A DNA stretch of 64,000 nt from Armillaria gallica (Eukaryota > Basidiomycota > Agaricomycetes > Agaricales > Physalacriaceae), in the NCBI GenBank assembly GCA_037576215.1, contig JBANDB010000021.1:620001-684000 (forward strand), read 5' to 3'. Of this stretch, positions 1 to 64,000 are shown in pieces (the first letter of the stretch is position 1; each line of letters opens with the position of its first letter). The notes below the pieces were generated by a model. It worked only from the letters and a program-made list of their open reading frames with translations, did not search any database and was not told the origin of the DNA. A program made the translations under genes and the position numbers.

Positions 1-123
1 ATCCCATCTCCAGAAGGAACGAGTACCGTTCCACTCAAAGGTTTGTTCACCGGTATCCCCATCTTCAACGACTTAGTCGAAGTGGGCTGTTGCGAGCACG
101 GCAGGTACGAGTCCGAACTTTGA
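1..123 (+). CDS. Possible 3' end of a CDS cut by the window edge
   Basis: Frame 1 is open from the first base to a TGA at 121-123 and reads as ordinary protein, ending in the residues GCCEHGRYESEL. The 5' part is outside the window and I do not recognise the product. Forty codons without a stop is weak evidence, so this could be chance. The downstream bases show no further coding signal. Confidence 0.3.
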   Translation: MPSPEGTSTVPLKGLFTGIPIFNDLVEVGCCEHGRYESEL

Positions 124-2399
124 AGGCTAGTGAGTAAATGACTGGCAGCACAGGTGACAGGAATGAAAACAGATGTTTTTTTATATTTAAATAATGGCTG
201 CAGTACATAACATTCGTGCACTATTGTATGGTATATTAAGCTCGATTTTAGCCTGTGCTTGACTCTTAGGACCTACATTAATTTAACCCTGACTGCCTAT
301 TCTTCTACAGCTATAGCATTGAGGCCAACGACATTCTGCAGTGTTGGAATGAGCTCATGAGAGGAAAGTTGAACAAACGGAGGCCACCATCATATTCATC
401 AGCGACAGAAATGGCGACGAGTGTCTGACATAACAGTCATGCAATTGGTAGAGAGTGCAGGGACTATCGTCGACAGCATCGATAGCTTATCCCTGACGGC
501 GCCTCGCCTAGCTTTGCCGTTTAACTGTTTGTCCATGAACCTGAGCAAGACTTTGAGCCCGCCAAGAATACCCGCCGCATATAATGGGACTCGAGATGAT
601 ATAAAATCGAATGAGAACAAAATAGTAGTGATCTTCCGATAGCCAGTGTTGTTGTCCATCAGCAGAGTCCATAATTATACACAGGCGGAGATCCTCTACA
701 AAGGAAATGAACGTTGCAGAACGTACAAGCAAAAAGACGCGTACCTCAAAAACCAGATGATGCCTGACGTGCGCCGAGTCTTACATTTATCCACACAAAA
801 CGTTTGGCACATATGCCGACTGAGATTGACTTCTGAGATTCTGTTGAGACGGCTTGGGGAAGGTCCTTCATGCGCGTCAGGAAATCCTCCAAACTCCCTT
901 GCGTCGCATTGTTCGTGTGTAGCTTTGCTAATTTTAACTCAAACTTCCCTTTCATAGCATATCAGACTTGTGTCCATTTCGCAGCAGAGGACATTGGGAG
1001 TGTTTAAATTTTCTATAGCTTCGTAAAGACATCAAGAATATTATTTTCAAAAAAAAGCCTGCCGTTGTACGGGGTGTGGCGGGGCGTTGAGAGTATAAGC
1101 GGCCATGGGCATAGCGTTGTCAGCGACCTTGGCACTGTAGTCGTCAAAACATGAGGTCGCGGGGTCGACTGCAGTTCTATGGCGATGACAGTGTCACTGC
1201 CACTGTGTCAGAGGGAGAAATAAACTCACCACTGAACTTCCCCTTGTAATAAACGGGGATAGTCCTGGTCACGATGGCCCCATTATGGGGGGGGATACGG
1301 GGTGCGGAAGGCGGGGGTCGAGATAGGGAGTGGGCGGGAGGCGACGGCAGCGTCAGTAGAGAAAACAAACTTCAGATTTGCGATCCCCCATTCAAAAAAT
1401 GGGAGATGGGTGAATTTGAGGTAAGTAGGCGAGCCAGGTAATGTGGGGAAGTTCAATGTTGGACCGGGAAGGGGTGGGCAGCGGCAGGCATCAGAGTGGT
1501 CGCGCAGCCAGAAGGCATGTTCAGTGCGCCATCCATGCGTTAATTGATACTCAAAAGGGCGCGTTCACCGTCGTTGTCGTCAGCCATTGAGGTCCCGACC
1601 ATCCTCCCACCATCCCGATCCATCTTTCCAGACACTTTCCGTACTCCTGCATCCGCGACCATCCCCCATATTTGAACCCCTGTTCTCCACCATGGCCATG
1701 GGTCGTCTTAGAGATCCTTCAGTTCTCTCGTCATCGCCCTTATCGTCGTCGTCCAATCTATTGTCGTCGTGGCTCTTTTCCGATTGATCGTGCCCCTACT
1801 TTCAGATGATGGCCGATTGTCGATCCGCCGATTCATTGTCGGTCATTCATATGCCCTCCATCAGGTTGCGGAGGCGATTGGCCTTGATGTTCATGTGGCG
1901 GGTGCTGGGGCGGGGTTGGAATGGGGACGGGGGCGGTATTGGCAGGCATTATTGGTGGTAGGCATCATCGCTGAATACGACGGCCATATCGTTCGTCTTC
2001 TGGGGCTACAAAAAGTACGGTCTAGTCTGAGGGTTTGCGCGCGGGGGTTGGAGGTGGAATAATCGGTATCCGGGGCTCATGGGTCCGCCGGAAGTGTAAG
2101 AAGTACCTAAAAAGAAGAGTAAACATTGAAATAATGATAACAGACCTCCTCGCGCCTGCCAAAGGGCTGTTCGGGGAGCAGATGGGCATCGCGGCAGTGG
2201 GAGGTAATGGTAAAAGACTACGAAAAGTAGCGGCACTGCCACCCGGTTCATCGGGCCGTGGCGAGCCAAATGGATGCTCAACACACATCCTGTAGTCTAT
2301 TCTCACACCCCGAAGCCCCAAATTTTAGTGAGATACATTTTGATAATTCTTCCGTACAACAAGTAAGAAAAAAGTGGCTGTCTGCCAGTTTATTTAGCA
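124..2399. other. Long region without a supportable gene
   Basis: Only short ORFs on both strands are present, and they overlap and contradict each other. A minus-strand stretch near 746-955 and a plus-strand stretch near 421-642 read somewhat like protein, but I see no start context, splice pattern or family motif. The part from about 1050 to 2320 is GC-rich and low in complexity on both strands. Decayed genes or UTRs of genes outside the window are possible. Confidence 0.4.
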
Positions 2400-3479
2400 C
2401 TAGTATTCTGAAAGAGAGCTGTCTATAAAGGGCATTTGTTTGGTTGTGTTGAATTCTAAGGTAAAACTTAAAATTAAGGGTCCTGGGTCGAAATGTCGCA
2501 CATAAGAACGAATCCTCGTTTCACTCGGACTCGTAATCACCCCATGTTCGTCGCTATCCTGCTCGATCGAAACAGCACGTGCGGCAAGGACAAAGTGCCT
2601 GACATTATCAGCCGAACTACCACTGCCAGCATTGGCCTGATTGGCACGACGCTGACAGCCGAAATTGGGGGGAAACTGTCCCTCCTTGCCTCCCCCTGGC
2701 CAGTAACAATTTTCCATGGTATGCTTGGTCTTATCACGGGCTTTACAGCCAGGGTTGCCGCATCCACGGGTATGGGTATGGGATCTGGCAGCAAGTGCAT
2801 GAGACTGCGCAGGACCCTTACCCGTGGCACGTAACGTAGCAGCATGGGTTTGGAGGTGAGAGATGATGTCTGATGAGGTAGGTAATGAATACAAGCTCGG
2901 GAGAATGGGCATCCAGTTGTCTGTAGGTAGGATTGAATGAATAATAATTCCTCGGAATTCCTGGTCACTGAGGGCTGTGCTGCGAAGGTCATTCACTGCT
3001 CGTCGTCGAGTCCGGAGTTCAGCAACGTGGGCATCTATGTCACTATTTCCATCAAACTTGACGGTGTTCAGCGCCGATTCCGCCTCGGATAGGGCCATAT
3101 CGGTTTTCTTCGCATGCTCGGCTATGATAGAGTCCCAGCATTCCTTCACGGTTCCGTCGGTCCTCACCCCTAACCCGATAGGGTCAAGCACGTTGAGGAC
3201 GATGTGCGAATGGGCGAGCTGATCGCGGAAAGTCCATTCATCCCAGGAAGGGTTCGATGAGTAGATTGGTGTTGGGTCAGGTGGTAAGGGTACTGTAGTA
3301 GGTCCACTCGTGGAGGTCGTTGGAGCAGTGGGACGGGGTATAGATCCTTCAACGTATCCCCACAAGCCCTTTCCTTTCAACAACTCAGTGAGCTGAAGTT
3401 TCCACGAGGCGTAGTTCTTCCCGTTAAAGTGGCTATTGGTATCGGGGAGTATAGTGACTCCCGTTGCGTTCGACGACAT
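2400..3479 (-). mobile_element. Copia-type retrotransposon gag-like ORF, orphan
   Basis: This single-exon ORF of 359 residues resembles Ty1/Copia gag polyproteins (UBN2-type) that are common in mushrooms. Near the N terminus is a FNGKNYASWKLQL segment, the usual 'W-K' gag motif. The middle is helical with acidic and leucine-rich stretches. Around residues 240-275 is a cysteine/histidine cluster followed by ENCYWPGGGKEGQFPPNFG, a knuckle-associated block I associate with Agaricomycete Copia elements. In full elements an integrase/RT/RNase H polyprotein follows, but none is visible downstream (plus-strand positions below 2400), and I see no clear LTR pair. This is therefore a truncated element or a domesticated gag. 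The frame itself is intact, so a functional host gene cannot be excluded. Confidence 0.7.
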
Positions 3480-5525
3480 GTTTAGGGGTTTGACGACGAC
3501 GGTGGGGAGATTGGTGATGGTACGGTGGGGTGTGTAATATGTTCAAGTGAGTCGGTATTCGCTGCGTATCCTTTTCGACTGGCTTAGAGGCTATGGGGCA
3601 ATATAACCTAATAGAAGAAGGATATAAGTAATAGCTGCGAAGGAGCGTAAGTAATAGTATCAGATATCGTAAGGTATATACATACCTCAGTCGGGCACAG
3701 CGATGGTAGAAACGACTGAGGTATGCGGGTAACTACGGCCAGACTATATAGGTGATCAAAGGACAGGAGGTTGATATATAAGGTAAGAAAGAACGAGTGA
3801 CAATCGAGAGTAGATAGAAAGTAAAACATACGGGTATATAGTACGGATATCCTCCAACAGCTACGGCTATGTGACAAATAGTACGATCAACGGTGTCATT
3901 CGGCGGCGCTGCAATCGTTCTCGAGGATAGCTTCTTTGGCAAGAGTAACCCCTACCATAACTGGATGACGCACTGAAGGAATGGGGATCATATTTCATTG
4001 ACCTGGACGTCGCTCGGTACAGGAATACAGGCGTGTTGTTCGACTGGCCCAAAATTTATTTGGCCATAAAGTCCTTCAACCACGTAATCCAAGAACAAAT
4101 CCTGCACAGCAACAAGTGTAGGATCAGGTGTAACGAGGGCCACCACCAAATCTGTGCAATGGATACCGTTTGACAGCTCAATAGCTTGTCATCTGTGCTC
4201 ATGCCTGTGCGATTCACAGCAGATACCGTTGCCTCTCCCCAAGGATCACCTACAAGACGTCAGGATCATAATCCGCGAGAAAGGCACTACGATCGCCTAC
4301 GTTTACCATCGGCGAAGAACGGCCTTTCGTTTTTGACGTACCATCCGCCGTAGAGGCCATTGATGCTGTCGCTGTTCGAAATCAGGATCGTAGGAAACGC
4401 ATCCGGGAATTCGACGACGCACGACTGATTTATAAGTACGTCAGTTTTGTATCAGCGCTACAAAGTTACAAGACCAAATCCGTCACTTTCAACAGCATTG
4501 AGCCGCGAAACAACACCGCACCATCCAATAGGCGGTTCATCCTGGTGATATGTCAGTTTAATTTTACCGCAAAGGCCTAAGAGTACCCAATAGAGCTGGG
4601 TCGAGTTAATTACATCTATAAATGAACAATCCTTCAGGATGCAAAGTCTTCAGCTATAAGAACGATAGCAGTACCAACGGGATATTCGGCTCAGGAGCAA
4701 CTGTCACACTGGTGTCGGCGGTTGATGCGAAGATGTTAAACGTTAATTGGTATCTCGTACATTCTGAAAACAGAAATGACACTCACCAGCATCAACTGTA
4801 CTGTTTGTCGGCATTTAGCCCATGCGGAAAGTGCATGATCGACTCCCCATCCGCTTTCCGGCGACACGCTGTTCTTCACCTCAAGTGCGTCGCAGAATCG
4901 GTAGAAAGAAGCCCCCGAACCGGTAGTAGGCTGTAGCTCTTGCCACAACCACTGATACCATCTCACTGAAAGCGGTATTGGCTCTAAAAAATGAGGTTCA
5001 AGGTATTATGGCTGCAGGACCGGGGGAGACTCATCCTGCCATTGGCCACATTTCTAAGACGAGTTCATTCCGGTCTTGGCGTGGAAAATATTGACAGAAA
5101 AGTACTGGAGAAGTGACAATAACATACGGTAATAGTGAACGAACAGCGACGCGTGAAGTGCCGATCAGCCAGGCATGCCGAGGATCCAGGACAATATCAG
5201 CTTTGATCCATATTATGGTAAGCGACACGACCGAGCTCCCCCCCTGTGGCGTCCGTAACCCATAGCAGCCTCTCGCGTCGCCGCGTTCATTCCCGCTCAT
5301 TGTTAGAAGTTGTTGTGGTGACCATGACCCGAAATTTATTAAGTTACTTTGACAGGATGGTCAGCGAAAGTCGCCCACATATTCTGACAGCCAGATGGGC
5401 CCTGAAGACAAGGAAAAAGTCGCTAGCAAGTACACGCAAAGCACGCGCTCGTAGTGGTGCTTTGTTGTGAGTTATTATTATCGGACCAGGCCGCCTTCCT
5501 CTTTGGTTCTTAGCAATCTACCACC
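3480..5525. other. Intergenic; AT-rich, no supportable gene
   Basis: Apart from the hairpin at 3681-3725 I find only short contradictory ORFs. The stretch just upstream of the gag start could be residual element 5' sequence, since its base composition (many GTAA/TATA words) differs from that of the host genes. Confidence 0.4.
3681..3725. repeat. Perfect 13-bp-stem hairpin
   Basis: The 13-base word at 3681-3693 is the exact reverse complement of 3713-3725, with a 19-nt loop. It lies about 200 nt upstream of the gag-like ORF start on the minus strand. It could be an RNA hairpin in an element leader or a small palindromic insertion. Confidence 0.7.
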
Positions 5526-5810
5526 ATGACCCACGACAAGTATGCCATGAAAGCGCTCGACGACGACGACAGCAACCGGACGCTGCTCAGCGATGACGAT
5601 GAAGAAGACGGCGAGACCGAGACTCTCATTCATCAGCAGCCAGTACCATCAGATCCGCGGTTCGACCAGCCAGTTCCATCACCGTTCGCTCGTGCTGGGC
5701 TGCTGCTACTCGTCGCCTTTTTGTTCTGGTTGGCATTTTCACTACGAAAGGTGGTATGGGAAGGGAAATCCACGGAAAGGTGCGACCAAGATTCCCCTCA
5801 CGCACGGTAG
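5526..5810 (+). CDS. Small single-pass membrane protein (hypothetical)
   Basis: The ORF starts at an ATG in a good context (CCACC before the ATG) and encodes about 94 residues. The first 60 are hydrophilic and very acidic (runs of Asp/Glu, DDDDSNRTLLSDDDEEDGE). Then comes a hydrophobic helix, ARAGLLLLVAFLFWLAF, at about residues 59-75, followed by a positively charged flank. This suggests one transmembrane segment with an acidic N-terminal tail. An alternative 3' end exists: a 46-nt intron at 5780-5825 (donor GTGCGA, acceptor CACAG) would move the stop to 5847 and give a similar-sized protein. I do not recognise a named family and no function can be assigned. Confidence 0.55.
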   Translation: MTHDKYAMKALDDDDSNRTLLSDDDEEDGETETLIHQQPVPSDPRFDQPVPSPFARAGLLLLVAFLFWLAFSLRKVVWEGKSTERCDQDSPHAR

Positions 5811-6198
5811 CTGACGATAGCACAGGTCGTCAGATACATCCTGGTGATGGGAAGAAAAATTGATAGTCGCAAATTGTGTTGGTGGTGCCGGTGAAGGCGT
5901 ATGTTGGCGCCTTGCATTATTCATTGTATTGCGGTGATAAGTCAGTGTTTTTTTCTCTCGTTCATTTTTCTTGTTCAACATGCACAAAGGGACATTTTAC
6001 TATCAGGACTTTTGCATATGGCAGTCATTGTCTGTATTCTACAATGGAATTAATCTCTTTTACGAAGTTCACGACGCAGCGGCGCAGGCGCCTGTTTGTC
6101 GTTAGTCAGTTTCCAAAAGAACATGCAACTCCCACGGACCTTCATCGCCTCTTGTTCTCTTTCATCAATCAGCCAGCTGTACCTCCGACATTACTTCC
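5811..6198. other. Short intergenic stretch
   Basis: This is the spacer between the membrane-protein ORF and the BTB gene. An ORF runs through part of it, but it overlaps the BTB gene in another frame and has no family resemblance. It presumably contains the 3' UTR of one gene and the promoter of the next. Confidence 0.4.
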
Positions 6199-7905
6199 AT
6201 GCCTACATCTTCCCTCCAGCAGAAAGGACGAGACCAATGGTCTACGAAGGGCCCTTTGTCCATCAGGTCAACATTCACATTTCATCTATCGCCAGGATCG
6301 CATTATTCGCCTCGGTGTGGATGGGGATGGATGTTCACTGTTGAATATGGGAACGAAATCTTTGCGCAGGACTGCACAAAGTTAGTGGCGTATTTTGATT
6401 ATGCTGCTCCAGGTGGTACAGACTTTTTGGGCCCGTCGTTGACGGTATCGGGTGCAATCAGTGGTTCGTCGGTAGCGCACTCCCTTGGCGATAAGGTTGA
6501 TATCAAAATGGGTCCATCGTCAGCACCGCAGGTCGTTAAACGTACTGTTGGATCGTGCCATCTACCATTGGCAGACGCAGTCTTCACTCTCGAGTTCACG
6601 GTCACCTTCCCTTTCCACGAGACCATTTTCTCACCGATACATGCCAAGGCCGCTTTTTCTTCGAGAGCTTCGAGGGCCCTAAGAGACACGATAGAAACAG
6701 GAGAACTCATCGACACCAAATTTTACTTGTTCAGTCGTCGGCTGGGGGAAGGTCAGGCCTATTGTCCCAAAGCTCTATTCAGCAGCAGCCGTGTGATATT
6801 GGGAGCGAGTGACTACATCGATGTTTGTGAGCATGCTACCCTCTTCCCTGTCCGTGCTCGCTGATCTCTCTCTGCCTTCAGTGCTTGGTGGGAGTGCGTT
6901 TTCCGAGTCGAAAGAGGTCGACATCGATGAACCCGTCGACATCCAAGCCGGAGACTATTCGTATGATGCGGACAGTGACTTGGAGTCGGATGATGGCTAC
7001 GATGATGACGTGCGGGGCAGGTATGGCAATCTCTAATGGAGGTTCCGCTAACACGTTAAATGAATCAGCTCGAACAGGAGGTCTCAGTCTTCCGCGTCAA
7101 TCAAGACTCGACCACGACTAGGTCGAGTATGCGTGCTGAAAGACATCGCGTACAAGACGTGAGGAAGATATTCATCATGTCTTCTATCACCGCTGAAATC
7201 TTTTTAGATTCAAAGCTTTGCTGGTGTATCTGTATACTGAAGACATCACCTTTACATCTATCAAGTCAAAGACGTTGCCACCTTCGAACTTTGGGCCAGG
7301 CTGCTCTCCAAAATCCATGTATCGCCTTGCAGATATGGTGCGCATCGAAGCAAAGTAGTCTCTCCATGCTCATTTTAGCAGATTAATCACGAACCACTCA
7401 AGAAACTGGCTCTTGCCAACCTTCAAACACAGCTAACCAAAGAGAATATCTGTTCCGAACTCTTCTCAGAGTTTACTTCATGGTAAGACATCGTTGATCC
7501 TAAATCCTTCTAGCACTAGACATATATCACGACAGGTACCCTGAAGTTCTGAACATAGAGGTCAAGTTTACGTTGGACCACTGGTCAGATCCGGTCGTCC
7601 AGGACAATCGCAAGGCGATGTTCAAGCGACTTGTTGATGGCCAGTTCCCCTATGCATGGCCTGCTTTCAACGCTATCATGGAGAAAATGCGCCCAGCATC
7701 GGGAACGGTGGTGCCAATTAGCCCTTTGGTGGTGCCGCGGCGGAGGGAGTCGCCGCTTCCAGCCGCTCCACCGGGACAGAGACGGCGTAATGTAATAAAC
7801 ATCGCGGATTGGGGGTGTGTACTCAGACTGCGCTTTCGTTCATTTATTGACTATCATTGCTTAGCGTCCCGCCGTACTCGTCTTGATAGGAGAGGGGAGT
7901 GCTGA
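6199..7905 (+). CDS. BTB/POZ domain protein (copy 1 of two paralogues)
   Basis: I join six exons: 6199-6826, 6882-7020, 7078-7158, 7208-7337, 7379-7482 and 7536-7905. All junctions keep frame with GT-AG borders. The product, about 480 residues, matches the BTB gene at 56688-58628 along its length. The N-terminal half is a beta-rich MATH-like segment (WGWMFTVEYGN). A very acidic linker follows (SYDADSDLESDDGYDDD). The BTB-like C-terminal half has FKALLVYLYTEDITFTS, then SPKSMYRLADM, then helices with LANLQTQLTKENICSELFSEF and YPEVLNIEVKFTLDHWSDP. Proteins of this type often act as Cullin-3 adaptors, but that role is inferred only from the domain. The last exon carries a basic, proline-rich tail absent in copy 2. 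No internal stop was seen, so the copy looks intact. The ATG at 6199 was chosen because it aligns with the paralogue's start. Confidence 0.75.
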
Positions 7906-8228
7906 GGCAAGCTGTATACGTAGTCCATGTACCAGGGTATAGTTTATTGTTATAAAGCTAACTTGATATCGCGGAGCATAGGTTGTAAGGACGACTGGCC
8001 ATCATGCATGACTGACTGCAAAATTCATCTGGGTGGGATGGTCTCGAGTCTCGGCCACTCTATTCTGCCTTATAATATGCATTCGCGCTGTTTCAGTTCT
8101 CACCCAAATGACAAAGTAGTGCTTAGATATGATACTTTCCTTCGTGTGTAGCCAGCAGGATATTGCATTAGAGATAGGCATGACCATTGAACGGGGACGA
8201 CGCGATCTACATAAAGAATAAGAGCTAT
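7906..8228. other. Convergent intergenic spacer
   Basis: This lies between the 3' ends of the BTB gene (plus) and the unknown-family gene (minus). I see no coding signal and assume overlapping 3' UTRs. Confidence 0.5.
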
Positions 8229-9728
8229 CTACTTGCGGCTGGTCTTTTCCGGCGCGCAATACAACAACTCGGGATACCACATGTGTTCATCCGGTGCATA
8301 GATGGACACCAGCCTGAGCTTATCCAAAGAGATCTTCTCAGGAAGGCCTGAAATGTGGTGATGACCAGCACGCGGTGGTCCGCTCTACAGATGCAATAGA
8401 TATATTAGTATACCAGGCAACGACCGAAGAGAAGACGAACGTTGGTAGCATGATAGAATGCTTGAGCAATCGCGTGAAGAAGGCCACGGCGGGTAACCTG
8501 CCCATGTGCGCAAGAAATGGCGATCTTCTGAGAAAATGGGGGATATCCATTGATCTATCATCTGTATAAGCTTGATTGAACTCCTGACAGCGGTTTGAAA
8601 ACTCACGTTAATACCCAAGTCAATGGTGGTGGGGGTGTTGCCGTTGATGAAACTAACGGAATTCTCCCCGTCAACGAGAGCCAAAGTTTTGTTACCGGGC
8701 TCCGCTAACAGAACCTCTACGAGGCTAACACCGGCTAGCACATCGGTTTTGGTGGGATCATTCGGGTGAATGGCGAGGTGCTTATCACTGAAGTCTATCT
8801 TTCCCAAGAATCGTTGTGGCAAGGCTTGCCGGTAGTGAACGACATCACCCGGCTGTGGAGGCTTCATTTTGTGGGCCTAGGAACAAATGAGCCGTGCGCC
8901 AGAATGGAAGCGACTGAAACTTACTAATTCATAGTCATTGACTGATGAAGAACTCTTCCAGTAGGCACACATCGCCATTGAACATTCTTGAGAGAGGTCC
9001 ACCTAGGAGATCAACGTGAGAACAGTGATAAATGCACTACATGAACAATTCACGAACATGGTCCCCAGCCAATTCAAACCTTTTTTGAAATTCTATGGCA
9101 GGCGTTGAACCCCTTCGAGGAACCACCGAAAGATTGGCCGAGGGTAGGCTCAGCAGCTATACAGTAGACCATCAATACCGGTAATAGACAAGCAGGACAT
9201 ATAACATACATCCTGTCCACTCGGGAACTTGTGTTTCTGGATGCGCGCCCCCTGGTACATAGTCGTTGCACGCTTGTTATGCCTGGACGGTGGCGACAAA
9301 GGAGAATGAGCATCCGCCGGGATCGAGGGCGGCGGTGTGCTCGGACGAGGGCGGTGGTTTGAGTTGGACCGAGAGACGCGGTAGTTGTTTGTGGGAGACT
9401 GAGGACGAGACCGCGAACGGTGCGGAGAACGCTCAGGCCCCGAGCCAGACGAACGTCCCTACGGACAATGTCAGTATTAGATGATAGGGAGGAGGAATGG
9501 TTCACTCGTGCCTTTCTGCTGGGAGTGGAAGGAGGCGCGATAGGACGGAAATGGGAGGTAGAAAATTTATTGCCATATCCATCGGGCTATGAAACTTACG
9601 TTAGCATGAATGGCGTGAGCGACGGGGGATGCTTCATGTACCGATGAAGATAAACCCGCAGCGCGAAATCCAGCCGGTGGACTAGCGGTGTGGCCAGTAG
9701 CATAGGGAGAACCAGATGAGAAAGACAT
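8229..9728 (-). CDS. Unrecognised fungal protein, tandem paralogue A
   Basis: Seven exons, all with phase-0 GT-AG introns, join cleanly: 9728-9600, 9458-9210, 9156-9058, 9002-8925, 8876-8607, 8527-8498 and 8384-8229, giving 336 residues. The first third is a disordered Ser/Pro/Arg-rich region (SPHRSRSRPQSPTNN). The rest looks globular, with stretches such as QRFLGKIDFSDKHLAIHPND and KLRLVSIYAPDEHMWYPELL. It is paralogous to the next minus-strand gene (11084-12482): a conserved HPNDPTKTDVLAGVS-like block and a matching LRL..Y..DE...W motif near the C terminus. I do not recognise the family. There is no signal peptide or membrane segment, so a nuclear or cytosolic location is a guess from composition. 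The third junction (donor GTTCGT at 9057) is the least certain. Confidence 0.65.
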
Positions 9729-11083
9729 TCTAAGTGAGCTGAAAATGAGGAGAAGGAGAGCAGACTGTGTTCTGGAGTAATGAGCAGTGGGAAGACAACC
9801 AGGTCCTCGAAGTAGTAGTAGACGAGTGAAAAAGTGATGGAAAATTGGGGGTTTGTCGAAGTCTCCTTTATATAGCGCGGACTGTAGGAGATGCCACTAA
9901 AATCAACGAAATTTGTTCTCCATTGTCCGAAGTCATAAATTATCGGGACGGCCCGTTTATTTCAATCTTCTATTATCCAGGGTTGGGTGTGCGAGGCTTG
10001 GCTGTGGACTTTCAAATCAGGTCACAGAGAAAGGCTGGTACTAACCTGAAAAGGAATTCGATATGACAATGGTACTTCATGGCAGCTGAAGGAGCTGAAC
10101 AAAGTTCTTTGAATGTACCTGATGGATGACTTTGTTAGAATAACTCTGACAACCATGTTGGCGCGTCAAGCCAACGATGTGATGGGGTCAAGCCTTCCTG
10201 TCCTTTCATCAAGAGGCTGAAGTGCTAGTTTGTCGCATATGTAATACAACGTTCTGGGGCCTTTCTTTGGTCAATGTCGATGTTCAAGTCGAAGAGGCGG
10301 AGCCGCCGGCAATCAAAAAACCCGTCGATCATTGGCTTCTCAATTTCTATTTTCAGATTAGGCCATCAAACGATGCGAATTAAATTCCATGTTCTCAGTA
10401 CCTCGTGTTGCAGAATTTGAAACAGAGGAAGGATTGAGAATTAATTTACAGACGCTATCTATTATGACAATTGCCATATTGTCCCTCGGCGACAATCGGC
10501 GATACCATCAAACCAGAGCACTAGGAATCTTCAATTTCTTGCCACATCTGAGATCGATTTCGCTACATACTTTCATGGGGGTTAAAGCGATCTTCCTATA
10601 TTCGAACGAGGCTATGCTTTCTGTGGCCGATCGGCTTGGGTAAAATGCCAACCGCAGGTTAGTCGCAGGTGATGGTGCTGCGTCGACATCAGCCTAAGCT
10701 TTTCTTGCAGCAATTCAAGCCCTGGAGATTCTTCCATAAACGAGTGGCAGGCCGGACCGCTCAGCTGAAACCTAGGGCTGTAGCTTGTTGTCAAAGCTGC
10801 CTTCGACGTGTTCACATTGATGAATATTTGAGCTGATCTAGTATAAGCTCTCACTCATATCCTCTGCTGTTCCCTGCAGTAATGTTCAAGCGATGTTGCG
10901 TTATTCATTGGGCTACTTTGTAACCTTATTGCATGATCTGACCATCTTATCAATACACAATTCATGAGGACATTTCGTTTTTGTGCGCGGGGCCGTCAAA
11001 TTTATCCCTCGACCACGACGATAGCTGGAATGGAGATAGATAGCATACTTAGCTAACAAGTATATATACTCGACGATCTCAAA
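9729..11083. other. Spacer between tandem paralogues with a repeat fragment
   Basis: No full gene is visible. At 10274-10317 lies a fragment repeated at 14876-14919 (see repeat entries). The rest has short ORFs on both strands without family motifs. It probably includes the promoter of the paralogue A gene (right of 9728). Confidence 0.4.
10274..10317 (-). repeat. Dispersed fragment, copy 1
   Basis: About 44 bases match 14876-14919 with a handful of differences, same orientation. Read on the minus strand, both translate to a CRRL-x-LFDLN-x-D peptide, with differences mostly conservative. This suggests a duplicated piece of coding sequence, though no complete gene is left. Confidence 0.55.
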
Positions 11084-12482
11084 TCAGAAATGAGTGTCCA
11101 TGAGCACCACCTCTGCACCCCAAATAGTCTTCTCGTCGTTAATGGTATACAGGCGCAGCAAACGCAAGTAGCACACTTTCGTTACGACAGGCAATAGTTT
11201 CCTATCCCATGACCTCTCAGGAAATACGTTTGATTTCTCTCTCTACGACGCGTGTCAGGGAATAGAATACAAACCAAGGAAAGAGACAGGGACAATACAT
11301 GTAAGATCTCCTTGTATCCCACTGACATAGCATAAGCCAAGTTATAGTACGTCGGTCTAATCTTCTGACTCTTTGCGTGGCGACAATCTATCGGGATACA
11401 GATGTACTGCGGTTGATATCCAGGTGCCTGAGAACGTAAAATGAGAAGCAATATCCACAAATAATCGAAGATCAACTCACGCGAAAGACAACATCGATGT
11501 AGCATGACTTCCCCGGCAATTTATGAGGAACCGAGTCTGATATATCAACGCACTCTCGATCACCTTTCAGTATCTGGGACATGCTGACCCCAGGAGTATC
11601 GGATGGCGCAGTTGGGTCGTTGAAGATTATCGTATGTCGACTATACGGAGATAGTCCTGGACTCCGAAATTTATACTTCACTTGACCGAGCGCTTCGGGA
11701 ATTTTCTTGCGGTCTTGAGGCTACAGACCAAAATGTATGAGTATTTGGTTGCAAGCGACGAGGAAAGAGGGCCCACGGGAGAACACATCTTGACTTCGAG
11801 AGGGATGTTCGATTGTCGCTCGCACGACACTGGGATGCAGGGCCTATGACTATTCCTCTTCTTTACGAGCTGTGGGGCAGGGAGTACCGGATGAGCATGA
11901 TTCGTTGGTTAATGTATTGAGTCTTACGGAGTGTGTCACGAGTAACTTGGGAAACATCGAAGGCTGTGATGAGGGATAAGGATATACACATATAATCAAT
12001 GGATGATGAAAGCCTACATGTCTTTCCTCCACAGACTCGGGATCCTATTCAGAATACTTGCTCTGCATCAACAATTTTGGCAGAACGTATTATTACCCAC
12101 CGACAATGTTTCTTCCGCGGGTAGGGAGCTCTGAGCGTCAAATATTTCGTCCATCTCGTCGTTCAAGCTTTGGTCCGATTGACTCTGAGCAGACACGGAA
12201 GAAACATCCTATTGACGGATGTAGCAGATTTAGATAGAACTTGATTATTTGTCTTACCGATTCCGACTGAGACGACGAAATCGTAGCAGTAGCCTCATGG
12301 CTTTCTTGAAGGTATGTATATTCGACATACTGAGCGACAGACGCGTCGAACGCGTCAGTGTTGGACGTGTCATAGGGGTATGTCGCGTGGAAGGGATTGG
12401 GTGCCAGATACCCACCAATCCCGTTGGTCTGCGAGAGTGGGCTAACATCAACATAGGGAGGTGATAAAGGGTGCGAAAGCAT
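11084..12482 (-). CDS. Unrecognised fungal protein, tandem paralogue B
   Basis: Eight exons with phase-0 GT-AG introns join in frame: 12482-12258, 12208-12101, 12044-12018, 11963-11928, 11869-11777, 11720-11481, 11427-11299 and 11242-11084, giving 338 residues, almost the same length as paralogue A (336). The N-terminal half is Ser/Thr/Gln/Tyr-rich and probably disordered. The C-terminal half is globular, with YSRHTIIFNDPTAPSD, PGKSCYIDVVFRAPGYQP and YLRLLRLYTINDEKTIWGAE. It shares the middle block and the C-terminal LRL..Y motif with paralogue A, but the two have diverged strongly. An ATG at 12523 with another splice pattern is an alternative start. No function can be given from sequence. 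Confidence 0.65.
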
Positions 12483-14223
12483 CTTACGGTTTCCTCGGTA
12501 CCGTGGATGAAGTAGTAGGACATGTCAAGGAAAGGATGCGATGGAGTTGAACTACACGCTCTCCAGCTTTTATAATGACCACCTACGCCGGCTCCGCATG
12601 GCTCTACGTCTTGTCTTGAACATTGGCCTACAGTTATTGTGACAAAGATCCAGTGCCATGAGAAAACATGACAAGTATTTCAGCGATACCTATTGCGAGA
12701 GCGTCTTTTGACAGCGGATAGTCCATATAAGGTGGCGAAGCATCGTCACTTGCAAAGACAAGCCAAGACTAGAGAGTTGAGGAATTGGCAATTGGAGTCG
12801 CAGCGAGATCCCGGTTCATCTTGTGTCCCGATAGGATCAGCCACAAAGGGCACAAGGCAAGAGATCGTCAAAACTCTTGCGTCTGGGTTAGCGCGAGGAC
12901 GGATGGACGGGCGGACGTTACATCTGCGCATCAGCTCGACTTGAAGCGAACAAGGAGGACATAGCCACGTAACGAAGTACTGACGCGGCCGCATGGGCGC
13001 TTCCGTACTTGCTCAAAGCTCGCCCCATTTAAGGACAGATCTGGGTCAAAACATGCTCCTCGACCAATCATATGCGTACAACAGTGTCTATATCTAGGCA
13101 AAGACAAAGATAAGTACAAGGAGGAGGACAAATTGCTGCCCGAAACGTACCCAGAGCGTGAGACGACGAGGAGGACACGAGGAGGAACAATTCCCCTACT
13201 GAAGCATTCCGTGCTCCACTTGCTCCACGTTTAAACCTTAGAAGATTCATGGTACTACATATTTTCCCTTGCCATCTGTAACAAAGTTTGTTATGGAATG
13301 CTTGATGATACATCCCTCAGACGGACCTTGTTCCGTATTTGGTCTACCCGGTCCGAGTTGCGGCCGTTCTTTCTTTTCGTCCCCAAGTGGTGGTCAAGGC
13401 CGGCCACACTTGCGCTTCTGTGCTATAGCCCTTTCATACAGTGAATCAGGCCGTGTGATCTGATTTTTTTTTCATCTACATCGGAGTGTTTAGCCCACAG
13501 GAAACGTGATGAAGGAAGGAGCAAAGGACCAACGTTCCCATAGAGGATACAACGTCCTGGAAAACAACGCCGAACGGAAGTATCAGTGTTTCCTTGCTCA
13601 AATCCTCCTCTTCAAAAGAGAAAGTCCTATAGTCAAACCAGGACAATGCATACGAACTCTTCGGCAATCCCGCATCGAATATCTGGGAGCAAAAAACACC
13701 ACTTTGGAACAAGTGCAACATTCAATAATAGTGCGGTCGAGATTCTCCGTGTCACTACCGCATCCCCGTGGACAGAAGCTAGTTCGAACTGCACAGCCAA
13801 CAGAAGCGGAATATCGCTACGATTGAGAATTACTGCCCAGATCAACATGAGAAAGGACAGCTTGGGAACGATATTTGACGCCTACCTGCCAGCTACGGTG
13901 TAAGGCAGCCCTTGGTATAAATGGTGAGCTTGAAAATCGTGTCTCAGAGTAGCAGGGTGTCAAGTGTCGCGAAGTTCTTTTAGTTTAGTGTGGGCGTCAG
14001 ATTTAGCAACTGAACCAAGAGGACGTCAATTACATAACCAGCGTTTTGGAGGTCAGTAACTTGTAGTTGAAATGCTTCCGGTTAATTGAGTAATACAGCG
14101 AGTGTTTGGCGCGCGTTCGTATTTTCCATACATCACGTAGGATACGTCGTCAGGTAGGCCATTCGTGATCGTGAGGCAATAACCCTGTTTTAGCGGTGTA
14201 AATTGAAGATATTCGGCAAGGAA
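12483..14223. other. Intergenic; possible small or decayed genes
   Basis: Several ORFs of 60-106 codons are present. The best candidate is on the plus strand at about 13506-13903, where two overlapping frames read like protein, but I could not find a convincing splice model or a recognised motif. The rest shows no coding signal. Confidence 0.35.
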
Positions 14224-14657
14224 GTTACTGGCTTTCCGGAAAATAATGGGAATCAATCGAAGTTTTTTTGAGTCACCTAATTTGGTAATTCCTTGTGCAA
14301 TTATTCGTTTCTCGTTTCTCGAGGCGCCATTCTGAAGTGGAAGACCGTTTTGTCATTGCATTCAACATATGCAACAAAGCAAATATAGTTAAACCAGAAT
14401 AAATGTGTTACGATATAGGTGTCTAAACTCTAGGTGATTTGTGGGCCTCCACCACTGCACTCGCCATTATTAAGGGTATTATGGTACCTGTCTTAGCGCT
14501 GAAGATAAGGTATGAATAATAAATGATACGCGCATGACTGGGGACCGCATTACATGACGATACTGAGGTGGGAAGACTGGGGGCAACGAGGAATTACCAA
14601 ATTGGGTGACTCAAAAAACTTCGATCGATTCCCATTATTTTCCGGAAGTCCAGTAAA
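14224..14657. mobile_element. MITE-like element with about 70-bp inverted ends
   Basis: The segment 14224-14293 is nearly the reverse complement of 14588-14657 (a shared core from ACTGG through CCGGAAAATAATGGGAATC to the GGTAATTCCT end), with about 294 nt between the arms. Similarity stops sharply at both ends. There is no transposase ORF inside. Size and structure fit a non-autonomous inverted-repeat element. I could not see a clear target-site duplication. A foldback duplication of host sequence is the alternative. Confidence 0.65.
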
Positions 14658-15889
14658 GATCAATCCAGAAAATTGACGTTAGTTGAATCAGGAGATGGAG
14701 GGACGAGTTGCAATGATGACCACGACTCGATTGAAAGCTTTGGAGGCTAGACTCTGGAGCGTCTGCGATGGAACTATGTATCCTGTGAGTAGGTGGTAGT
14801 ATACAATCGCGATTCGTTCCTTGGTCGGGAGATCATATTGAAGTTGTAGCTTCTCGTGAATGTAAAAGCTCAGCTTTGCCATGTCGACGTTCAAGTCGAA
14901 CAGTTGGAGCCGCCGGCAATCAAAAGATCGATCAACCTTGTTTCTATTTCAAAATGGAAATCCTTCCTTCGAGCCATCCCTAGACTTTGTTGCAGGCAGG
15001 ACGCTGAAAGGGAAAAAGGTGTCAAGGAATACTCTTACATATTGCGCTTAGCGGTGTAAGTAATTTTCGTATGCGCGCTCGATACCACTTGATGTTGATA
15101 ATCAGTTGATTTATCGACTCCCACAATTTTCTCGGGAGTACTTACGGTCGCAGGTCTACAGTAGGACAATATATTTCAGAATCAGTGTACGCTGGTACTT
15201 CACATAACTAATGCTTCCTCATGCCTCTCTAGCGAAGTTTTACGGTATGCAACGTTCGCTGGAAATTACCTTGATTTTTCTACTGCGTAGAAATACCAGT
15301 AATCTCTCGGGCTTGCGATATTCTTCTCAGTTTCAAATGCTTCGACAAATATCTCTCGATGGCGCCAACTTTTACATTTTCTCCTTCGGCAACGAGTCTG
15401 GTATAGATGTTGTATAAAATAAAAAGTTACCCTCTGACATGGTCCTGACTTCTTTAGCGAGGCACTCCTCTATTAAGGGGCCAAGTATTGAGATTCTCTC
15501 TCGGTTCAGCGTTCCGTTTGTCAAGGGGGTTAGGCCCACTTCTCTGCGTAATTATCCTAAATCGTCGGGTTGAGTGTTGCAAATTAGTTCGATAGGCTCT
15601 GTATCAAGTGCCGTCGCCAAATTTGACATACAGGCCCTGACGGTCATCCCGCGAAGCCCGTTGAATGTCAGCGCTGCTATCTGTCAGCCAAACCGTGTAC
15701 CGCCAAAGTGGAAGGCCAAGGTAACCGGCCACCCGGGCCGATATTGCGGGATTGCCTCTCATTGGTGCGCTTACATAATATCGGTGGCTGGAAGAATCAT
15801 AATCGAAAACTGTTTTTCTTTCACCTACCACCACCTTCCAGTGCCGTATCAGCCGCGTTTTTTCATTTTTGCACTATCAAACAAAAGAA
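14658..15889. other. Repeat-containing intergenic region
   Basis: It contains the second copy of the dispersed fragment (14876-14919). On the minus strand, 14688-14894 reads as a protein-like ORF that runs into that fragment and may be a gene remnant. Towards 15889 lies the SUMO promoter and 5' UTR, with no canonical TATA box seen. Confidence 0.4.
14876..14919 (-). repeat. Dispersed fragment, copy 2
   Basis: This matches 10274-10317 (see that entry). Here the minus-strand frame stays open into a 68-residue ORF, so this copy keeps more of the presumed original coding sequence. Confidence 0.55.
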
Positions 15890-16435
15890 ATGTCCGACGA
15901 AGAACTGCAAGGCGGCCCCAGCCAGGATGAAATCAAGGGAGAGAACAACGATCCAAACGCGCCGATTAACGTCAAGGTGAGGTCGCCACTGAGGGGCACG
16001 ATGCGGCAGTCGCTGAGGATCTCTTCTCTTTAGGTCGTAACGTCGTCCGGCGAGGAAGTGTTCTTCAAGATTAAGCGCAGCACCAAGCTCAGCAAGCTCC
16101 AGGGCGCATATGCGAGCAAAGTGGGAAAGGACGTGGCCACAATCAGGTGAGCAGCGCGGTGCTTTTCCCGTATTTTTTCATTTCGATGACGAACTCTGAC
16201 TTTTTACCTTCAGGTTCTTGTACGATGGCAATCGGATACAAGAAGACGACACACCACAGTCCCTAGAGATGGAGGATAACGGTGCGTATTCAACCTTTGA
16301 GCCACGAGAATGTCAGCTAATTTAATCTTCAGATACTATCGATGTCATGGTTGAGCGTACGTTTCTTGTTTCTCTTGCTGTTTCTCTTGCTCATACCTGG
16401 CTTTGGCAGAGGTCGGAGGCTCCGTGTTGCCGTGA
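15890..16435 (+). CDS. smt3: Ubiquitin-like modifier SUMO (Smt3 type)
   Basis: Five exons: 15890-15976, 16034-16146, 16214-16281, 16333-16356 and 16410-16435, giving about 105 residues, typical for SUMO. The short flexible N terminus (MSDEELQGGPSQDEIKGENN) precedes the beta-grasp fold: VVTSSGEEVFFKIKRSTKL, then RFLYDGNRIQEDDTPQSLEM and NDTIDVMVEQVGG. The di-glycine needed for conjugation is present and is followed by a four-residue tail (SVLP) that a Ulp protease would remove. The protein is conjugated to lysines by the Aos1/Uba2-Ubc9 cascade and acts mainly in the nucleus. The last two exons are very short (24 and 26 nt). The identification is secure from the fold and the processing site. 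Confidence 0.95.
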
Positions 16436-17377
16436 CCACCTTTCTCGTTGTCGCTATGTTCTGCTTCGCCAATCAATATGATATTCAAAGTTGTACTATC
16501 TATCGACAATTGCACCCTCTCTTTCTTGTAACCCCCCCTATATGTGATTTTAATAAGAGATTCAGTCGAGCCACTGGATCACGTTTACCTTCCGGGCTCC
16601 ACGAGTGCGCTGCCTCGCGATGAAAGAGAACTCCTGTGTACGGCATTGCTGTTTTCCTTTGACTCGTTAACAGCCCGCTTCCAATCTTAGGTCTGTCGGC
16701 TTCATCTCAGCGCAACAGCAGACTTTAACACCCCTTTTAGAGTGTTCTGCTTCCGTCTCAGCTGTCAGTCATATTTGGGGGCTCATATTCGTGAACCATA
16801 GTTGCGATGTCATTCTGGCCTATGCTATCCAGCTTGTAAGCCTAGAGAGACCGTTATGCGTGAACCCATCGTACTCATTTCGTGAGTCGTCTTTCAAGTC
16901 AGTGAAAGTCGCTTCTCTGTACCACTGTTTATCACGGTGGGCATTTTAGAAACCTTTTGGACGTGGAATGCCGCAGCTGTGACGTGTCGTACACCACTCG
17001 CCGGTGATATTGGTACTGCCTTTAGCAGATCTGTCATATGGTGTATGGACAGCGCACAAGGATGCGAACTTGCGTTTTAGGTGCGTGCATCTACCAATAA
17101 TAGGACAATATCGCTTCTCACCTCTCGGCAGGCGCCTTCGCCCTTATAAATCCTATTTCAAGAAGATGCATAGAGCGTTCACCAATCACAGTGAGGTTAA
17201 ATATGGAGAGTATGAGAAAAATGTTTCTAATAGCGCCTCTAACAGGTACCGACATCCGCTATCCTAATCAGCAGATCTACACACCGCATGGATCTCGAAG
17301 ATCTGGACAATTATCTTCCTTACAGATATCTATAAAGCTGCTAGGTTCACCTGTAAAGAACCATCCAGACCAGCACA
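16436..17377. other. Intergenic
   Basis: It holds the SUMO 3' UTR and the promoter of the M28 peptidase. A TATAAA word lies at 17331-17336, 42 nt upstream of the peptidase start. Short ORFs here show no family resemblance. Confidence 0.5.
17331..17336 (+). promoter_or_regulatory. TATA-box-like element upstream of the M28 peptidase
   Basis: A TATAAA word sits 42 nt before the ATG at 17378. The spacing suits a short 5' UTR only if transcription starts close to the ATG. This is a sequence match only. Confidence 0.35.
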
Positions 17378-18871
17378 ATGCGTGTCTTTGCTTATCTTCT
17401 CCCTCTGTGTTTCCTTGCGGGTGAGTGCATAACCTCCCTTGTGATGATTACTGAACCTGTGCCAGTTCACGCCCTGGATTCTTCAAGCCAACAATCATTC
17501 TTTAGCACCGTCTGGCCAGCTGGTCCAGGGCACATCATATCGCCTCAGCTTCCGGACCAAGAGCTTACAATGATGCTCAAAGGGATAGACCCAGTGCGGA
17601 TCCAAGCTATCATCGAGAAGCTTGTCTCCTTCGGCACCCGAAATACCCTCTCGAACCAGACAGACCCTCACCGTGGTATCGGTGCCGCCAGAGATTGGAT
17701 CGCCAACGAAATGCGTCAAATCGCAGCAGCTTCAGGAGGGCGCATGACTGTCACCGTCCCGAGCTATATCCAGGAACCCGCGTCTAGCATACCCACGAGC
17801 ACGGTGATAAGCAACATCATTGCCACCCTCCGCGGATCTTCTGATCCGGGGCGAGTATACGTCGTTTCAGGGCACTACGACTCTCGAAACACGAACGTCG
17901 ACAACTTTATCGATGATGCACCGGGGGCTGACGACGATGGGAGCGGCGTTGCTGTTTCGATGGAGCTTGCGAGGGTGATGGCGAAGCATCATCCAGCGGC
18001 GACGATTATGTTTGCGGTAGTGGCTGGTGAGGAGCAAGGGCTGTATGGGAGCAACTTCATGGCAGAACAATTGAAGAACGCTTCCGTGGACGTGCAAGGG
18101 ATGCTCGATAACGATATTGTGGGGAGTTCGACGGCGGATGACGGGACTAAGGACCCGTTCAATATACGGATGTTCGTGCAGGGTATCCCGCCCACCGACA
18201 CACTCAGCGAAACAACGGCTCGTGTCAAGGTCGGGGGTGAGAGCGACACTCCTGCTAGAGAGCTTGGCAGGTTCGTTACCGAAGTAGCCTCCAACGACGT
18301 CACGAACATGGAAGGCAAGTCGTTCCTGCTCCCCTTTACTTGGTCTTGACATATCTGACATCCAAAACCAGTCCAAATGGTATATCGTCCCGACCGGTAC
18401 CTACGAGGCGGGGACCACCTCTCCTTCCTCCGAAACGGCTTCCCCGCCGTCCGGTTCACCGAACCACACGAGAACTTTGCGCACCAACACCAAGATGTCC
18501 GCGTCGAGAACGGCGTCCAATTCGGGGACCTCGTAGAGTTTTGCGATTTTGAGTTTAATGCTCGGGTGGCGAGGGTCAACGGGGCGGCGCTGTGGTCCCT
18601 TGCGCAGGCCCCGGGGACGCCTAAGAATGTTGCGATTGATACTAGTCAGCTGACGAACAACTCGACGTTGAGTTGGACGTTGGATGATGATGCAGCTGGG
18701 TATGAGATCGTGTGGCGGCCTACGGACCTGCCTTCGTGGACACATGTTATACCGGTGGGAAAGGTATCGCGGGCGACGGTGTTGTTGTCGAAGGATAATG
18801 TTGATTTTGGGGTGCGGGCGGTTGGGAGTAACAAGTATCGGAGCCCTGCTGCTTTCCCTTTCAGTGGATGA
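17378..18871 (+). CDS. Secreted M28 zinc metallopeptidase with Fn3-like C-terminal domain
   Basis: Exons 17378-17420, 17466-18314 and 18372-18871 give 463 residues. Intron 1 (45 nt) could be read through, but splicing it gives a cleaner signal peptide (MRVFAYLLPLCFLAVHA). Intron 2 begins with GC (GCAAGT) and ends CAG. The M28 metal-binding residues are all visible: His in VVSGHYDSRN, the bridging Asp in GADDDGSG, the Glu pair in AGEEQGLYGS, Asp in MLDNDIVG, and a late His in FTEPHENFAHQHQD. Family members are extracellular aminopeptidases/carboxypeptidases that release amino acids from peptides. After about residue 375 a beta-sandwich resembling fibronectin type III follows (WTLDDDAAGYEIVWR), which may bind substrate or wall. 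Substrate specificity cannot be told from sequence. Confidence 0.9.
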
Positions 18872-20195
18872 ACAGGCGAGGGACTTAGACACTAGGAATT
18901 TATAAACGAACTGTTCTCACCCACGAAGTAAAGAAGATACTATTGATCACCTAAAAGTGCAACCGAAAATGTTGACCCGCAACATTCTCATCAATTCTGA
19001 GTTGCTCCTCTAGATACTTTGTAGATCTCACCTTTATATTCATTCCAGGAAGTCTTGAATTTTTTTTGTTGTTAACGTCATGGCCGGGAAGTGCAACTGT
19101 GACGGGATGTGACCCGAAATGCCGATACTGCCGGTGCACTCCGGAACACCGTAATCGCAACCAAGCCGTGATCGGCTCAATCGCGGAACCGCTGAGCTTG
19201 TCACGCTGGATTACGCTTCTAGCTTCGACGGCATGTGCAGACTTCACTTTGCCTCTGATCCGGTTGATTTTTTCTCTTGAAAGACTCGAATAATACATGC
19301 CAAGCTTGTATCAAAAATTCAGAGCTGCGCAATGCACCAATGCATTGATATCAGGCAAGAATATGATGTGCAACTCATTTTTGAGTCAATTAGATACAAT
19401 GCAGAAATTCTTGATTATAATTCTCTACACTGAAGGCCAATCTAATGTACTCTGAAATAAATTTACAGGGGGGACAGGTCATAATTGCGGCTTTTATCTA
19501 CAGAGGGCTTTTAGGAAGGATTGAAGCCAATTGCGAATCTGGATCTGGATCTGGGGCCCAAGAAACTGCCGCCAGAGTGGGGTAGGAATCTGGAACGGGA
19601 ATCGAAGTGGTCTGAAGGTCACCCTGAATAGTAATAACTGCATCTAGTAAGTACAAGTCGGCGAATCAAAACCTTGACCTACCAAACGTCAATATCTTTT
19701 TGAAATCTGTGTGACCAGTGAGTAAGACATGCAAGCCAAGAGAAGCAACGTACTTGACCGCGTTCTCGAAAACGATGCCGAAGATGAAAATTTTCCATCG
19801 AGATGGGGTTCTGTCTACGTTTATTCGCCGCCTTCATATAGCCTTCATCCCAGCTTTATTTGAGTGTAAATGTAACAGCCGCTATCATCGAATACTGGTA
19901 TAAAAAATGAAATGGGTATGCGAATTGTTATAACATGTAGCAACATCAAGCTGACTGTAAGAAGGATACCGCATGCTCTTGTTTTCTGTTCAGCATGAAT
20001 GTTGCGTGGACCAAGCGTGGACACTGGACAACCGTTTTGGACGTGCGGCAAGGGCGGCAAGCGTGGGAATGATGAAACCGATCACGTGGTCAATATCAGT
20101 GTAAACAGCCGACAACATACCTCGTGAATCCCATTTCCGACACTGATCTCATCTTCCTTCCCTTCCCCCATCTCCTTCCTTCCCGTGCTTCCTGG
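18872..20195. other. Intergenic, no supportable gene
   Basis: Short contradictory ORFs only. A minus-strand ORF at 18951-19298 has no recognisable motif and no paralogue in the window. A CT-rich stretch directly upstream of 20196 is typical of a fungal core promoter/5' UTR. Confidence 0.45.
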
Positions 20196-23100
20196 ATGGT
20201 CCACCGTCCAGCAGACTCACGCCTTCTCACCAATCTTCTATCTCAGGAAAAGGACCACTCGAAACAGCTGCAATCCCTTCTGGATAGCTCAAATGTCGCA
20301 TTGACATCACTGGCGGCGTATGCATCGGCCTGCCCACCGCCCGCGTCTCAAGTGATATTGTCGGTGGCTGGATCGCTGGCAGGTGCGGCGGAAGCGTTTC
20401 GTGCGTATGCGGTGTCGATAGAGCAATGGCGCGACTATTTGACCGGGCTGAAGGACTTGGAGGACGAGGTGGCTCATGTAATGCGAGACAGGGAAATTCT
20501 GTGCGTATTTCAATGATTCCTGGTATCTATTATTATATGTTTCTATGCGGCGGCGGTGTTGCTTTACAGCTCGACGTTCGCCGCAACGTATGTGGCGGCG
20601 CTCATTACCCCAAGTACCCTGGGCTGTTGCACGCATATATCCATCTTTTTCTTGATTTTATACCCAAGATGCCATCTTATATTCTGCAGATGCTGACTTG
20701 TCTTACTTTAGCGTAACCCGTCTTATAAAGGCTTCCAAGTCTGTCACCAAGTCCAGCAGTAACCGCGAGTCCCTCCTACTTAGCCCCAATACGAAATCGT
20801 CGTCTACCCTTTCCCTCAAATCCGATGAGAGTCCGTCGATGTCCTACACTTCTTCGCCGACATTTCTTAGCCTTGGCGCCAACAAGAAACTACAGAATGC
20901 ACAGGCAGAACTTCAGGCATGCGAGGCTCACCTTGCAATGAAGGAGAAGGAGCTGGACGTGAAACGCTTCGGGGCTGTTCGAGACGGGCTTGCTGTCCGG
21001 TCCAAAGCCTTGACTGACTGCGGCTGGCGCTGGGTAGAGATAGGAAAACAAGTCGACAGTGTTTTGAACGAAGGCACCGGTATGTTACCTGTGCACAGAC
21101 TTTATATTTTTACTGACTATGCAAACAAGCTCGTTCTCCCAATGACAAGCCGCTTCCTCCGTCTTCACCAGGGGAGCATCCTTCCTCCGATATCTCCTCC
21201 ATCGCTCCCTCACAATCCGCTTCCCAAATCAACGTCATAGTTACTCCGGATCCCGTACAGCACATTTACTCCAACCTCGATATGCCCTCGGTCCCGTCTA
21301 CCCCTACTGATCCTGAAATACCACTGCAATTTCAAATACCGCCGGCCCATGCGATCGCTGAGACCGGCTTGCCGCGTGCAAGTAGCCCTCCGCCTATTCA
21401 GAAACACGTTCTTCCGCGCCGGATCACCGAGGAGGACTTGGGTTTCCGAAGTGGGTCTCTAGGAAATCCAGAGGAGACGAATAGCAGTGAGGAGGATGAG
21501 GGCAATGTTCAGGTTGTCGAGAACGCGAGATTCGCTGCATCGTCGAGCAAGATGTCCATTGGCTCTGGCAAGAAGCGAAAGGCACAGAGCACCCCGACAT
21601 CGCCTACGGGAAGTAGCGGTGGTGGTGGTAGCGGCTTTTTTGGGAGCATCAGAGGGCTGTTCAGCCGCCACGGTCATAGGAAAGCGGGGAGCGAGCATGA
21701 TGTGGAGAACGAGGGCGATGAGACACCCACGAGAGGAAGACGAGGCATTAAAGCATGGGATACACGGACCGCGAAGAACATCAAAAAACTCGATGTCCAC
21801 GAGTCCTATTCAAGGTCGCCAATCCCACCACTCCCTGCTATGCCTTCTCCTTCTACGCCAACACCCAGACCTCGTGCCGCGAGTGATACAGTGGGTTCGA
21901 GGAGGCTGAAGAAAGGCCGTGGCGCCGCGAGGAACCAAGGTGATCTCAGCGAGGCAGAGCTGAAGAAGCGCCGACGGAGCACGTCCCTAGATAGAGGGAT
22001 CGTCGATCTTTCTATCGAAAGGGCGGAGGAGTGGGTTGATGGCCAGCGAGAGACGGAGACGGAGGATAAAGGATGGGCGAGTGATACTGCTACTGCACCA
22101 CCAAAGAATGTGAAGAGGAAAAAGTCGAATCGCAAGTCTATGCCCAACGGGACCGTGAAGAGACCAGCTGAAATCAGTACGGATACTATGCATACCGGGA
22201 CAGGATCTGCTGCGATGTCGCCGAGTCTGTCGAGGAATTCGTCGCTGATGAGTGCTTCCAGTGCCCCGGCGCGATTACGCGCTACATCACCCTCGAACAT
22301 ACCTCCTGTCCCTAAGGCTCCGGAGCGGTCTTCTTCGGTTATCGTGCACAAGAAGAGAGCTAGCCTGGATGACGGATCCGGGACAGGTACCAGGAGGCCT
22401 TCGACTACGAAATCTGAACGACGAGCGAGTTCTCCGGTTGGCGCTGGTGCTGTCATGGGAGAAGGGAGCGTCAGTCTCATGAGCATCGTGGAAGACGTGG
22501 CTAGGGCGAATCGGGAAGGATGGGCGGCGTCTGATAAACGCCTGAGCGTAGGAGGTACCGTCAAGCCCGCTGCTCTGATGGATGTCAAGGCTCCGACTAA
22601 TCCTACTGTGAAGGAGTTACGCCGGATGGAGGCGGAAAATGGGACTCTTCCTACTTCAAGAGGAAGGAAGGAGACTGCGATTCCGATTCCGACAGCTCCC
22701 AAGTCGGTATTCAACGAGTCTGGCTCTGGGTTCGATCCTAATAAGATGGTGCAGCCCTCTGCGCCGGTGATCGTGGCACCTAAACCGAGACCGGCTTTGT
22801 CGCCTCTGCGTAGTGCGTTGAAGAGTCCGAGCAGGACGCCTTCTCCGATGCCTGGCCGTCCTCCATCACCACCACCCGCCGTGGCTTCTTCTCCACCAAC
22901 AGCAGTCAATGGCAAGATGAATGGATATGATGACGACGCTGCATCCATCTCGTCGTACGAGACTGGCCATGAGGTGTTCGAAGTAGATGACCCTTCCCCT
23001 CCTCCTCCCCCAAAAGATCCCGCTTATGTCAACCACATCCACGTTGGTTCAGACCTATCTGCTTCTTCTAATGCGTCAACGGAGACACCCGGACCCCGGC

Positions 23101-23333
23101 GACGGAAGAGCGTGAGAGTGGCGTTGCAGCCGACGTTCTCCACGACACCCCCGGCTATCGATTATGACGACGAGGCACTTTGGGCAAGGGCGAATGGGGA
23201 AGGGTGGAAGTCGAACGTGGACGAGGAGAGGGACATGTGGGCGGATTCGAGTGATGAGGATGTTGAGTATCAGAGGGCTAAAACGCTGCTTAATAGAGCG
23301 GCAAGGCGGGAGAAGAAGAGTCGGGGGGAGTGA
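20196..23333 (+). CDS. BAR/IMD-like domain protein with long disordered tail (Ivy1-like)
   Basis: Exons 20196-20500, 20712-21079 and 21130-23333 join in frame to 958 residues. Roughly residues 1-225 are helical and heptad-like (LLSQEKDHSKQLQSLLDSS; AVSIEQWRDYLTGLKDLEDE; KKLQNAQAELQACEAHLAMK; GWRWVEIGKQVDSVL), the arrangement of BAR/IMD coiled coils that bind curved membranes. The remaining 700 residues are disordered, rich in Ser/Pro/Lys/Arg, with nuclear-signal-like basic runs (VKRKKSNRKS), proline-rich stretches that could bind SH3 domains, and a conserved-looking acidic/Trp C terminus (ALWARANGEGWKSN). By family analogy it may be a cortex or endosomal membrane scaffold comparable to yeast Ivy1. 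That is inference. The start is the first ATG in frame (MVHRPADSRLL). Confidence 0.65.
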
Positions 23334-23888
23334 TGTGGTTATTCTTTTTTTTCATGGTTGATTACCTTGGAAGGATCTCTATACTAGCAATTTGGTAATT
23401 CGTTGATTTTTTATTGTATATTATTTATCGCCTTGTATACTTACGAATAGACTGATTCCTGCTAATCATAAAGTCTGAGCCCATTTCGAGTGATTCTGCA
23501 TGCCCAACGGCCCCAGAACCATGGATTTCAGAGTTTGCAGTGCACCACGCGTGAAGCGCGAAAGAAAAAATTGTAGCTTTTCACAACAGTAAATTTGGAG
23601 TTTGGACAGTATTCTAGCACTACAAGAGGGTGGGGAACCGTCAGCAGCCAATATTTAACTTCTCCTCTCCTCCCTTCGAATTAATTTAATTAACTCAACT
23701 CCGCCGAAAACCCTACACCTATAAATCGAGTGCCATTCAGATCAATTCCGACTTATGCAAGACTCGTGGCATAACGGACTCGGAGGTGACTTATGCTTCC
23801 AGGCTAATTAAAACTTAGCTGATATTTCTCTTCAAGTAAAGCGTAACGTTATATTCTGTGTATTCACCAGAGCCCAGTAGTAGACTTA
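23334..23888. other. Convergent intergenic spacer
   Basis: This lies between two convergent 3' ends. AT-rich stretches such as TTTTTTATTGTATATTATTTATCG near 23405-23430 could serve 3'-end formation. No gene is seen. Confidence 0.45.
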
Positions 23889-26800
23889 TCAAACGTTATT
23901 GACACTCTCGAATACCCAGTTCTGCCCTTCACCAGCACCAGCTTGTGCGAGAATAATCTAAAATAAAGTCAGGTATAGCCAGATTCTCGAGTAGAAGCTC
24001 TCACATTGTCATCGCTATCCACACTCCAAACCAAATCCGTGTCAATAAGACGAATCCTGCAAACATGAGCATGAATCAATACAGTAGCATGCAATTGAAC
24101 TTACTGAAAAGTCTGCATATCATCAGAGACAAGGCTCCATGAATTGGTCACCTCCAACGCTGCTAAAGACCTTGTCCCGATTACCCTTTGGCCACTCACG
24201 ATCGGCCAGTCGGAGCTCGCATACGACACATTCTTCAGTGTATATAAAAACTCCGATCCTGTGATATTCCCCAGTTCCCACTACCAAAAGATCGGTCAGC
24301 ACATGGCAGAGTAACTGGTAAGAATATTCCTCACAGCCTGATCATTCAGACCTGACGGAACCACCACGAGCGGCGTACCATCAGTTGAATCTCCACCTTT
24401 GATAGTAGCAGATGCGCTAGCCTTGGTATTGACCAAACGATACCTTCCTGGGTCCGGAGTTCCAGCCGTTGTCTGGGTGGTGACTCGTGCAACAAAGGGT
24501 GGGAACTCAAATGCTACCCATACATCAAATTTCTGCTTCTCTGGATCGCCGCTTCCTGCGAGCCATGCTAAAAAACAGGATCATCAGCTTGACAGAAGTA
24601 TATAAATACCAATACTCACCATGCCATGGGTAGTCCACCGTCCTATTCTGTCTGAATAGCGGCATTCCATCCGCGCTTGTCCTCCACAATGGACCATGTT
24701 CTGCCATACTAGGCACTACCACGCTCGAGTACTTGTCCTTTTCCGGCTTTGCGGGATCAAAGTCTGCATCCGGTACTGTTGCCCAACTCATCCCTCCCTG
24801 GCCAGTGCCGTTCACAAGACACGCATGGATCTCTGCAAACGTGTCCCCGATATGGTTGTGGAATCCAGCGGAGACATTCACTCCTGCCGTCCAGAGCTGG
24901 ATGTGACAGATAGACTCGGCAGAGTCATCTGCGTAGCGGACATGGAAGCCGATTAGGTTGTAAAATTCAACGCCCTGATAAGAGCCACATGAATTGATGC
25001 TTGCAGGCTAAAAACGTATGTACTGACCTTGAATCTTCCGTTAGCCCAAGGTCGATCTTCTACCTTGACCCACGGAAATGACATGTGCCGAACTGTGCCT
25101 GGGAAGCGAAGTGGAAATAGATTATACGCAACAAGTTGATGCATATCTGTGAATGGCGGTTTGCCAGAAGTAGTAGATTCTTTTATGAGAATAAGTACTG
25201 CCCCTTCGTTGCGGGTGAAAATGCTGGCATCTATCGAAGCAATGGTGATAGTCCTCGACTCAAAAGGAGCCGGGGCCTGGGTGCGCTCATGTGCTTTGCC
25301 GTCTCCATCTGTCCATAGAACTGAAGAAGAATTAGATGAGTAAGCTCAGAGAAAAACAATTGACGGACCTCGCCCAGCGATGACTTTCACACCTTCACCC
25401 GGTTGGACCGGGTATCGGGAGAGAGGAGGAATGACAACAAGAGCCAGTTTACGACCTGCTACATCTAGAAATTCCACTTCATCTGGAATATGTATTGTGT
25501 TTGGGCGAGGAACACGAAACATGACTTCGTTGTCAATCCTTTCCGCTGAGATAGGCGCAGCTTCATGCAAGAGAATCAGCGGAACAGGCGACTCAAAATA
25601 TCCAGGAACCGAGTATGAAATCGTCGCAAAATCCTAATTATCGTTAGTAGCAGCCCCATAGCGTAGCCAAATCAACAAACAAGCATTTGGGGTGACCGGA
25701 AATTGGCCACAGCAACTCTTCCAGCCGAAACGTCACCGAGTTTGAACTTGGTGAACACTCCGTTCTTCAGATCAACAGCTGAATATGTTCTTAGTAAATA
25801 TTGTACTGTCAAAAGAGAAATTAAGCGGCATACGTTTGTAGCACCATACACCTGTCCCATCCCAAGAAGGAGGATTGGACCCCATCATCGCTACCAGAAA
25901 CTCGTCGACACCGTCTCCATCAATATCGACACACACAACTTGGTGGATCGACCCTGAAAGTCCGTTGCTGGGTATAGTGTAATTGTCTAAGACGTGGCGA
26001 GTCCACTGGACATCAGCAGGCTGGTTAGGGGGTGCGTTTTCATCCTTTACGTATACAGAAACGAAATGACCGTGCATTGCCTACGTGCTACTCTCAGCAC
26101 AAGGTAGGATTGAGCCATCGTATATATGTACTGACCTCAGATGACGCAATATATCCCGCGCAATCGTCGTGAACCTTTCCGACAGAAACTATCAAACATT
26201 AATAGTGTCCCCGAGGATACCAGAGAAAGAGGGCTTACCACTGCCAGATCCCCAATAAGGATCCCCCGGAATCTCAGGAAGACCTTTTCCAAGTATCTTG
26301 TAGTCCCACTTCTTCGTACTGGCATCGAACCACAAGAAGCTTATTCCTTCCCGACCGGCAAGCATTATTCGATCAAGACCACCATTGGGAGAAGGGACAA
26401 CTAAAAAGACAGCGGCGATTAATATCTGGAAAGAGATCCTCGAAAGCGGACAACGTACCAACCACTTCATGAACTACGCGAAATAGATTATCGAATGGGA
26501 CGTCTTTCTCCCACTCTGATGCAGACATAGGATCGTCGGGTTTCGTGTAGATAATAACGGGGACTGGAGTGTCGAGATCATCCGAACCGGTGATGACTGG
26601 GAGGGCGGCAATTTGGATGACGTCCTGTCGAGTGAAGTGTCCAACTGCGTCGAGGATGAGTTAACATAGTTATGGTATAACAAATTGGTATGCATTTACC
26701 TCTGATACGGTGCATACCGGGGCTCTGACCAATGAACCTAGGTTCCCATTGCTCCTTGTTGGGATCTCCGGTGTTCTCGAACCATTGAATGCGGCCACCG

Positions 26801-27291
26801 TCAGGCCAGATGTCGCTCATAGAAGGGCCATATCTATCTGCAACGATGACTAAGAGAAGAGTATCAGTCGGTGGTGATACAGGCAGAGCATTCTAAAAAG
26901 ACGAACCATCATTGTAGCCATTCCCACTGATGTCCGCATACCTTAAATCACAAGTCAGTATCCGAACATCTAGAACATATGGAATGTACACACGCCATAG
27001 GCACGGGAAACCAGAGGGAAGCAAGGATCACCTCCTTCCAGCCCCGACTCTCTGGTGGTGATCTGGATATTGCGTTAGGCCCGGCAGCATACAACAGCAA
27101 GAAACGAACTCGTTTTCAGAATTGTACGGGTTCTGTAACATAACAATGTCGCTTTTCCGGTCAGTTGTTCCAAGACCATAAGCAATGACGTTGGGGTTCA
27201 GCTCGTCACTGGTGGCGCGAAAAGGGAACTTCTCAATCCAGTATCCATCGTCGACAGTGTAATCGATGATGCGGGGAAAGAAACGATGCAT
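23889..27291 (-). CDS. Aldos-2-ulose dehydratase-like protein (propeller plus cupin)
   Basis: Many short exons read in frame from ATG 27291 to TGA 23889. I traced most but not all junctions, and the product is close to 900 residues. The first half has FG-GAP/VCBS-like propeller repeats: YADISGNGYNDVIVADRYGP, then ALPVITGSDDLDTPVPV, then CVDIDGDGVDEFLVAMMGS. The second half has cupin-type metal ligands in GFHNHIGDTFAEIHAC (H-x-H...E-x-H). A C-terminal beta-trefoil/lectin-like stretch has QAWELGNITGSEFLYTLKN and ends near AGAGEGQNWVFESV. This order (propeller, cupins, lectin-like tail) and the length fit fungal aldos-2-ulose dehydratase, which dehydrates glucosone towards cortalcerone and 1,5-anhydrofructose towards microthecin. 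Its position head-to-head with pyranose 2-oxidase, whose product it uses, supports the call. No signal peptide is seen. Confidence 0.8.
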
Positions 27292-27834
27292 AGTGAAGGA
27301 ATGTCAACTTGTATTGCTGAGATCCTCTTTTAATAGTCCACAGTAAGGAATAATAGTCGGAAAACGAATACAGTGTAAACGGCCATTGTCCGAAAATGTC
27401 TGTAAGGACTTTGCTGCGAACTGACAATTACTCGTATGACAGCTGGTTCTAAGCATTGAAGCAAGATCTTAGGTAAGAGCCGTAAGATAAAGGGTGCTCG
27501 TGAATGAAACAACTGCGAGGCACCTTGTAGCAATTCATTTGGATGACAGGAAAGCTGGCTTGGCTGTAGCACGAGTTCAGCGTTCTCAAGTTCCATACAG
27601 AATGAAACAAGGGATTACCCCATTCCGGAGTAGATTCCTTGCAACAAATCATGGTAGAAGTTCAAGCGCTCAGGTGTAAAGACGGAGATCATAGAGGCGG
27701 AAATGAACGGTGTTGAACACGTGACCCTGATTGGTACCAGAAGACCCGACTTCCGGATCGAACTTGATATTTCATTGCCTACCCGTAAGAACGACTCTAT
27801 GATACCCATCGCAATTAGTCTATTGTTTAATGCC

Positions 27835-27858
27835 GGGGGGGGGGGGGGGGGGGGGGGG
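27835..27858 (+). repeat. Homopolymer run of 24 G
   Basis: Twenty-four consecutive G residues lie roughly in the middle of the shared promoter. Such a tract can form G-quadruplex structure and is length-unstable. Assembly length error is also likely. Confidence 0.9.
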
Positions 27859-28189
27859 TTTACTTGCAACCGTGTTATTACAAAGCATGACATAATTTGA
27901 TTGCCGTCCATCGGCACTACGCCAAACCGAATTGCATTTGAGGATACCGGCGGCAAGTTTAGAGTGCCGATTCCAAGCCGGTCAGCGCGTCTGGATAGAA
28001 AATAATGCATGTACCACCTTCCCCTTCATGATAAATTCATTTTATGCGATAAGAGACGTTATATCATGAATACATAGCTTTATATAGCCTTCAAACACAT
28101 CCAAAGACAGCGAATAAGTCAGTTACGCGCGGCCGGCTTTCCATCAAATTAGTAATAACTGGGTTGCAAGGCAGATGGCCCGATTAAGC

Positions 28190-28260
28190 AACAGACTACA
28201 TACAGACCGTCCCTCCCTTCCATCAATAGGTCTGTATCGTTGTCTGTCTACGAGAGACTA
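28190..28260. repeat. Hairpin repeat, copy 1
   Basis: About 71 nt similar to 60381-60451. A 9-bp stem pairs 28200-28208 with 28229-28237 around a 20-nt pyrimidine-rich loop, and a shared GTCTGTCTACGAGAGACTA block follows. The stem differs from copy 2 by one G-C to C-G swap that keeps pairing. Confidence 0.7.
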
Positions 28261-28787
28261 CATCGCAATACCGATCATGCACTAGACCTCACCGAACTTG
28301 AAGCCACACACCTGACTTCATATTACGGTCTCGTTTGTATCTTCAAGTTCGCGTCTTGCGTTTTCCGGGTTGATCTAAACCTCGATATTACTCTTCTTTC
28401 CGAGAATCAAGGCGACGGCTGACGATATTTGTCTTCTATGCTACACATAGAATGGTTCTCCAACTTTGACGAGCAATTCAATACATCCTTTCGCTGTTCC
28501 TTGCGTTCCACTGTCGACATACAAGGGTTGGAGTTACGTTCTTCGACAGAACTCACCTGCTATGCAAAATATTTGCAACCGGTGTTTTGGATATCCGGAA
28601 CTATACAGTGCTGGAACGCTGTGAAACCGAACATCTTGGAATGCTGTACGTTAGATACTGCCTCAGGTGACCGTGATCATAAGAGTGAGCATCGAGTCTA
28701 TATATTTAAGCAGGGCGCATTTCTATCCTCTTATCATCCTACCCTCTGTATCATTTCCTCCATTGCCTTTAGTAGCTCACTTTCACA

Positions 28788-30902
28788 ATGGCTCCAACTC
28801 GTTTGTCCGACGCAGACATCCAGAACTTGCTAGCTCAGCTTCCCAAAGATAGGAATGCTACCTCTCTCAAGTCGTTTAATAACGACCCTACGTACGAAAT
28901 TCCTATCCACCGCACCGATGTCTTTATTGCTGGAAGTGGTCCCATCGCTTCGGCCTACGCTCATACCATCATCAATCAACACCCCACTGCCCGAGTACTG
29001 ATGGCAGAGATTGGCGCTCAAGATAGTCCAATTATTGGTGCTCACCAGAAGAACGCGGTCAAGTACGTTGCTTCTCTTGTCTTGCGCGTCTTACTCACTG
29101 GTCACACAGATTTCAAAAAGATATTGACGCGTTTGGTAGATCGAAATTTTTATTCGTCGACTTGTACTTACTACCTGCAGTTCATACTATTCAGGGCGCC
29201 CTTCAGACCACTTCGATTCCTGTTCCAGACTCCTACCAACCCACTCTGGCGGCCGCTTCTTGGGCCCCAGATTCTGACTCACAGCTTGTAATCAATGGCT
29301 TCAATCCTTCCCAAAAGCCCTCTGTAAATCTTCCCGCCAATGCCATCACCAGGACCGTCGGTGGAATGGCCACTCACTGGACTTGTGCATGTCGTACGTA
29401 TTCGCTGTCTTTCTACCAGCCTTCACTACATCTATTTTCAGCTGAGCCACACGCGGAAGAGAGATCCATGAATCCGATCCCAAACAAGGAACTCGACGAC
29501 CTTCTCCAGCGCGGCAAAGTCCTTCTCAATGTCCATACCGACCAATTCGATGAGTCTATTCGCCACGACGTTGTCAAGAACACTCTCACCGATGCATTTG
29601 CTTCTGATGCTACTCGCAATGTCGCTAATCTTCCCTTGGCTGCAGAACGTCGCTCAGACAACAAGGCATATGTCCACTGGTCTGGCACGGACACTGTCCT
29701 TGGCGGGGAAATCTCCAGTGGCACACATCCTCGCTTCAATCTTCTCACGGAGACTAAGGTTACCCAACTTTGCTACCTGGGAACCGATATTCGTGCTGTT
29801 GTAATCCACGATTTGAAGGCTGATCGTCATTCAAGCGTTCAACTCGTCATTGCCAATGTACGCCGTTCCGATACTACATGCATTTACATATTACGATGCT
29901 CATGGTATGCACAGGCCTATGTCATCGCTTGTGGAGCTGTCTGCACACCCCAGATACTGTGGAACAGCAACATCCGTCCCAATGCTTTGGGTAGGAACCT
30001 TAGCGAACAGTCTATTGCCTTCTGCCAGGTAAATACTACGGCTTCGACCTTTTTTACCGCTGACTGGCTCTAGATTGTTCTCAAACGTAGCATTGTTAAC
30101 GATATCTGGACCAATCCCAACTATAAGGAAGCAATCGACCGTCATCAGGAGAAAAATCCTTGTGATCCCCTACCGATTCCATTCCATGATCCTGAACCTC
30201 AGATCACAATTCCCTATACTCCCGACTACCCATGGCACACCCAGATTCATCGTGACGCGTTTTCTTACGGTGACGTTGGTCCCCGCTCTGACCCCCGTGT
30301 CGTGGTCGACCTTCGCTTCTTCGGCAAATCTGACATTTCTGAGGAGAACAGAGTTTGTTTCAGCGATGAACACACAGATATCTATGGCATGCCACAGGCC
30401 ACGTTCTATGTTGAACGCACTGAGAATGATGCTGAACGTGATCACAGGTGAGTAGGAGTACCATTAATCAAGTTCCTATTGCTCACCGCACACCGCTATT
30501 AGGATGATGAACGACATGACCAACACTGCAAACTTCCTCGGCGGCTACCTTCCCGGGTCCGAGCCCCAATTTATGGAACCCGGTCTTGCCCAGCACATCA
30601 CGGTAAGGCGAGTCAACTATTATCGCTGTTCCGTTCCTCATTCTCCTTTGAAGGGCACCACACGCATTGGTACCGACCCTGCGACATCTGTCGCTGATCC
30701 GTCCTCCAAGGTGCATGGTCTTAAAAACCTCTGGGTCGGTGGCAACGGATGTATCCCGGATTCGACTGCGTGCAACCCTACCCTCACCAGTGTAAGTGTC
30801 CCGCCTAATTCTGATATAAGGTACCTTAATTCTTCCTAGGTCGCTATTGCTATCAAGGGTGCGGAGTCTATCGTGAGATATATCATGATGCGAGCGGAGT
30901 GA
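28788..30902 (+). CDS. Pyranose 2-oxidase (GMC-type flavoprotein)
   Basis: Nine exons: 28788-29062, 29110-29135, 29181-29393, 29442-29857, 29915-30028, 30074-30447, 30503-30602, 30654-30791 and 30840-30902, giving 572 residues. The FAD-binding start is [18 protein letters not shown]. The flavinylation motif is [12 protein letters not shown], with the histidine corresponding to the one that links FAD covalently in Trametes enzymes. The catalytic pair near the C terminus is visible: His in [14 protein letters not shown], and Asn in [15 protein letters not shown], within the GMC signature following [11 protein letters not shown]. The enzyme oxidises glucose and other pyranoses at C2, giving 2-keto sugars and H2O2 (or reducing quinones). 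It is about 50 residues shorter than the Trametes enzyme. No signal peptide is seen, matching the unusual secretion of this family. A 26-nt exon 2 is notable. Confidence 0.92.
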
Positions 30903-31596
30903 AACGGCGAATGAATCCTGAAAGCTGAGAGTCGTCTGTCGTCGTGTAAACAGTGACATAAGATGCCAAATTCCAATCATGTATGAATCGAACCCATACC
31001 AGAGATACTTTTTTGTTCTTCGTTTCGCACCAAGTAGCTGTTATGTGGACTTCCGAGTACTACACAGCTAGTAGTCTGGCGGGCTTGAAGGCAATTGCTC
31101 ACTATTCGAAAGTGGCGGCTGTTACGTTTACGGTCTACTGGTCACATAAAGGTGGGATGAAGGTTATATGAAGGTGGCGAATTGATTATAATACGTAGGC
31201 AGAACGCTATCCCGGCGTCTTCGGCGTCATTTCCGTCGACTGCTGGAGTCGTGATCGAGAGAATTTCGCAGAAAGCAGTCTTCGTCGCTAGAAGCTATGA
31301 ACAGCGGTGATGCCTGCTTCGAGCAGCCTCAGGGTAAGGTTAACGGTGACTTTGCCCCGTTATCCTTGGCTAGAACGTCATGAGGCAATTGAATCCCGCG
31401 GCTTCTCCGGAAGGCATAGTTTGGCCGTCCGCCATTGGTGTTGGTGTTGTTGGTTAGGTGACTGGATGGCTTTAAGAAACCTATATTTCGAGTTCCAGGG
31501 ACGACATTAGATGTGCGAGCAAAAATAAATTATTTCAACGAACAGCAGTAGATTTGCAGTAGATGTATAGAAATGCAATGAGATTGGCAGTCATAG
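30903..31596. other. Convergent intergenic spacer
   Basis: This lies between the 3' ends of pyranose oxidase (plus) and the mannosyltransferase (minus). Only short ORFs without motifs are present, probably 3' UTRs. Confidence 0.45.
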
Positions 31597-33054
31597 TCAC
31601 GCCTCCATAAGTCTATCCCACCTCCTTAGACATGAGTATCCATCATAATCTAAAACCCAGTCAGCGAGTTCACATCGAGAATCCCAGCGTGGCTCACCGA
31701 AACTCTTCTTCTGATCACAAGAGCACTTGCCCCGTCTCCAGCTCTCCTCTTTCCTCGGGCAATGCGTATACGGATTATGCTCGTACCCAATCTCATCGAA
31801 GAACTGCAGCTGGTCCTTCCTCGCAAACAGCGACGCCGCGATACTATGCACAGGCGCATCGCCCCACCGCTCATAATAAAACCCACCTCTGGAGTCCAGA
31901 TACTCAAAGAACGCCTGGTACGCCGGCCCGCGCCAAAAACTCATATCGGCGATCTCAAAGTTACTCCAGACTGCCCGGTCGTTAGGAAGCGGGAAAGAAG
32001 AGACAAGTGATATGACGCACAATGACATAAATTGTAATTCAAGCCTCCGTTATCAGACTGGAATCCCATCGCGTTATCCTCGACGACGTACTCGGGATGC
32101 CGGTCCACAAAATCCCTGACGTGACCCCATAATGTGGGAATAGTCCGCTCGAATTCGTACATGGTAATCGTGAACGCGTAAATCTTGTTGTTGTCTTCCA
32201 TGAACACAAACGGATCAAAGTTGACGTCGCAATGGAAATGGACGTTCGGCCTGTCAACACGTCAGAGGTCACCGAGAACGGCTGCGTTTGAGGACGTACT
32301 CTACTCTCCAGTACCATCGATACTGCTCCATGAGAGGATGTTTGAAGAAGAAACCGGAATTGAACCGGCACATATTGCGATAGGAGACGCTGCCTGCGAT
32401 CGTCTCCTCATGAGCACAAATAAAATGAAATAGCGAGCCGCGCACCTCCATAGATGACATTTTCAGTAACCATCTGGTCTCTCGACGCCTTCGCCCTTTC
32501 CTCATCTATCCAATCCGGCTGAAACCAGTGTTCACGCGGGATCAAGCCAAATTCCATTTTCGACGACGTTATCACGGACACTCTCCTACAAAAAAAAGTT
32601 AGAAGGTTCCCCTCGATCCCCCCTCATATCAGCGCACCTCTTAAAGTCCTCCGTGAACTCCTCTTCATTCAACAGAACGTAGGGGTAGTTGTACTGTCTA
32701 TTAAACCGATCCTCGATCTCGCGAATGCTTCCAATTACTCCTTGGAGATCGGTGTTGCGTGCGAGGATGACAAACGTGGCATTCGCCCGCCGACCCTGGA
32801 CTGTCATGTTCGAGCTAGGAGCGAAATACTCGTCTGGCACGGGGAACAGCTCCGCAGCGGTCTCACTGCTTCCATGAAAGTGCGATACGATGTTATCCAA
32901 GGACGTTATACGTCCATATTCTTGGTGGGTAAAGGAGAGGATGTAATGGACACTGATCTAAAGATTTATTTAGCCATCCATGCTAGCCGAAGCGGGATAG
33001 CGTACGCACCACGACACCCAGAATAAGCAAAAGATACCGCGCCGTCGTATTCAT
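31597..33054 (-). CDS. GT15 alpha-1,2-mannosyltransferase (KRE2/MNT1 family)
   Basis: Seven exons: 33054-33006, 32920-32638, 32585-32446, 32393-32300, 32250-32021, 31970-31698 and 31649-31597, giving 373 residues, all GT-AG. It is a type II Golgi protein with a short cytoplasmic start and hydrophobic anchor ([19 protein letters not shown]). Glycosyltransferase family 15 blocks follow: [70 protein letters not shown], the donor/metal-binding region [30 protein letters not shown], and near the C terminus [17 protein letters not shown] with the family's conserved W-G-D-A-P-V-H. These enzymes add alpha-1,2-mannose to N- and O-glycans from GDP-mannose in the Golgi. Which of the yeast paralogues it corresponds to cannot be told. 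Confidence 0.92.
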
Positions 33055-34770
33055 CCCAAGCAAAAGTGGTGTGTACTGCAGATATCCTGATCGCAGCGAA
33101 AGGAGCGCTCAGCGTCGTGGATTGAATGAAAAGCGGCGAGTACTAGCCCTGTTGTTGGCGAGAACGAGAAACAAATCGGCAGCATGTCGGAAGTAAACCG
33201 GGTCTCATTTGTCATGATTGGAGCCGGCGCGCTGCGCCGAGGCAACCAACATTTTGCCTCCGTTCCACTGATAACGATGAGACGACTTCGTGCACTGCCT
33301 TGGGGGGATATGGGTGGTACTGAGGCCCAGTGCCAACGGGTGAGGAACCGTTTCTGCCCTGATCTATATCCAGTTTCTTGATGTTCAAACTCAGCAACAT
33401 TCCGACCTGAGCTTTTCACACATTTGGAGCAGTAAATCTACGTTAGTGACTAGTGACGGGCCGTCTACGAATGTTGCAGTGTCAGGTTCTTCCATCGAAT
33501 AGGAAATTCGCTGCAAGGATACCTTTTCGTGAAGTGTTTCCTTAGTAACTGCTGCGCCAAGATTATTGACGTCTGACTCTTTCTAGACATGTAAGGTCAA
33601 GCCCAACGGCACTCATGGGAGGAAAGGAAAAGGGTGTATTCGACCCCTGCTTGATCGATGATCAGCGTCTCAGAATACTGATATAGACGTCAACGAAGGC
33701 GTCCCCGACCTGCAACGTAATGGCTGTGCCCTCACCATATTTTACTTCACCAAGGTGCACAGACGCTTTATTGATTTCAGTGCCTTCTACAGCTTCTGAA
33801 TCAGTATTAAGGCCCACGTAGGTCCCAAAATGCCGTACACACGAGGTATTGAACTGTGAGTGTGTGAAATGTCGACGTCGCATTTTCGGTGGCTGTGAGA
33901 ATGTTGACCCTTTTTTCTGGTTAACTAACTATCTTTCAGTCCCCCACCCTCGACTTCGATGCACGCTACGTAACTGGCGGAAGGCGAGGCTCTGCACCAC
34001 CATCTGTTACGGAATCCGTATGTCGAACAAAATGCATTACCTTCTACCAGGCTGTGGCTCGAAGCTGCCTCCAGGCGATGTACTGGCGACCTTCTATCAT
34101 TTATGCGGCTGAACTCCTCCGATTAGCACTGTCAACTTCCTTGTCACCGCGGATGAAGATGTATACAAGTATACAAGGACTTCGTTGAATAGGCTAATGG
34201 GCTCATGCAAGGTGCACGCGTGCTTCGTGGATTTTTCTCAGGGGAGCCCTAGTACTTTCATCTTACCTTTATATTTAGCCCTCATTTATGTCCCGGAATG
34301 TTCCTTTTCTATTTTGATACATCTGTCAAAGTTTACGCAGGCGCAGTACATACCAAGAATAACCACGGCGACCTTGGCTTGGCTCAACAGTGCCTTGTGA
34401 GTGAACTGCTATCGTCGCAGACGTTGAAGCACTTCGACGGATTCCAATATACCATGACAAAGGAATAGATAACTAGTAGGGGGGAACAAGCAAGTGGTTA
34501 TTTTTGGCCATATGTTATTTCTGGAACATCGCAACGCAACTGCATGTGGAATTCTGCCGGATCCAGAATCATTCTTCCCTCCGCAGCCAGCGCAGCGAAT
34601 CACAAATAGCCATCAGTGGCTCCCATCTTTATTTGTTTTGTCGCCTCTCTTTCTCCTCCCTCCATCACCTCTCCCATTCACCACCTTTTAACGGTTCCGG
34701 CCTAGCTGACGCTCTTTTTATATTGCATACCTTTGCAAAAAACGCCTAATACCCCATACTACGAGTAATC
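33055..34770. other. Divergent intergenic region
   Basis: 1.7 kb between outward starts of the mannosyltransferase and the surface glycoprotein. ORFs up to 122 codons occur on both strands, but none shows a motif or splice model I can defend. The last 150 nt before 34771 are CT-rich, as in fungal core promoters. Confidence 0.4.
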
Positions 34771-36414
34771 ATGCAGCGTTTCGCCTCTTCTGCCGCTCTG
34801 GCACTTGCTATTGCTGCCAGCTCGGTCTCTGCACAGAGCGCGACGACCTTTCCCGAAGGCGTCATCGCCTCTGGAACCATGGGCACGACTAACCCAGCCC
34901 AGCCAACCTTGGGAACAACCGTCAACCAGACATCAGACGCACGACTACTCACCCTGAACTCTGTCGATGTAAGTTATTTTCATTTTCAGGGCGCCGCCTC
35001 CTGTGTGTAGAACTAAAATTATGCTCACAGGATTGGTGTATCTTTGCTCCCCCCGAAAACAACACCATTGGTGAATCCGAGGTATGCGTGCGTGGTGTCG
35101 GTGAGGAGCTGCTGACTAAGCGTGGAGTGCAGGCTATCGAAGTTGCGTGGTGCACGAAGGCACGGAACAATGCCCGTGTTATCCCTGACGGCGTCATCAC
35201 TGGTGTTTCCTTCCTTAAAACTGGTGCGTTACTTTTTACTTTCATTTCCGAGTGTCGGGTAGGCTAACCTATTATGGGAAGACTTCTACGTTCAAATCTT
35301 TGGTTACGGGGATCTCACACAGCTGAACATCGCGCCTGGCGACTTCGGAGGTATGCTGCGCATCTGCCATTCCATCCCGTATGACATGATCTGACTGTTG
35401 CCCAGGTGAGCTCGATCCTCATGGAGCAACTGGTGCGGGTAATCCCGTTGGTGGTAACGTCACCACCAATGTCGTCACTGGCGCGGATATCAACATTGCT
35501 GAATGGATGGTGCGTTGTCGGGCATGTCTTGGCTGAGCCAAAAAGAAATTGATTAGTTTTCATTTAGCAATTCATTGTAAGTCCTCAACAGGATGTCCCT
35601 TCGGTATCTCACGAGCCGGCGATGATAGTCTTATTCCCAATTCTGCATTCGTGCCTGCACAAATGCCAACTCTTCTTACAGCGCTGCCTCGATGTGTGAG
35701 CACAAGCTTGATGAGATGGGCTGCACGTTCGTCATGCCAGGTATGTATCCTCTTCGGTCCTATAACCCTTTATGAACGCACCAACTTCCCAGGAAACTAC
35801 GGCTTTAATGGGACTTTGTAAGCCTTCTCGCCCTTTCACGGTTGGTACTGTAATTCACAAATGCCGCTCCAGTGAAACTTGTGATGCTGATGTTGCTTGT
35901 ATGATCATCTCCTTCATCTGATATCCTACATCTCACTGACGGGCACTCTAGATCCCCCTGGATGGTACCCCGTCGTGGCCGGCGGTACGACCTCGTACTC
36001 GACCTTCGCGCAGTACTTCACTGGAACCTACACTGACAACTCCGGCGCCACCGTGTCGTACACCGTTGGTGACACCGTTACGCCCTCCACTGTCGCCTTC
36101 ACCCCGGCGTCCAGCAACTGCCAGACCACTGCTACCATCAGTAACGGTTTGGCCGTCGCAACGCGCAGCAGCAGCAGCGGTAGCTCTGGCTCATCAAACG
36201 GATCGTCCGGAGGATCGGGATCTAGCAGCCGTACTGGTAAGTCCTATTTTCGCCTTTCAGGGTATGTGTTCTCAAAGGTGATGCAGCGAGCGGGTCGTCA
36301 GTGTCCTCCACGGGCAACGCCGCTGTTTCCTTCAAGTCTTCGACGACCTACCACGATGGCGTCACCCTCGTTGCCCTCATCTCTGGTATCGCCGCAATCG
36401 TCCTGTTGCATTAA
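34771..36414 (+). CDS. Macrofage-activating-glycoprotein-type surface protein, GPI-anchor-like
   Basis: Eleven exons: 34771-34968, 35031-35081, 35133-35223, 35282-35350, 35406-35509, 35568-35576, 35629-35740, 35793-35817, 35873-35898, 35952-36236 and 36287-36414, giving 365 residues. A signal peptide (MQRFASSAALALAIAASSVSA) opens the protein. The body shows blocks of the basidiomycete 'macrofage activating glycoprotein' family: DWCIFAPPENNTIGESE, IEVAWCTKARNNARVIPDG, FGGELDPHGATGAGNP, FCIRACTNANSSYSAASMC and FVMPGNYGFNGTFETCDAD. Then comes a Ser/Gly-rich, O-glycosylation-type linker (SSSSGSSGSSNGSSGGSGSS) and a hydrophobic C terminus (VTLVALISGIAAIVLLH) typical of GPI attachment. Exon 6 is a 9-nt microexon (Gln-Phe-Ile) needed to restore the conserved EWMQFISYSQFC block. 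The protein is probably cell-wall or membrane anchored; its molecular role is unknown. Confidence 0.85.
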
Positions 36415-36839
36415 GGAGGTTGTGTTTACGTTTTTATCTCATGATACACACATACATACCCCTCTATACACATTCTTTTTTGCAGCATGGACCTGTTTTA
36501 CATCACTGAGTATATAATATCTAACTACGACGAGGGAGCCCGGATTCTCTACGTATGATGTTTTTTTCTTGCTTCGAAGTGGGTTCACGCTTGGATATTA
36601 CATACAGACGGTTCTCTGGATATTTGCTACGCAATTGGAGTCTGTTTTGTTCAATTGTGGGTCAGCTATTCGAAGTGATGCGGCATAAGGTGTTTCCACA
36701 GGTGAAAGTATGTGAGGATGAAGCACTTTTGTACAAAACTGACGAGGGCTATTTTCGGGCGTATCATGGGTACAGTGTAGAACTGTATAGAGCGTGTTTA
36801 CAAGGATCATACAACAAAGTGAAGTGACGAGGCAGCTCG
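36415..36839. other. Intergenic
   Basis: Holds the 3' UTR of the surface glycoprotein. One plus-strand ORF of 90 codons (36555-36827) has no recognised motif and I do not accept it as a gene. Confidence 0.4.
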
Positions 36840-37835
36840 CGTATACGTAAATGAGAAAAGGTTACAGAGTGGACAAGAATGCAGATTTATATCCGGAAGA
36901 GTACACTCGCCGAGTTCCAAGCGGTAATCAGGTGAAATGAAGAACGAGATGTATGAGATGTTCGCTCTCGAATTCTAAACGGAAGCGAGCGATGCGCCAA
37001 GAAGAAACCCGTATAGAGCGGATAACGAGGTATTACTTAATTGGCCATACCATGCCTCTATGCTCTTTTTGACAAGGAGAAACCGACGGAAGACTTGTCC
37101 GGGATACATGGCCCCTTCGACGCTGGAAGTCCCCCATAGACTTGACTTGAGCATGTCCATCAAATACTGAACTAGACTCGAAGAAACTTTGATCGTTAGG
37201 GGTTTCAGCCGAGGGGCGAGATTAGCATGGACGTTGCTAGTAAGAGCGAAGCGATGAAAGAAGCCAGGCCTGGAATGATCGTCTGTTCAACATAGTGGTA
37301 GGCATGTTTTTGAGAGGAGTGCAATAAAGGCGTAAGAGCCAAATTATCAAGCACAATTGCAAGGTCGTCCGTTATATATGTATTGTCGAATATAAGATAT
37401 TGGAGCTGATGCGTGTGAGGTAGAGATGAGAAGATTAGTTAGCCCTATGAAGCAGAGAGGCTTTCACGGGGCGCAATGCTGGGGCATCCATAAAAAGTGC
37501 CGGCGCTGACGTTGCGTTTTCTCCTGATAACATAGGGTGAGACGCGAGAAAAATGAAGTAACTGCTCATGGAGACGCTAGGATGATCGAGACTTTGGTAG
37601 AGAAAATGTTGCTTGTTTCCATCGATGAGCAGTAGTTCAAAGAATTCTTACGATTCGCGTTGTCTGTAATCAGGAACAGATGAAGCCTTTATGGGGTCGC
37701 GGATAGTGAACGGTAGAGCATGGTTGCCAGACCTGGCGAGGTAAAGATGGAGGTAATCGATACTCGCTTGTCATGGATGTACTTTCGAAGGTCGACCATA
37801 GAGCATTACTTCAAATTTGAAATCGAGCGTCTTCC
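36840..37835 (-). pseudogene. Decayed copy of the F-box gene at 46206-47621
   Basis: DNA similarity to the region 45985-47410 is obvious in several blocks: 36950-37060 matches the 3' end and flank of the F-box gene (the GGAAGCGAGAGATGCGCCAAG-like word and the GTATAGAGCGGATAA word), 37440-37680 matches the middle, and 37770-37830 matches the part around the GAAGGTCGACCATAGAGCA word. About 400 bases of the intact gene are missing between the blocks and the frame is broken repeatedly. The longest remaining frame is only about 60 codons (36975-37163). It is a dead, internally deleted duplicate. Confidence 0.7.
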
Positions 37836-39689
37836 TCGGAACCACGGTAAGTAGCGGGCCGGCATTCCGGAATCCCGGAATGGATGACGCTTTTTGATGC
37901 TGAACCACCACCATCATGACAATTGCGTTCGAAAGGATGCTACAGCCGCAGCAAAACGATGAAGTCCCACAGTCCATTCTTCTGCACCGCGCTGTGCAGC
38001 ATGGATGAATAAATAGTATGCATCCATTTTCCCTTTCTTCGTGATCTTCTCTTACCTTACATACAGCGATGAAGCCGCGGAAAGTGCGACTACAACTACT
38101 GCATCTATTAGCGCTAATATCCGCTCTATTAAATAGATCTTCATCTCCAGGCCCCCTTCCGTGATTTCCTAGGTATCGCGTGATATTGGAATGCATGCTC
38201 GTTTTCCGGCATTCGTTTCGACCTTTTGAACGACGGCTAGCTTCTGTCGCATTTTCGTCCTTCGCCCTTCGCCCTTCGCCCTTCGCCTTTGGTCTCTGTC
38301 GTATGTGTTTTCGTGACGCGAAAAGAGTAGCCTAGGTGTGTGCATATTTTTTACTCTTTCCCGTACCCCTTGCTTATGTGTGTGTATATTCCCCCCCCCT
38401 CTCTTGTATAAACTTAAGCCGCGTTTATCCAACGTGAAATAGAATTTGGATCCTTGGCACGCTTTAGCCCTAAGGGTATACCGCTTGGCCCTGGTGCGTA
38501 CTTGTCCCATATTTATTGGGGAGGGGGGGGGTGTTTTGCTAAGTCCCTATGCAGCATCGCCCGTCTTTTCAGATACATAATCTCGCGCATGAAGTATCTT
38601 TATGAAGAAGACACCTTTTCACGTCAATCGACTCACTTTGTGGCCGGTACTAGGTAGTAATTGCAACTTGTAATCTATCGCTCTGCAAAATCATTGGAGG
38701 ACAAACGTCGCGCAGCACGCTAGCGGAAGCCTTGGCTACCGTTATTCTCACTGTATAGCAGTTCCAGGAGTATATGGGTACGTTCCTGATCGCAACCCTC
38801 CTGGGCGCCTTTGACCTAGGGACAGATCTTATGTTTGAATCTAACTTACCTACCCTCCATACAATGACGATCACCCAGCCGTCGTTCCATCAGTCCTTTA
38901 TAAGCTGATGCATCTCACTCTTTCTCATTGATGCGCGCGGGACCATTCATTCAATGATTATTGCTGTGCAAGCGCTCGCTAAAGCATCGTTGCCGTATCC
39001 AATACTGATCGTGAGTTGCATACTACCTTCGTTTGTTCTGTATCCTGATTTTCTTGGTAAAACCTAAGCCAGCGCTCTGCCGATTCTAACCAAAATAGGT
39101 TTCAGTTTCTCCTCGCGGCGTCCTATCCGAACACGTTACCGGTGCCACTATTGTCGCCGGGCGGGTGGTATACTCAGTGGCATTGATTTCTGGTGTTCGC
39201 CTTCTGAGTTATCAATTAAGCCCCGATTTACTCCAAGTGTCGACATGGTGCCAGTACCTTCAACGTCCTTGCTTTATCCTCCAAAGTCTGATGTTTCAAG
39301 CAGGATCCCTCTGCGGCGACAATTAATGATCTTTCCGCGCTGCGATGAACTTCGCTTATCTCGCTTGGCCGCAAATTGTGAAGTGGATCATTACTAGATC
39401 CGACGTACTCGTTGAGACCATGTTGCCAATCTCAAGGCTGGGGTTCACTAGTACGTTCTGCGCCATTTTTTGCTCTGTTCAAGAGCCTGATAGAAATGCC
39501 ACTTTTCAGATCCAAAGAGTGGTGGCCAGTGACGTGCACTACCCACAGCCTCGTATCCGTCAGACATCGGCTGATCTTGCTTACGCGGATGACGGAGCCG
39601 CCTGCATCTGAACGTTGTTGCTTAATGTACCACACCAAATGACACTGGTTCGCCTTCCAGCGATTTTGTGTCGCTAGCGAGTGTTGTGT
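37836..39689. other. Gene-poor region, possibly the decayed 5' part of the oxidoreductase pseudogene
   Basis: No intact ORF of interest. A short hexamer array (TTCGCC-type, about five units, 38256-38287) is the only clear local repeat. The part from about 38950 may be the unrecognisable 5' half of the pseudogene that becomes readable at 39690. Confidence 0.4.
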
Positions 39690-40500
39690 GATGTGCCGCC
39701 GTGGTGGACGACCTGGGTTCGTTCCCGTCCAACTTTCAGACAAGCGTACCCTCTTCCTATGGCCTCCTTGGAAATATCCAAGCCACCCCGCTTGCTTCTC
39801 TCATCTTCATCTCGTTTACGACAGGTGATGTACTTTACATCACTAGTCGAGTGGAAAATGGCATTGGACCAGACGCGCAGAGGATCATGTTCCTTCAAGA
39901 ACGATTGACGACCATTTACCTTACGACATGCATATTCGTACCAGATGGTCTCTCCATTCGACAGCACTGACATACATCTGTCCAACATTGTCCGTACAAC
40001 CCGAAGAGTTAACACCCTTCCTTCGGTTTAATGAATATCACCAACAACAGCCATCATCAAATGTATTTTGTCCTCCACAGTTCGACCATCGCTACCTTTA
40101 CCACGGAATCCTCTCATGGACCAGAGTCATCCCCTGCCAAGCTATCATCCCCGCTTTGTCCGGGTTCGTTGTTACGGGTTACTGACATGTCACGTCCTTC
40201 AACGATGACCGCATTTGGACACGGACGGCATCCTCCACCTATCTAGCCACCACTCGCACACTAGTGGGCGCGAGAAACCTGATAGTGCAGCTATGGGTGT
40301 GTCAGTCCCATTCGTGCGGAAGGTAGCAGAGATTCGGCCAGCGCTGTTAGGAGATATGTCCCTGTTACCACTGACCATCGCTATTGTCGGTATAACGAGG
40401 GATTTTCTCAATCGGAGTGTGGTTAGCGCTGTTCGCTGGTGGGATTAGTATGAGGCCCTCTTTGACTATACTGGGTGGTGTTACTTGGGACGGGCAGGGC
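39690..40500 (+). pseudogene. Decayed PNPOX-like / ferredoxin-reductase-like oxidoreductase
   Basis: Scattered over three frames are blocks of a fungal two-part flavoprotein: RRGGRPGFVPVQLSDKRTL (39693 on), then after a frame change GNIQATPLASLIFISFTTGD and NGIGPDAQRIMFLQ (to about 39905), RQ followed by stops and TSVQ-x-x-PYNP (about 39960-40010), FNDDRIWTRTASST (about 40200), VRKVAEIRPALLGDMSLLPL with VGI (about 40310-40400), and LFAGGIS-x-RPSLTILGG (about 40430-40480). The order matches a PNPOX-like FMN domain followed by a reductase domain with its AGGIGITPFL-type nucleotide loop. Stops and frame changes lie between all blocks, and a conserved Gly-Ile-Thr has been lost in the last. I read this as a pseudogene. 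The family name comes from memory of the block pattern and needs a search. Confidence 0.6.
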
Positions 40501-42458
40501 GGTGCAAGTGTCGACTTCGAGGGGGCTGTGCATGCTACTTCCGTTCATTGCAAAGGGAGGCGAGAGGACGGTGATGCATGTCTTCCTCGATGAACGTGTA
40601 CCGGGGAACATGCGTTCCGGTACATCGTGGGCGTATAAGTCCCGCATATCTTGTACAGCATCAGAGGACTAGGTAGGTAGGGAGGGGGTTGTTTGTTTTT
40701 GGGCCAGTGTCGTACCGTGAAAGTGTCCTTAAAGGACTGGTTCTGACCGGCGTTGAAAGAAAGCGGTCACATCGAAGTTCCGCTTTGTTTGAAGAAATTG
40801 CGACCGGGAATCTAAAACGCCAGTTAGATACATTGGGATACTTGGTATCCATTATTCGTGGCACGAGAGAGCACAGACGGGCAACAATACGAACCCTTCC
40901 CTCACCATCTACCTAGCAAACCACGATCAATTTACCATCTGTCTATCAATGCTTCCCATAACGTAAGTTTTTCCCTGCATGTATCCTGCAGTGTACTAAG
41001 TTTGTGGTGCATGCGTAGGAACCGACGGCTCTGCGATCATTCATCGTCCCCACGGAGAACACGTTGTCACGAGTGTAGTACTTTGGTCTGTCACTCTGAG
41101 GCTTCGACCAAGACATTCACCACACTGTGTAAACCGTCGACGATTTGGTACAGACCCAGACAGGCTATTAGGTTGCTGTGGAAGTGAATCAGGTATTTGG
41201 GCTGCGTCGGCTTTTGGTCGGTACATCACTTGGTGAAACAATCTATTTCTTGCTTGGCTCTTCGTGTACTATATTCATTCAATGTTCCACAGGGAAGGCA
41301 ACAACTCAATGGTTATCCGTGTAACTTGCGGCGCTGGCAGCCGTGGAATTTCTGCGGGCGGGACGAATGCTATTTTTCCTTCTTCGAATCCCTGAGCCAA
41401 CGACTGCAGCTGCTTTAGGCACAAGCTTTGAGCGGACGAGATGTTATCTCAGTCGCGTTTCCCTCGTTGGACACGTCAGGCTTTTCCACCTTTCGGATGT
41501 GGAGATTGTAGCTATTCAGTGATCCACGAGGAGCTTTCTACTGGTAATACTGCGCAGCAGGATTTTTACCTCTATGTATAGATGGCGGCACTCCTCTGTA
41601 TCTCATGGGCGTGTCAGCCTCTCTATCTGGAGCCAAGTCTGAACCTAGCGCATGACTCGATAGTACAGCATTACAATGAGTGGGACTGTGCATCAGTGCC
41701 AAGTCGACCCTTTTGCGTTCCAGCTGACTTGGTTATACAATTGCTCAATCTTGTAGATCCATCCCGCGAACAGTTAACCTCGTCACTGACGCTTTTCATA
41801 GCAACCAGTCGTAGTCCTGCCGTCTCTTGTGTCGTCATTTTTACAGCCATTCATCAATCAAGGCACTGGGAAAGGTTGGTGTTAAGTATTATGATTCATC
41901 ATTGATAGACTGCGTCAAGAGTTTTTTTCTCCTGCGTGCTCTTACACCACTGCTGTATCGTCAGATGACTAGACGAATGGAGATGGTATGTCTAGGTTCA
42001 CAGAAAGCGGGAAGATGCTTGACGTGCCAAGGCACCTACACTTTATGTGCTGTAAAGTCTCCCTGCAAAACATTGTGAGTGCTCTCGTTCAGCAATCTAT
42101 ACTGAGGTCCCTTGCGACATATTTTCAGTGTTTCGTCCTCACTGAAATCGCAGAAACCGCTCAGCAGTGCACATGCGATGGACTTAGGACTTAAAGCCGG
42201 CCTTTTACAGCACTCATGGTTCGTGTGCATATGGCTACAGCAACTTCGTAATATGGTAGAAATGTTTGAAGTTCCGAATATAGAAAACCAATGATACTCC
42301 ACAACCTTTGACATGGTACAGCCTCGCATTCATACTTTGATGTTGGGTTAACGAGACTGCTATAAAGTCATGGGTGATAAGCATCCTTAGGGATTCTTAA
42401 AGTCCAAGCCACTTTCGCTTTACTCGCCTCGGTGCACCATCCCTTGCAGTCGAGAACG
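40501..42458. other. Gene-poor region downstream of the pseudogene
   Basis: Short ORFs on both strands, none with a recognisable motif or splice model. The 3' remnant of the oxidoreductase pseudogene may extend into this stretch. The last 200 nt form the promoter of the transporter gene. Confidence 0.4.
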
Positions 42459-44813
42459 ATGTCTGACCCAGAGAAAGGATATGAAGATCGAAACGATCGC
42501 ATCAATCTAGTCAACAATGTCAATGCACGGTAAATCTCCATTTACAAGTTTCCCCACACCTTGATCGCTTACAATCCCCCACGGGGTGATTCAGGATTCA
42601 AAATCCCCTCCATGGTATTCCTCAGGATAAGCTACTCGCGCAGGTAGAGGAGTTCACCAGGGAGAAAGATTTCGATGAGTACATAGAGACATTCAGGAAG
42701 GGCGCGTTGCTTGCTCAGCGCCCTGGTGAATTCGAGACACTGCCGTTATTAGATGAGGCGGATCGAGAGGCAATCAGAAGAGAAAAGACGCGTACGCCGC
42801 ATCTCCCCCCTTCATTCTGGCATGTATTTTCTGACCATCCCGACAGACAAGTGGTCTCAACCGAAAGATCTGTACATAACCATCATTATGTGCTCTCTCG
42901 CTGCTGTTGTGCAAGGATGGGACCAGACCGGGTCGAATGCTGCCAACCTGTCCTTCGCAGAAAAGTTTGGTCTCTCCACCGCGGATAACGACCCGAATAG
43001 AGAACGTCATGAATGGATTGTCGGGGCTATCAATGCTGCGTAAGCACTAGTATTTTTAGTAACGTTATCTATTAATTCATTCGGTTAATGCATTCACTTA
43101 ACAGCCCTTATATCGCATGCGCACTCCTCGGATGTTGGCTCACGGACCCACTGAACAACTATCTTGGTCGTCGAGGGACAATTTTCGTTTGTGGAATCTT
43201 TTGTACGATTACTGTCATAGGTTCTGCTTTCTGTCACAAATGGCCTCAGCTAATCGTGGGTTCTTTTGCCACCCGAATCTGGGACGTATCAAAATTGATA
43301 ATGAGCAGGTATGCCGGCTGTTCCTTGGTCTCGGGATGGGTCCCAAGGCTAGTACGACCCCTGTCTTTGCCGCAGAGAGTACACCAGCCTCAATTCGAGG
43401 AGGGTTGGTTATGAGCTGGCAGATGTGGACGGCTTTTGGTATATTCCTTGGTTTCTGTGCAAATCTGATCTTCTACTGCATTGCTGGTGACGATGTTGCG
43501 TGGCGATTGCAGCTCCTTAGTGCAGTCATGCCAGCAGTACCGTTGGTTCTCGGGATATATCTCTGCCCTGGTACGTTTGAATTTTTCAGGTGCGGAGGGA
43601 AAAAATCTAAGGTTTATGAATGCAGAATCTCCGAGGTGGTATATGAAGAAGGGGCGATACGTTGAGGCGTTCAAGTCGTTCAAGCGGCTAAGAAACACGG
43701 AACTGCAAGCTGCAAGAGACTTGTACTATGTCCACCGACAGCTTATGGAGGAATACAAGGTCACCAAAGGAATCACGTATCTGTCCCGTTTTATCGAGTT
43801 ATTCACCATTCCTCGGTGAGTTCCAATGGTTAAATGTATCCCATCTCACGATCTTTGTCCAGTCTCCGCCGAGCGACGCTCGCCAGTTGGATAGTCATGA
43901 TCGCCCAGCAAATGTGCGGTATCAATATCATCGCGTTCTATTCCTCGATGCTGTTCGTCCAAGCGGGACATTCTACCGGCCAGGCAATGTGGGGTAGCTT
44001 CGGCTTCGGCTTGGTCAATTGGTTATTCGCATTCCCTGCTGTTTCGGCAAGTAGTCTTGTTATTTAACTCAATACATACCATGCTGATGATATCAGACCA
44101 TTGATACCTTCGGTCGGCGAAACCTCCTCTTGTTTACATTCCCAAACATGGCCTGGAGTCTGCTCGCTGCAGGGCTTTGCTTCAAGTTCATTCCAGAGGA
44201 AAGCTCAGCAAAGGTGCCGTTGATTGCGCTATTCATTGTCGTCTTTACTGGTAAGTCGACACCAATGGTCCATTGCTGATTTACTATTCTTATCACTCTT
44301 TTTATGGAAGTATTCTATTCTCCTGGCGAAGGACCTGTGCCATACACGTACTCAGCTGAGGTGTTTCCCCTTACGCATCGCGAGATGGGCATGTCATGGG
44401 CAGTGGCTACCTGTCTGGGTTGGGCTGCCGTCCTAGCTATCACATTCCCGCGCATGCTTACGGTGCTGACACCAGTGGGAGGTAAGTTGCCTCTCGTTTC
44501 CTTGTGGAAAGCTGTGAAATGACATGGTGGTAACTACCAACCTATAGTATTCGGGTTCTATGCAGGCCTTAATGTGCTCGCATTGACAATGATCTTCTTC
44601 CTGGTACCGGAGACCAAACAAAGGACACTCGAGGAACTCGATTATGTGTTCGCTGTGCCGATTCGGAAGCATGCTGCATATCAGGGAGGCACTTTCCTAC
44701 CGTACTGGATCAAGAAGTGGGTATTCGGACAGCGAGATGCTGTCTTGGAGCCACTGTACCACTTGGAGGAGGTGGAAAGTATAGCGGTATCTGAGAAATT
44801 TGTGGGCTATTGA
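42459..44813 (+). CDS. MFS sugar transporter
   Basis: Ten exons: 42459-42529, 42595-42791, 42847-43039, 43105-43255, 43309-43570, 43626-43815, 43863-44046, 44097-44250, 44311-44481 and 44548-44813, giving 612 residues. A long hydrophilic N terminus (about 115 residues) precedes the first membrane helix ([20 protein letters not shown]). Sugar-porter hallmarks follow: D-x-x-x-x-x-LGRRG after helix 2 ([15 protein letters not shown]), [10 protein letters not shown] and [31 protein letters not shown] after helix 6, [13 protein letters not shown] in helix 7, DTFGRR in the second half, [17 protein letters not shown], and [12 protein letters not shown] near the end. Together these place it in the sugar/polyol proton-symporter group. 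The substrate is not predictable. Intron 7 (44047-44096) starts with GC (GCAAGT). An apparent frame change near 42800 is explained by a normal 55-nt intron. Confidence 0.9.
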
Positions 44814-45320
44814 GATCCGTTCGTGGAATATGATTCAGATCACGATTTTCTTGACCTCGACCGGCTATCGATGTATCTATCTTGATTTGCCTTGTAACAA
44901 TTACTCAATGTACTAATAATGAAAAGGTTTAATGACTCTTTAGGAATGAACTAATATGCACTGCCGAATTCATAGCCTCGCCTAAGGTTAAATCCCAGTT
45001 GAACTTTGTCCTCAAGATTTTAAACTATTGCACGATTCCCTACCCAGGCGCACCCGCACCTGTTTAGGGTCCCCAAACACCTGCGCTTAGTAGTATAAAA
45101 GCCGTGTAGTCAGTAAGGTATCGCTGGCGCGATTGCCATGAACATTAGTTCCTATTCGCTTACAACGGTTAACGGTGAGTTCTAACACACACGGAGCATT
45201 GCAGGCAGACCATGAGGTAGTTATGTATAAGTAGGTTCATGCGTGTATACTACATAACTAGGCGATCTGGGTCCACATCGAGGAAAGACCCTGTCTGCAG
45301 GCAAGGATAGCCGACAGAGA
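44814..45320. other. Intergenic
   Basis: Transporter 3' UTR and spacer; no gene seen. Confidence 0.45.
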
Positions 45321-45704
45321 CTAGCGCGTTGTGAAATTATTTGAGGCCGACGACCCATAGAAGAAAATTCCTGTACAGCGATTCAAAAATGTGGGCTTCC
45401 CTGTCCTCCCCGATGTTACATTCCGGTACACTGCTCCGCTCATCTGTTTCCAGGTATCATGGCCATAGCAGGACGAAGGAGCCAATCGAGTCCTTCCCGA
45501 AGGATCTCGTTCTCGATTGAAATGTTGCACGACACCGAAGCTGGTGCAGACACCCCCATATCCTACAAGGGAGGATAGGTGGCCCCCAAGAGGACTCCTC
45601 CCACGGTATAGACCAGTCCATTTATGACTAGACACTGATGGTGTTGGTGTTGGTGTTGTTACCGTTTTGTTTTTTGGTTGACTGACTGGAGTGATCGAAG
45701 ACAT
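45321..45704 (-). CDS. Possible small protein of unknown function
   Basis: An open frame of 127 residues starts MSSITPVSQPKNKTVTTPTP. The first 28 residues are Thr/Pro-rich, partly encoded by a GGTGTT-type repeat on the plus strand. The remainder has a mixed, protein-like composition with four cysteines. There is no signal peptide, membrane segment or motif I recognise, and no paralogue in the window. It may be a chance ORF or a gene remnant. Confidence 0.25.
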   Translation of the reverse strand: MSSITPVSQPKNKTVTTPTPTPSVSSHKWTGLYRGRSPLGGHLSSLVGYGGVCTSFGVVQHFNRERDPSGRTRLAPSSCYGHDTWKQMSGAVYRNVTSGRTGKPTFLNRCTGIFFYGSSASNNFTTR

Positions 45705-46205
45705 CGTTACCTACATGTGATTATGTTCAGCGTAGAAGGATTTGCATAATCCTGCCGTTCTTCAATATTAGTACAGAATGAGAAGGAAGAAGTGTTGTAG
45801 TTCGAGCACGGGAGGGAACGAAAAGAGCAACTCGTTTAGACCTAGTATGTCGACATGGTGGTAAACGGTAAAGAAAAGGAAAGCTACGGGTACGGTAAAT
45901 AACGGGTTCAGAGCCGGTTGATTCCGACGGCTCGTACAGCCACCAGTAACTCCAATAAGAAGCTGAAGGACGCGTGCAGTATATGTCGATGAGAAAAGGT
46001 TATGGAGAGGAAAAGAATGCAGATTTAAATAAATACGGGAGAGTAAACTCGCCAACTACCAAGACCACGTGAAATGAGGAATGAGGTGTAAGTATAGATG
46101 CCTACTCGAATTCCAAACGGAAGCGAGAGATGCGCCAAGAAATGTATCGTATAGAGCGGATAAGGATGAGCATAACGGTATCAGTTATTAGGCCAAATCA
46201 TGCCC
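45705..46205. other. Intergenic; part duplicated near 36840
   Basis: The segment from about 45985 to 46205 is the 3' flank of the F-box gene and recurs next to the F-box pseudogene at 36840-37050, showing that the duplication included flanking DNA. Confidence 0.5.
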
Positions 46206-47621
46206 CTACGCCCCTTTCGACAACGAGAACCCGACGGACGACTTGCGACTAAGGTTGTCTAGCATACGAAAGTCGTACTGGTTCCCCGCCATTTGTGATA
46301 CCTGGTCCCTGACACCGAGGGAGATCAGACGCGGACCACCTTCGATGACGACGGTGTCGAGATGCACGGCACCTGCGAGGCTGGAAGTCCCCCGTAGACG
46401 AGACGTGAGCATGTTGATCAAATCCTCAGGTAGACCTGATGTAACACGGATTTTTAGGGTCTTCAGCCGAGGGGCGAGATTGGTACGAGTGTTGCTGGTA
46501 AGGGTGAGGCGGCAAAAGAAGCCAAAATCTGGGGTGACGGGCACTTCTTGAAGTTCGTCGAAGTAATAGGTGTATTTTTCCAAGGTGTGCAATGAAGACG
46601 TGAGAGCCAGTATATCGAGCACGAGGTCATCCGGTATATAGGTATTGTCAAATATCAGGCATTGGAGCTGAGGTGCGCGGGGTAGAGATAGGAAGGATAT
46701 AAGCTCCCTTCCCGGGGATACCGTGCGACCCAGGCCATTGATGGTTAAGGAAACGAGATCTGGAAGACAGAACAAGGGAATGATATCTGAAGAAGCTGTG
46801 GCGGCTATGACTAATAACTGGACTCCGTTCAGGACTGTTGGGGCGGGACGGGGGCCGGTGAAGTCCATTATGGGGTCCGAGAACTTCAGTTTCAGCAAAT
46901 TTATACAGGAAGGCAAGATATGGATGGCGCGTGAGATGGACGAGTGATAGAAGAGGGTGAGGTCAGCGATCTTTTCCCAGGGGAGGGAGAAGTTGTTCTT
47001 CTTCGCCTTATGAAGCTGAACCTCCACGGAGCGCAACGCTGGGGCATTCATAAAAAAGTCCCGGCGCTGGCGTCGAACTTTCTCCCGATAACGTAGGGTG
47101 AGATGCTCGAGACGCGGTAAAGACGGAGCAACTGCTCCTGGAGACGCGGGGAAGAACGGGGTTTTGGTGGAAAAGGTAGCTCGTTTCCATCGATGAGATT
47201 CAGTGCAAAGAACTCTCATGAATTCGCTTTGTCTGGAATCGGGAATGATGTATTCTGGGTACTGGTCTTCATGGTCGTGGATGGAGAACGACAGACTATG
47301 ATTGCCAGACCTGGTGAGGTAAAGATGGAGGCAATCGATACTGGCTTGGGTATACGGCGTCTTGTGGATGTATTCGAAGGTCGACCATAGAGCAGTATTT
47401 AAAAGTGAGACATTGCGCCAGTGCGAGCATACTTGTGGCAAGCGCAGTGCGATCAACTCTTGAGGCCAGTTGAGGTAGTTGTCAGTTCTGTCTGGATGAG
47501 ACGAGCAGGCATGGGCAAAAATTTCGGAGAGGCAGTCATAAGGGAGGCGATTTATGGGGGGAATCGCCGTCATATAGTGATACGGTAGCCCGAAGCTGGT
47601 CGGCGGAAGAAAAATCAGCAA
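46206..47621 (-). CDS. F-box domain protein
   Basis: A single-exon gene of up to 471 residues. The F-box opens with IPPINRLPYDCLSEIFAHAC and continues through LRLPQVCSHWRNVSLLNTALWS, the usual L-P-x-x-x-L-x-x-I-F ... V-C-x-x-W-R pattern of Agaricomycete F-box proteins. The rest contains loose leucine-rich-repeat-like segments (LVSLTINGLGRTVSPGRE; QLQCLIFDNTYIPDDLVLDI). An in-frame ATG 16 codons downstream (MTAIPPINRLP) is the more likely start, since the first residues do not belong to the F-box. Such proteins recruit substrates to SCF ubiquitin ligases, but the target is unknown. A decayed relative lies at 36840-37835. Confidence 0.85.
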   Translation of the reverse strand: MLIFLPPTSFGLPYHYMTAIPPINRLPYDCLSEIFAHACSSHPDRTDNYLNWPQELIALRLPQVCSHWRNVSLLNTALWSTFEYIHKTPYTQASIDCLHLYLTRSGNHSLSFSIHDHEDQYPEYIIPDSRQSEFMRVLCTESHRWKRATFSTKTPFFPASPGAVAPSLPRLEHLTLRYREKVRRQRRDFFMNAPALRSVEVQLHKAKKNNFSLPWEKIADLTLFYHSSISRAIHILPSCINLLKLKFSDPIMDFTGPRPAPTVLNGVQLLVIAATASSDIIPLFCLPDLVSLTINGLGRTVSPGRELISFLSLPRAPQLQCLIFDNTYIPDDLVLDILALTSSLHTLEKYTYYFDELQEVPVTPDFGFFCRLTLTSNTRTNLAPRLKTLKIRVTSGLPEDLINMLTSRLRGTSSLAGAVHLDTVVIEGGPRLISLGVRDQVSQMAGNQYDFRMLDNLSRKSSVGFSLSKGA

Positions 47622-47938
47622 CAGAGAAGTTGATGGTCATATTTCTCTTACAAAATTTGGTAGAGGCAAAAATAAAGAAGAACTTTCGGAGAGGCAGATA
47701 TTTCTTGTGGTGGTGGTGGTGGTCACGAAGGATGGAAAAGAAGTCTAAGAACGAAAACTTTCTTGGAAATCATTCAGTTTCCGCACGTGATCGCGATGGC
47801 ATAATGTTGATTATATCATCACTTAGGAACCTGGTGGCTGTGTGACAGCTACTTCGGTCCTGACCACCGTGTCTGTCTCTTTAACTTTCCATCTCCAATT
47901 TCCCGTCGTCGTCAGTGCGACGCGCAGGGCGAGCAGTC
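47622..47938. other. Divergent promoter region of the F-box and MON2 genes
   Basis: About 320 nt between outward starts. A short GTG triplet run lies at about 47707-47721. A CT-rich stretch precedes the MON2 ATG. Confidence 0.5.
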
Positions 47939-50900
47939 ATGAGTTCGCTTGCCTTCTTGGTCACCGAGCTTCAGGTTTGTGCCCCGTAATGTCAGGGAAC
48001 TCTTGTCTAACGTCCATGGCCCAGTCTCTCGCCAGTGAGACGAGAAGGAAGCATCCAGATATCCGTGAGGTGCACATCTATACCGGTCTTGTTGGATACC
48101 GGAGGGAGTAGCTGATGTGTACGATGGGAAGGCCGCAGAAAAATCTCTTGCAATATTACGTGCATCGCCGGAACAGGCGACGGCGAGCTTGGCTTCAGGT
48201 ACGCGTGGGTATCCCTGGTAGCCTGGATATCGCTCATGGTACCGTAGATGGACCTCAGTCTGATGACCTATTGCGGCCTGTGTTCATGGGATGTGCGACA
48301 AGGAATGCAAAGGTCGTCGCGATATCCTTGGGGTCGCTGCAGCGCCTGATAGCCTTGAAAGCCGTACCACAGTCTGCGGTGGCTCTCATCATAACGACGA
48401 TGAGCGACGCTATAAGCCAAGGAGTCGACATTCAACTTCGAATACTGCAGACACTGCTGTCGCTCATTACCAACTTCCCTGCCGTGCACGGACCAATGCT
48501 GGGTGACGTACGTGTTCAGCTCTATTCTACCGTTGTCATTGAGCAACGTTTGTGTAGGCGCTGCTGTTATGCTTCAAACTACAAGAGTCGAAGATAGCGG
48601 TGGTATCATCCACAGCAGCAGCAACTCTCCGGCAGCTCGTGATGTTTGTCGTCGACAAAATGGTGGATGAAGATAGGAAGGATGACGTGCCCGCAGACGA
48701 GATGTCAGAGGTGAAGCTGCCAGACGGTACCACGAAGACGCTCGGACCTTCTGCGCGCGACGCGTTTGCAGTGTTTGAGGATCTCTGTCTACTCGCGAAC
48801 GCCGAAAAGCCGCATTTTCTCAAGCTGGATTTCCTTCACAAGACCTTTGCGCTAGAGCTGATCGAAAGCGTACTCACCAATTATCACGACTTGTTCCGGC
48901 GCCACGCAGAAATGACCCTTTTGCTCCGTCATCACCTCTGTCCACTGCTCCTGAAAGCTATCTCGGAACGACCGATATTCCCGCTAACCCTACGATGCAC
49001 CCGAGTTATCTTTCTCCTTTTGAAGCAATTCTCTTTGGAACTGCAAACCGAGTCCGAAGTTTTTCTCATGCTTTTCATCAAAATCATTACCGAGGATCCA
49101 GAAGCGCCTCAATGGATGCGCGTTCTAGCGATGGAGATTATGCGTGGGCTCTGTAGTGATGCCGAGCTTATGCGAAATGTTTGGGATCGCTATGATGCCC
49201 AAGGGGCGGGATCCAAAGTGTTCACTTCGCTGATATCAGCCTTGAATCGTCTGGTTACGGAGAAACCAGCCTTACTTGGTGTGGGTAGCCAAATGTCGGG
49301 GGTTGGGGTACATTCGGAGTCCGGGTCGTTGTCTGCATCCAGCTCAGGTTATAGCTTGGATATGGGAGGCATGGCAGCTATCGCAAGCGCTACCGTGTCA
49401 GGCGTCGTCGGAATGATGGGTACGAGCGGAGGCCTAAGTCTTCAAGGATCTGCAATGAAGCTGCAATGGTATGATTTACATTAATCACTTCCGCCTTCTC
49501 GTGAACTTACTCCGTTTGGTTGACAGCATTGATCAATTGGACAAGGCAGATTCTCCTCCAATACCAGAATCGTATATCTACCTATTAGGCATCCAGTGCT
49601 TGGTATCACTCTGTGAAGGATTCGCGTCTTTTACCGGTCCATTGTACACTTCTATCGTCATACAGAAACCGCGCGCCGCAGGAGAAGCCGTGAACCGGGC
49701 TCCTCCAGCCCTTGACCTATCCACGCTACCGGCAGATGATATCACCACGAAACATCTTCACATCGTCCGTGATATAATAGAGAGTGGCTGGCCTGCTTTG
49801 CTAGCGGCGTTATCCTTTGTCATCTCTACTAACCTTTCCGACGAGCTGTTTGCAGACGTGCTGGCCAGCTACCAAGCAGTCACCAACGTATCCGGAATGC
49901 TTGGCTTGACAACTTCACGGGACGCTTTCTTCACCAGTCTGTCCAAGTTTTCGGTTCCTTCGCGCGTCGTACACAGCCTTGACACGTACACGGATGTCCA
50001 GACACCCCGCTCGGCAAGCGGGTCGCTATCCGAGAATTTGGGTTTCACAGGTCCCACTGGACCTCCAGGTCTGTCGGAGAGGAACCTAGCGTGCCTAAAG
50101 GTGCTCCTCTCGAGCGCTATGTTTCTCGCAGGAAGTCTTGGTGGAAGCTGGTTTCAGATTCTAGAGGTCCTGCAGAACGCCGAGTACGTGTTGACGTGGA
50201 AGGGCGGACCGCAGGGAACGCCAAGCAAAAGGCATCCATTCGGACATCCGCAGGGGAGTCGGTCGATGTCAGTGTCGGGAGCACCACCTGTCCCACACCC
50301 TGCTCCCCCTCGCCATCCTATATTAAGTGATTTGGATTCAGAAACACTTCAAAACGGCATTCAAAGGCTATTTGATGCCTCCAAGAACTTGGATGACGTC
50401 GCGTTCAAGTATTTCATTGATGCCTTGTGCAGGTTGAGTGCTGAAATGGTTGATATGCAGTCAGATGGAGGGAATATTATTTTAGAGACCGACAGCGTGG
50501 AAGAGTTGAGCAGCGTTGGTTTGTCGCCGGTTCTGGATGCTTCTAGTCGAAGGCGGATTAGCGGAATTCATATACCTCGCTCGGTGGTAGGTCGTTTTCG
50601 ACGGTTCGGTATGTCATCTGGCTGATTTATGTCCAATAGCGTTCTGGCGACTTTGGAATAGGGAAGCTGGGTGGTATCGCGAGGTTAAATATCCATCGAC
50701 TGATATACCGCTCGCCCGATGTCGCTTGGGATAAGACGACAAGCCATCTTTTATCCATCATCCGACTTCAATTTGCGCCTCAGGCCATTCGCATACAAGC
50801 GGCTCGCGTTCTTGATGACATTCTGGAGACTGTACCGCGAAATCTCAGTGCGACAGCCGAGTTGCAGGCGCCGGTGCAAAAACGCGTGCTGGACGTCCTG

Positions 50901-53900
50901 TCTCAGCAAGTCATGCCCGATTACTCCACACCGGCCTCTCATTCTTCGACTAGCGTAGAGCTTCGGAAGATGGGTCTCGAGACCCTCCACCAAATTCTCC
51001 AATCGTCGGGACATACACTGGTGGTGGGCTGGGAGACGATCTTCGCTATGCTAGGGAGCGTATGCAGGCCTCCTCCAAAATCTAGGTCATCTTCGATAGA
51101 CTCCGTGGCAGCGTTAAGTGCCGCGTCGTCGCCAACGGTGAGATCTAAACCGTTGCCACTGGGTTTGGGCATGCCTTCGGAGAAGAGTAACAATGCGCTG
51201 ATCAAGATCGCATTTCAATCCCTAACGCTTGTTTGCGATTCAGTGACAGCCCTATCCCCCGACCATCTACGCTTGTGCATCAGCACTCTCGGGCAGTTTG
51301 GCAAGCAGTCGGACACGAATATCGCGCTTACCGCTGCTGCCAGTCTACTTTGGAGCGTTTCAGATGCTATACAGTCAAAACGGAAACACGCGGAGAAGGA
51401 ACCGGAATACAGCGCGCTTTGGATGTTCCTCCTTCTCGAGGTATTGGGGTTATGCACCGATCCTCGACCCGAAGTACGAGATGGTGCCATCCAGACGCTG
51501 TTCAGGACAATGCAGTTGTATGGCGGTACACTGAGCCTGGAAACATGGGACCAGTGCATCTGGAAGGTCACTTTCCCTCTGTTGGATTCTCTGTCGGAGG
51601 AGCTTAGGCGGCATTCGTCGGAGGAAGAGGGCGCCTCTTCCTCCGACCAGGCCTGGGACGCGTCCAAGATCCTCGCCCTTCAGTCTATTGGGTCGATCTT
51701 CCACGACTTCCTGGCCTCGAAGATACTGCACTTGGAGTCGCTCAAAGAGGCGTGGAATGTCTTTGTGAACCACATACAGGAGTCCGTCCTCATTGACCAT
51801 CGGACGATTAGCGCGCCGGCGCTACGGTGTCTCGAGAAAGCTTTGAAAGCTTCGTCGTCTGCACCATCTGAAGTGAAAGAACGTGTTTCTGACGTATGGG
51901 AACGTGTTTGGCAGTCCATCGATGCTATCGGTGAGGCTATCCTGCGGAGAAGTGGGTCCCAGACGCCTTCGAAATCTTTCGCCGAGGGAGGGCCCCCCAA
52001 GCCGTTCACACAAGAGAGTCTGGTTGCCTTTGTTGATGTCATACAGTCCACACGCACTGTCAGCCGCGTGGTGAGTGGCACTGAATGGCCGTTGGATCGG
52101 ATTACTAGACTTATGGGGATCCTCAAAGGTGAGGAGATCGTAGTTTTGTTTTTCTTTCGATTGCTCAATGTAATGTACAGGCATTTTGACCTATCCTAGT
52201 TCCCCTGATTACAGGCCAGACATTGACGCTCTTCCTCCCCTTCAGGTAGGTGAACTATCGCAAGTGCGAGCATCCAGTCATCTCACTTTCTTTCGCAGTC
52301 TGTGGTGATGGAGACGATAAGCGCCATCGACCTATCCGTTGCAGGATCCCCATCACTTATTATGCGAGATCTATCGGAGTTTGCCACTCTTGCCTTCCTT
52401 GCTGCTTTTGATGTGCAAATGAGCAGCGGAAGTCAGATACCCCAGAAGCGAATCACATATATCGCACTGTCGAAGCGGACGATGCCGATGCTTGTCGATC
52501 TGTTCACCAAGTACAAGGACCTGGTAGCTATCTACGTTGATGGAACACTCGAGGCTGTGTTATCTGTAAGTGCTCGAAAAAATACATCAGTTGATGTTCT
52601 TAAGATTCTGTCCCAGGCGTATTCCATACCTATCAAGCTCAAGTACGATTGTCCACCCGCATCAAAGTTTGGGAAAGATCTGCCGCTGTGGAAGACTGCA
52701 ACAACATGTTTCCTGCGGATCGTCAAAGAACTCTCGCACCAAATCAATGCCCTGAGTTCAGGTAGGTGCATCTTATTGCGATGTTGATTCTACTGACGGA
52801 ATCTTTCATAGATATTCCTGATGAGCGTATCGAGGGCATTTGGAGACAAGTCATCGATGTCTTCCGGGGAGGAATTCTTGCCGACTGGTGGGTTTCCTCG
52901 TATACCCTTGTTACCTCTTCTCATTCCGTGCCACTAGCTCACCAGCCGAAGAGTTTCCCTTGGACGTCCAGGAAGCTGAAGAAAACTTTGATCTTGCTCT
53001 CGTCGCTGCGCTCGAAATTGATGTGGTACCACATTTCGGCGATCCCCGACTTCCTGATTCGCTTGTTTCTCAACTGGCGAAGATCCTACACCGCGGAAGT
53101 TTGCTTTATGAATCGGATGCAGGACCTACATCGCCTCGCAGTCCGAGTCCAGAAGGCGCCGTGAAGACCGTATCTCCGAACACTGCCGAATTCGTCAACG
53201 TCAACATTGGCCATGGCAGTACTGATTCAGGATTCTTGTTGCCAAGAGAACGTTTCTCTTATTGGTGTTTCGACCTCCTCTTCTTGATATGCTCCAACAC
53301 TACCAAAGGTGATCGCTTTGTGCTTATCAAGAAAGATCATTCAGTACTCACCTGCGTTCATCTCAGATCAAGAGCGCTCCAGGAAGCGCCTTGCAGCACT
53401 CAGCATGCCGTCTCTTCTGAACCGGTGTCGAGCAACGTTGGTTGGATACGTGGCAGATGAGGCCCTGCGCGGAAACCTACCTTTCCCCAGGTTTGTGGAG
53501 CCTTGTATAGCCTATACTATATCATGATTGATAAACAAATAGGGCTCGGGAGGATGAACTTCTGTACGTGTTGCGAAAGATGTTAGAGCTCAAGCTTTGG
53601 TCAGGGTCTTTGTGGGCGGCCCTATCCGAAGATCCTTCAAAGAATTGTGTCGATCAGCCTGGTATGCTTCCATTGCAACTACTCCAACTTGTGTTGATGT
53701 CGTCTACAGCTTTAGATACATCCTTGACGCCGTCATCACTCATTGCGGATGCTGTAAAACGCTCGTCAGTAGCACATCTATTTCATTTTTATGGAGTACT
53801 GTGCGAAATCGCGTCGATACCCCGGAAAACGCCGTCGACTTGGACTATTTCACCCACAACAGCAGGCACTTCATCCTTGAATGGTCATACGGAGAACATT

Positions 53901-53984
53901 AATGGAGCAGTGCAGTTAGATGCCCGAGATCTGTCACGCCAGTGTTTGAAGGAGGTGGGCAAGGAGATGGGCGTATCATATTGA
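47939..53984 (+). CDS. mon2: MON2 homologue, Golgi/endosome trafficking scaffold
   Basis: A large multi-exon gene of roughly 1,700 residues, beginning MSSLAFLVTELQ at 47939 (exon 1 ends 47974), then TRRKHPDIREAAEKSLAILR over two small exons, and ending CLKEVGKEMGVSY. Long open exons at 48600-49470, about 49529-50592, 50862-52130 and 52302-53290 all lie in order and join through short GT-AG introns. The sequence is HEAT-like helices throughout. Features of the Mon2/BIG family are visible: ARDAFAVFEDLCLLANAEKPHFLKL (DCB-HUS region), LTLRCTRVIFLLLKQFSLEL, and the C-terminal Mon2 part including RKMGLETLHQILQSSGHTL and ALQSIGSIFHDFLASKIL. There is no Sec7 catalytic domain, as expected for MON2. 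In yeast the protein works with Dop1 and Neo1 on trans-Golgi and endosomal membranes. Exact borders of the small exons (48010-48570, 53290-53560) are less certain. Confidence 0.9.
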
Positions 53985-54197
53985 TAAATCTGCATTCATG
54001 TACTAATTTTTACTTTCATGTTCACATAATGATAGGATGGATCACAAGTTAAACAGGATTATCCTTTCCCTCCCCCCCAGTGGTCTTCTTGGCGGCAAGA
54101 AATTTCATGCTGAGTCACCACTGGAGGAACGGCTGAGCTCCTTATCATAGCACAGAAGATTTCACTTTCATTTCATATGATTAGGCATAGTCTATGG

Positions 54198-55840
54198 TTA
54201 ATCACCTCCTTGTTGGATCTTGGAGATTTGATGCCGAACCTCCTCGAACGAATACACCTCAGCGTCAGACTTGCGCCGTGATAGACGATAGTCGACAAAG
54301 TTCATAGACAGTGTCAGGCGAAGAGCGCCCTCCGTGGGCTTTGTACAGCGAAAGTGTACGACAGCGTTGTTCGTCATTTCTGAAAAGTGAATGCCTCCCA
54401 GATAAATGGCGGGTGTCGTAACAGAACGGAAGCCGAGGAAGTTCAGACATGGCCACTCATGAAGGCCATCTAGACATTGGGACTAAGAAGTAAACTTCAG
54501 CAGTCGAACCTGTAGATGTAGGTCGAGACCTACAATTATATTCGTTTCGTCCTCCGCTTCGAAGGTCTCCCAGTCGACTTGCACTCGAAGGATTTCCAAA
54601 TGCTTGCATTGTCTTATAGCATCAACTTTCAAGTGATCTCATATCAAGACACCATCCACCGCTGCGCTTGAATTTTGGTTGGGCGCACAACTCCAAAAGT
54701 GTATCGGCGTGTTTGGGAAGGATCTCGCCCCAGAACCTCAAGGAGACGTCAACATGACTGGGATTCGCTGACTGTTTGGGGACGAGTGTCATGGATTTGA
54801 CGCCAGAGTATGACTCGAGATACTCCAAGAGGGCATTATTTACAATATCCACAGACACGTCTTGTAGACAAATTTTCTCGATTCGCAGGGCGGACCAAAA
54901 CTCCGGAGCGACATCGCCGATGTGGATCCGGAGGGAAGTTAAATGGTGCAGATGCGGCACGATTAATGGAACGTCTTGTGCGGGGAGGAAGCCAGCGCCC
55001 CGGATGGCTAGCTGTTCTACGCGACTGTATTTTCCTTTTGGAAGGCCAGAGAATATGCTCGATGCAGTAACAGGTGCCCCCTCCGTGTCTCGTAGGACCA
55101 AAAGACCTAAACGCGTTAAATTGGGACTACGAGCAACAAGGGGAGGGACGATATCAAGTATGTGTGTGCCGCCGAAGCCGATATGTCCAAGATCATGGAA
55201 TTCAGAGTATGATGTTTGAGTAGGAGATTGTTCATGAAAATCGATGTTGAGATGGGAAAGAAGCGGAAGCCTGCTCAGAGCGAGCATTATGGAGTCTACT
55301 GAAGACGGACTCAGCTCTCCCAGATGAAAGTGATAAAAACTACAGGTTCGAATATTAGTATGAAGTATATAGAATATAAAGGAAATTATTCACTGTAATG
55401 AGCGTAAGGAGACCAGGGATGGAATAGCCTCAAGGAGACGTTTCTCATTCAAGCGAATATCTCTCCCTCGTCCGTTGGTTATTATATGCCATAGTGTTTC
55501 GTTTTCATACGACGGGTCAAAAGATCCATGAATAAGAAGACGTTGAATGTGCTGAGCTAGATCTGCCCTCGTCTTCAGTGCCTTAAGAAATGCTAGGCAT
55601 TTCCGATAACGGCGGGATCGAGTGAGAGAAATTGATACTGTTTCGAATACGAGAGGAGTCGCGACAGAGCAGAGCTTCTTAGAGGCTAGACGCAAGTTCC
55701 GCCTCTCTTCCTGGTCGAGCTAGAATGAAAAAAAGGATGAATCAGTGTGATTCGTCTGGATGGTATTCCCGATCAGTTCAACATACTAGAGATGCGATCT
55801 TGTATAGAAATTCAAAAGGGAGTGCTGAGAGTAACATCAT
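54198..55840 (-). CDS. F-box-like protein with one doubtful junction
   Basis: Exons 55840-55787, 55719-55394, 55339 to about 54650, about 54625-54534 and 54482-54198 give roughly 470 residues. An F-box-like start reads LPFEFLYKIASLLDQEERRN with LRLASKKLCSVATPLVFETV; the remainder is LRR-like (SRLPLLSHLNIDF; SPNLTRLGLLVLRD; HHLTSLRIHIGDVAPEFWSA). The frame of exon 3 ends at a stop (54622-54624), yet a second frame shifted by one base continues with a convincing protein stretch (VDAIRQCKHLEILRVQVDWE) and then, after a normal 51-nt intron, NFLGFRSVTTPAIYLGGIHF to a TAA at 54198. The link needs either an unusually short intron of about 34 nt, an alternative of about 77 nt, or a frameshift. The 3' part is therefore real sequence of this gene, but it may be broken. 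Confidence 0.65.
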
Positions 55841-56687
55841 ATAACCGTGGCTCGTGGTCTAGTGGATGTTAAATGAAGACAAAGTTGAATCTTGATGATT
55901 GATTGACAAGCTGTAGGACTGGTGAACTGTGACGGTCACCACACGTGAGTTGCAAGCTTGCCGGAAATGCCATGGCAACGATCCCGGTACCAAAGTTGAA
56001 TCCCGGGCGTAGTAGAATTGAATGGTCCAATCCGGGACATTATCTGCAGCGGCGGCATACACTCCTGCCCAAGGGGGAGGCGCGGCTAAAATCCGGCACA
56101 TAGGGTAGGGGTCCAAGCCTTAAACGCGAAAGTGACACACACTTTGCATGCCCTATTTTAGGCTATATAGCACTGTAGGACTTACCTGGCGGTTCAATTT
56201 ATCTTTATTTCAATGGCTTCATATGAATACAGTTTTTTTCATGTTGAAATACTCATCCAGGATGTCTACAGCCCACGATGTTGATCGAGAAATTGGGCGC
56301 CTGCTCCTGCTTCCGCTATGTAATGTACCGCTGGTTAGTACACGTGTCCTTCGCCAAAGTGAAGTAGGGTAGCCAGCCGGCAACTCTCGGCATCTGACCG
56401 GCACATACCGGCGTCTGTCCGATAGCTAAGATTATGTAGCTAAGCTGCCCCAATATGTATATACTACTACCGTATATGGCAGATGAGGGGTCCAGCTCAT
56501 TCTTAAACGCGAAAATGTACGTCATGTGTGATTTTTGAATCCCGCCTCCCCCTTGCTCCTGCCACCAGCGTGCAATATTACTAATTTGATCCATGCGGTA
56601 GCCGCATTGTTTCTCACGGAGAAGCTGCACGTATATAAAGAAACATTCTTCATCCGAATACTCGTTCACCCCATTTCCACCAACGAC
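55841..56687. other. Divergent intergenic region
   Basis: Between the F-box-like gene (minus) and BTB copy 2 (plus). Only short ORFs are seen. A possible start upstream of 56688 in the BTB frame uses no ATG and is ignored. Confidence 0.45.
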
Positions 56688-58628
56688 ATGCTCCTGACCA
56701 AAACACAGTCTGACGAGTGGATCTCAGTGCGTCGACTCAAATCGTACTTCTCCCTTCCAGTCATCAGAGCTGTCGGAAAGCGTACACTACGGAGCGAGCC
56801 GTTTGGATTGGGGTGGACCGCAGAATGCGTCGTTCAGATTCAACTCATTGGCAACACAAATCCAAAATTGCAGGCATTATGTAATTTGTACATTTTGCCG
56901 AGCTCGACACTTACCCGGCCTGGTACCCTGTCCTCCTGCACATCGGTCGAGTCGACGCCCGAGCAGGTGAGGATGGTCAAAATTCCAATTACAAAAAAGG
57001 CTTGCATTGGAGCATTTATCCTGCAAGAGTCCGCATTTCAAGGAAAGTCAAGTCTGGCCGTCAAAGTCATGGTCACTTTTCCATACGACGTTGCTCCTCA
57101 TGTCGCTGTCCCGAGCGTTATTCTGCCAGACGTGGCTTCCCCCGAAGTATCTCTCCCAGATACTGCTCCTCCGGATGTTGCTGTCCCGGACGTTCTCCCG
57201 CCTGATGTCACTCTTCCATCTGTTGGTTCCCCCGAGGTCACTCCTCCAGACATTGGACCCCCTGAGGAGACTCTCCCACAGATTCCTCGACCAGATCCCG
57301 CTCTTACATATTGGTCAAGAGTTTTAAAGGTTATGAAGTCTACCCTTGACAACGACGGTAAACTGCCCATTGATCTTAAATTCATGGTGCGTACACGCAT
57401 ATCGCCTCGTGGACGTATCGGCTCCCCGAAGGCGATCTTCGCGAGCAGTGTTCTGGTGGAAGGATACACACCTTACTTGGATAAATGTATGTGATTGATT
57501 CCGATGAGTTGTGAGGTTGCTAATATTTGATACTTTCAGACATAAATACGGGCGCATCGTTAGTTGATCTGGATTCCGATGGTCATGAAGATACGGCGTG
57601 GGATGCGTACGATTATGACACAGATAGTGATTTCGATTTTGATGATACTGCCAATCTTGACGCGGTGGATATTGATACCGCGGTGACGCCTACGACAGGT
57701 AATTTTTTGTTCCACTTGCAACACAAGTATGGACTAGCTCATATATACTCATGATTAGATTTTGATTTCGACACCTTCGAACCAGCATCTGAAGAGCCGT
57801 TTTCGTCAAACCATCCTCCATCAGCGTCACCGATGCTATGCCCACCGAGGTCACCAGTAGCACGAACTGCGCCAGTATCTCCTTTGGATGCTGACACGGC
57901 GCCAGAAACAACAGAGGATGCATCCGAGTCTTCTGATAGGCCGTCATCGCTGTTTTCTCGTAGGGACGATATCCATGAAAAACGCGTGCGAAGACCAGCA
58001 CGCTTGGGAACCATCTGGCATGTTAAGGACACCGCATATACGACGTGAGCTGCTTTCTTTGGAGTTGTGAGGGGGGGCCTGATCATGTCTTCTAGCTGGA
58101 AAGCTCTTCTTGCATATCTATACACTCAAGAAATATCCTTCGCATCTCTCAAGTCAAATGGAACTCCTCGGATCACGGACAAAGATGCATGCTCACCAAA
58201 GTCGATGTATCGTTTGGCTGTGAAGGTGAGAAATCTCGGTTTCAAAGCACGATTTCTACTGACTTCCCATTAGGCAGACCTCGGTAACCTCAAAGAAATG
58301 GCGTTCGAAAGCATTCGTTCACAATTGACGCCAAGTAACATCGTCGCCGAGGTCTTTTCCAAGTTCACTCACAGGTACGTGCTTGAATTCATGCTCATTA
58401 GAGTCACTAATAGTTGCACTTAGGTACCCCGAAGTACTTGATATGGAGGTGCGATACCTGCTCGAGCAGTTTACTGACCCTCTGGTGTATCCTGAGTGGG
58501 AAAGGAAGATGGTGGAGGTCGGGCGTGGGGCTTGTCCGCAGGGCGCTACGGTGGTGAACCGGGTGATGCGTTGGACTCTGTTAGATCGGGTGCCTTTGAA
58601 TGAGAGCTCTGAGTCTTCTGCATGTTAA
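56688..58628 (+). CDS. BTB/POZ domain protein (copy 2) with Pro-Asp-Val repeat insert
   Basis: Six exons: 56688-57486, 57540-57698, 57759-58044, 58096-58225, 58274-58374 and 58424-58628, giving 559 residues. The N-terminal MATH-like half (residues about 1-270) contains an insert, about residues 134-205, made of short repeats around P-D-V (SPEVSLPDTAPPDVAVPDVL) that copy 1 lacks. Then comes an acidic linker (YDYDTDSDFDFDDTANLDAV), a basic patch (KRVRRPARLGTIWHVKD), and the BTB-like part: WKALLAYLYTQEISFASLKS, SPKSMYRLAVKADLGNLKEM, FESIRSQLTPSNIVAEVFSK and RYPEVLDMEVRYLLEQF. Introns 3, 4 and 5 sit at the same codons and phases as in copy 1 and exon 4 has the same length (130 nt), so the two genes are true paralogues. 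A substrate-adaptor role is inferred from the BTB domain only. Confidence 0.8.
57087..57300 (+). repeat. Degenerate tandem repeat encoding Pro-Asp/Glu-Val units
   Basis: About 14 units of roughly 15 nt with consensus CC-x-GA-x-GT-x-x-CT, in frame inside exon 1 of BTB copy 2. Each unit encodes P-(D/E)-V/I plus two variable residues. Unit divergence shows it is not a recent expansion. Confidence 0.75.
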
Positions 58629-59343
58629 ATTTTCATTCATAGCTCTCAAATATCTGTAGTATCCTCAGTCTTTCACAGCCATAGGCAGTAGACGCTAATG
58701 TCAATCCCTAGTATCACCGGATCGCATCCAGAACTGATATTTCCTCCTTAATTCTTTCATTTCAACAGGCTCACCTTGAACGCGTGAATGCCGTTCTTTC
58801 GATCGTGGATTTTGATCGAATATGGGGCAAAATCTGATGAAAGGAGCAACTTAGGCCTTTACAGTGGTAGCGGCACGAAACGAAAGGATAAAACGTGCTT
58901 ATGGATTGGATTGGAAATCTTCGGGCAGACAGATGAAAAGACGGATGATGTATTGCACCAACTTTTGACCAGAATTGAGTGATTCGGAGAGGCGTGGCGA
59001 TGTGGTTGAAAAATATGCATGTACGCCGAGGCCGCTGATGCATTTGATTATCTGGTTGAATACTTTAGCAGTTTTATTTACATCAAATCGGAACAACGAC
59101 GGTCCCTCGCCTGTTTGCGTTGTGTTTGCGAGGTTTCCCTGCTGAAATCCGGGTGAGCGGCGGGATAATTACCGCTTATCTCAAGAAATAGGCAGGTACA
59201 TTTTAGCATTACGCGATAGTGCGAATCTAGGGACCTGCCGCGACTGCCAACGAAAATTGAGGATTGGTTGCAGGTGATACGCTCACGTGATCGGAAGCAG
59301 AAAGAACATCCTCCCATGACTCGATGACATCATCCTCCCAGAT
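58629..59343. other. Intergenic
   Basis: 3' UTR of BTB copy 2 and the promoter of the ankyrin gene. Short ORFs only, no motif. Confidence 0.45.
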
Positions 59344-59778
59344 ATGTCTCTTCCTGCCGCAACCATCGAATTCGCCCACCGGATGTTCGACGCCGCCAGA
59401 AACGGCGACGCTTCCGTCCTCGTTCCAGCCATCAGCGCAGGATTACCACCCAACCTCACCAACCCCGAGGGAAACACCCTCCTCATGCTCGCGGCGTACG
59501 CTGGTCACCACGTACTCGCCAAGGAGCTCATATCCCTTGGAGCTGATCCCAATCGTCTGAACGATCGTGGGCAGAGTATAGTCGCTGGGGCGGTCTTCAA
59601 AGGCTATAGGGATACGGTGATGGTGCTGGTCGAGGCTGGAGCGGATCCGAGAGCAGGGAAACCGACGGCGATTGAGGCGGCGTACATGTTTGGGAGGAAG
59701 GATCTGATGGCCGTGTTGGGCGCGAAGGATGGTGATGTCAGTGAAGATGTTCCACGGCCGGTTGCTGAGTTGTCTTAG
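59344..59778 (+). CDS. Small ankyrin-repeat protein
   Basis: A single exon of 144 residues made almost entirely of ankyrin repeats: FDAARNGDASVLVPAISAGL (capping), NPEGNTLLMLAAYAGHHVLA with KELISLGADPN, NDRGQSIVAGAVFKGYRDTV with MVLVEAGADPR, and GKPTAIEAAYMFGRKDLMAV. The pattern G-x-T-x-L-x-x-A-A-x-x-G-H and the L-x-x-x-G-A-D-P turns are clear. A short acidic tail ends the protein. There is no other domain, signal peptide or membrane segment, so it is probably a cytosolic binding protein with unknown partner. Small soluble ankyrin proteins of this size are widespread in fungi. Confidence 0.88.
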   Translation: MSLPAATIEFAHRMFDAARNGDASVLVPAISAGLPPNLTNPEGNTLLMLAAYAGHHVLAKELISLGADPNRLNDRGQSIVAGAVFKGYRDTVMVLVEAGADPRAGKPTAIEAAYMFGRKDLMAVLGAKDGDVSEDVPRPVAELS

Positions 59779-59847
59779 GTTAATGAACAACGAGTAACTG
59801 AGAACTACAGAAACTATTTTGCTATGGTGAAGACTAGACTCGAACCA

Positions 59848-59876
59848 GTCCCTTTGAAAAGTAAAACCAAAGGGAC
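59848..59876 (+). repeat. Hairpin 3' of the ankyrin gene
   Basis: The 9-mer GTCCCTTTG (59848-59856) is the exact reverse complement of 59868-59876, with an 11-nt loop. It is placed where a 3' UTR structure would be. Confidence 0.5.
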
Positions 59877-60380
59877 GGACCTTCCTACTTACTTCCTACT
59901 GCCTAGTTCATGGATATGCTCAAGTTAGTCTTGTTTTAATCGCGCCCCCTTGTTATCACCGTCGACGCCGTTACGTCAGCTACCATACATAGAAGGACTT
60001 TCCCATCACTCTTTGAACCAATACTACTGTGTTCGCGTCGTTTCTCTTTGCTCGTCTCATTGAATGATGACCCTATGACTCAAACTCTCTCATGAAACAA
60101 TCAAGAAGGCATGAAAATTGTTAACGATACTGTTTCAAAGCAAATACCAAGCTGAAAGGATGGTCAGGCTATTTCAAGAGCAGCCGCCTATTCATATTCT
60201 CAATGGCAGATATGACCTTCTATGCACTGTCACCAGTCATGGAAGTTAGGCTCTAGTCACTTCTCTGCACGAAAACGCGCGGCTTTGGATAGAAACGCGT
60301 CAGTAAATTGACGTGTTGGCGGTGCATGTGATTCTATTACGTAACGGATCCGTCCGTGATAACGAGACCCCCCAGATAAA

Positions 60381-60451
60381 CAACAGACTCATACACACCG
60401 TCACTCCCTCCCTCCATAGGTGTGTATCGTCCGTCTGTCTACGAGAGACTA
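60381..60451. repeat. Hairpin repeat, copy 2
   Basis: Second copy of the 28190-28260 element. The 9-bp stem pairs 60391-60399 with 60419-60427 (ATACACACC/GGTGTGTAT) around a 19-nt loop and is followed by the same GTCTGTCTACGAGAGACTA block. Confidence 0.7.
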
Positions 60452-61128
60452 TGCTCAAGTGTAGCTGGCTGTTTTGGATATCGGTCTCTGCCGGTATGCG
60501 AAGACTCAACGCTCAACATACACCTGCACTCGGCCTTCTCGGCCTCAGCAGTGATCTCGCTTCCTTGCTCTATTCTTGCTGATATTGGAAGCAAATTTAA
60601 TATTGTAGGATATAATGACCCAAACCATTCCTTAGTATATAAGCTTATACAATCATTGCATAACGGCTTTCCCCTTCGGTAATAGCTTCGCGCTTACTGC
60701 TCTCATTAACCTCGCAAACAGGTCTCCTCACGAACCCTCGCTGAAATTCATTTTATACATCATATCTAATGCATCGTACCTCGCTTCAATCATCCCTCTC
60801 GTCTTGCACCTGCATATCCGGATTTCGGCATAAGTATTCCTAAGACTGGCCTTACAACATCTTCCCACTCTTTCCGTTACAGGATAGACCATTTTGTATA
60901 CACTACCTATTTACTGTACGTATTTTATAACTATGATATGATTGTACCATAATCCAACCAAATCCGAGTTGTCTGTTTTGCATAGAGCAAGGAGGAAAGC
61001 GAAGAGCAAGACGAGCGAGGAAGGGGTATGGTATCCTAAAGCGATGGGAATATAGGTAAGTCGGTTATATGTAGTAATATAGACAGCGAAAAGCATTGAA
61101 GATATATATATAAAGCAACCCTCATTCA

Positions 61129-63793
61129 TCAACCTCCCTTTACGATGATACTCTCCAGACGGACGTACTCCCACACGATACTTGCGTACCCCAAAAATGA
61201 ATCAAAATCAGGGTCAGCGACCCTAGCGAGCCCGATCTGCGCGAGGTCCAAATCCGGCATCTGCTCTCCGGTGGGCATAGACGCCGAGGGAGGCACCAAC
61301 GTAGCCATCTCGGGCGGGTAAACAATGGGCAACGCCGAAATCGGTGTCAGCGCCATCGTCCCAGTGGGCGTCGTAGGCGTCGAAATCATCGGCACCGGGG
61401 AGTTCGGATACATATACGCGTTCGCCCCTCCGTTTCCGAAGTAATTCTCCTCCTCCTCCTCTTCTTCCATGACGATCGACGTGCCCAGCGTAGTACCACC
61501 CCGGAGCACGTTCCGAATCGTTGGTACTTGCGTTTGTGGCCCGCCAGCACTGCTGCTCACGTTGGTCCGCGCCCAGACACCGCCGCTCTCGGTCCAGCGT
61601 CTAGCGAACACCTTCCGCGTGTCCTCCTCGAACGACGAGGTGACCGCAGTAGGGGTATACGGCGAGCCGGCTCTCGAACCGGCCCGATTCTCCTTCTCCT
61701 TTCCCCACACCCACTTTGCGACGAGCGCGACACCGACGGCGGCCCGACCAGGGAATCCACGCGCAGGTGCGTTCCGGTGGGGAGATATTTGCGCCGAGTC
61801 GATCTAGAGGTTCGTAAGCGCCAGACCACGGCAACCAGTATGGGACATACCTGGCTCAAGCACACATAAACAGGCTTCCCAAAGACATCGCATACCAAGT
61901 TGGCTATGCTGGGAAAGTTTGTCGCCGCTCCAGTACAGAGAATGCGGGAGGGGAGGTGGGGGTACGAAGTTTGGTACAGATCAAAAGGTATCGGTGATGG
62001 CAGTTGCATTTGACCGGGCGGCAATGGGGGCTTGGGTGGCAGCTTGACCTCTCCAAACACTCCCAAGGCAACAGCACGGCCCCATCGCACTCGCATTCCC
62101 ATGACCTGTGATTCGACCAGACATCTAGGATTGGCACGAAGGTCGCGGAACTCGGTGACCTTGATACCCGTCTCAAACCGGTGCACACCCTTGCTGTGTG
62201 TGAATGGAGGTGTATCCGGCTGTAAATGCCAAAAGGAAAACAACTTGTCGTCAAGACTGTGAAAAGAAAAGAAAAAAGAGTCAGTCAGAAATGAAGACAA
62301 CCCATTACGGAGACACCTCGGTGGGAGTGGCCCGCGTTTTCTGTATCCCAATCTTGAGATCATACATCGGAATGAAAAGCACATGTCGCGTTGTCATTTC
62401 GGTGGAACGAAAAGACAACAAGCGCTGTCAAGGACCGTTTCCTGTGTAAAAACACAGCTCCCGTCGAGGTGTGGGTACTCACCCTATTGAACCACCTGGA
62501 GGCACAATAGCAACAAGCCTGTCAAATGCGCTCCAACTCTTGGTGTACATATCACGGGCGAGGGCACGCGATACATCTCCATTTCTACAGGAACATTCAG
62601 GGTTGCACGAAGCGGGTGCGAAGCGTGCTTACCGACTGCTCAACATAACAATATATTTTTTCTTGTCTCCAGGTTCTTGGTATGGATGGGGAACGATGTT
62701 GTATATCGGTGAGGGGATATACGTATGCGCTTGAGCCATAAATGTATCCGTTGGACCAAAAGACAGAACAGCATCCGACTGAGCAGGACAAACAGAAACA
62801 AAGGTGGACAACGTGTCGGATGTGAAAGGAGTGAGAATGGTTTCTAGAGGAAAGAAAATAAGTATGTTTCGCTGCAGAATAACGCGAACTAAAATACCAG
62901 GATCAAAGCCGTATCTGTCGACCAAATACCGCGACACGTATCCCGCCTTTCTGCCGCCGCCGTTAACGTCAACATCACCTAGCCAACCACGGACCCGACG
63001 GCCCTCCTCCCTGCTCCCACCGACGATATCCAGCACCCCCTCGTCCCAGACGCCACTCTGCACGTTCCACATCCCACTCAGGCATGCCTCGGCCTCGCCA
63101 ATACCGGCCCACTTTCCACCGACCAGACTCTCCAAAAATTTACTCGCAACTTGCACTCTTCCTGTCCGTACCCAGACCTCCTTCGCCCACATCTCCCGTA
63201 CACGGAACATCTGCGCTGCGAGCATCGATGCATTGCCGCCGGCGCTGATCCCGACGCGTCGCGCCATCGCATCCGCTCCCCCAAGCGTGCTCTCAATCGC
63301 CAGCGCATGAGGGTGCGACGAGTTATCCTGGGACGTCGGTGTGTGCGGTAGAGAGAACGACGCCGCCGGGAAGTGCGCAGGTAGTGGTAACCCTGGATCC
63401 AAGGACGAAAGCGCAGGCAACGGCGTCGATTTCCACCATACGAGCGCCTGCTGCGCACAGCCTGATATTGCCTTGATGTCCTTGATTTTGTACGACGATG
63501 CGAGCTTTGCAAGCAAGATATCTATACACGTGAACAGCACAATTTGCTTCCGTTGGTGGTGATTCTTTTGGTGGAGGATGGACTATATGCATACCTAAGG
63601 CCTTTACCCACATCTCTACCGGAGTTGTGTATGCCTCGCCAGGCGTCGTGAATATCCCCCCCTGCGTCTGGTACTCGCTGAGTTCGGTGTCGAAATCGAC
63701 TCGCTCGACGCCAACAAGTTCTTGCTTTTCATCGAGAATACATGCTCGGAGCTGGTCTGTCGCGAGCTCGAGCCCCAGGAAATGTGTGGCCAT
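61129..63793 (-). CDS. D-xylulose kinase (FGGY family)
   Basis: Six exons: 63793-63595, 63521-62898, 62843-62633, 62584-62483, 62256-61851 and 61803-61129, giving 738 residues. The N-terminal domain begins THFLGLELATDQLRACILDE and has AISGCAQQALVWWKS, the sugar-binding region of xylulokinases. The second domain has SDAVLSFGPTDTFMAQAHTY (phosphate loop), RALARDMYTKSWSAFDRLVA, and TGAATNFPSIANLVCDVFGK (adenosine motif). The enzyme phosphorylates D-xylulose to xylulose-5-phosphate, feeding pentose sugars into the pentose phosphate pathway in the cytosol. It is about 140 residues longer than yeast Xks1. The extra length sits mainly in the last exon, a low-complexity stretch with a run of seven Glu (VMEEEEEEENYFGNG) and Pro/Thr/Met-rich sequence before the conserved-looking C terminus (DFDSFLGYASIVWEYVR). 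Confidence 0.9.
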
Positions 63794-64000
63794 CGTGCGG
63801 TGTCGTGAAAGAGGCGGAGATGTGCGTCGTTACTTTTTTTGCTGCTGCCGTGTGAAGCATGAAGAGAAGATTAGCTAAGCCTGATGGGCCCATGGAATTC
63901 GCCGTAATAGCCGTTCTGTTGGGCCTGACTTGCCATCTTTGATCTTTTTGATCAAACGACCTGTAACGCCTCGCGGCTGCTTCACAGGCTTGTCGGAGCC
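63794..64000. other. Window edge upstream of xylulokinase
   Basis: About 200 nt upstream of the kinase start; contains its promoter. No further gene can be supported before the window ends. Confidence 0.4.

What the first reader, a model, noticed from the sequence alone, without database searches (positions are those of the whole stretch)
23889..30902. Divergent pyranose 2-oxidase / aldos-2-ulose dehydratase pair
The two enzymes catalyse consecutive steps (sugar to 2-keto sugar plus H2O2, then dehydration towards cortalcerone/microthecin-type pyranones). Here they lie head to head with a 1.5-kb shared promoter. The individual enzymes are known. A compact two-gene module would imply co-regulation and a defined antibiotic-type secondary pathway in this fungus.
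Basis: partly seen in the sequence, partly recalled or inferred. Interest (0 to 1): 0.75.

Follow-up and report, generated by a model that had tools for sequence, protein, structure and literature searches.

The report
Divergent sugar-oxidase and dehydratase gene pair
A honey-fungus (Armillaria) chromosome carries two back-to-back genes that should turn glucose into hydrogen peroxide and a small antibiotic-type sugar derivative; this pairing was already known from other wood-rot fungi, but distant bacterial versions of it look new and worth testing.

Summary
A 16-exon aldos-2-ulose dehydratase (AUDH) gene (27291-23889, minus, 874 aa) and a 9-exon pyranose 2-oxidase (P2O) gene (28788-30902, plus, 572 aa) lie head to head, 1,496 bp apart. 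Both models are free of lesions, match the solved P. chrysosporium enzymes over most of their length, and keep the key catalytic residues. The host is an Armillaria close to A. gallica. [quoted passage not shown] I add three things. First, the same genome holds a second, decayed head-to-head pair and a relic of a third on another contig. Second, Armillaria AUDH and P2O trees split into two clades that agree for 5 of 6 contigs carrying both. Third, bacterial homologues of the AUDH propeller without cupins lie in tight same-strand arrays with a pyranose oxidase and an IolE-like TIM barrel in 8 of 80 loci; I found no description of this in the papers searched. Co-regulation and product are inferred, not shown. 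Verdict: new member of a known kind; modest interest, with a stronger bacterial lead.

The parts
23889..27291 (-). Aldos-2-ulose dehydratase/isomerase (AUDH, pyranosone dehydratase) gene, 16 exons, 874 aa
   Evidence: model; PDB 4a7k E 1.2e-283; PF18637, PF22301
27292..28787 (.). Shared intergenic (putative bidirectional promoter) region, 1,496 bp; holds a poly-G run 27835-27858
   Evidence: promoter function inferred
28788..30902 (+). Pyranose 2-oxidase (P2O, AA3_4) gene, 9 exons, 572 aa
   Evidence: model; PDB 4mif E 9e-124; TIGR02462 729.1 bits, cut-off 544.9
26710..26712 (-). AUDH His142, equivalent of P. chrysosporium AUDH His155 (proposed catalytic base; that role is recalled)
29375..29377 (+). 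P2O His166 of THWTC, aligned with a position that is Ala in entry 4mih (flavin-linking His; role recalled)
30594..30596 (+). P2O His504 (catalytic His of the GMC His/Asn pair; role recalled)
   Evidence: alignment
30774..30776 (+). P2O Asn547 (catalytic Asn of the pair; role recalled)
   Evidence: alignment

Best explanation
The locus is an intact two-gene metabolic module. P2O oxidises D-glucose (or a related pyranose) at C2 with O2 to glucosone and H2O2. AUDH then dehydrates the 2-keto sugar, probably at its propeller site, and isomerises it, probably in its cupin part, giving cortalcerone (or microthecin from 1,5-anhydrofructose). The two genes probably share a bidirectional regulatory region. 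Shown: gene structures, family membership, conserved catalytic residues, linkage, and the same divergent orientation at the other two places of this genome. Inferred: activity, product, division of labour between domains, co-regulation, antibiotic role.
For: Models without lesion; similarity to solved enzymes over most of the length; P2O above the NCBIfam equivalog cut-off; propeller and cupin Pfam models; key residues kept. Second divergent pair on contig C10 (P2O-like plus 1400881-1402922, AUDH-like minus 1398942-1396201) and a relic in which an AUDH tail (minus) abuts P2O middle exons (plus) near 1389033. Trees of both genes split Armillaria into two clades that agree for 5 of the 6 contigs carrying both genes. 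Of 22 AUDH rows whose species also occurs among the 120 listed P2O rows (of 668), 14 share the identical longest-contig length with a P2O row. Published adjacency and cortalcerone suggestion (PMC4256170, passage); glucosone to cortalcerone by pyranosone dehydratase in a subset of P2O fungi (PMC7910265, passage).
Against: No expression or metabolite data. 8 of the 22 rows do not share a contig length, and equal length shows neither distance nor orientation. The two intergenic regions of this genome show no blastn similarity except about 44 bp upstream of the AUDH start, so no conserved shared promoter element was found. A. ostoyae falls with different clades in the two trees (AUDH with the window type, 97/98; P2O with the C10 type, 81/80). 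The C-terminal lectin domain got no Pfam hit.
Confidence: 0.85

Rival explanations
1. The main job of the pair is H2O2 supply for peroxidases; AUDH is there to drain reactive glucosone, and the pyrone is a by-product rather than an antibiotic.
For: P2O is usually discussed as a peroxide source (PMC4256170 and PMC11650716, passages).
Against: A dedicated 874-aa dehydratase kept beside P2O suggests the 2-keto sugar matters; not decisive.
Confidence: 0.35
2. The physiological substrate is 1,5-anhydrofructose (from glucan lyase, or from 1,5-anhydroglucitol by P2O), giving microthecin, not cortalcerone.
For: AUDH takes both substrates (recalled from Claesson 2012; only its citation was seen here).
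Against: The linked enzyme oxidises free sugars at C2, pointing to glucosone; no search for a glucan lyase was made here.
Confidence: 0.15
3. The adjacency is only shared ancestry; the 1.5-kb gap is large and the genes are regulated separately.
For: No conserved promoter block between the two pairs of this genome beyond about 44 bp; three Armillaria P2O rows (P0072, P0077, P0136) share no contig length with any of the 71 AUDH rows.
Against: Linkage in several other fungi and decay of both genes of the C10 pair.
Confidence: 0.2

Closest known systems
P2O / pyranosone dehydratase gene pair of Phlebiopsis gigantea and other wood-decay fungi (PMC4256170)
   Same: Same two enzymes, immediately adjacent, same suggested glucose-to-cortalcerone route
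   Different: Orientation is not given in the passage read; here the host is Armillaria, with further decayed copies
Phanerochaete chrysosporium P2O (PDB 4mif, 4mig, 4mih)
   Same: Family, flavin-site motif, catalytic His/Asn
   Different: 572 aa here against 620 for chain 4mif_A; several stretches shorter
Phanerochaete chrysosporium AUDH (PDB 4a7k, 4a7y, 4a7z)
   Same: 52% identity (row P0027); propeller plus cupins; His155 equivalent kept
   Different: 874 aa against 900; shorter N-terminus; C-terminal part weakly conserved
Bacterial P2O - IolE-like - AUDH-propeller arrays (L077-L079, L087, L090-L093; this work)
   Same: A pyranose oxidase linked to an AUDH propeller with the same four histidines
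   Different: Propeller without cupins; same strand; a TIM-barrel gene in between; GH15-type gene upstream in five of eight
Bacterial C-glycoside 3-oxidase clusters (PMC10646112, passages)
   Same: P2O-like oxidase next to CarB/CarC-type deglycosidase genes
   Different: C3 oxidation and C-C cleavage; the word 'dehydratase' does not occur in that main text

Membership tests
Pyranose 2-oxidase (AA3_4, TIGR02462) | Score above curated equivalog cut-off | tested here: met
   729.1 bits against 544.9
Pyranose 2-oxidase (AA3_4, TIGR02462) | Flavin-linking His in THWTC | tested here: met
   His166; aligned with the position that is Ala in 4mih; role recalled
Pyranose 2-oxidase (AA3_4, TIGR02462) | Catalytic His/Asn pair | tested here: met
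   His504 and Asn547 aligned with 4mif; role recalled
Pyranose 2-oxidase (AA3_4, TIGR02462) | C2 regiospecific oxidation of glucose | not testable with these tools
   needs enzyme assay
Aldos-2-ulose dehydratase/isomerase | Propeller and AUDH cupin domains | tested here: met
   PF22301 and PF18637
Aldos-2-ulose dehydratase/isomerase | His155 equivalent and conserved histidines of propeller and cupin | tested here: met
   His142, 204, 282, 325, 621, 630 present; the role of His155 is recalled
Aldos-2-ulose dehydratase/isomerase | C-terminal lectin domain | tested here: inconclusive
   PDB alignment reaches chain residue 853 of 900 but no Pfam lectin hit
Aldos-2-ulose dehydratase/isomerase | Zn-dependent dehydration of glucosone | not testable with these tools
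   needs enzyme assay
Known P2O-AUDH linked pair | The two genes immediately adjacent | tested here: met
   published precedent

The most novel reading that the evidence does not exclude
The oxidase-dehydratase partnership is not confined to fungi. Some bacteria (seven Streptomyces loci and a Dehalococcoidia MAG) carry operon-like arrays of pyranose oxidase, IolE-like TIM barrel and propeller-only AUDH homologue, in five of eight with a GH15-type gene upstream. This would be a minimal, split form of the fungal pathway, in which the propeller alone is the dehydratase and the TIM barrel replaces the cupin as isomerase (or is a second dehydratase). The pair would then be an ancient or repeatedly re-formed functional unit, relevant to the published idea that fungal P2O came from bacteria (PMC6509819, passages).
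Probability: 0.5. Interest if true: 0.65.

Novelty: new member of a known kind. Interest (0 to 1): 0.35.

Why it matters
For the window itself, it places a known peroxide-plus-pyrone module in Armillaria, a genus of wood-rotting tree-root pathogens, and shows that such pairs have duplicated and decayed as pairs. The bacterial arrays, if they do what their neighbours suggest, would give AUDH a minimal, easily expressed single-domain form and could tell which domain performs which half-reaction, a question left open by the two-site crystal structure (recalled).

Tried and rejected
I first read the ACA codon in HITGTTRIG as loss of the P2O catalytic His. The alignment with 4mif shows the conserved His is the one in HITG, so there is no loss.

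The first exon-by-exon lesion count of the C10 pair used wrong end-gap settings and is discarded; one search replaces it.

The greedy longest-ORF calling of bacterial loci put genes in wrong frames at high GC; one search uses codon-position GC, still missed some genes, and key genes were fixed by tblastn. Start codons of bacterial genes are uncertain.

No larger biosynthetic cluster was recognised: the downstream neighbour (31600-32957, minus) matches glycosyltransferase family 15 and the upstream ORF (21117-23330, plus) has no Pfam hit (only 10 ORFs of the window scanned, some of them single exons).

Papers: de Koker 2004 (PMC522120) is not held. Nine searches, several with capped lists (25 of 291; 20 of 2,340; 20 of 138; 15 of 53; 11 of 14), gave one report of the fungal linkage (passage); none of the papers I opened describes the bacterial array. 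Main-text finds in PMC10807413, PMC9916811, PMC9659204 and PMC6581175 gave no hit for dehydratase, operon or gene cluster. PMC11650716 gave none for operon or gene cluster. Subscription papers are mostly not held, so absence is not proof.

Negative results: three further actinobacterial P2Os (L117, L118, L119) and one distant Chloroflexota homologue (L116) have neither the TIM barrel nor the propeller in their 1.5-kb flanks. In three genomes with a propeller but no linked P2O (L021, L051, L030) no P2O was found at E 1e-40. The propeller tree does not make the P2O-linked bacterial propellers sister to the fungal ones; that label needs 3 changes (at least 2 forced by starred branches). Five of 104 rows were left out of it (L099, L100, P0002, P0018, P0029).
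Full report
WHAT IS THERE. Two intron-rich genes without lesions lie back to back. The plus-strand gene has 9 exons (28788-30902) and encodes 572 aa; all eight introns are 45-57 bp with GT..AG ends. The minus-strand gene has 16 exons (27291-23889) and encodes 874 aa; all 15 introns are 47-58 bp with GT..AG ends. They are separated by 1,496 bp.

IDENTITY. The plus-strand protein matches solved fungal pyranose 2-oxidases (best 4mif, E 9e-124) and passes the curated TIGR02462 cut-off (729.1 against 544.9 bits). The flavin-linking His (166) and the catalytic His/Asn pair (504, 547) are kept (roles recalled). The minus-strand protein matches P. chrysosporium aldos-2-ulose dehydratase, its only PDB match at E 0.01 or better (4a7k, 1.2e-283, residues 4-836), and carries both AUDH Pfam domains. 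In a 24-row alignment most of its propeller and cupin histidines are invariant or nearly so (325 and 698; 142, 204, 282, 604, 621, 630, 673). His142 aligns with PDB His155, the residue proposed as catalytic base (recalled from Claesson 2012; here only its citation was seen).

HOST. The best protein relatives are Armillaria: AUDH 97% to A. gallica, P2O 94% to A. nabsnona. The assembly has 86.0 Mb in 28 contigs. I take it as A. gallica or a near relative (inference).

OTHER COPIES IN THE SAME GENOME. Contig C10 has a second divergent pair: P2O-like plus 1400881-1402922 and AUDH-like minus 1398942-1396201, 1.94 kb apart. Against the window exons, the P2O-like copy shows 8 non-triplet gaps and 2 in-frame stops over the aligned parts. 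The AUDH-like copy shows 6 non-triplet gaps, lacks most of exon 6 and has no convincing exons 14-16; the 3 in-frame stops counted in it lie in poorly aligned exons 6, 15 and 16 and count for little (some gaps may be alignment noise at 62-86% exon identity; one exon under 40 bp in each gene was skipped). A relic 5.9 kb from that pair (1388454-1390304) joins an AUDH tail (minus) to P2O middle exons (plus) near 1389033, so both 5' halves and the shared region are missing; it is 87% identical to the second pair over 3.97 kb, 3' flank included. The window pair is the only intact pair found in this genome: P2O hits lie at these three places plus a fragment in the window, AUDH hits at the three places only (only the best candidates are scored, so counts are lower bounds).

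RELATIVES. Trees of 18 AUDH and 20 P2O proteins both separate Armillaria into a window-type clade and a C10-type clade. Of 6 contigs that carry both genes, 5 fall in matching clades; the sixth is A. ostoyae, whose P2O joins the other clade with weak support. Of 22 AUDH rows whose species also appears among the 120 listed P2O rows, 14 share an identical longest-contig length with a P2O row; A. gallica has consecutive locus numbers (ARMGADRAFT_1076420 and _1076421), and four of the shared contigs are under 70 kb. For one of the 14 (P0023) the species name is cut off and inferred from the contig length. Eight rows do not match (P0001, P0007, P0012, P0015, P0026, P0038, P0059, P0064), some of them possibly because cluster representatives come from different strains. 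These figures suggest linkage; they show neither distance nor orientation.

LITERATURE. PMC4256170 (passages) states that the P. [quoted passage not shown] The finding as given is therefore an Armillaria instance of a known arrangement.

BACTERIAL EXTENSION. A scan of genome contigs (one genome for each of 84,980 bacterial and archaeal species) matched 160 stretches, of which 100 encode AUDH relatives; the best 80 were kept. The matches cover the propeller part of AUDH; the furthest (L030) ends at residue 483, a short way past the start of the cupin model at 421. Of the 80 extracted proteins 77 are 388-477 aa, the others 209, 499 and 919 aa, the last looking like a run-on in L072, so there is no room for the cupin part. 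The histidines equivalent to 142, 204, 282 and 325 are kept in 79, 80, 80 and 79 of 80. In 8 of 80 loci (L077, L078, L079, L087, L090, L091, L092, L093) a pyranose oxidase lies upstream on the same strand with a TIM-barrel gene in between. The P2Os of L078 and L091 pass TIGR02462 (616.4 and 549.4 bits against 544.9) and their TIM barrels pass TIGR04379 myo-inosose-2 dehydratase (346.5 and 320.5 against 290) (the other six loci were placed by tblastn only). Spacing is tight, about 0 to 80 bp between P2O, TIM and propeller genes, with an aldose-epimerase gene intervening in L078. A GH15-type gene is immediately upstream in 5 of 8 (Pfam in L087; the others by tblastn). Four more loci (L035, L076, L080, L089) have the TIM barrel without a P2O; three of them show weak GMC matches.

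CHECK FROM THE P2O SIDE. In 297 Streptomycetaceae genomes, 8 have a P2O at E 1e-60. Of these 8, 5 have the propeller, each on the same contig as the P2O: four about 1 kb downstream on the same strand, one (G022) 2.8 kb away and divergent. The TIM barrel is next to P2O in 6 of 8. G001 and G004 were reached through the propeller scan; without them the figures are 3 of 6 and 4 of 6. In 394 class-level genomes, 4 have a P2O at E 1e-100; the three besides G001 have neither partner within 1.5 kb. In 400 Chloroflexota genomes, 2 match: the starting genome and one distant homologue without partners in its flanks. Few candidates per genome were scored, so these are lower bounds. The association is far above what chance proximity would give (inference) but is confined to a subset of bacterial P2Os.

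HOW IT WORKS. Fungal pair: glucose plus O2 to glucosone plus H2O2 (P2O); glucosone dehydrated and rearranged to cortalcerone (AUDH). Family membership, residues and linkage are shown; chemistry rests on the characterised relatives; co-regulation and ecological role are inferred. Bacterial array: by analogy, GH15 releases glucose, P2O makes glucosone, and the propeller and TIM barrel dehydrate or isomerise it; none of this was tested. A rival is C-glycoside catabolism, because P2O-like C3-oxidases sit beside CarB/CarC-type deglycosidase genes in other soil bacteria (PMC10646112, passages).

VERDICT. Observation confirmed, interpretation partly supported, arrangement already described in other fungi. 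Interest is modest for the window, higher for the bacterial lead.

Noticed in passing
window 19496-19897, minus: Fragment of the P2O gene (281 bp at 87% identity to 29050-29329) preceded by a stretch resembling the P2O 3' flank (73% to 31100-31214): a rearranged, broken duplicate 9 kb from the gene.
   Followed up: partly
window 28185-28260 and 60377-60451: A piece of about 76 bp of the shared intergenic region recurs at 87% identity elsewhere in the window, perhaps a dispersed repeat.
   Followed up: no
window 27835-27858: Run of 24 G in the intergenic region; possibly an assembly-sensitive homopolymer.
   Followed up: no
window 2403-3542, minus: Copia-type gag open reading frame (Retrotran_gag_2).
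   Followed up: no
L077, L078, L079, L087, L090, L091, L092, L093: Bacterial arrays of pyranose oxidase, IolE-like TIM barrel and propeller-only AUDH homologue, with a GH15-type gene upstream in five.
   Followed up: yes
L035, L076, L080, L089: AUDH propeller with the same TIM-barrel type but without a pyranose oxidase; weak other GMC matches in three.
   Followed up: partly
protein hits P0051, P0054, P0055, P0057, P0060, P0063: AUDH-like proteins with propeller and cupin in bdelloid rotifers (Rotaria, Adineta), 35-38% identical: possible horizontal transfer.
   Followed up: no
   Followed up: no
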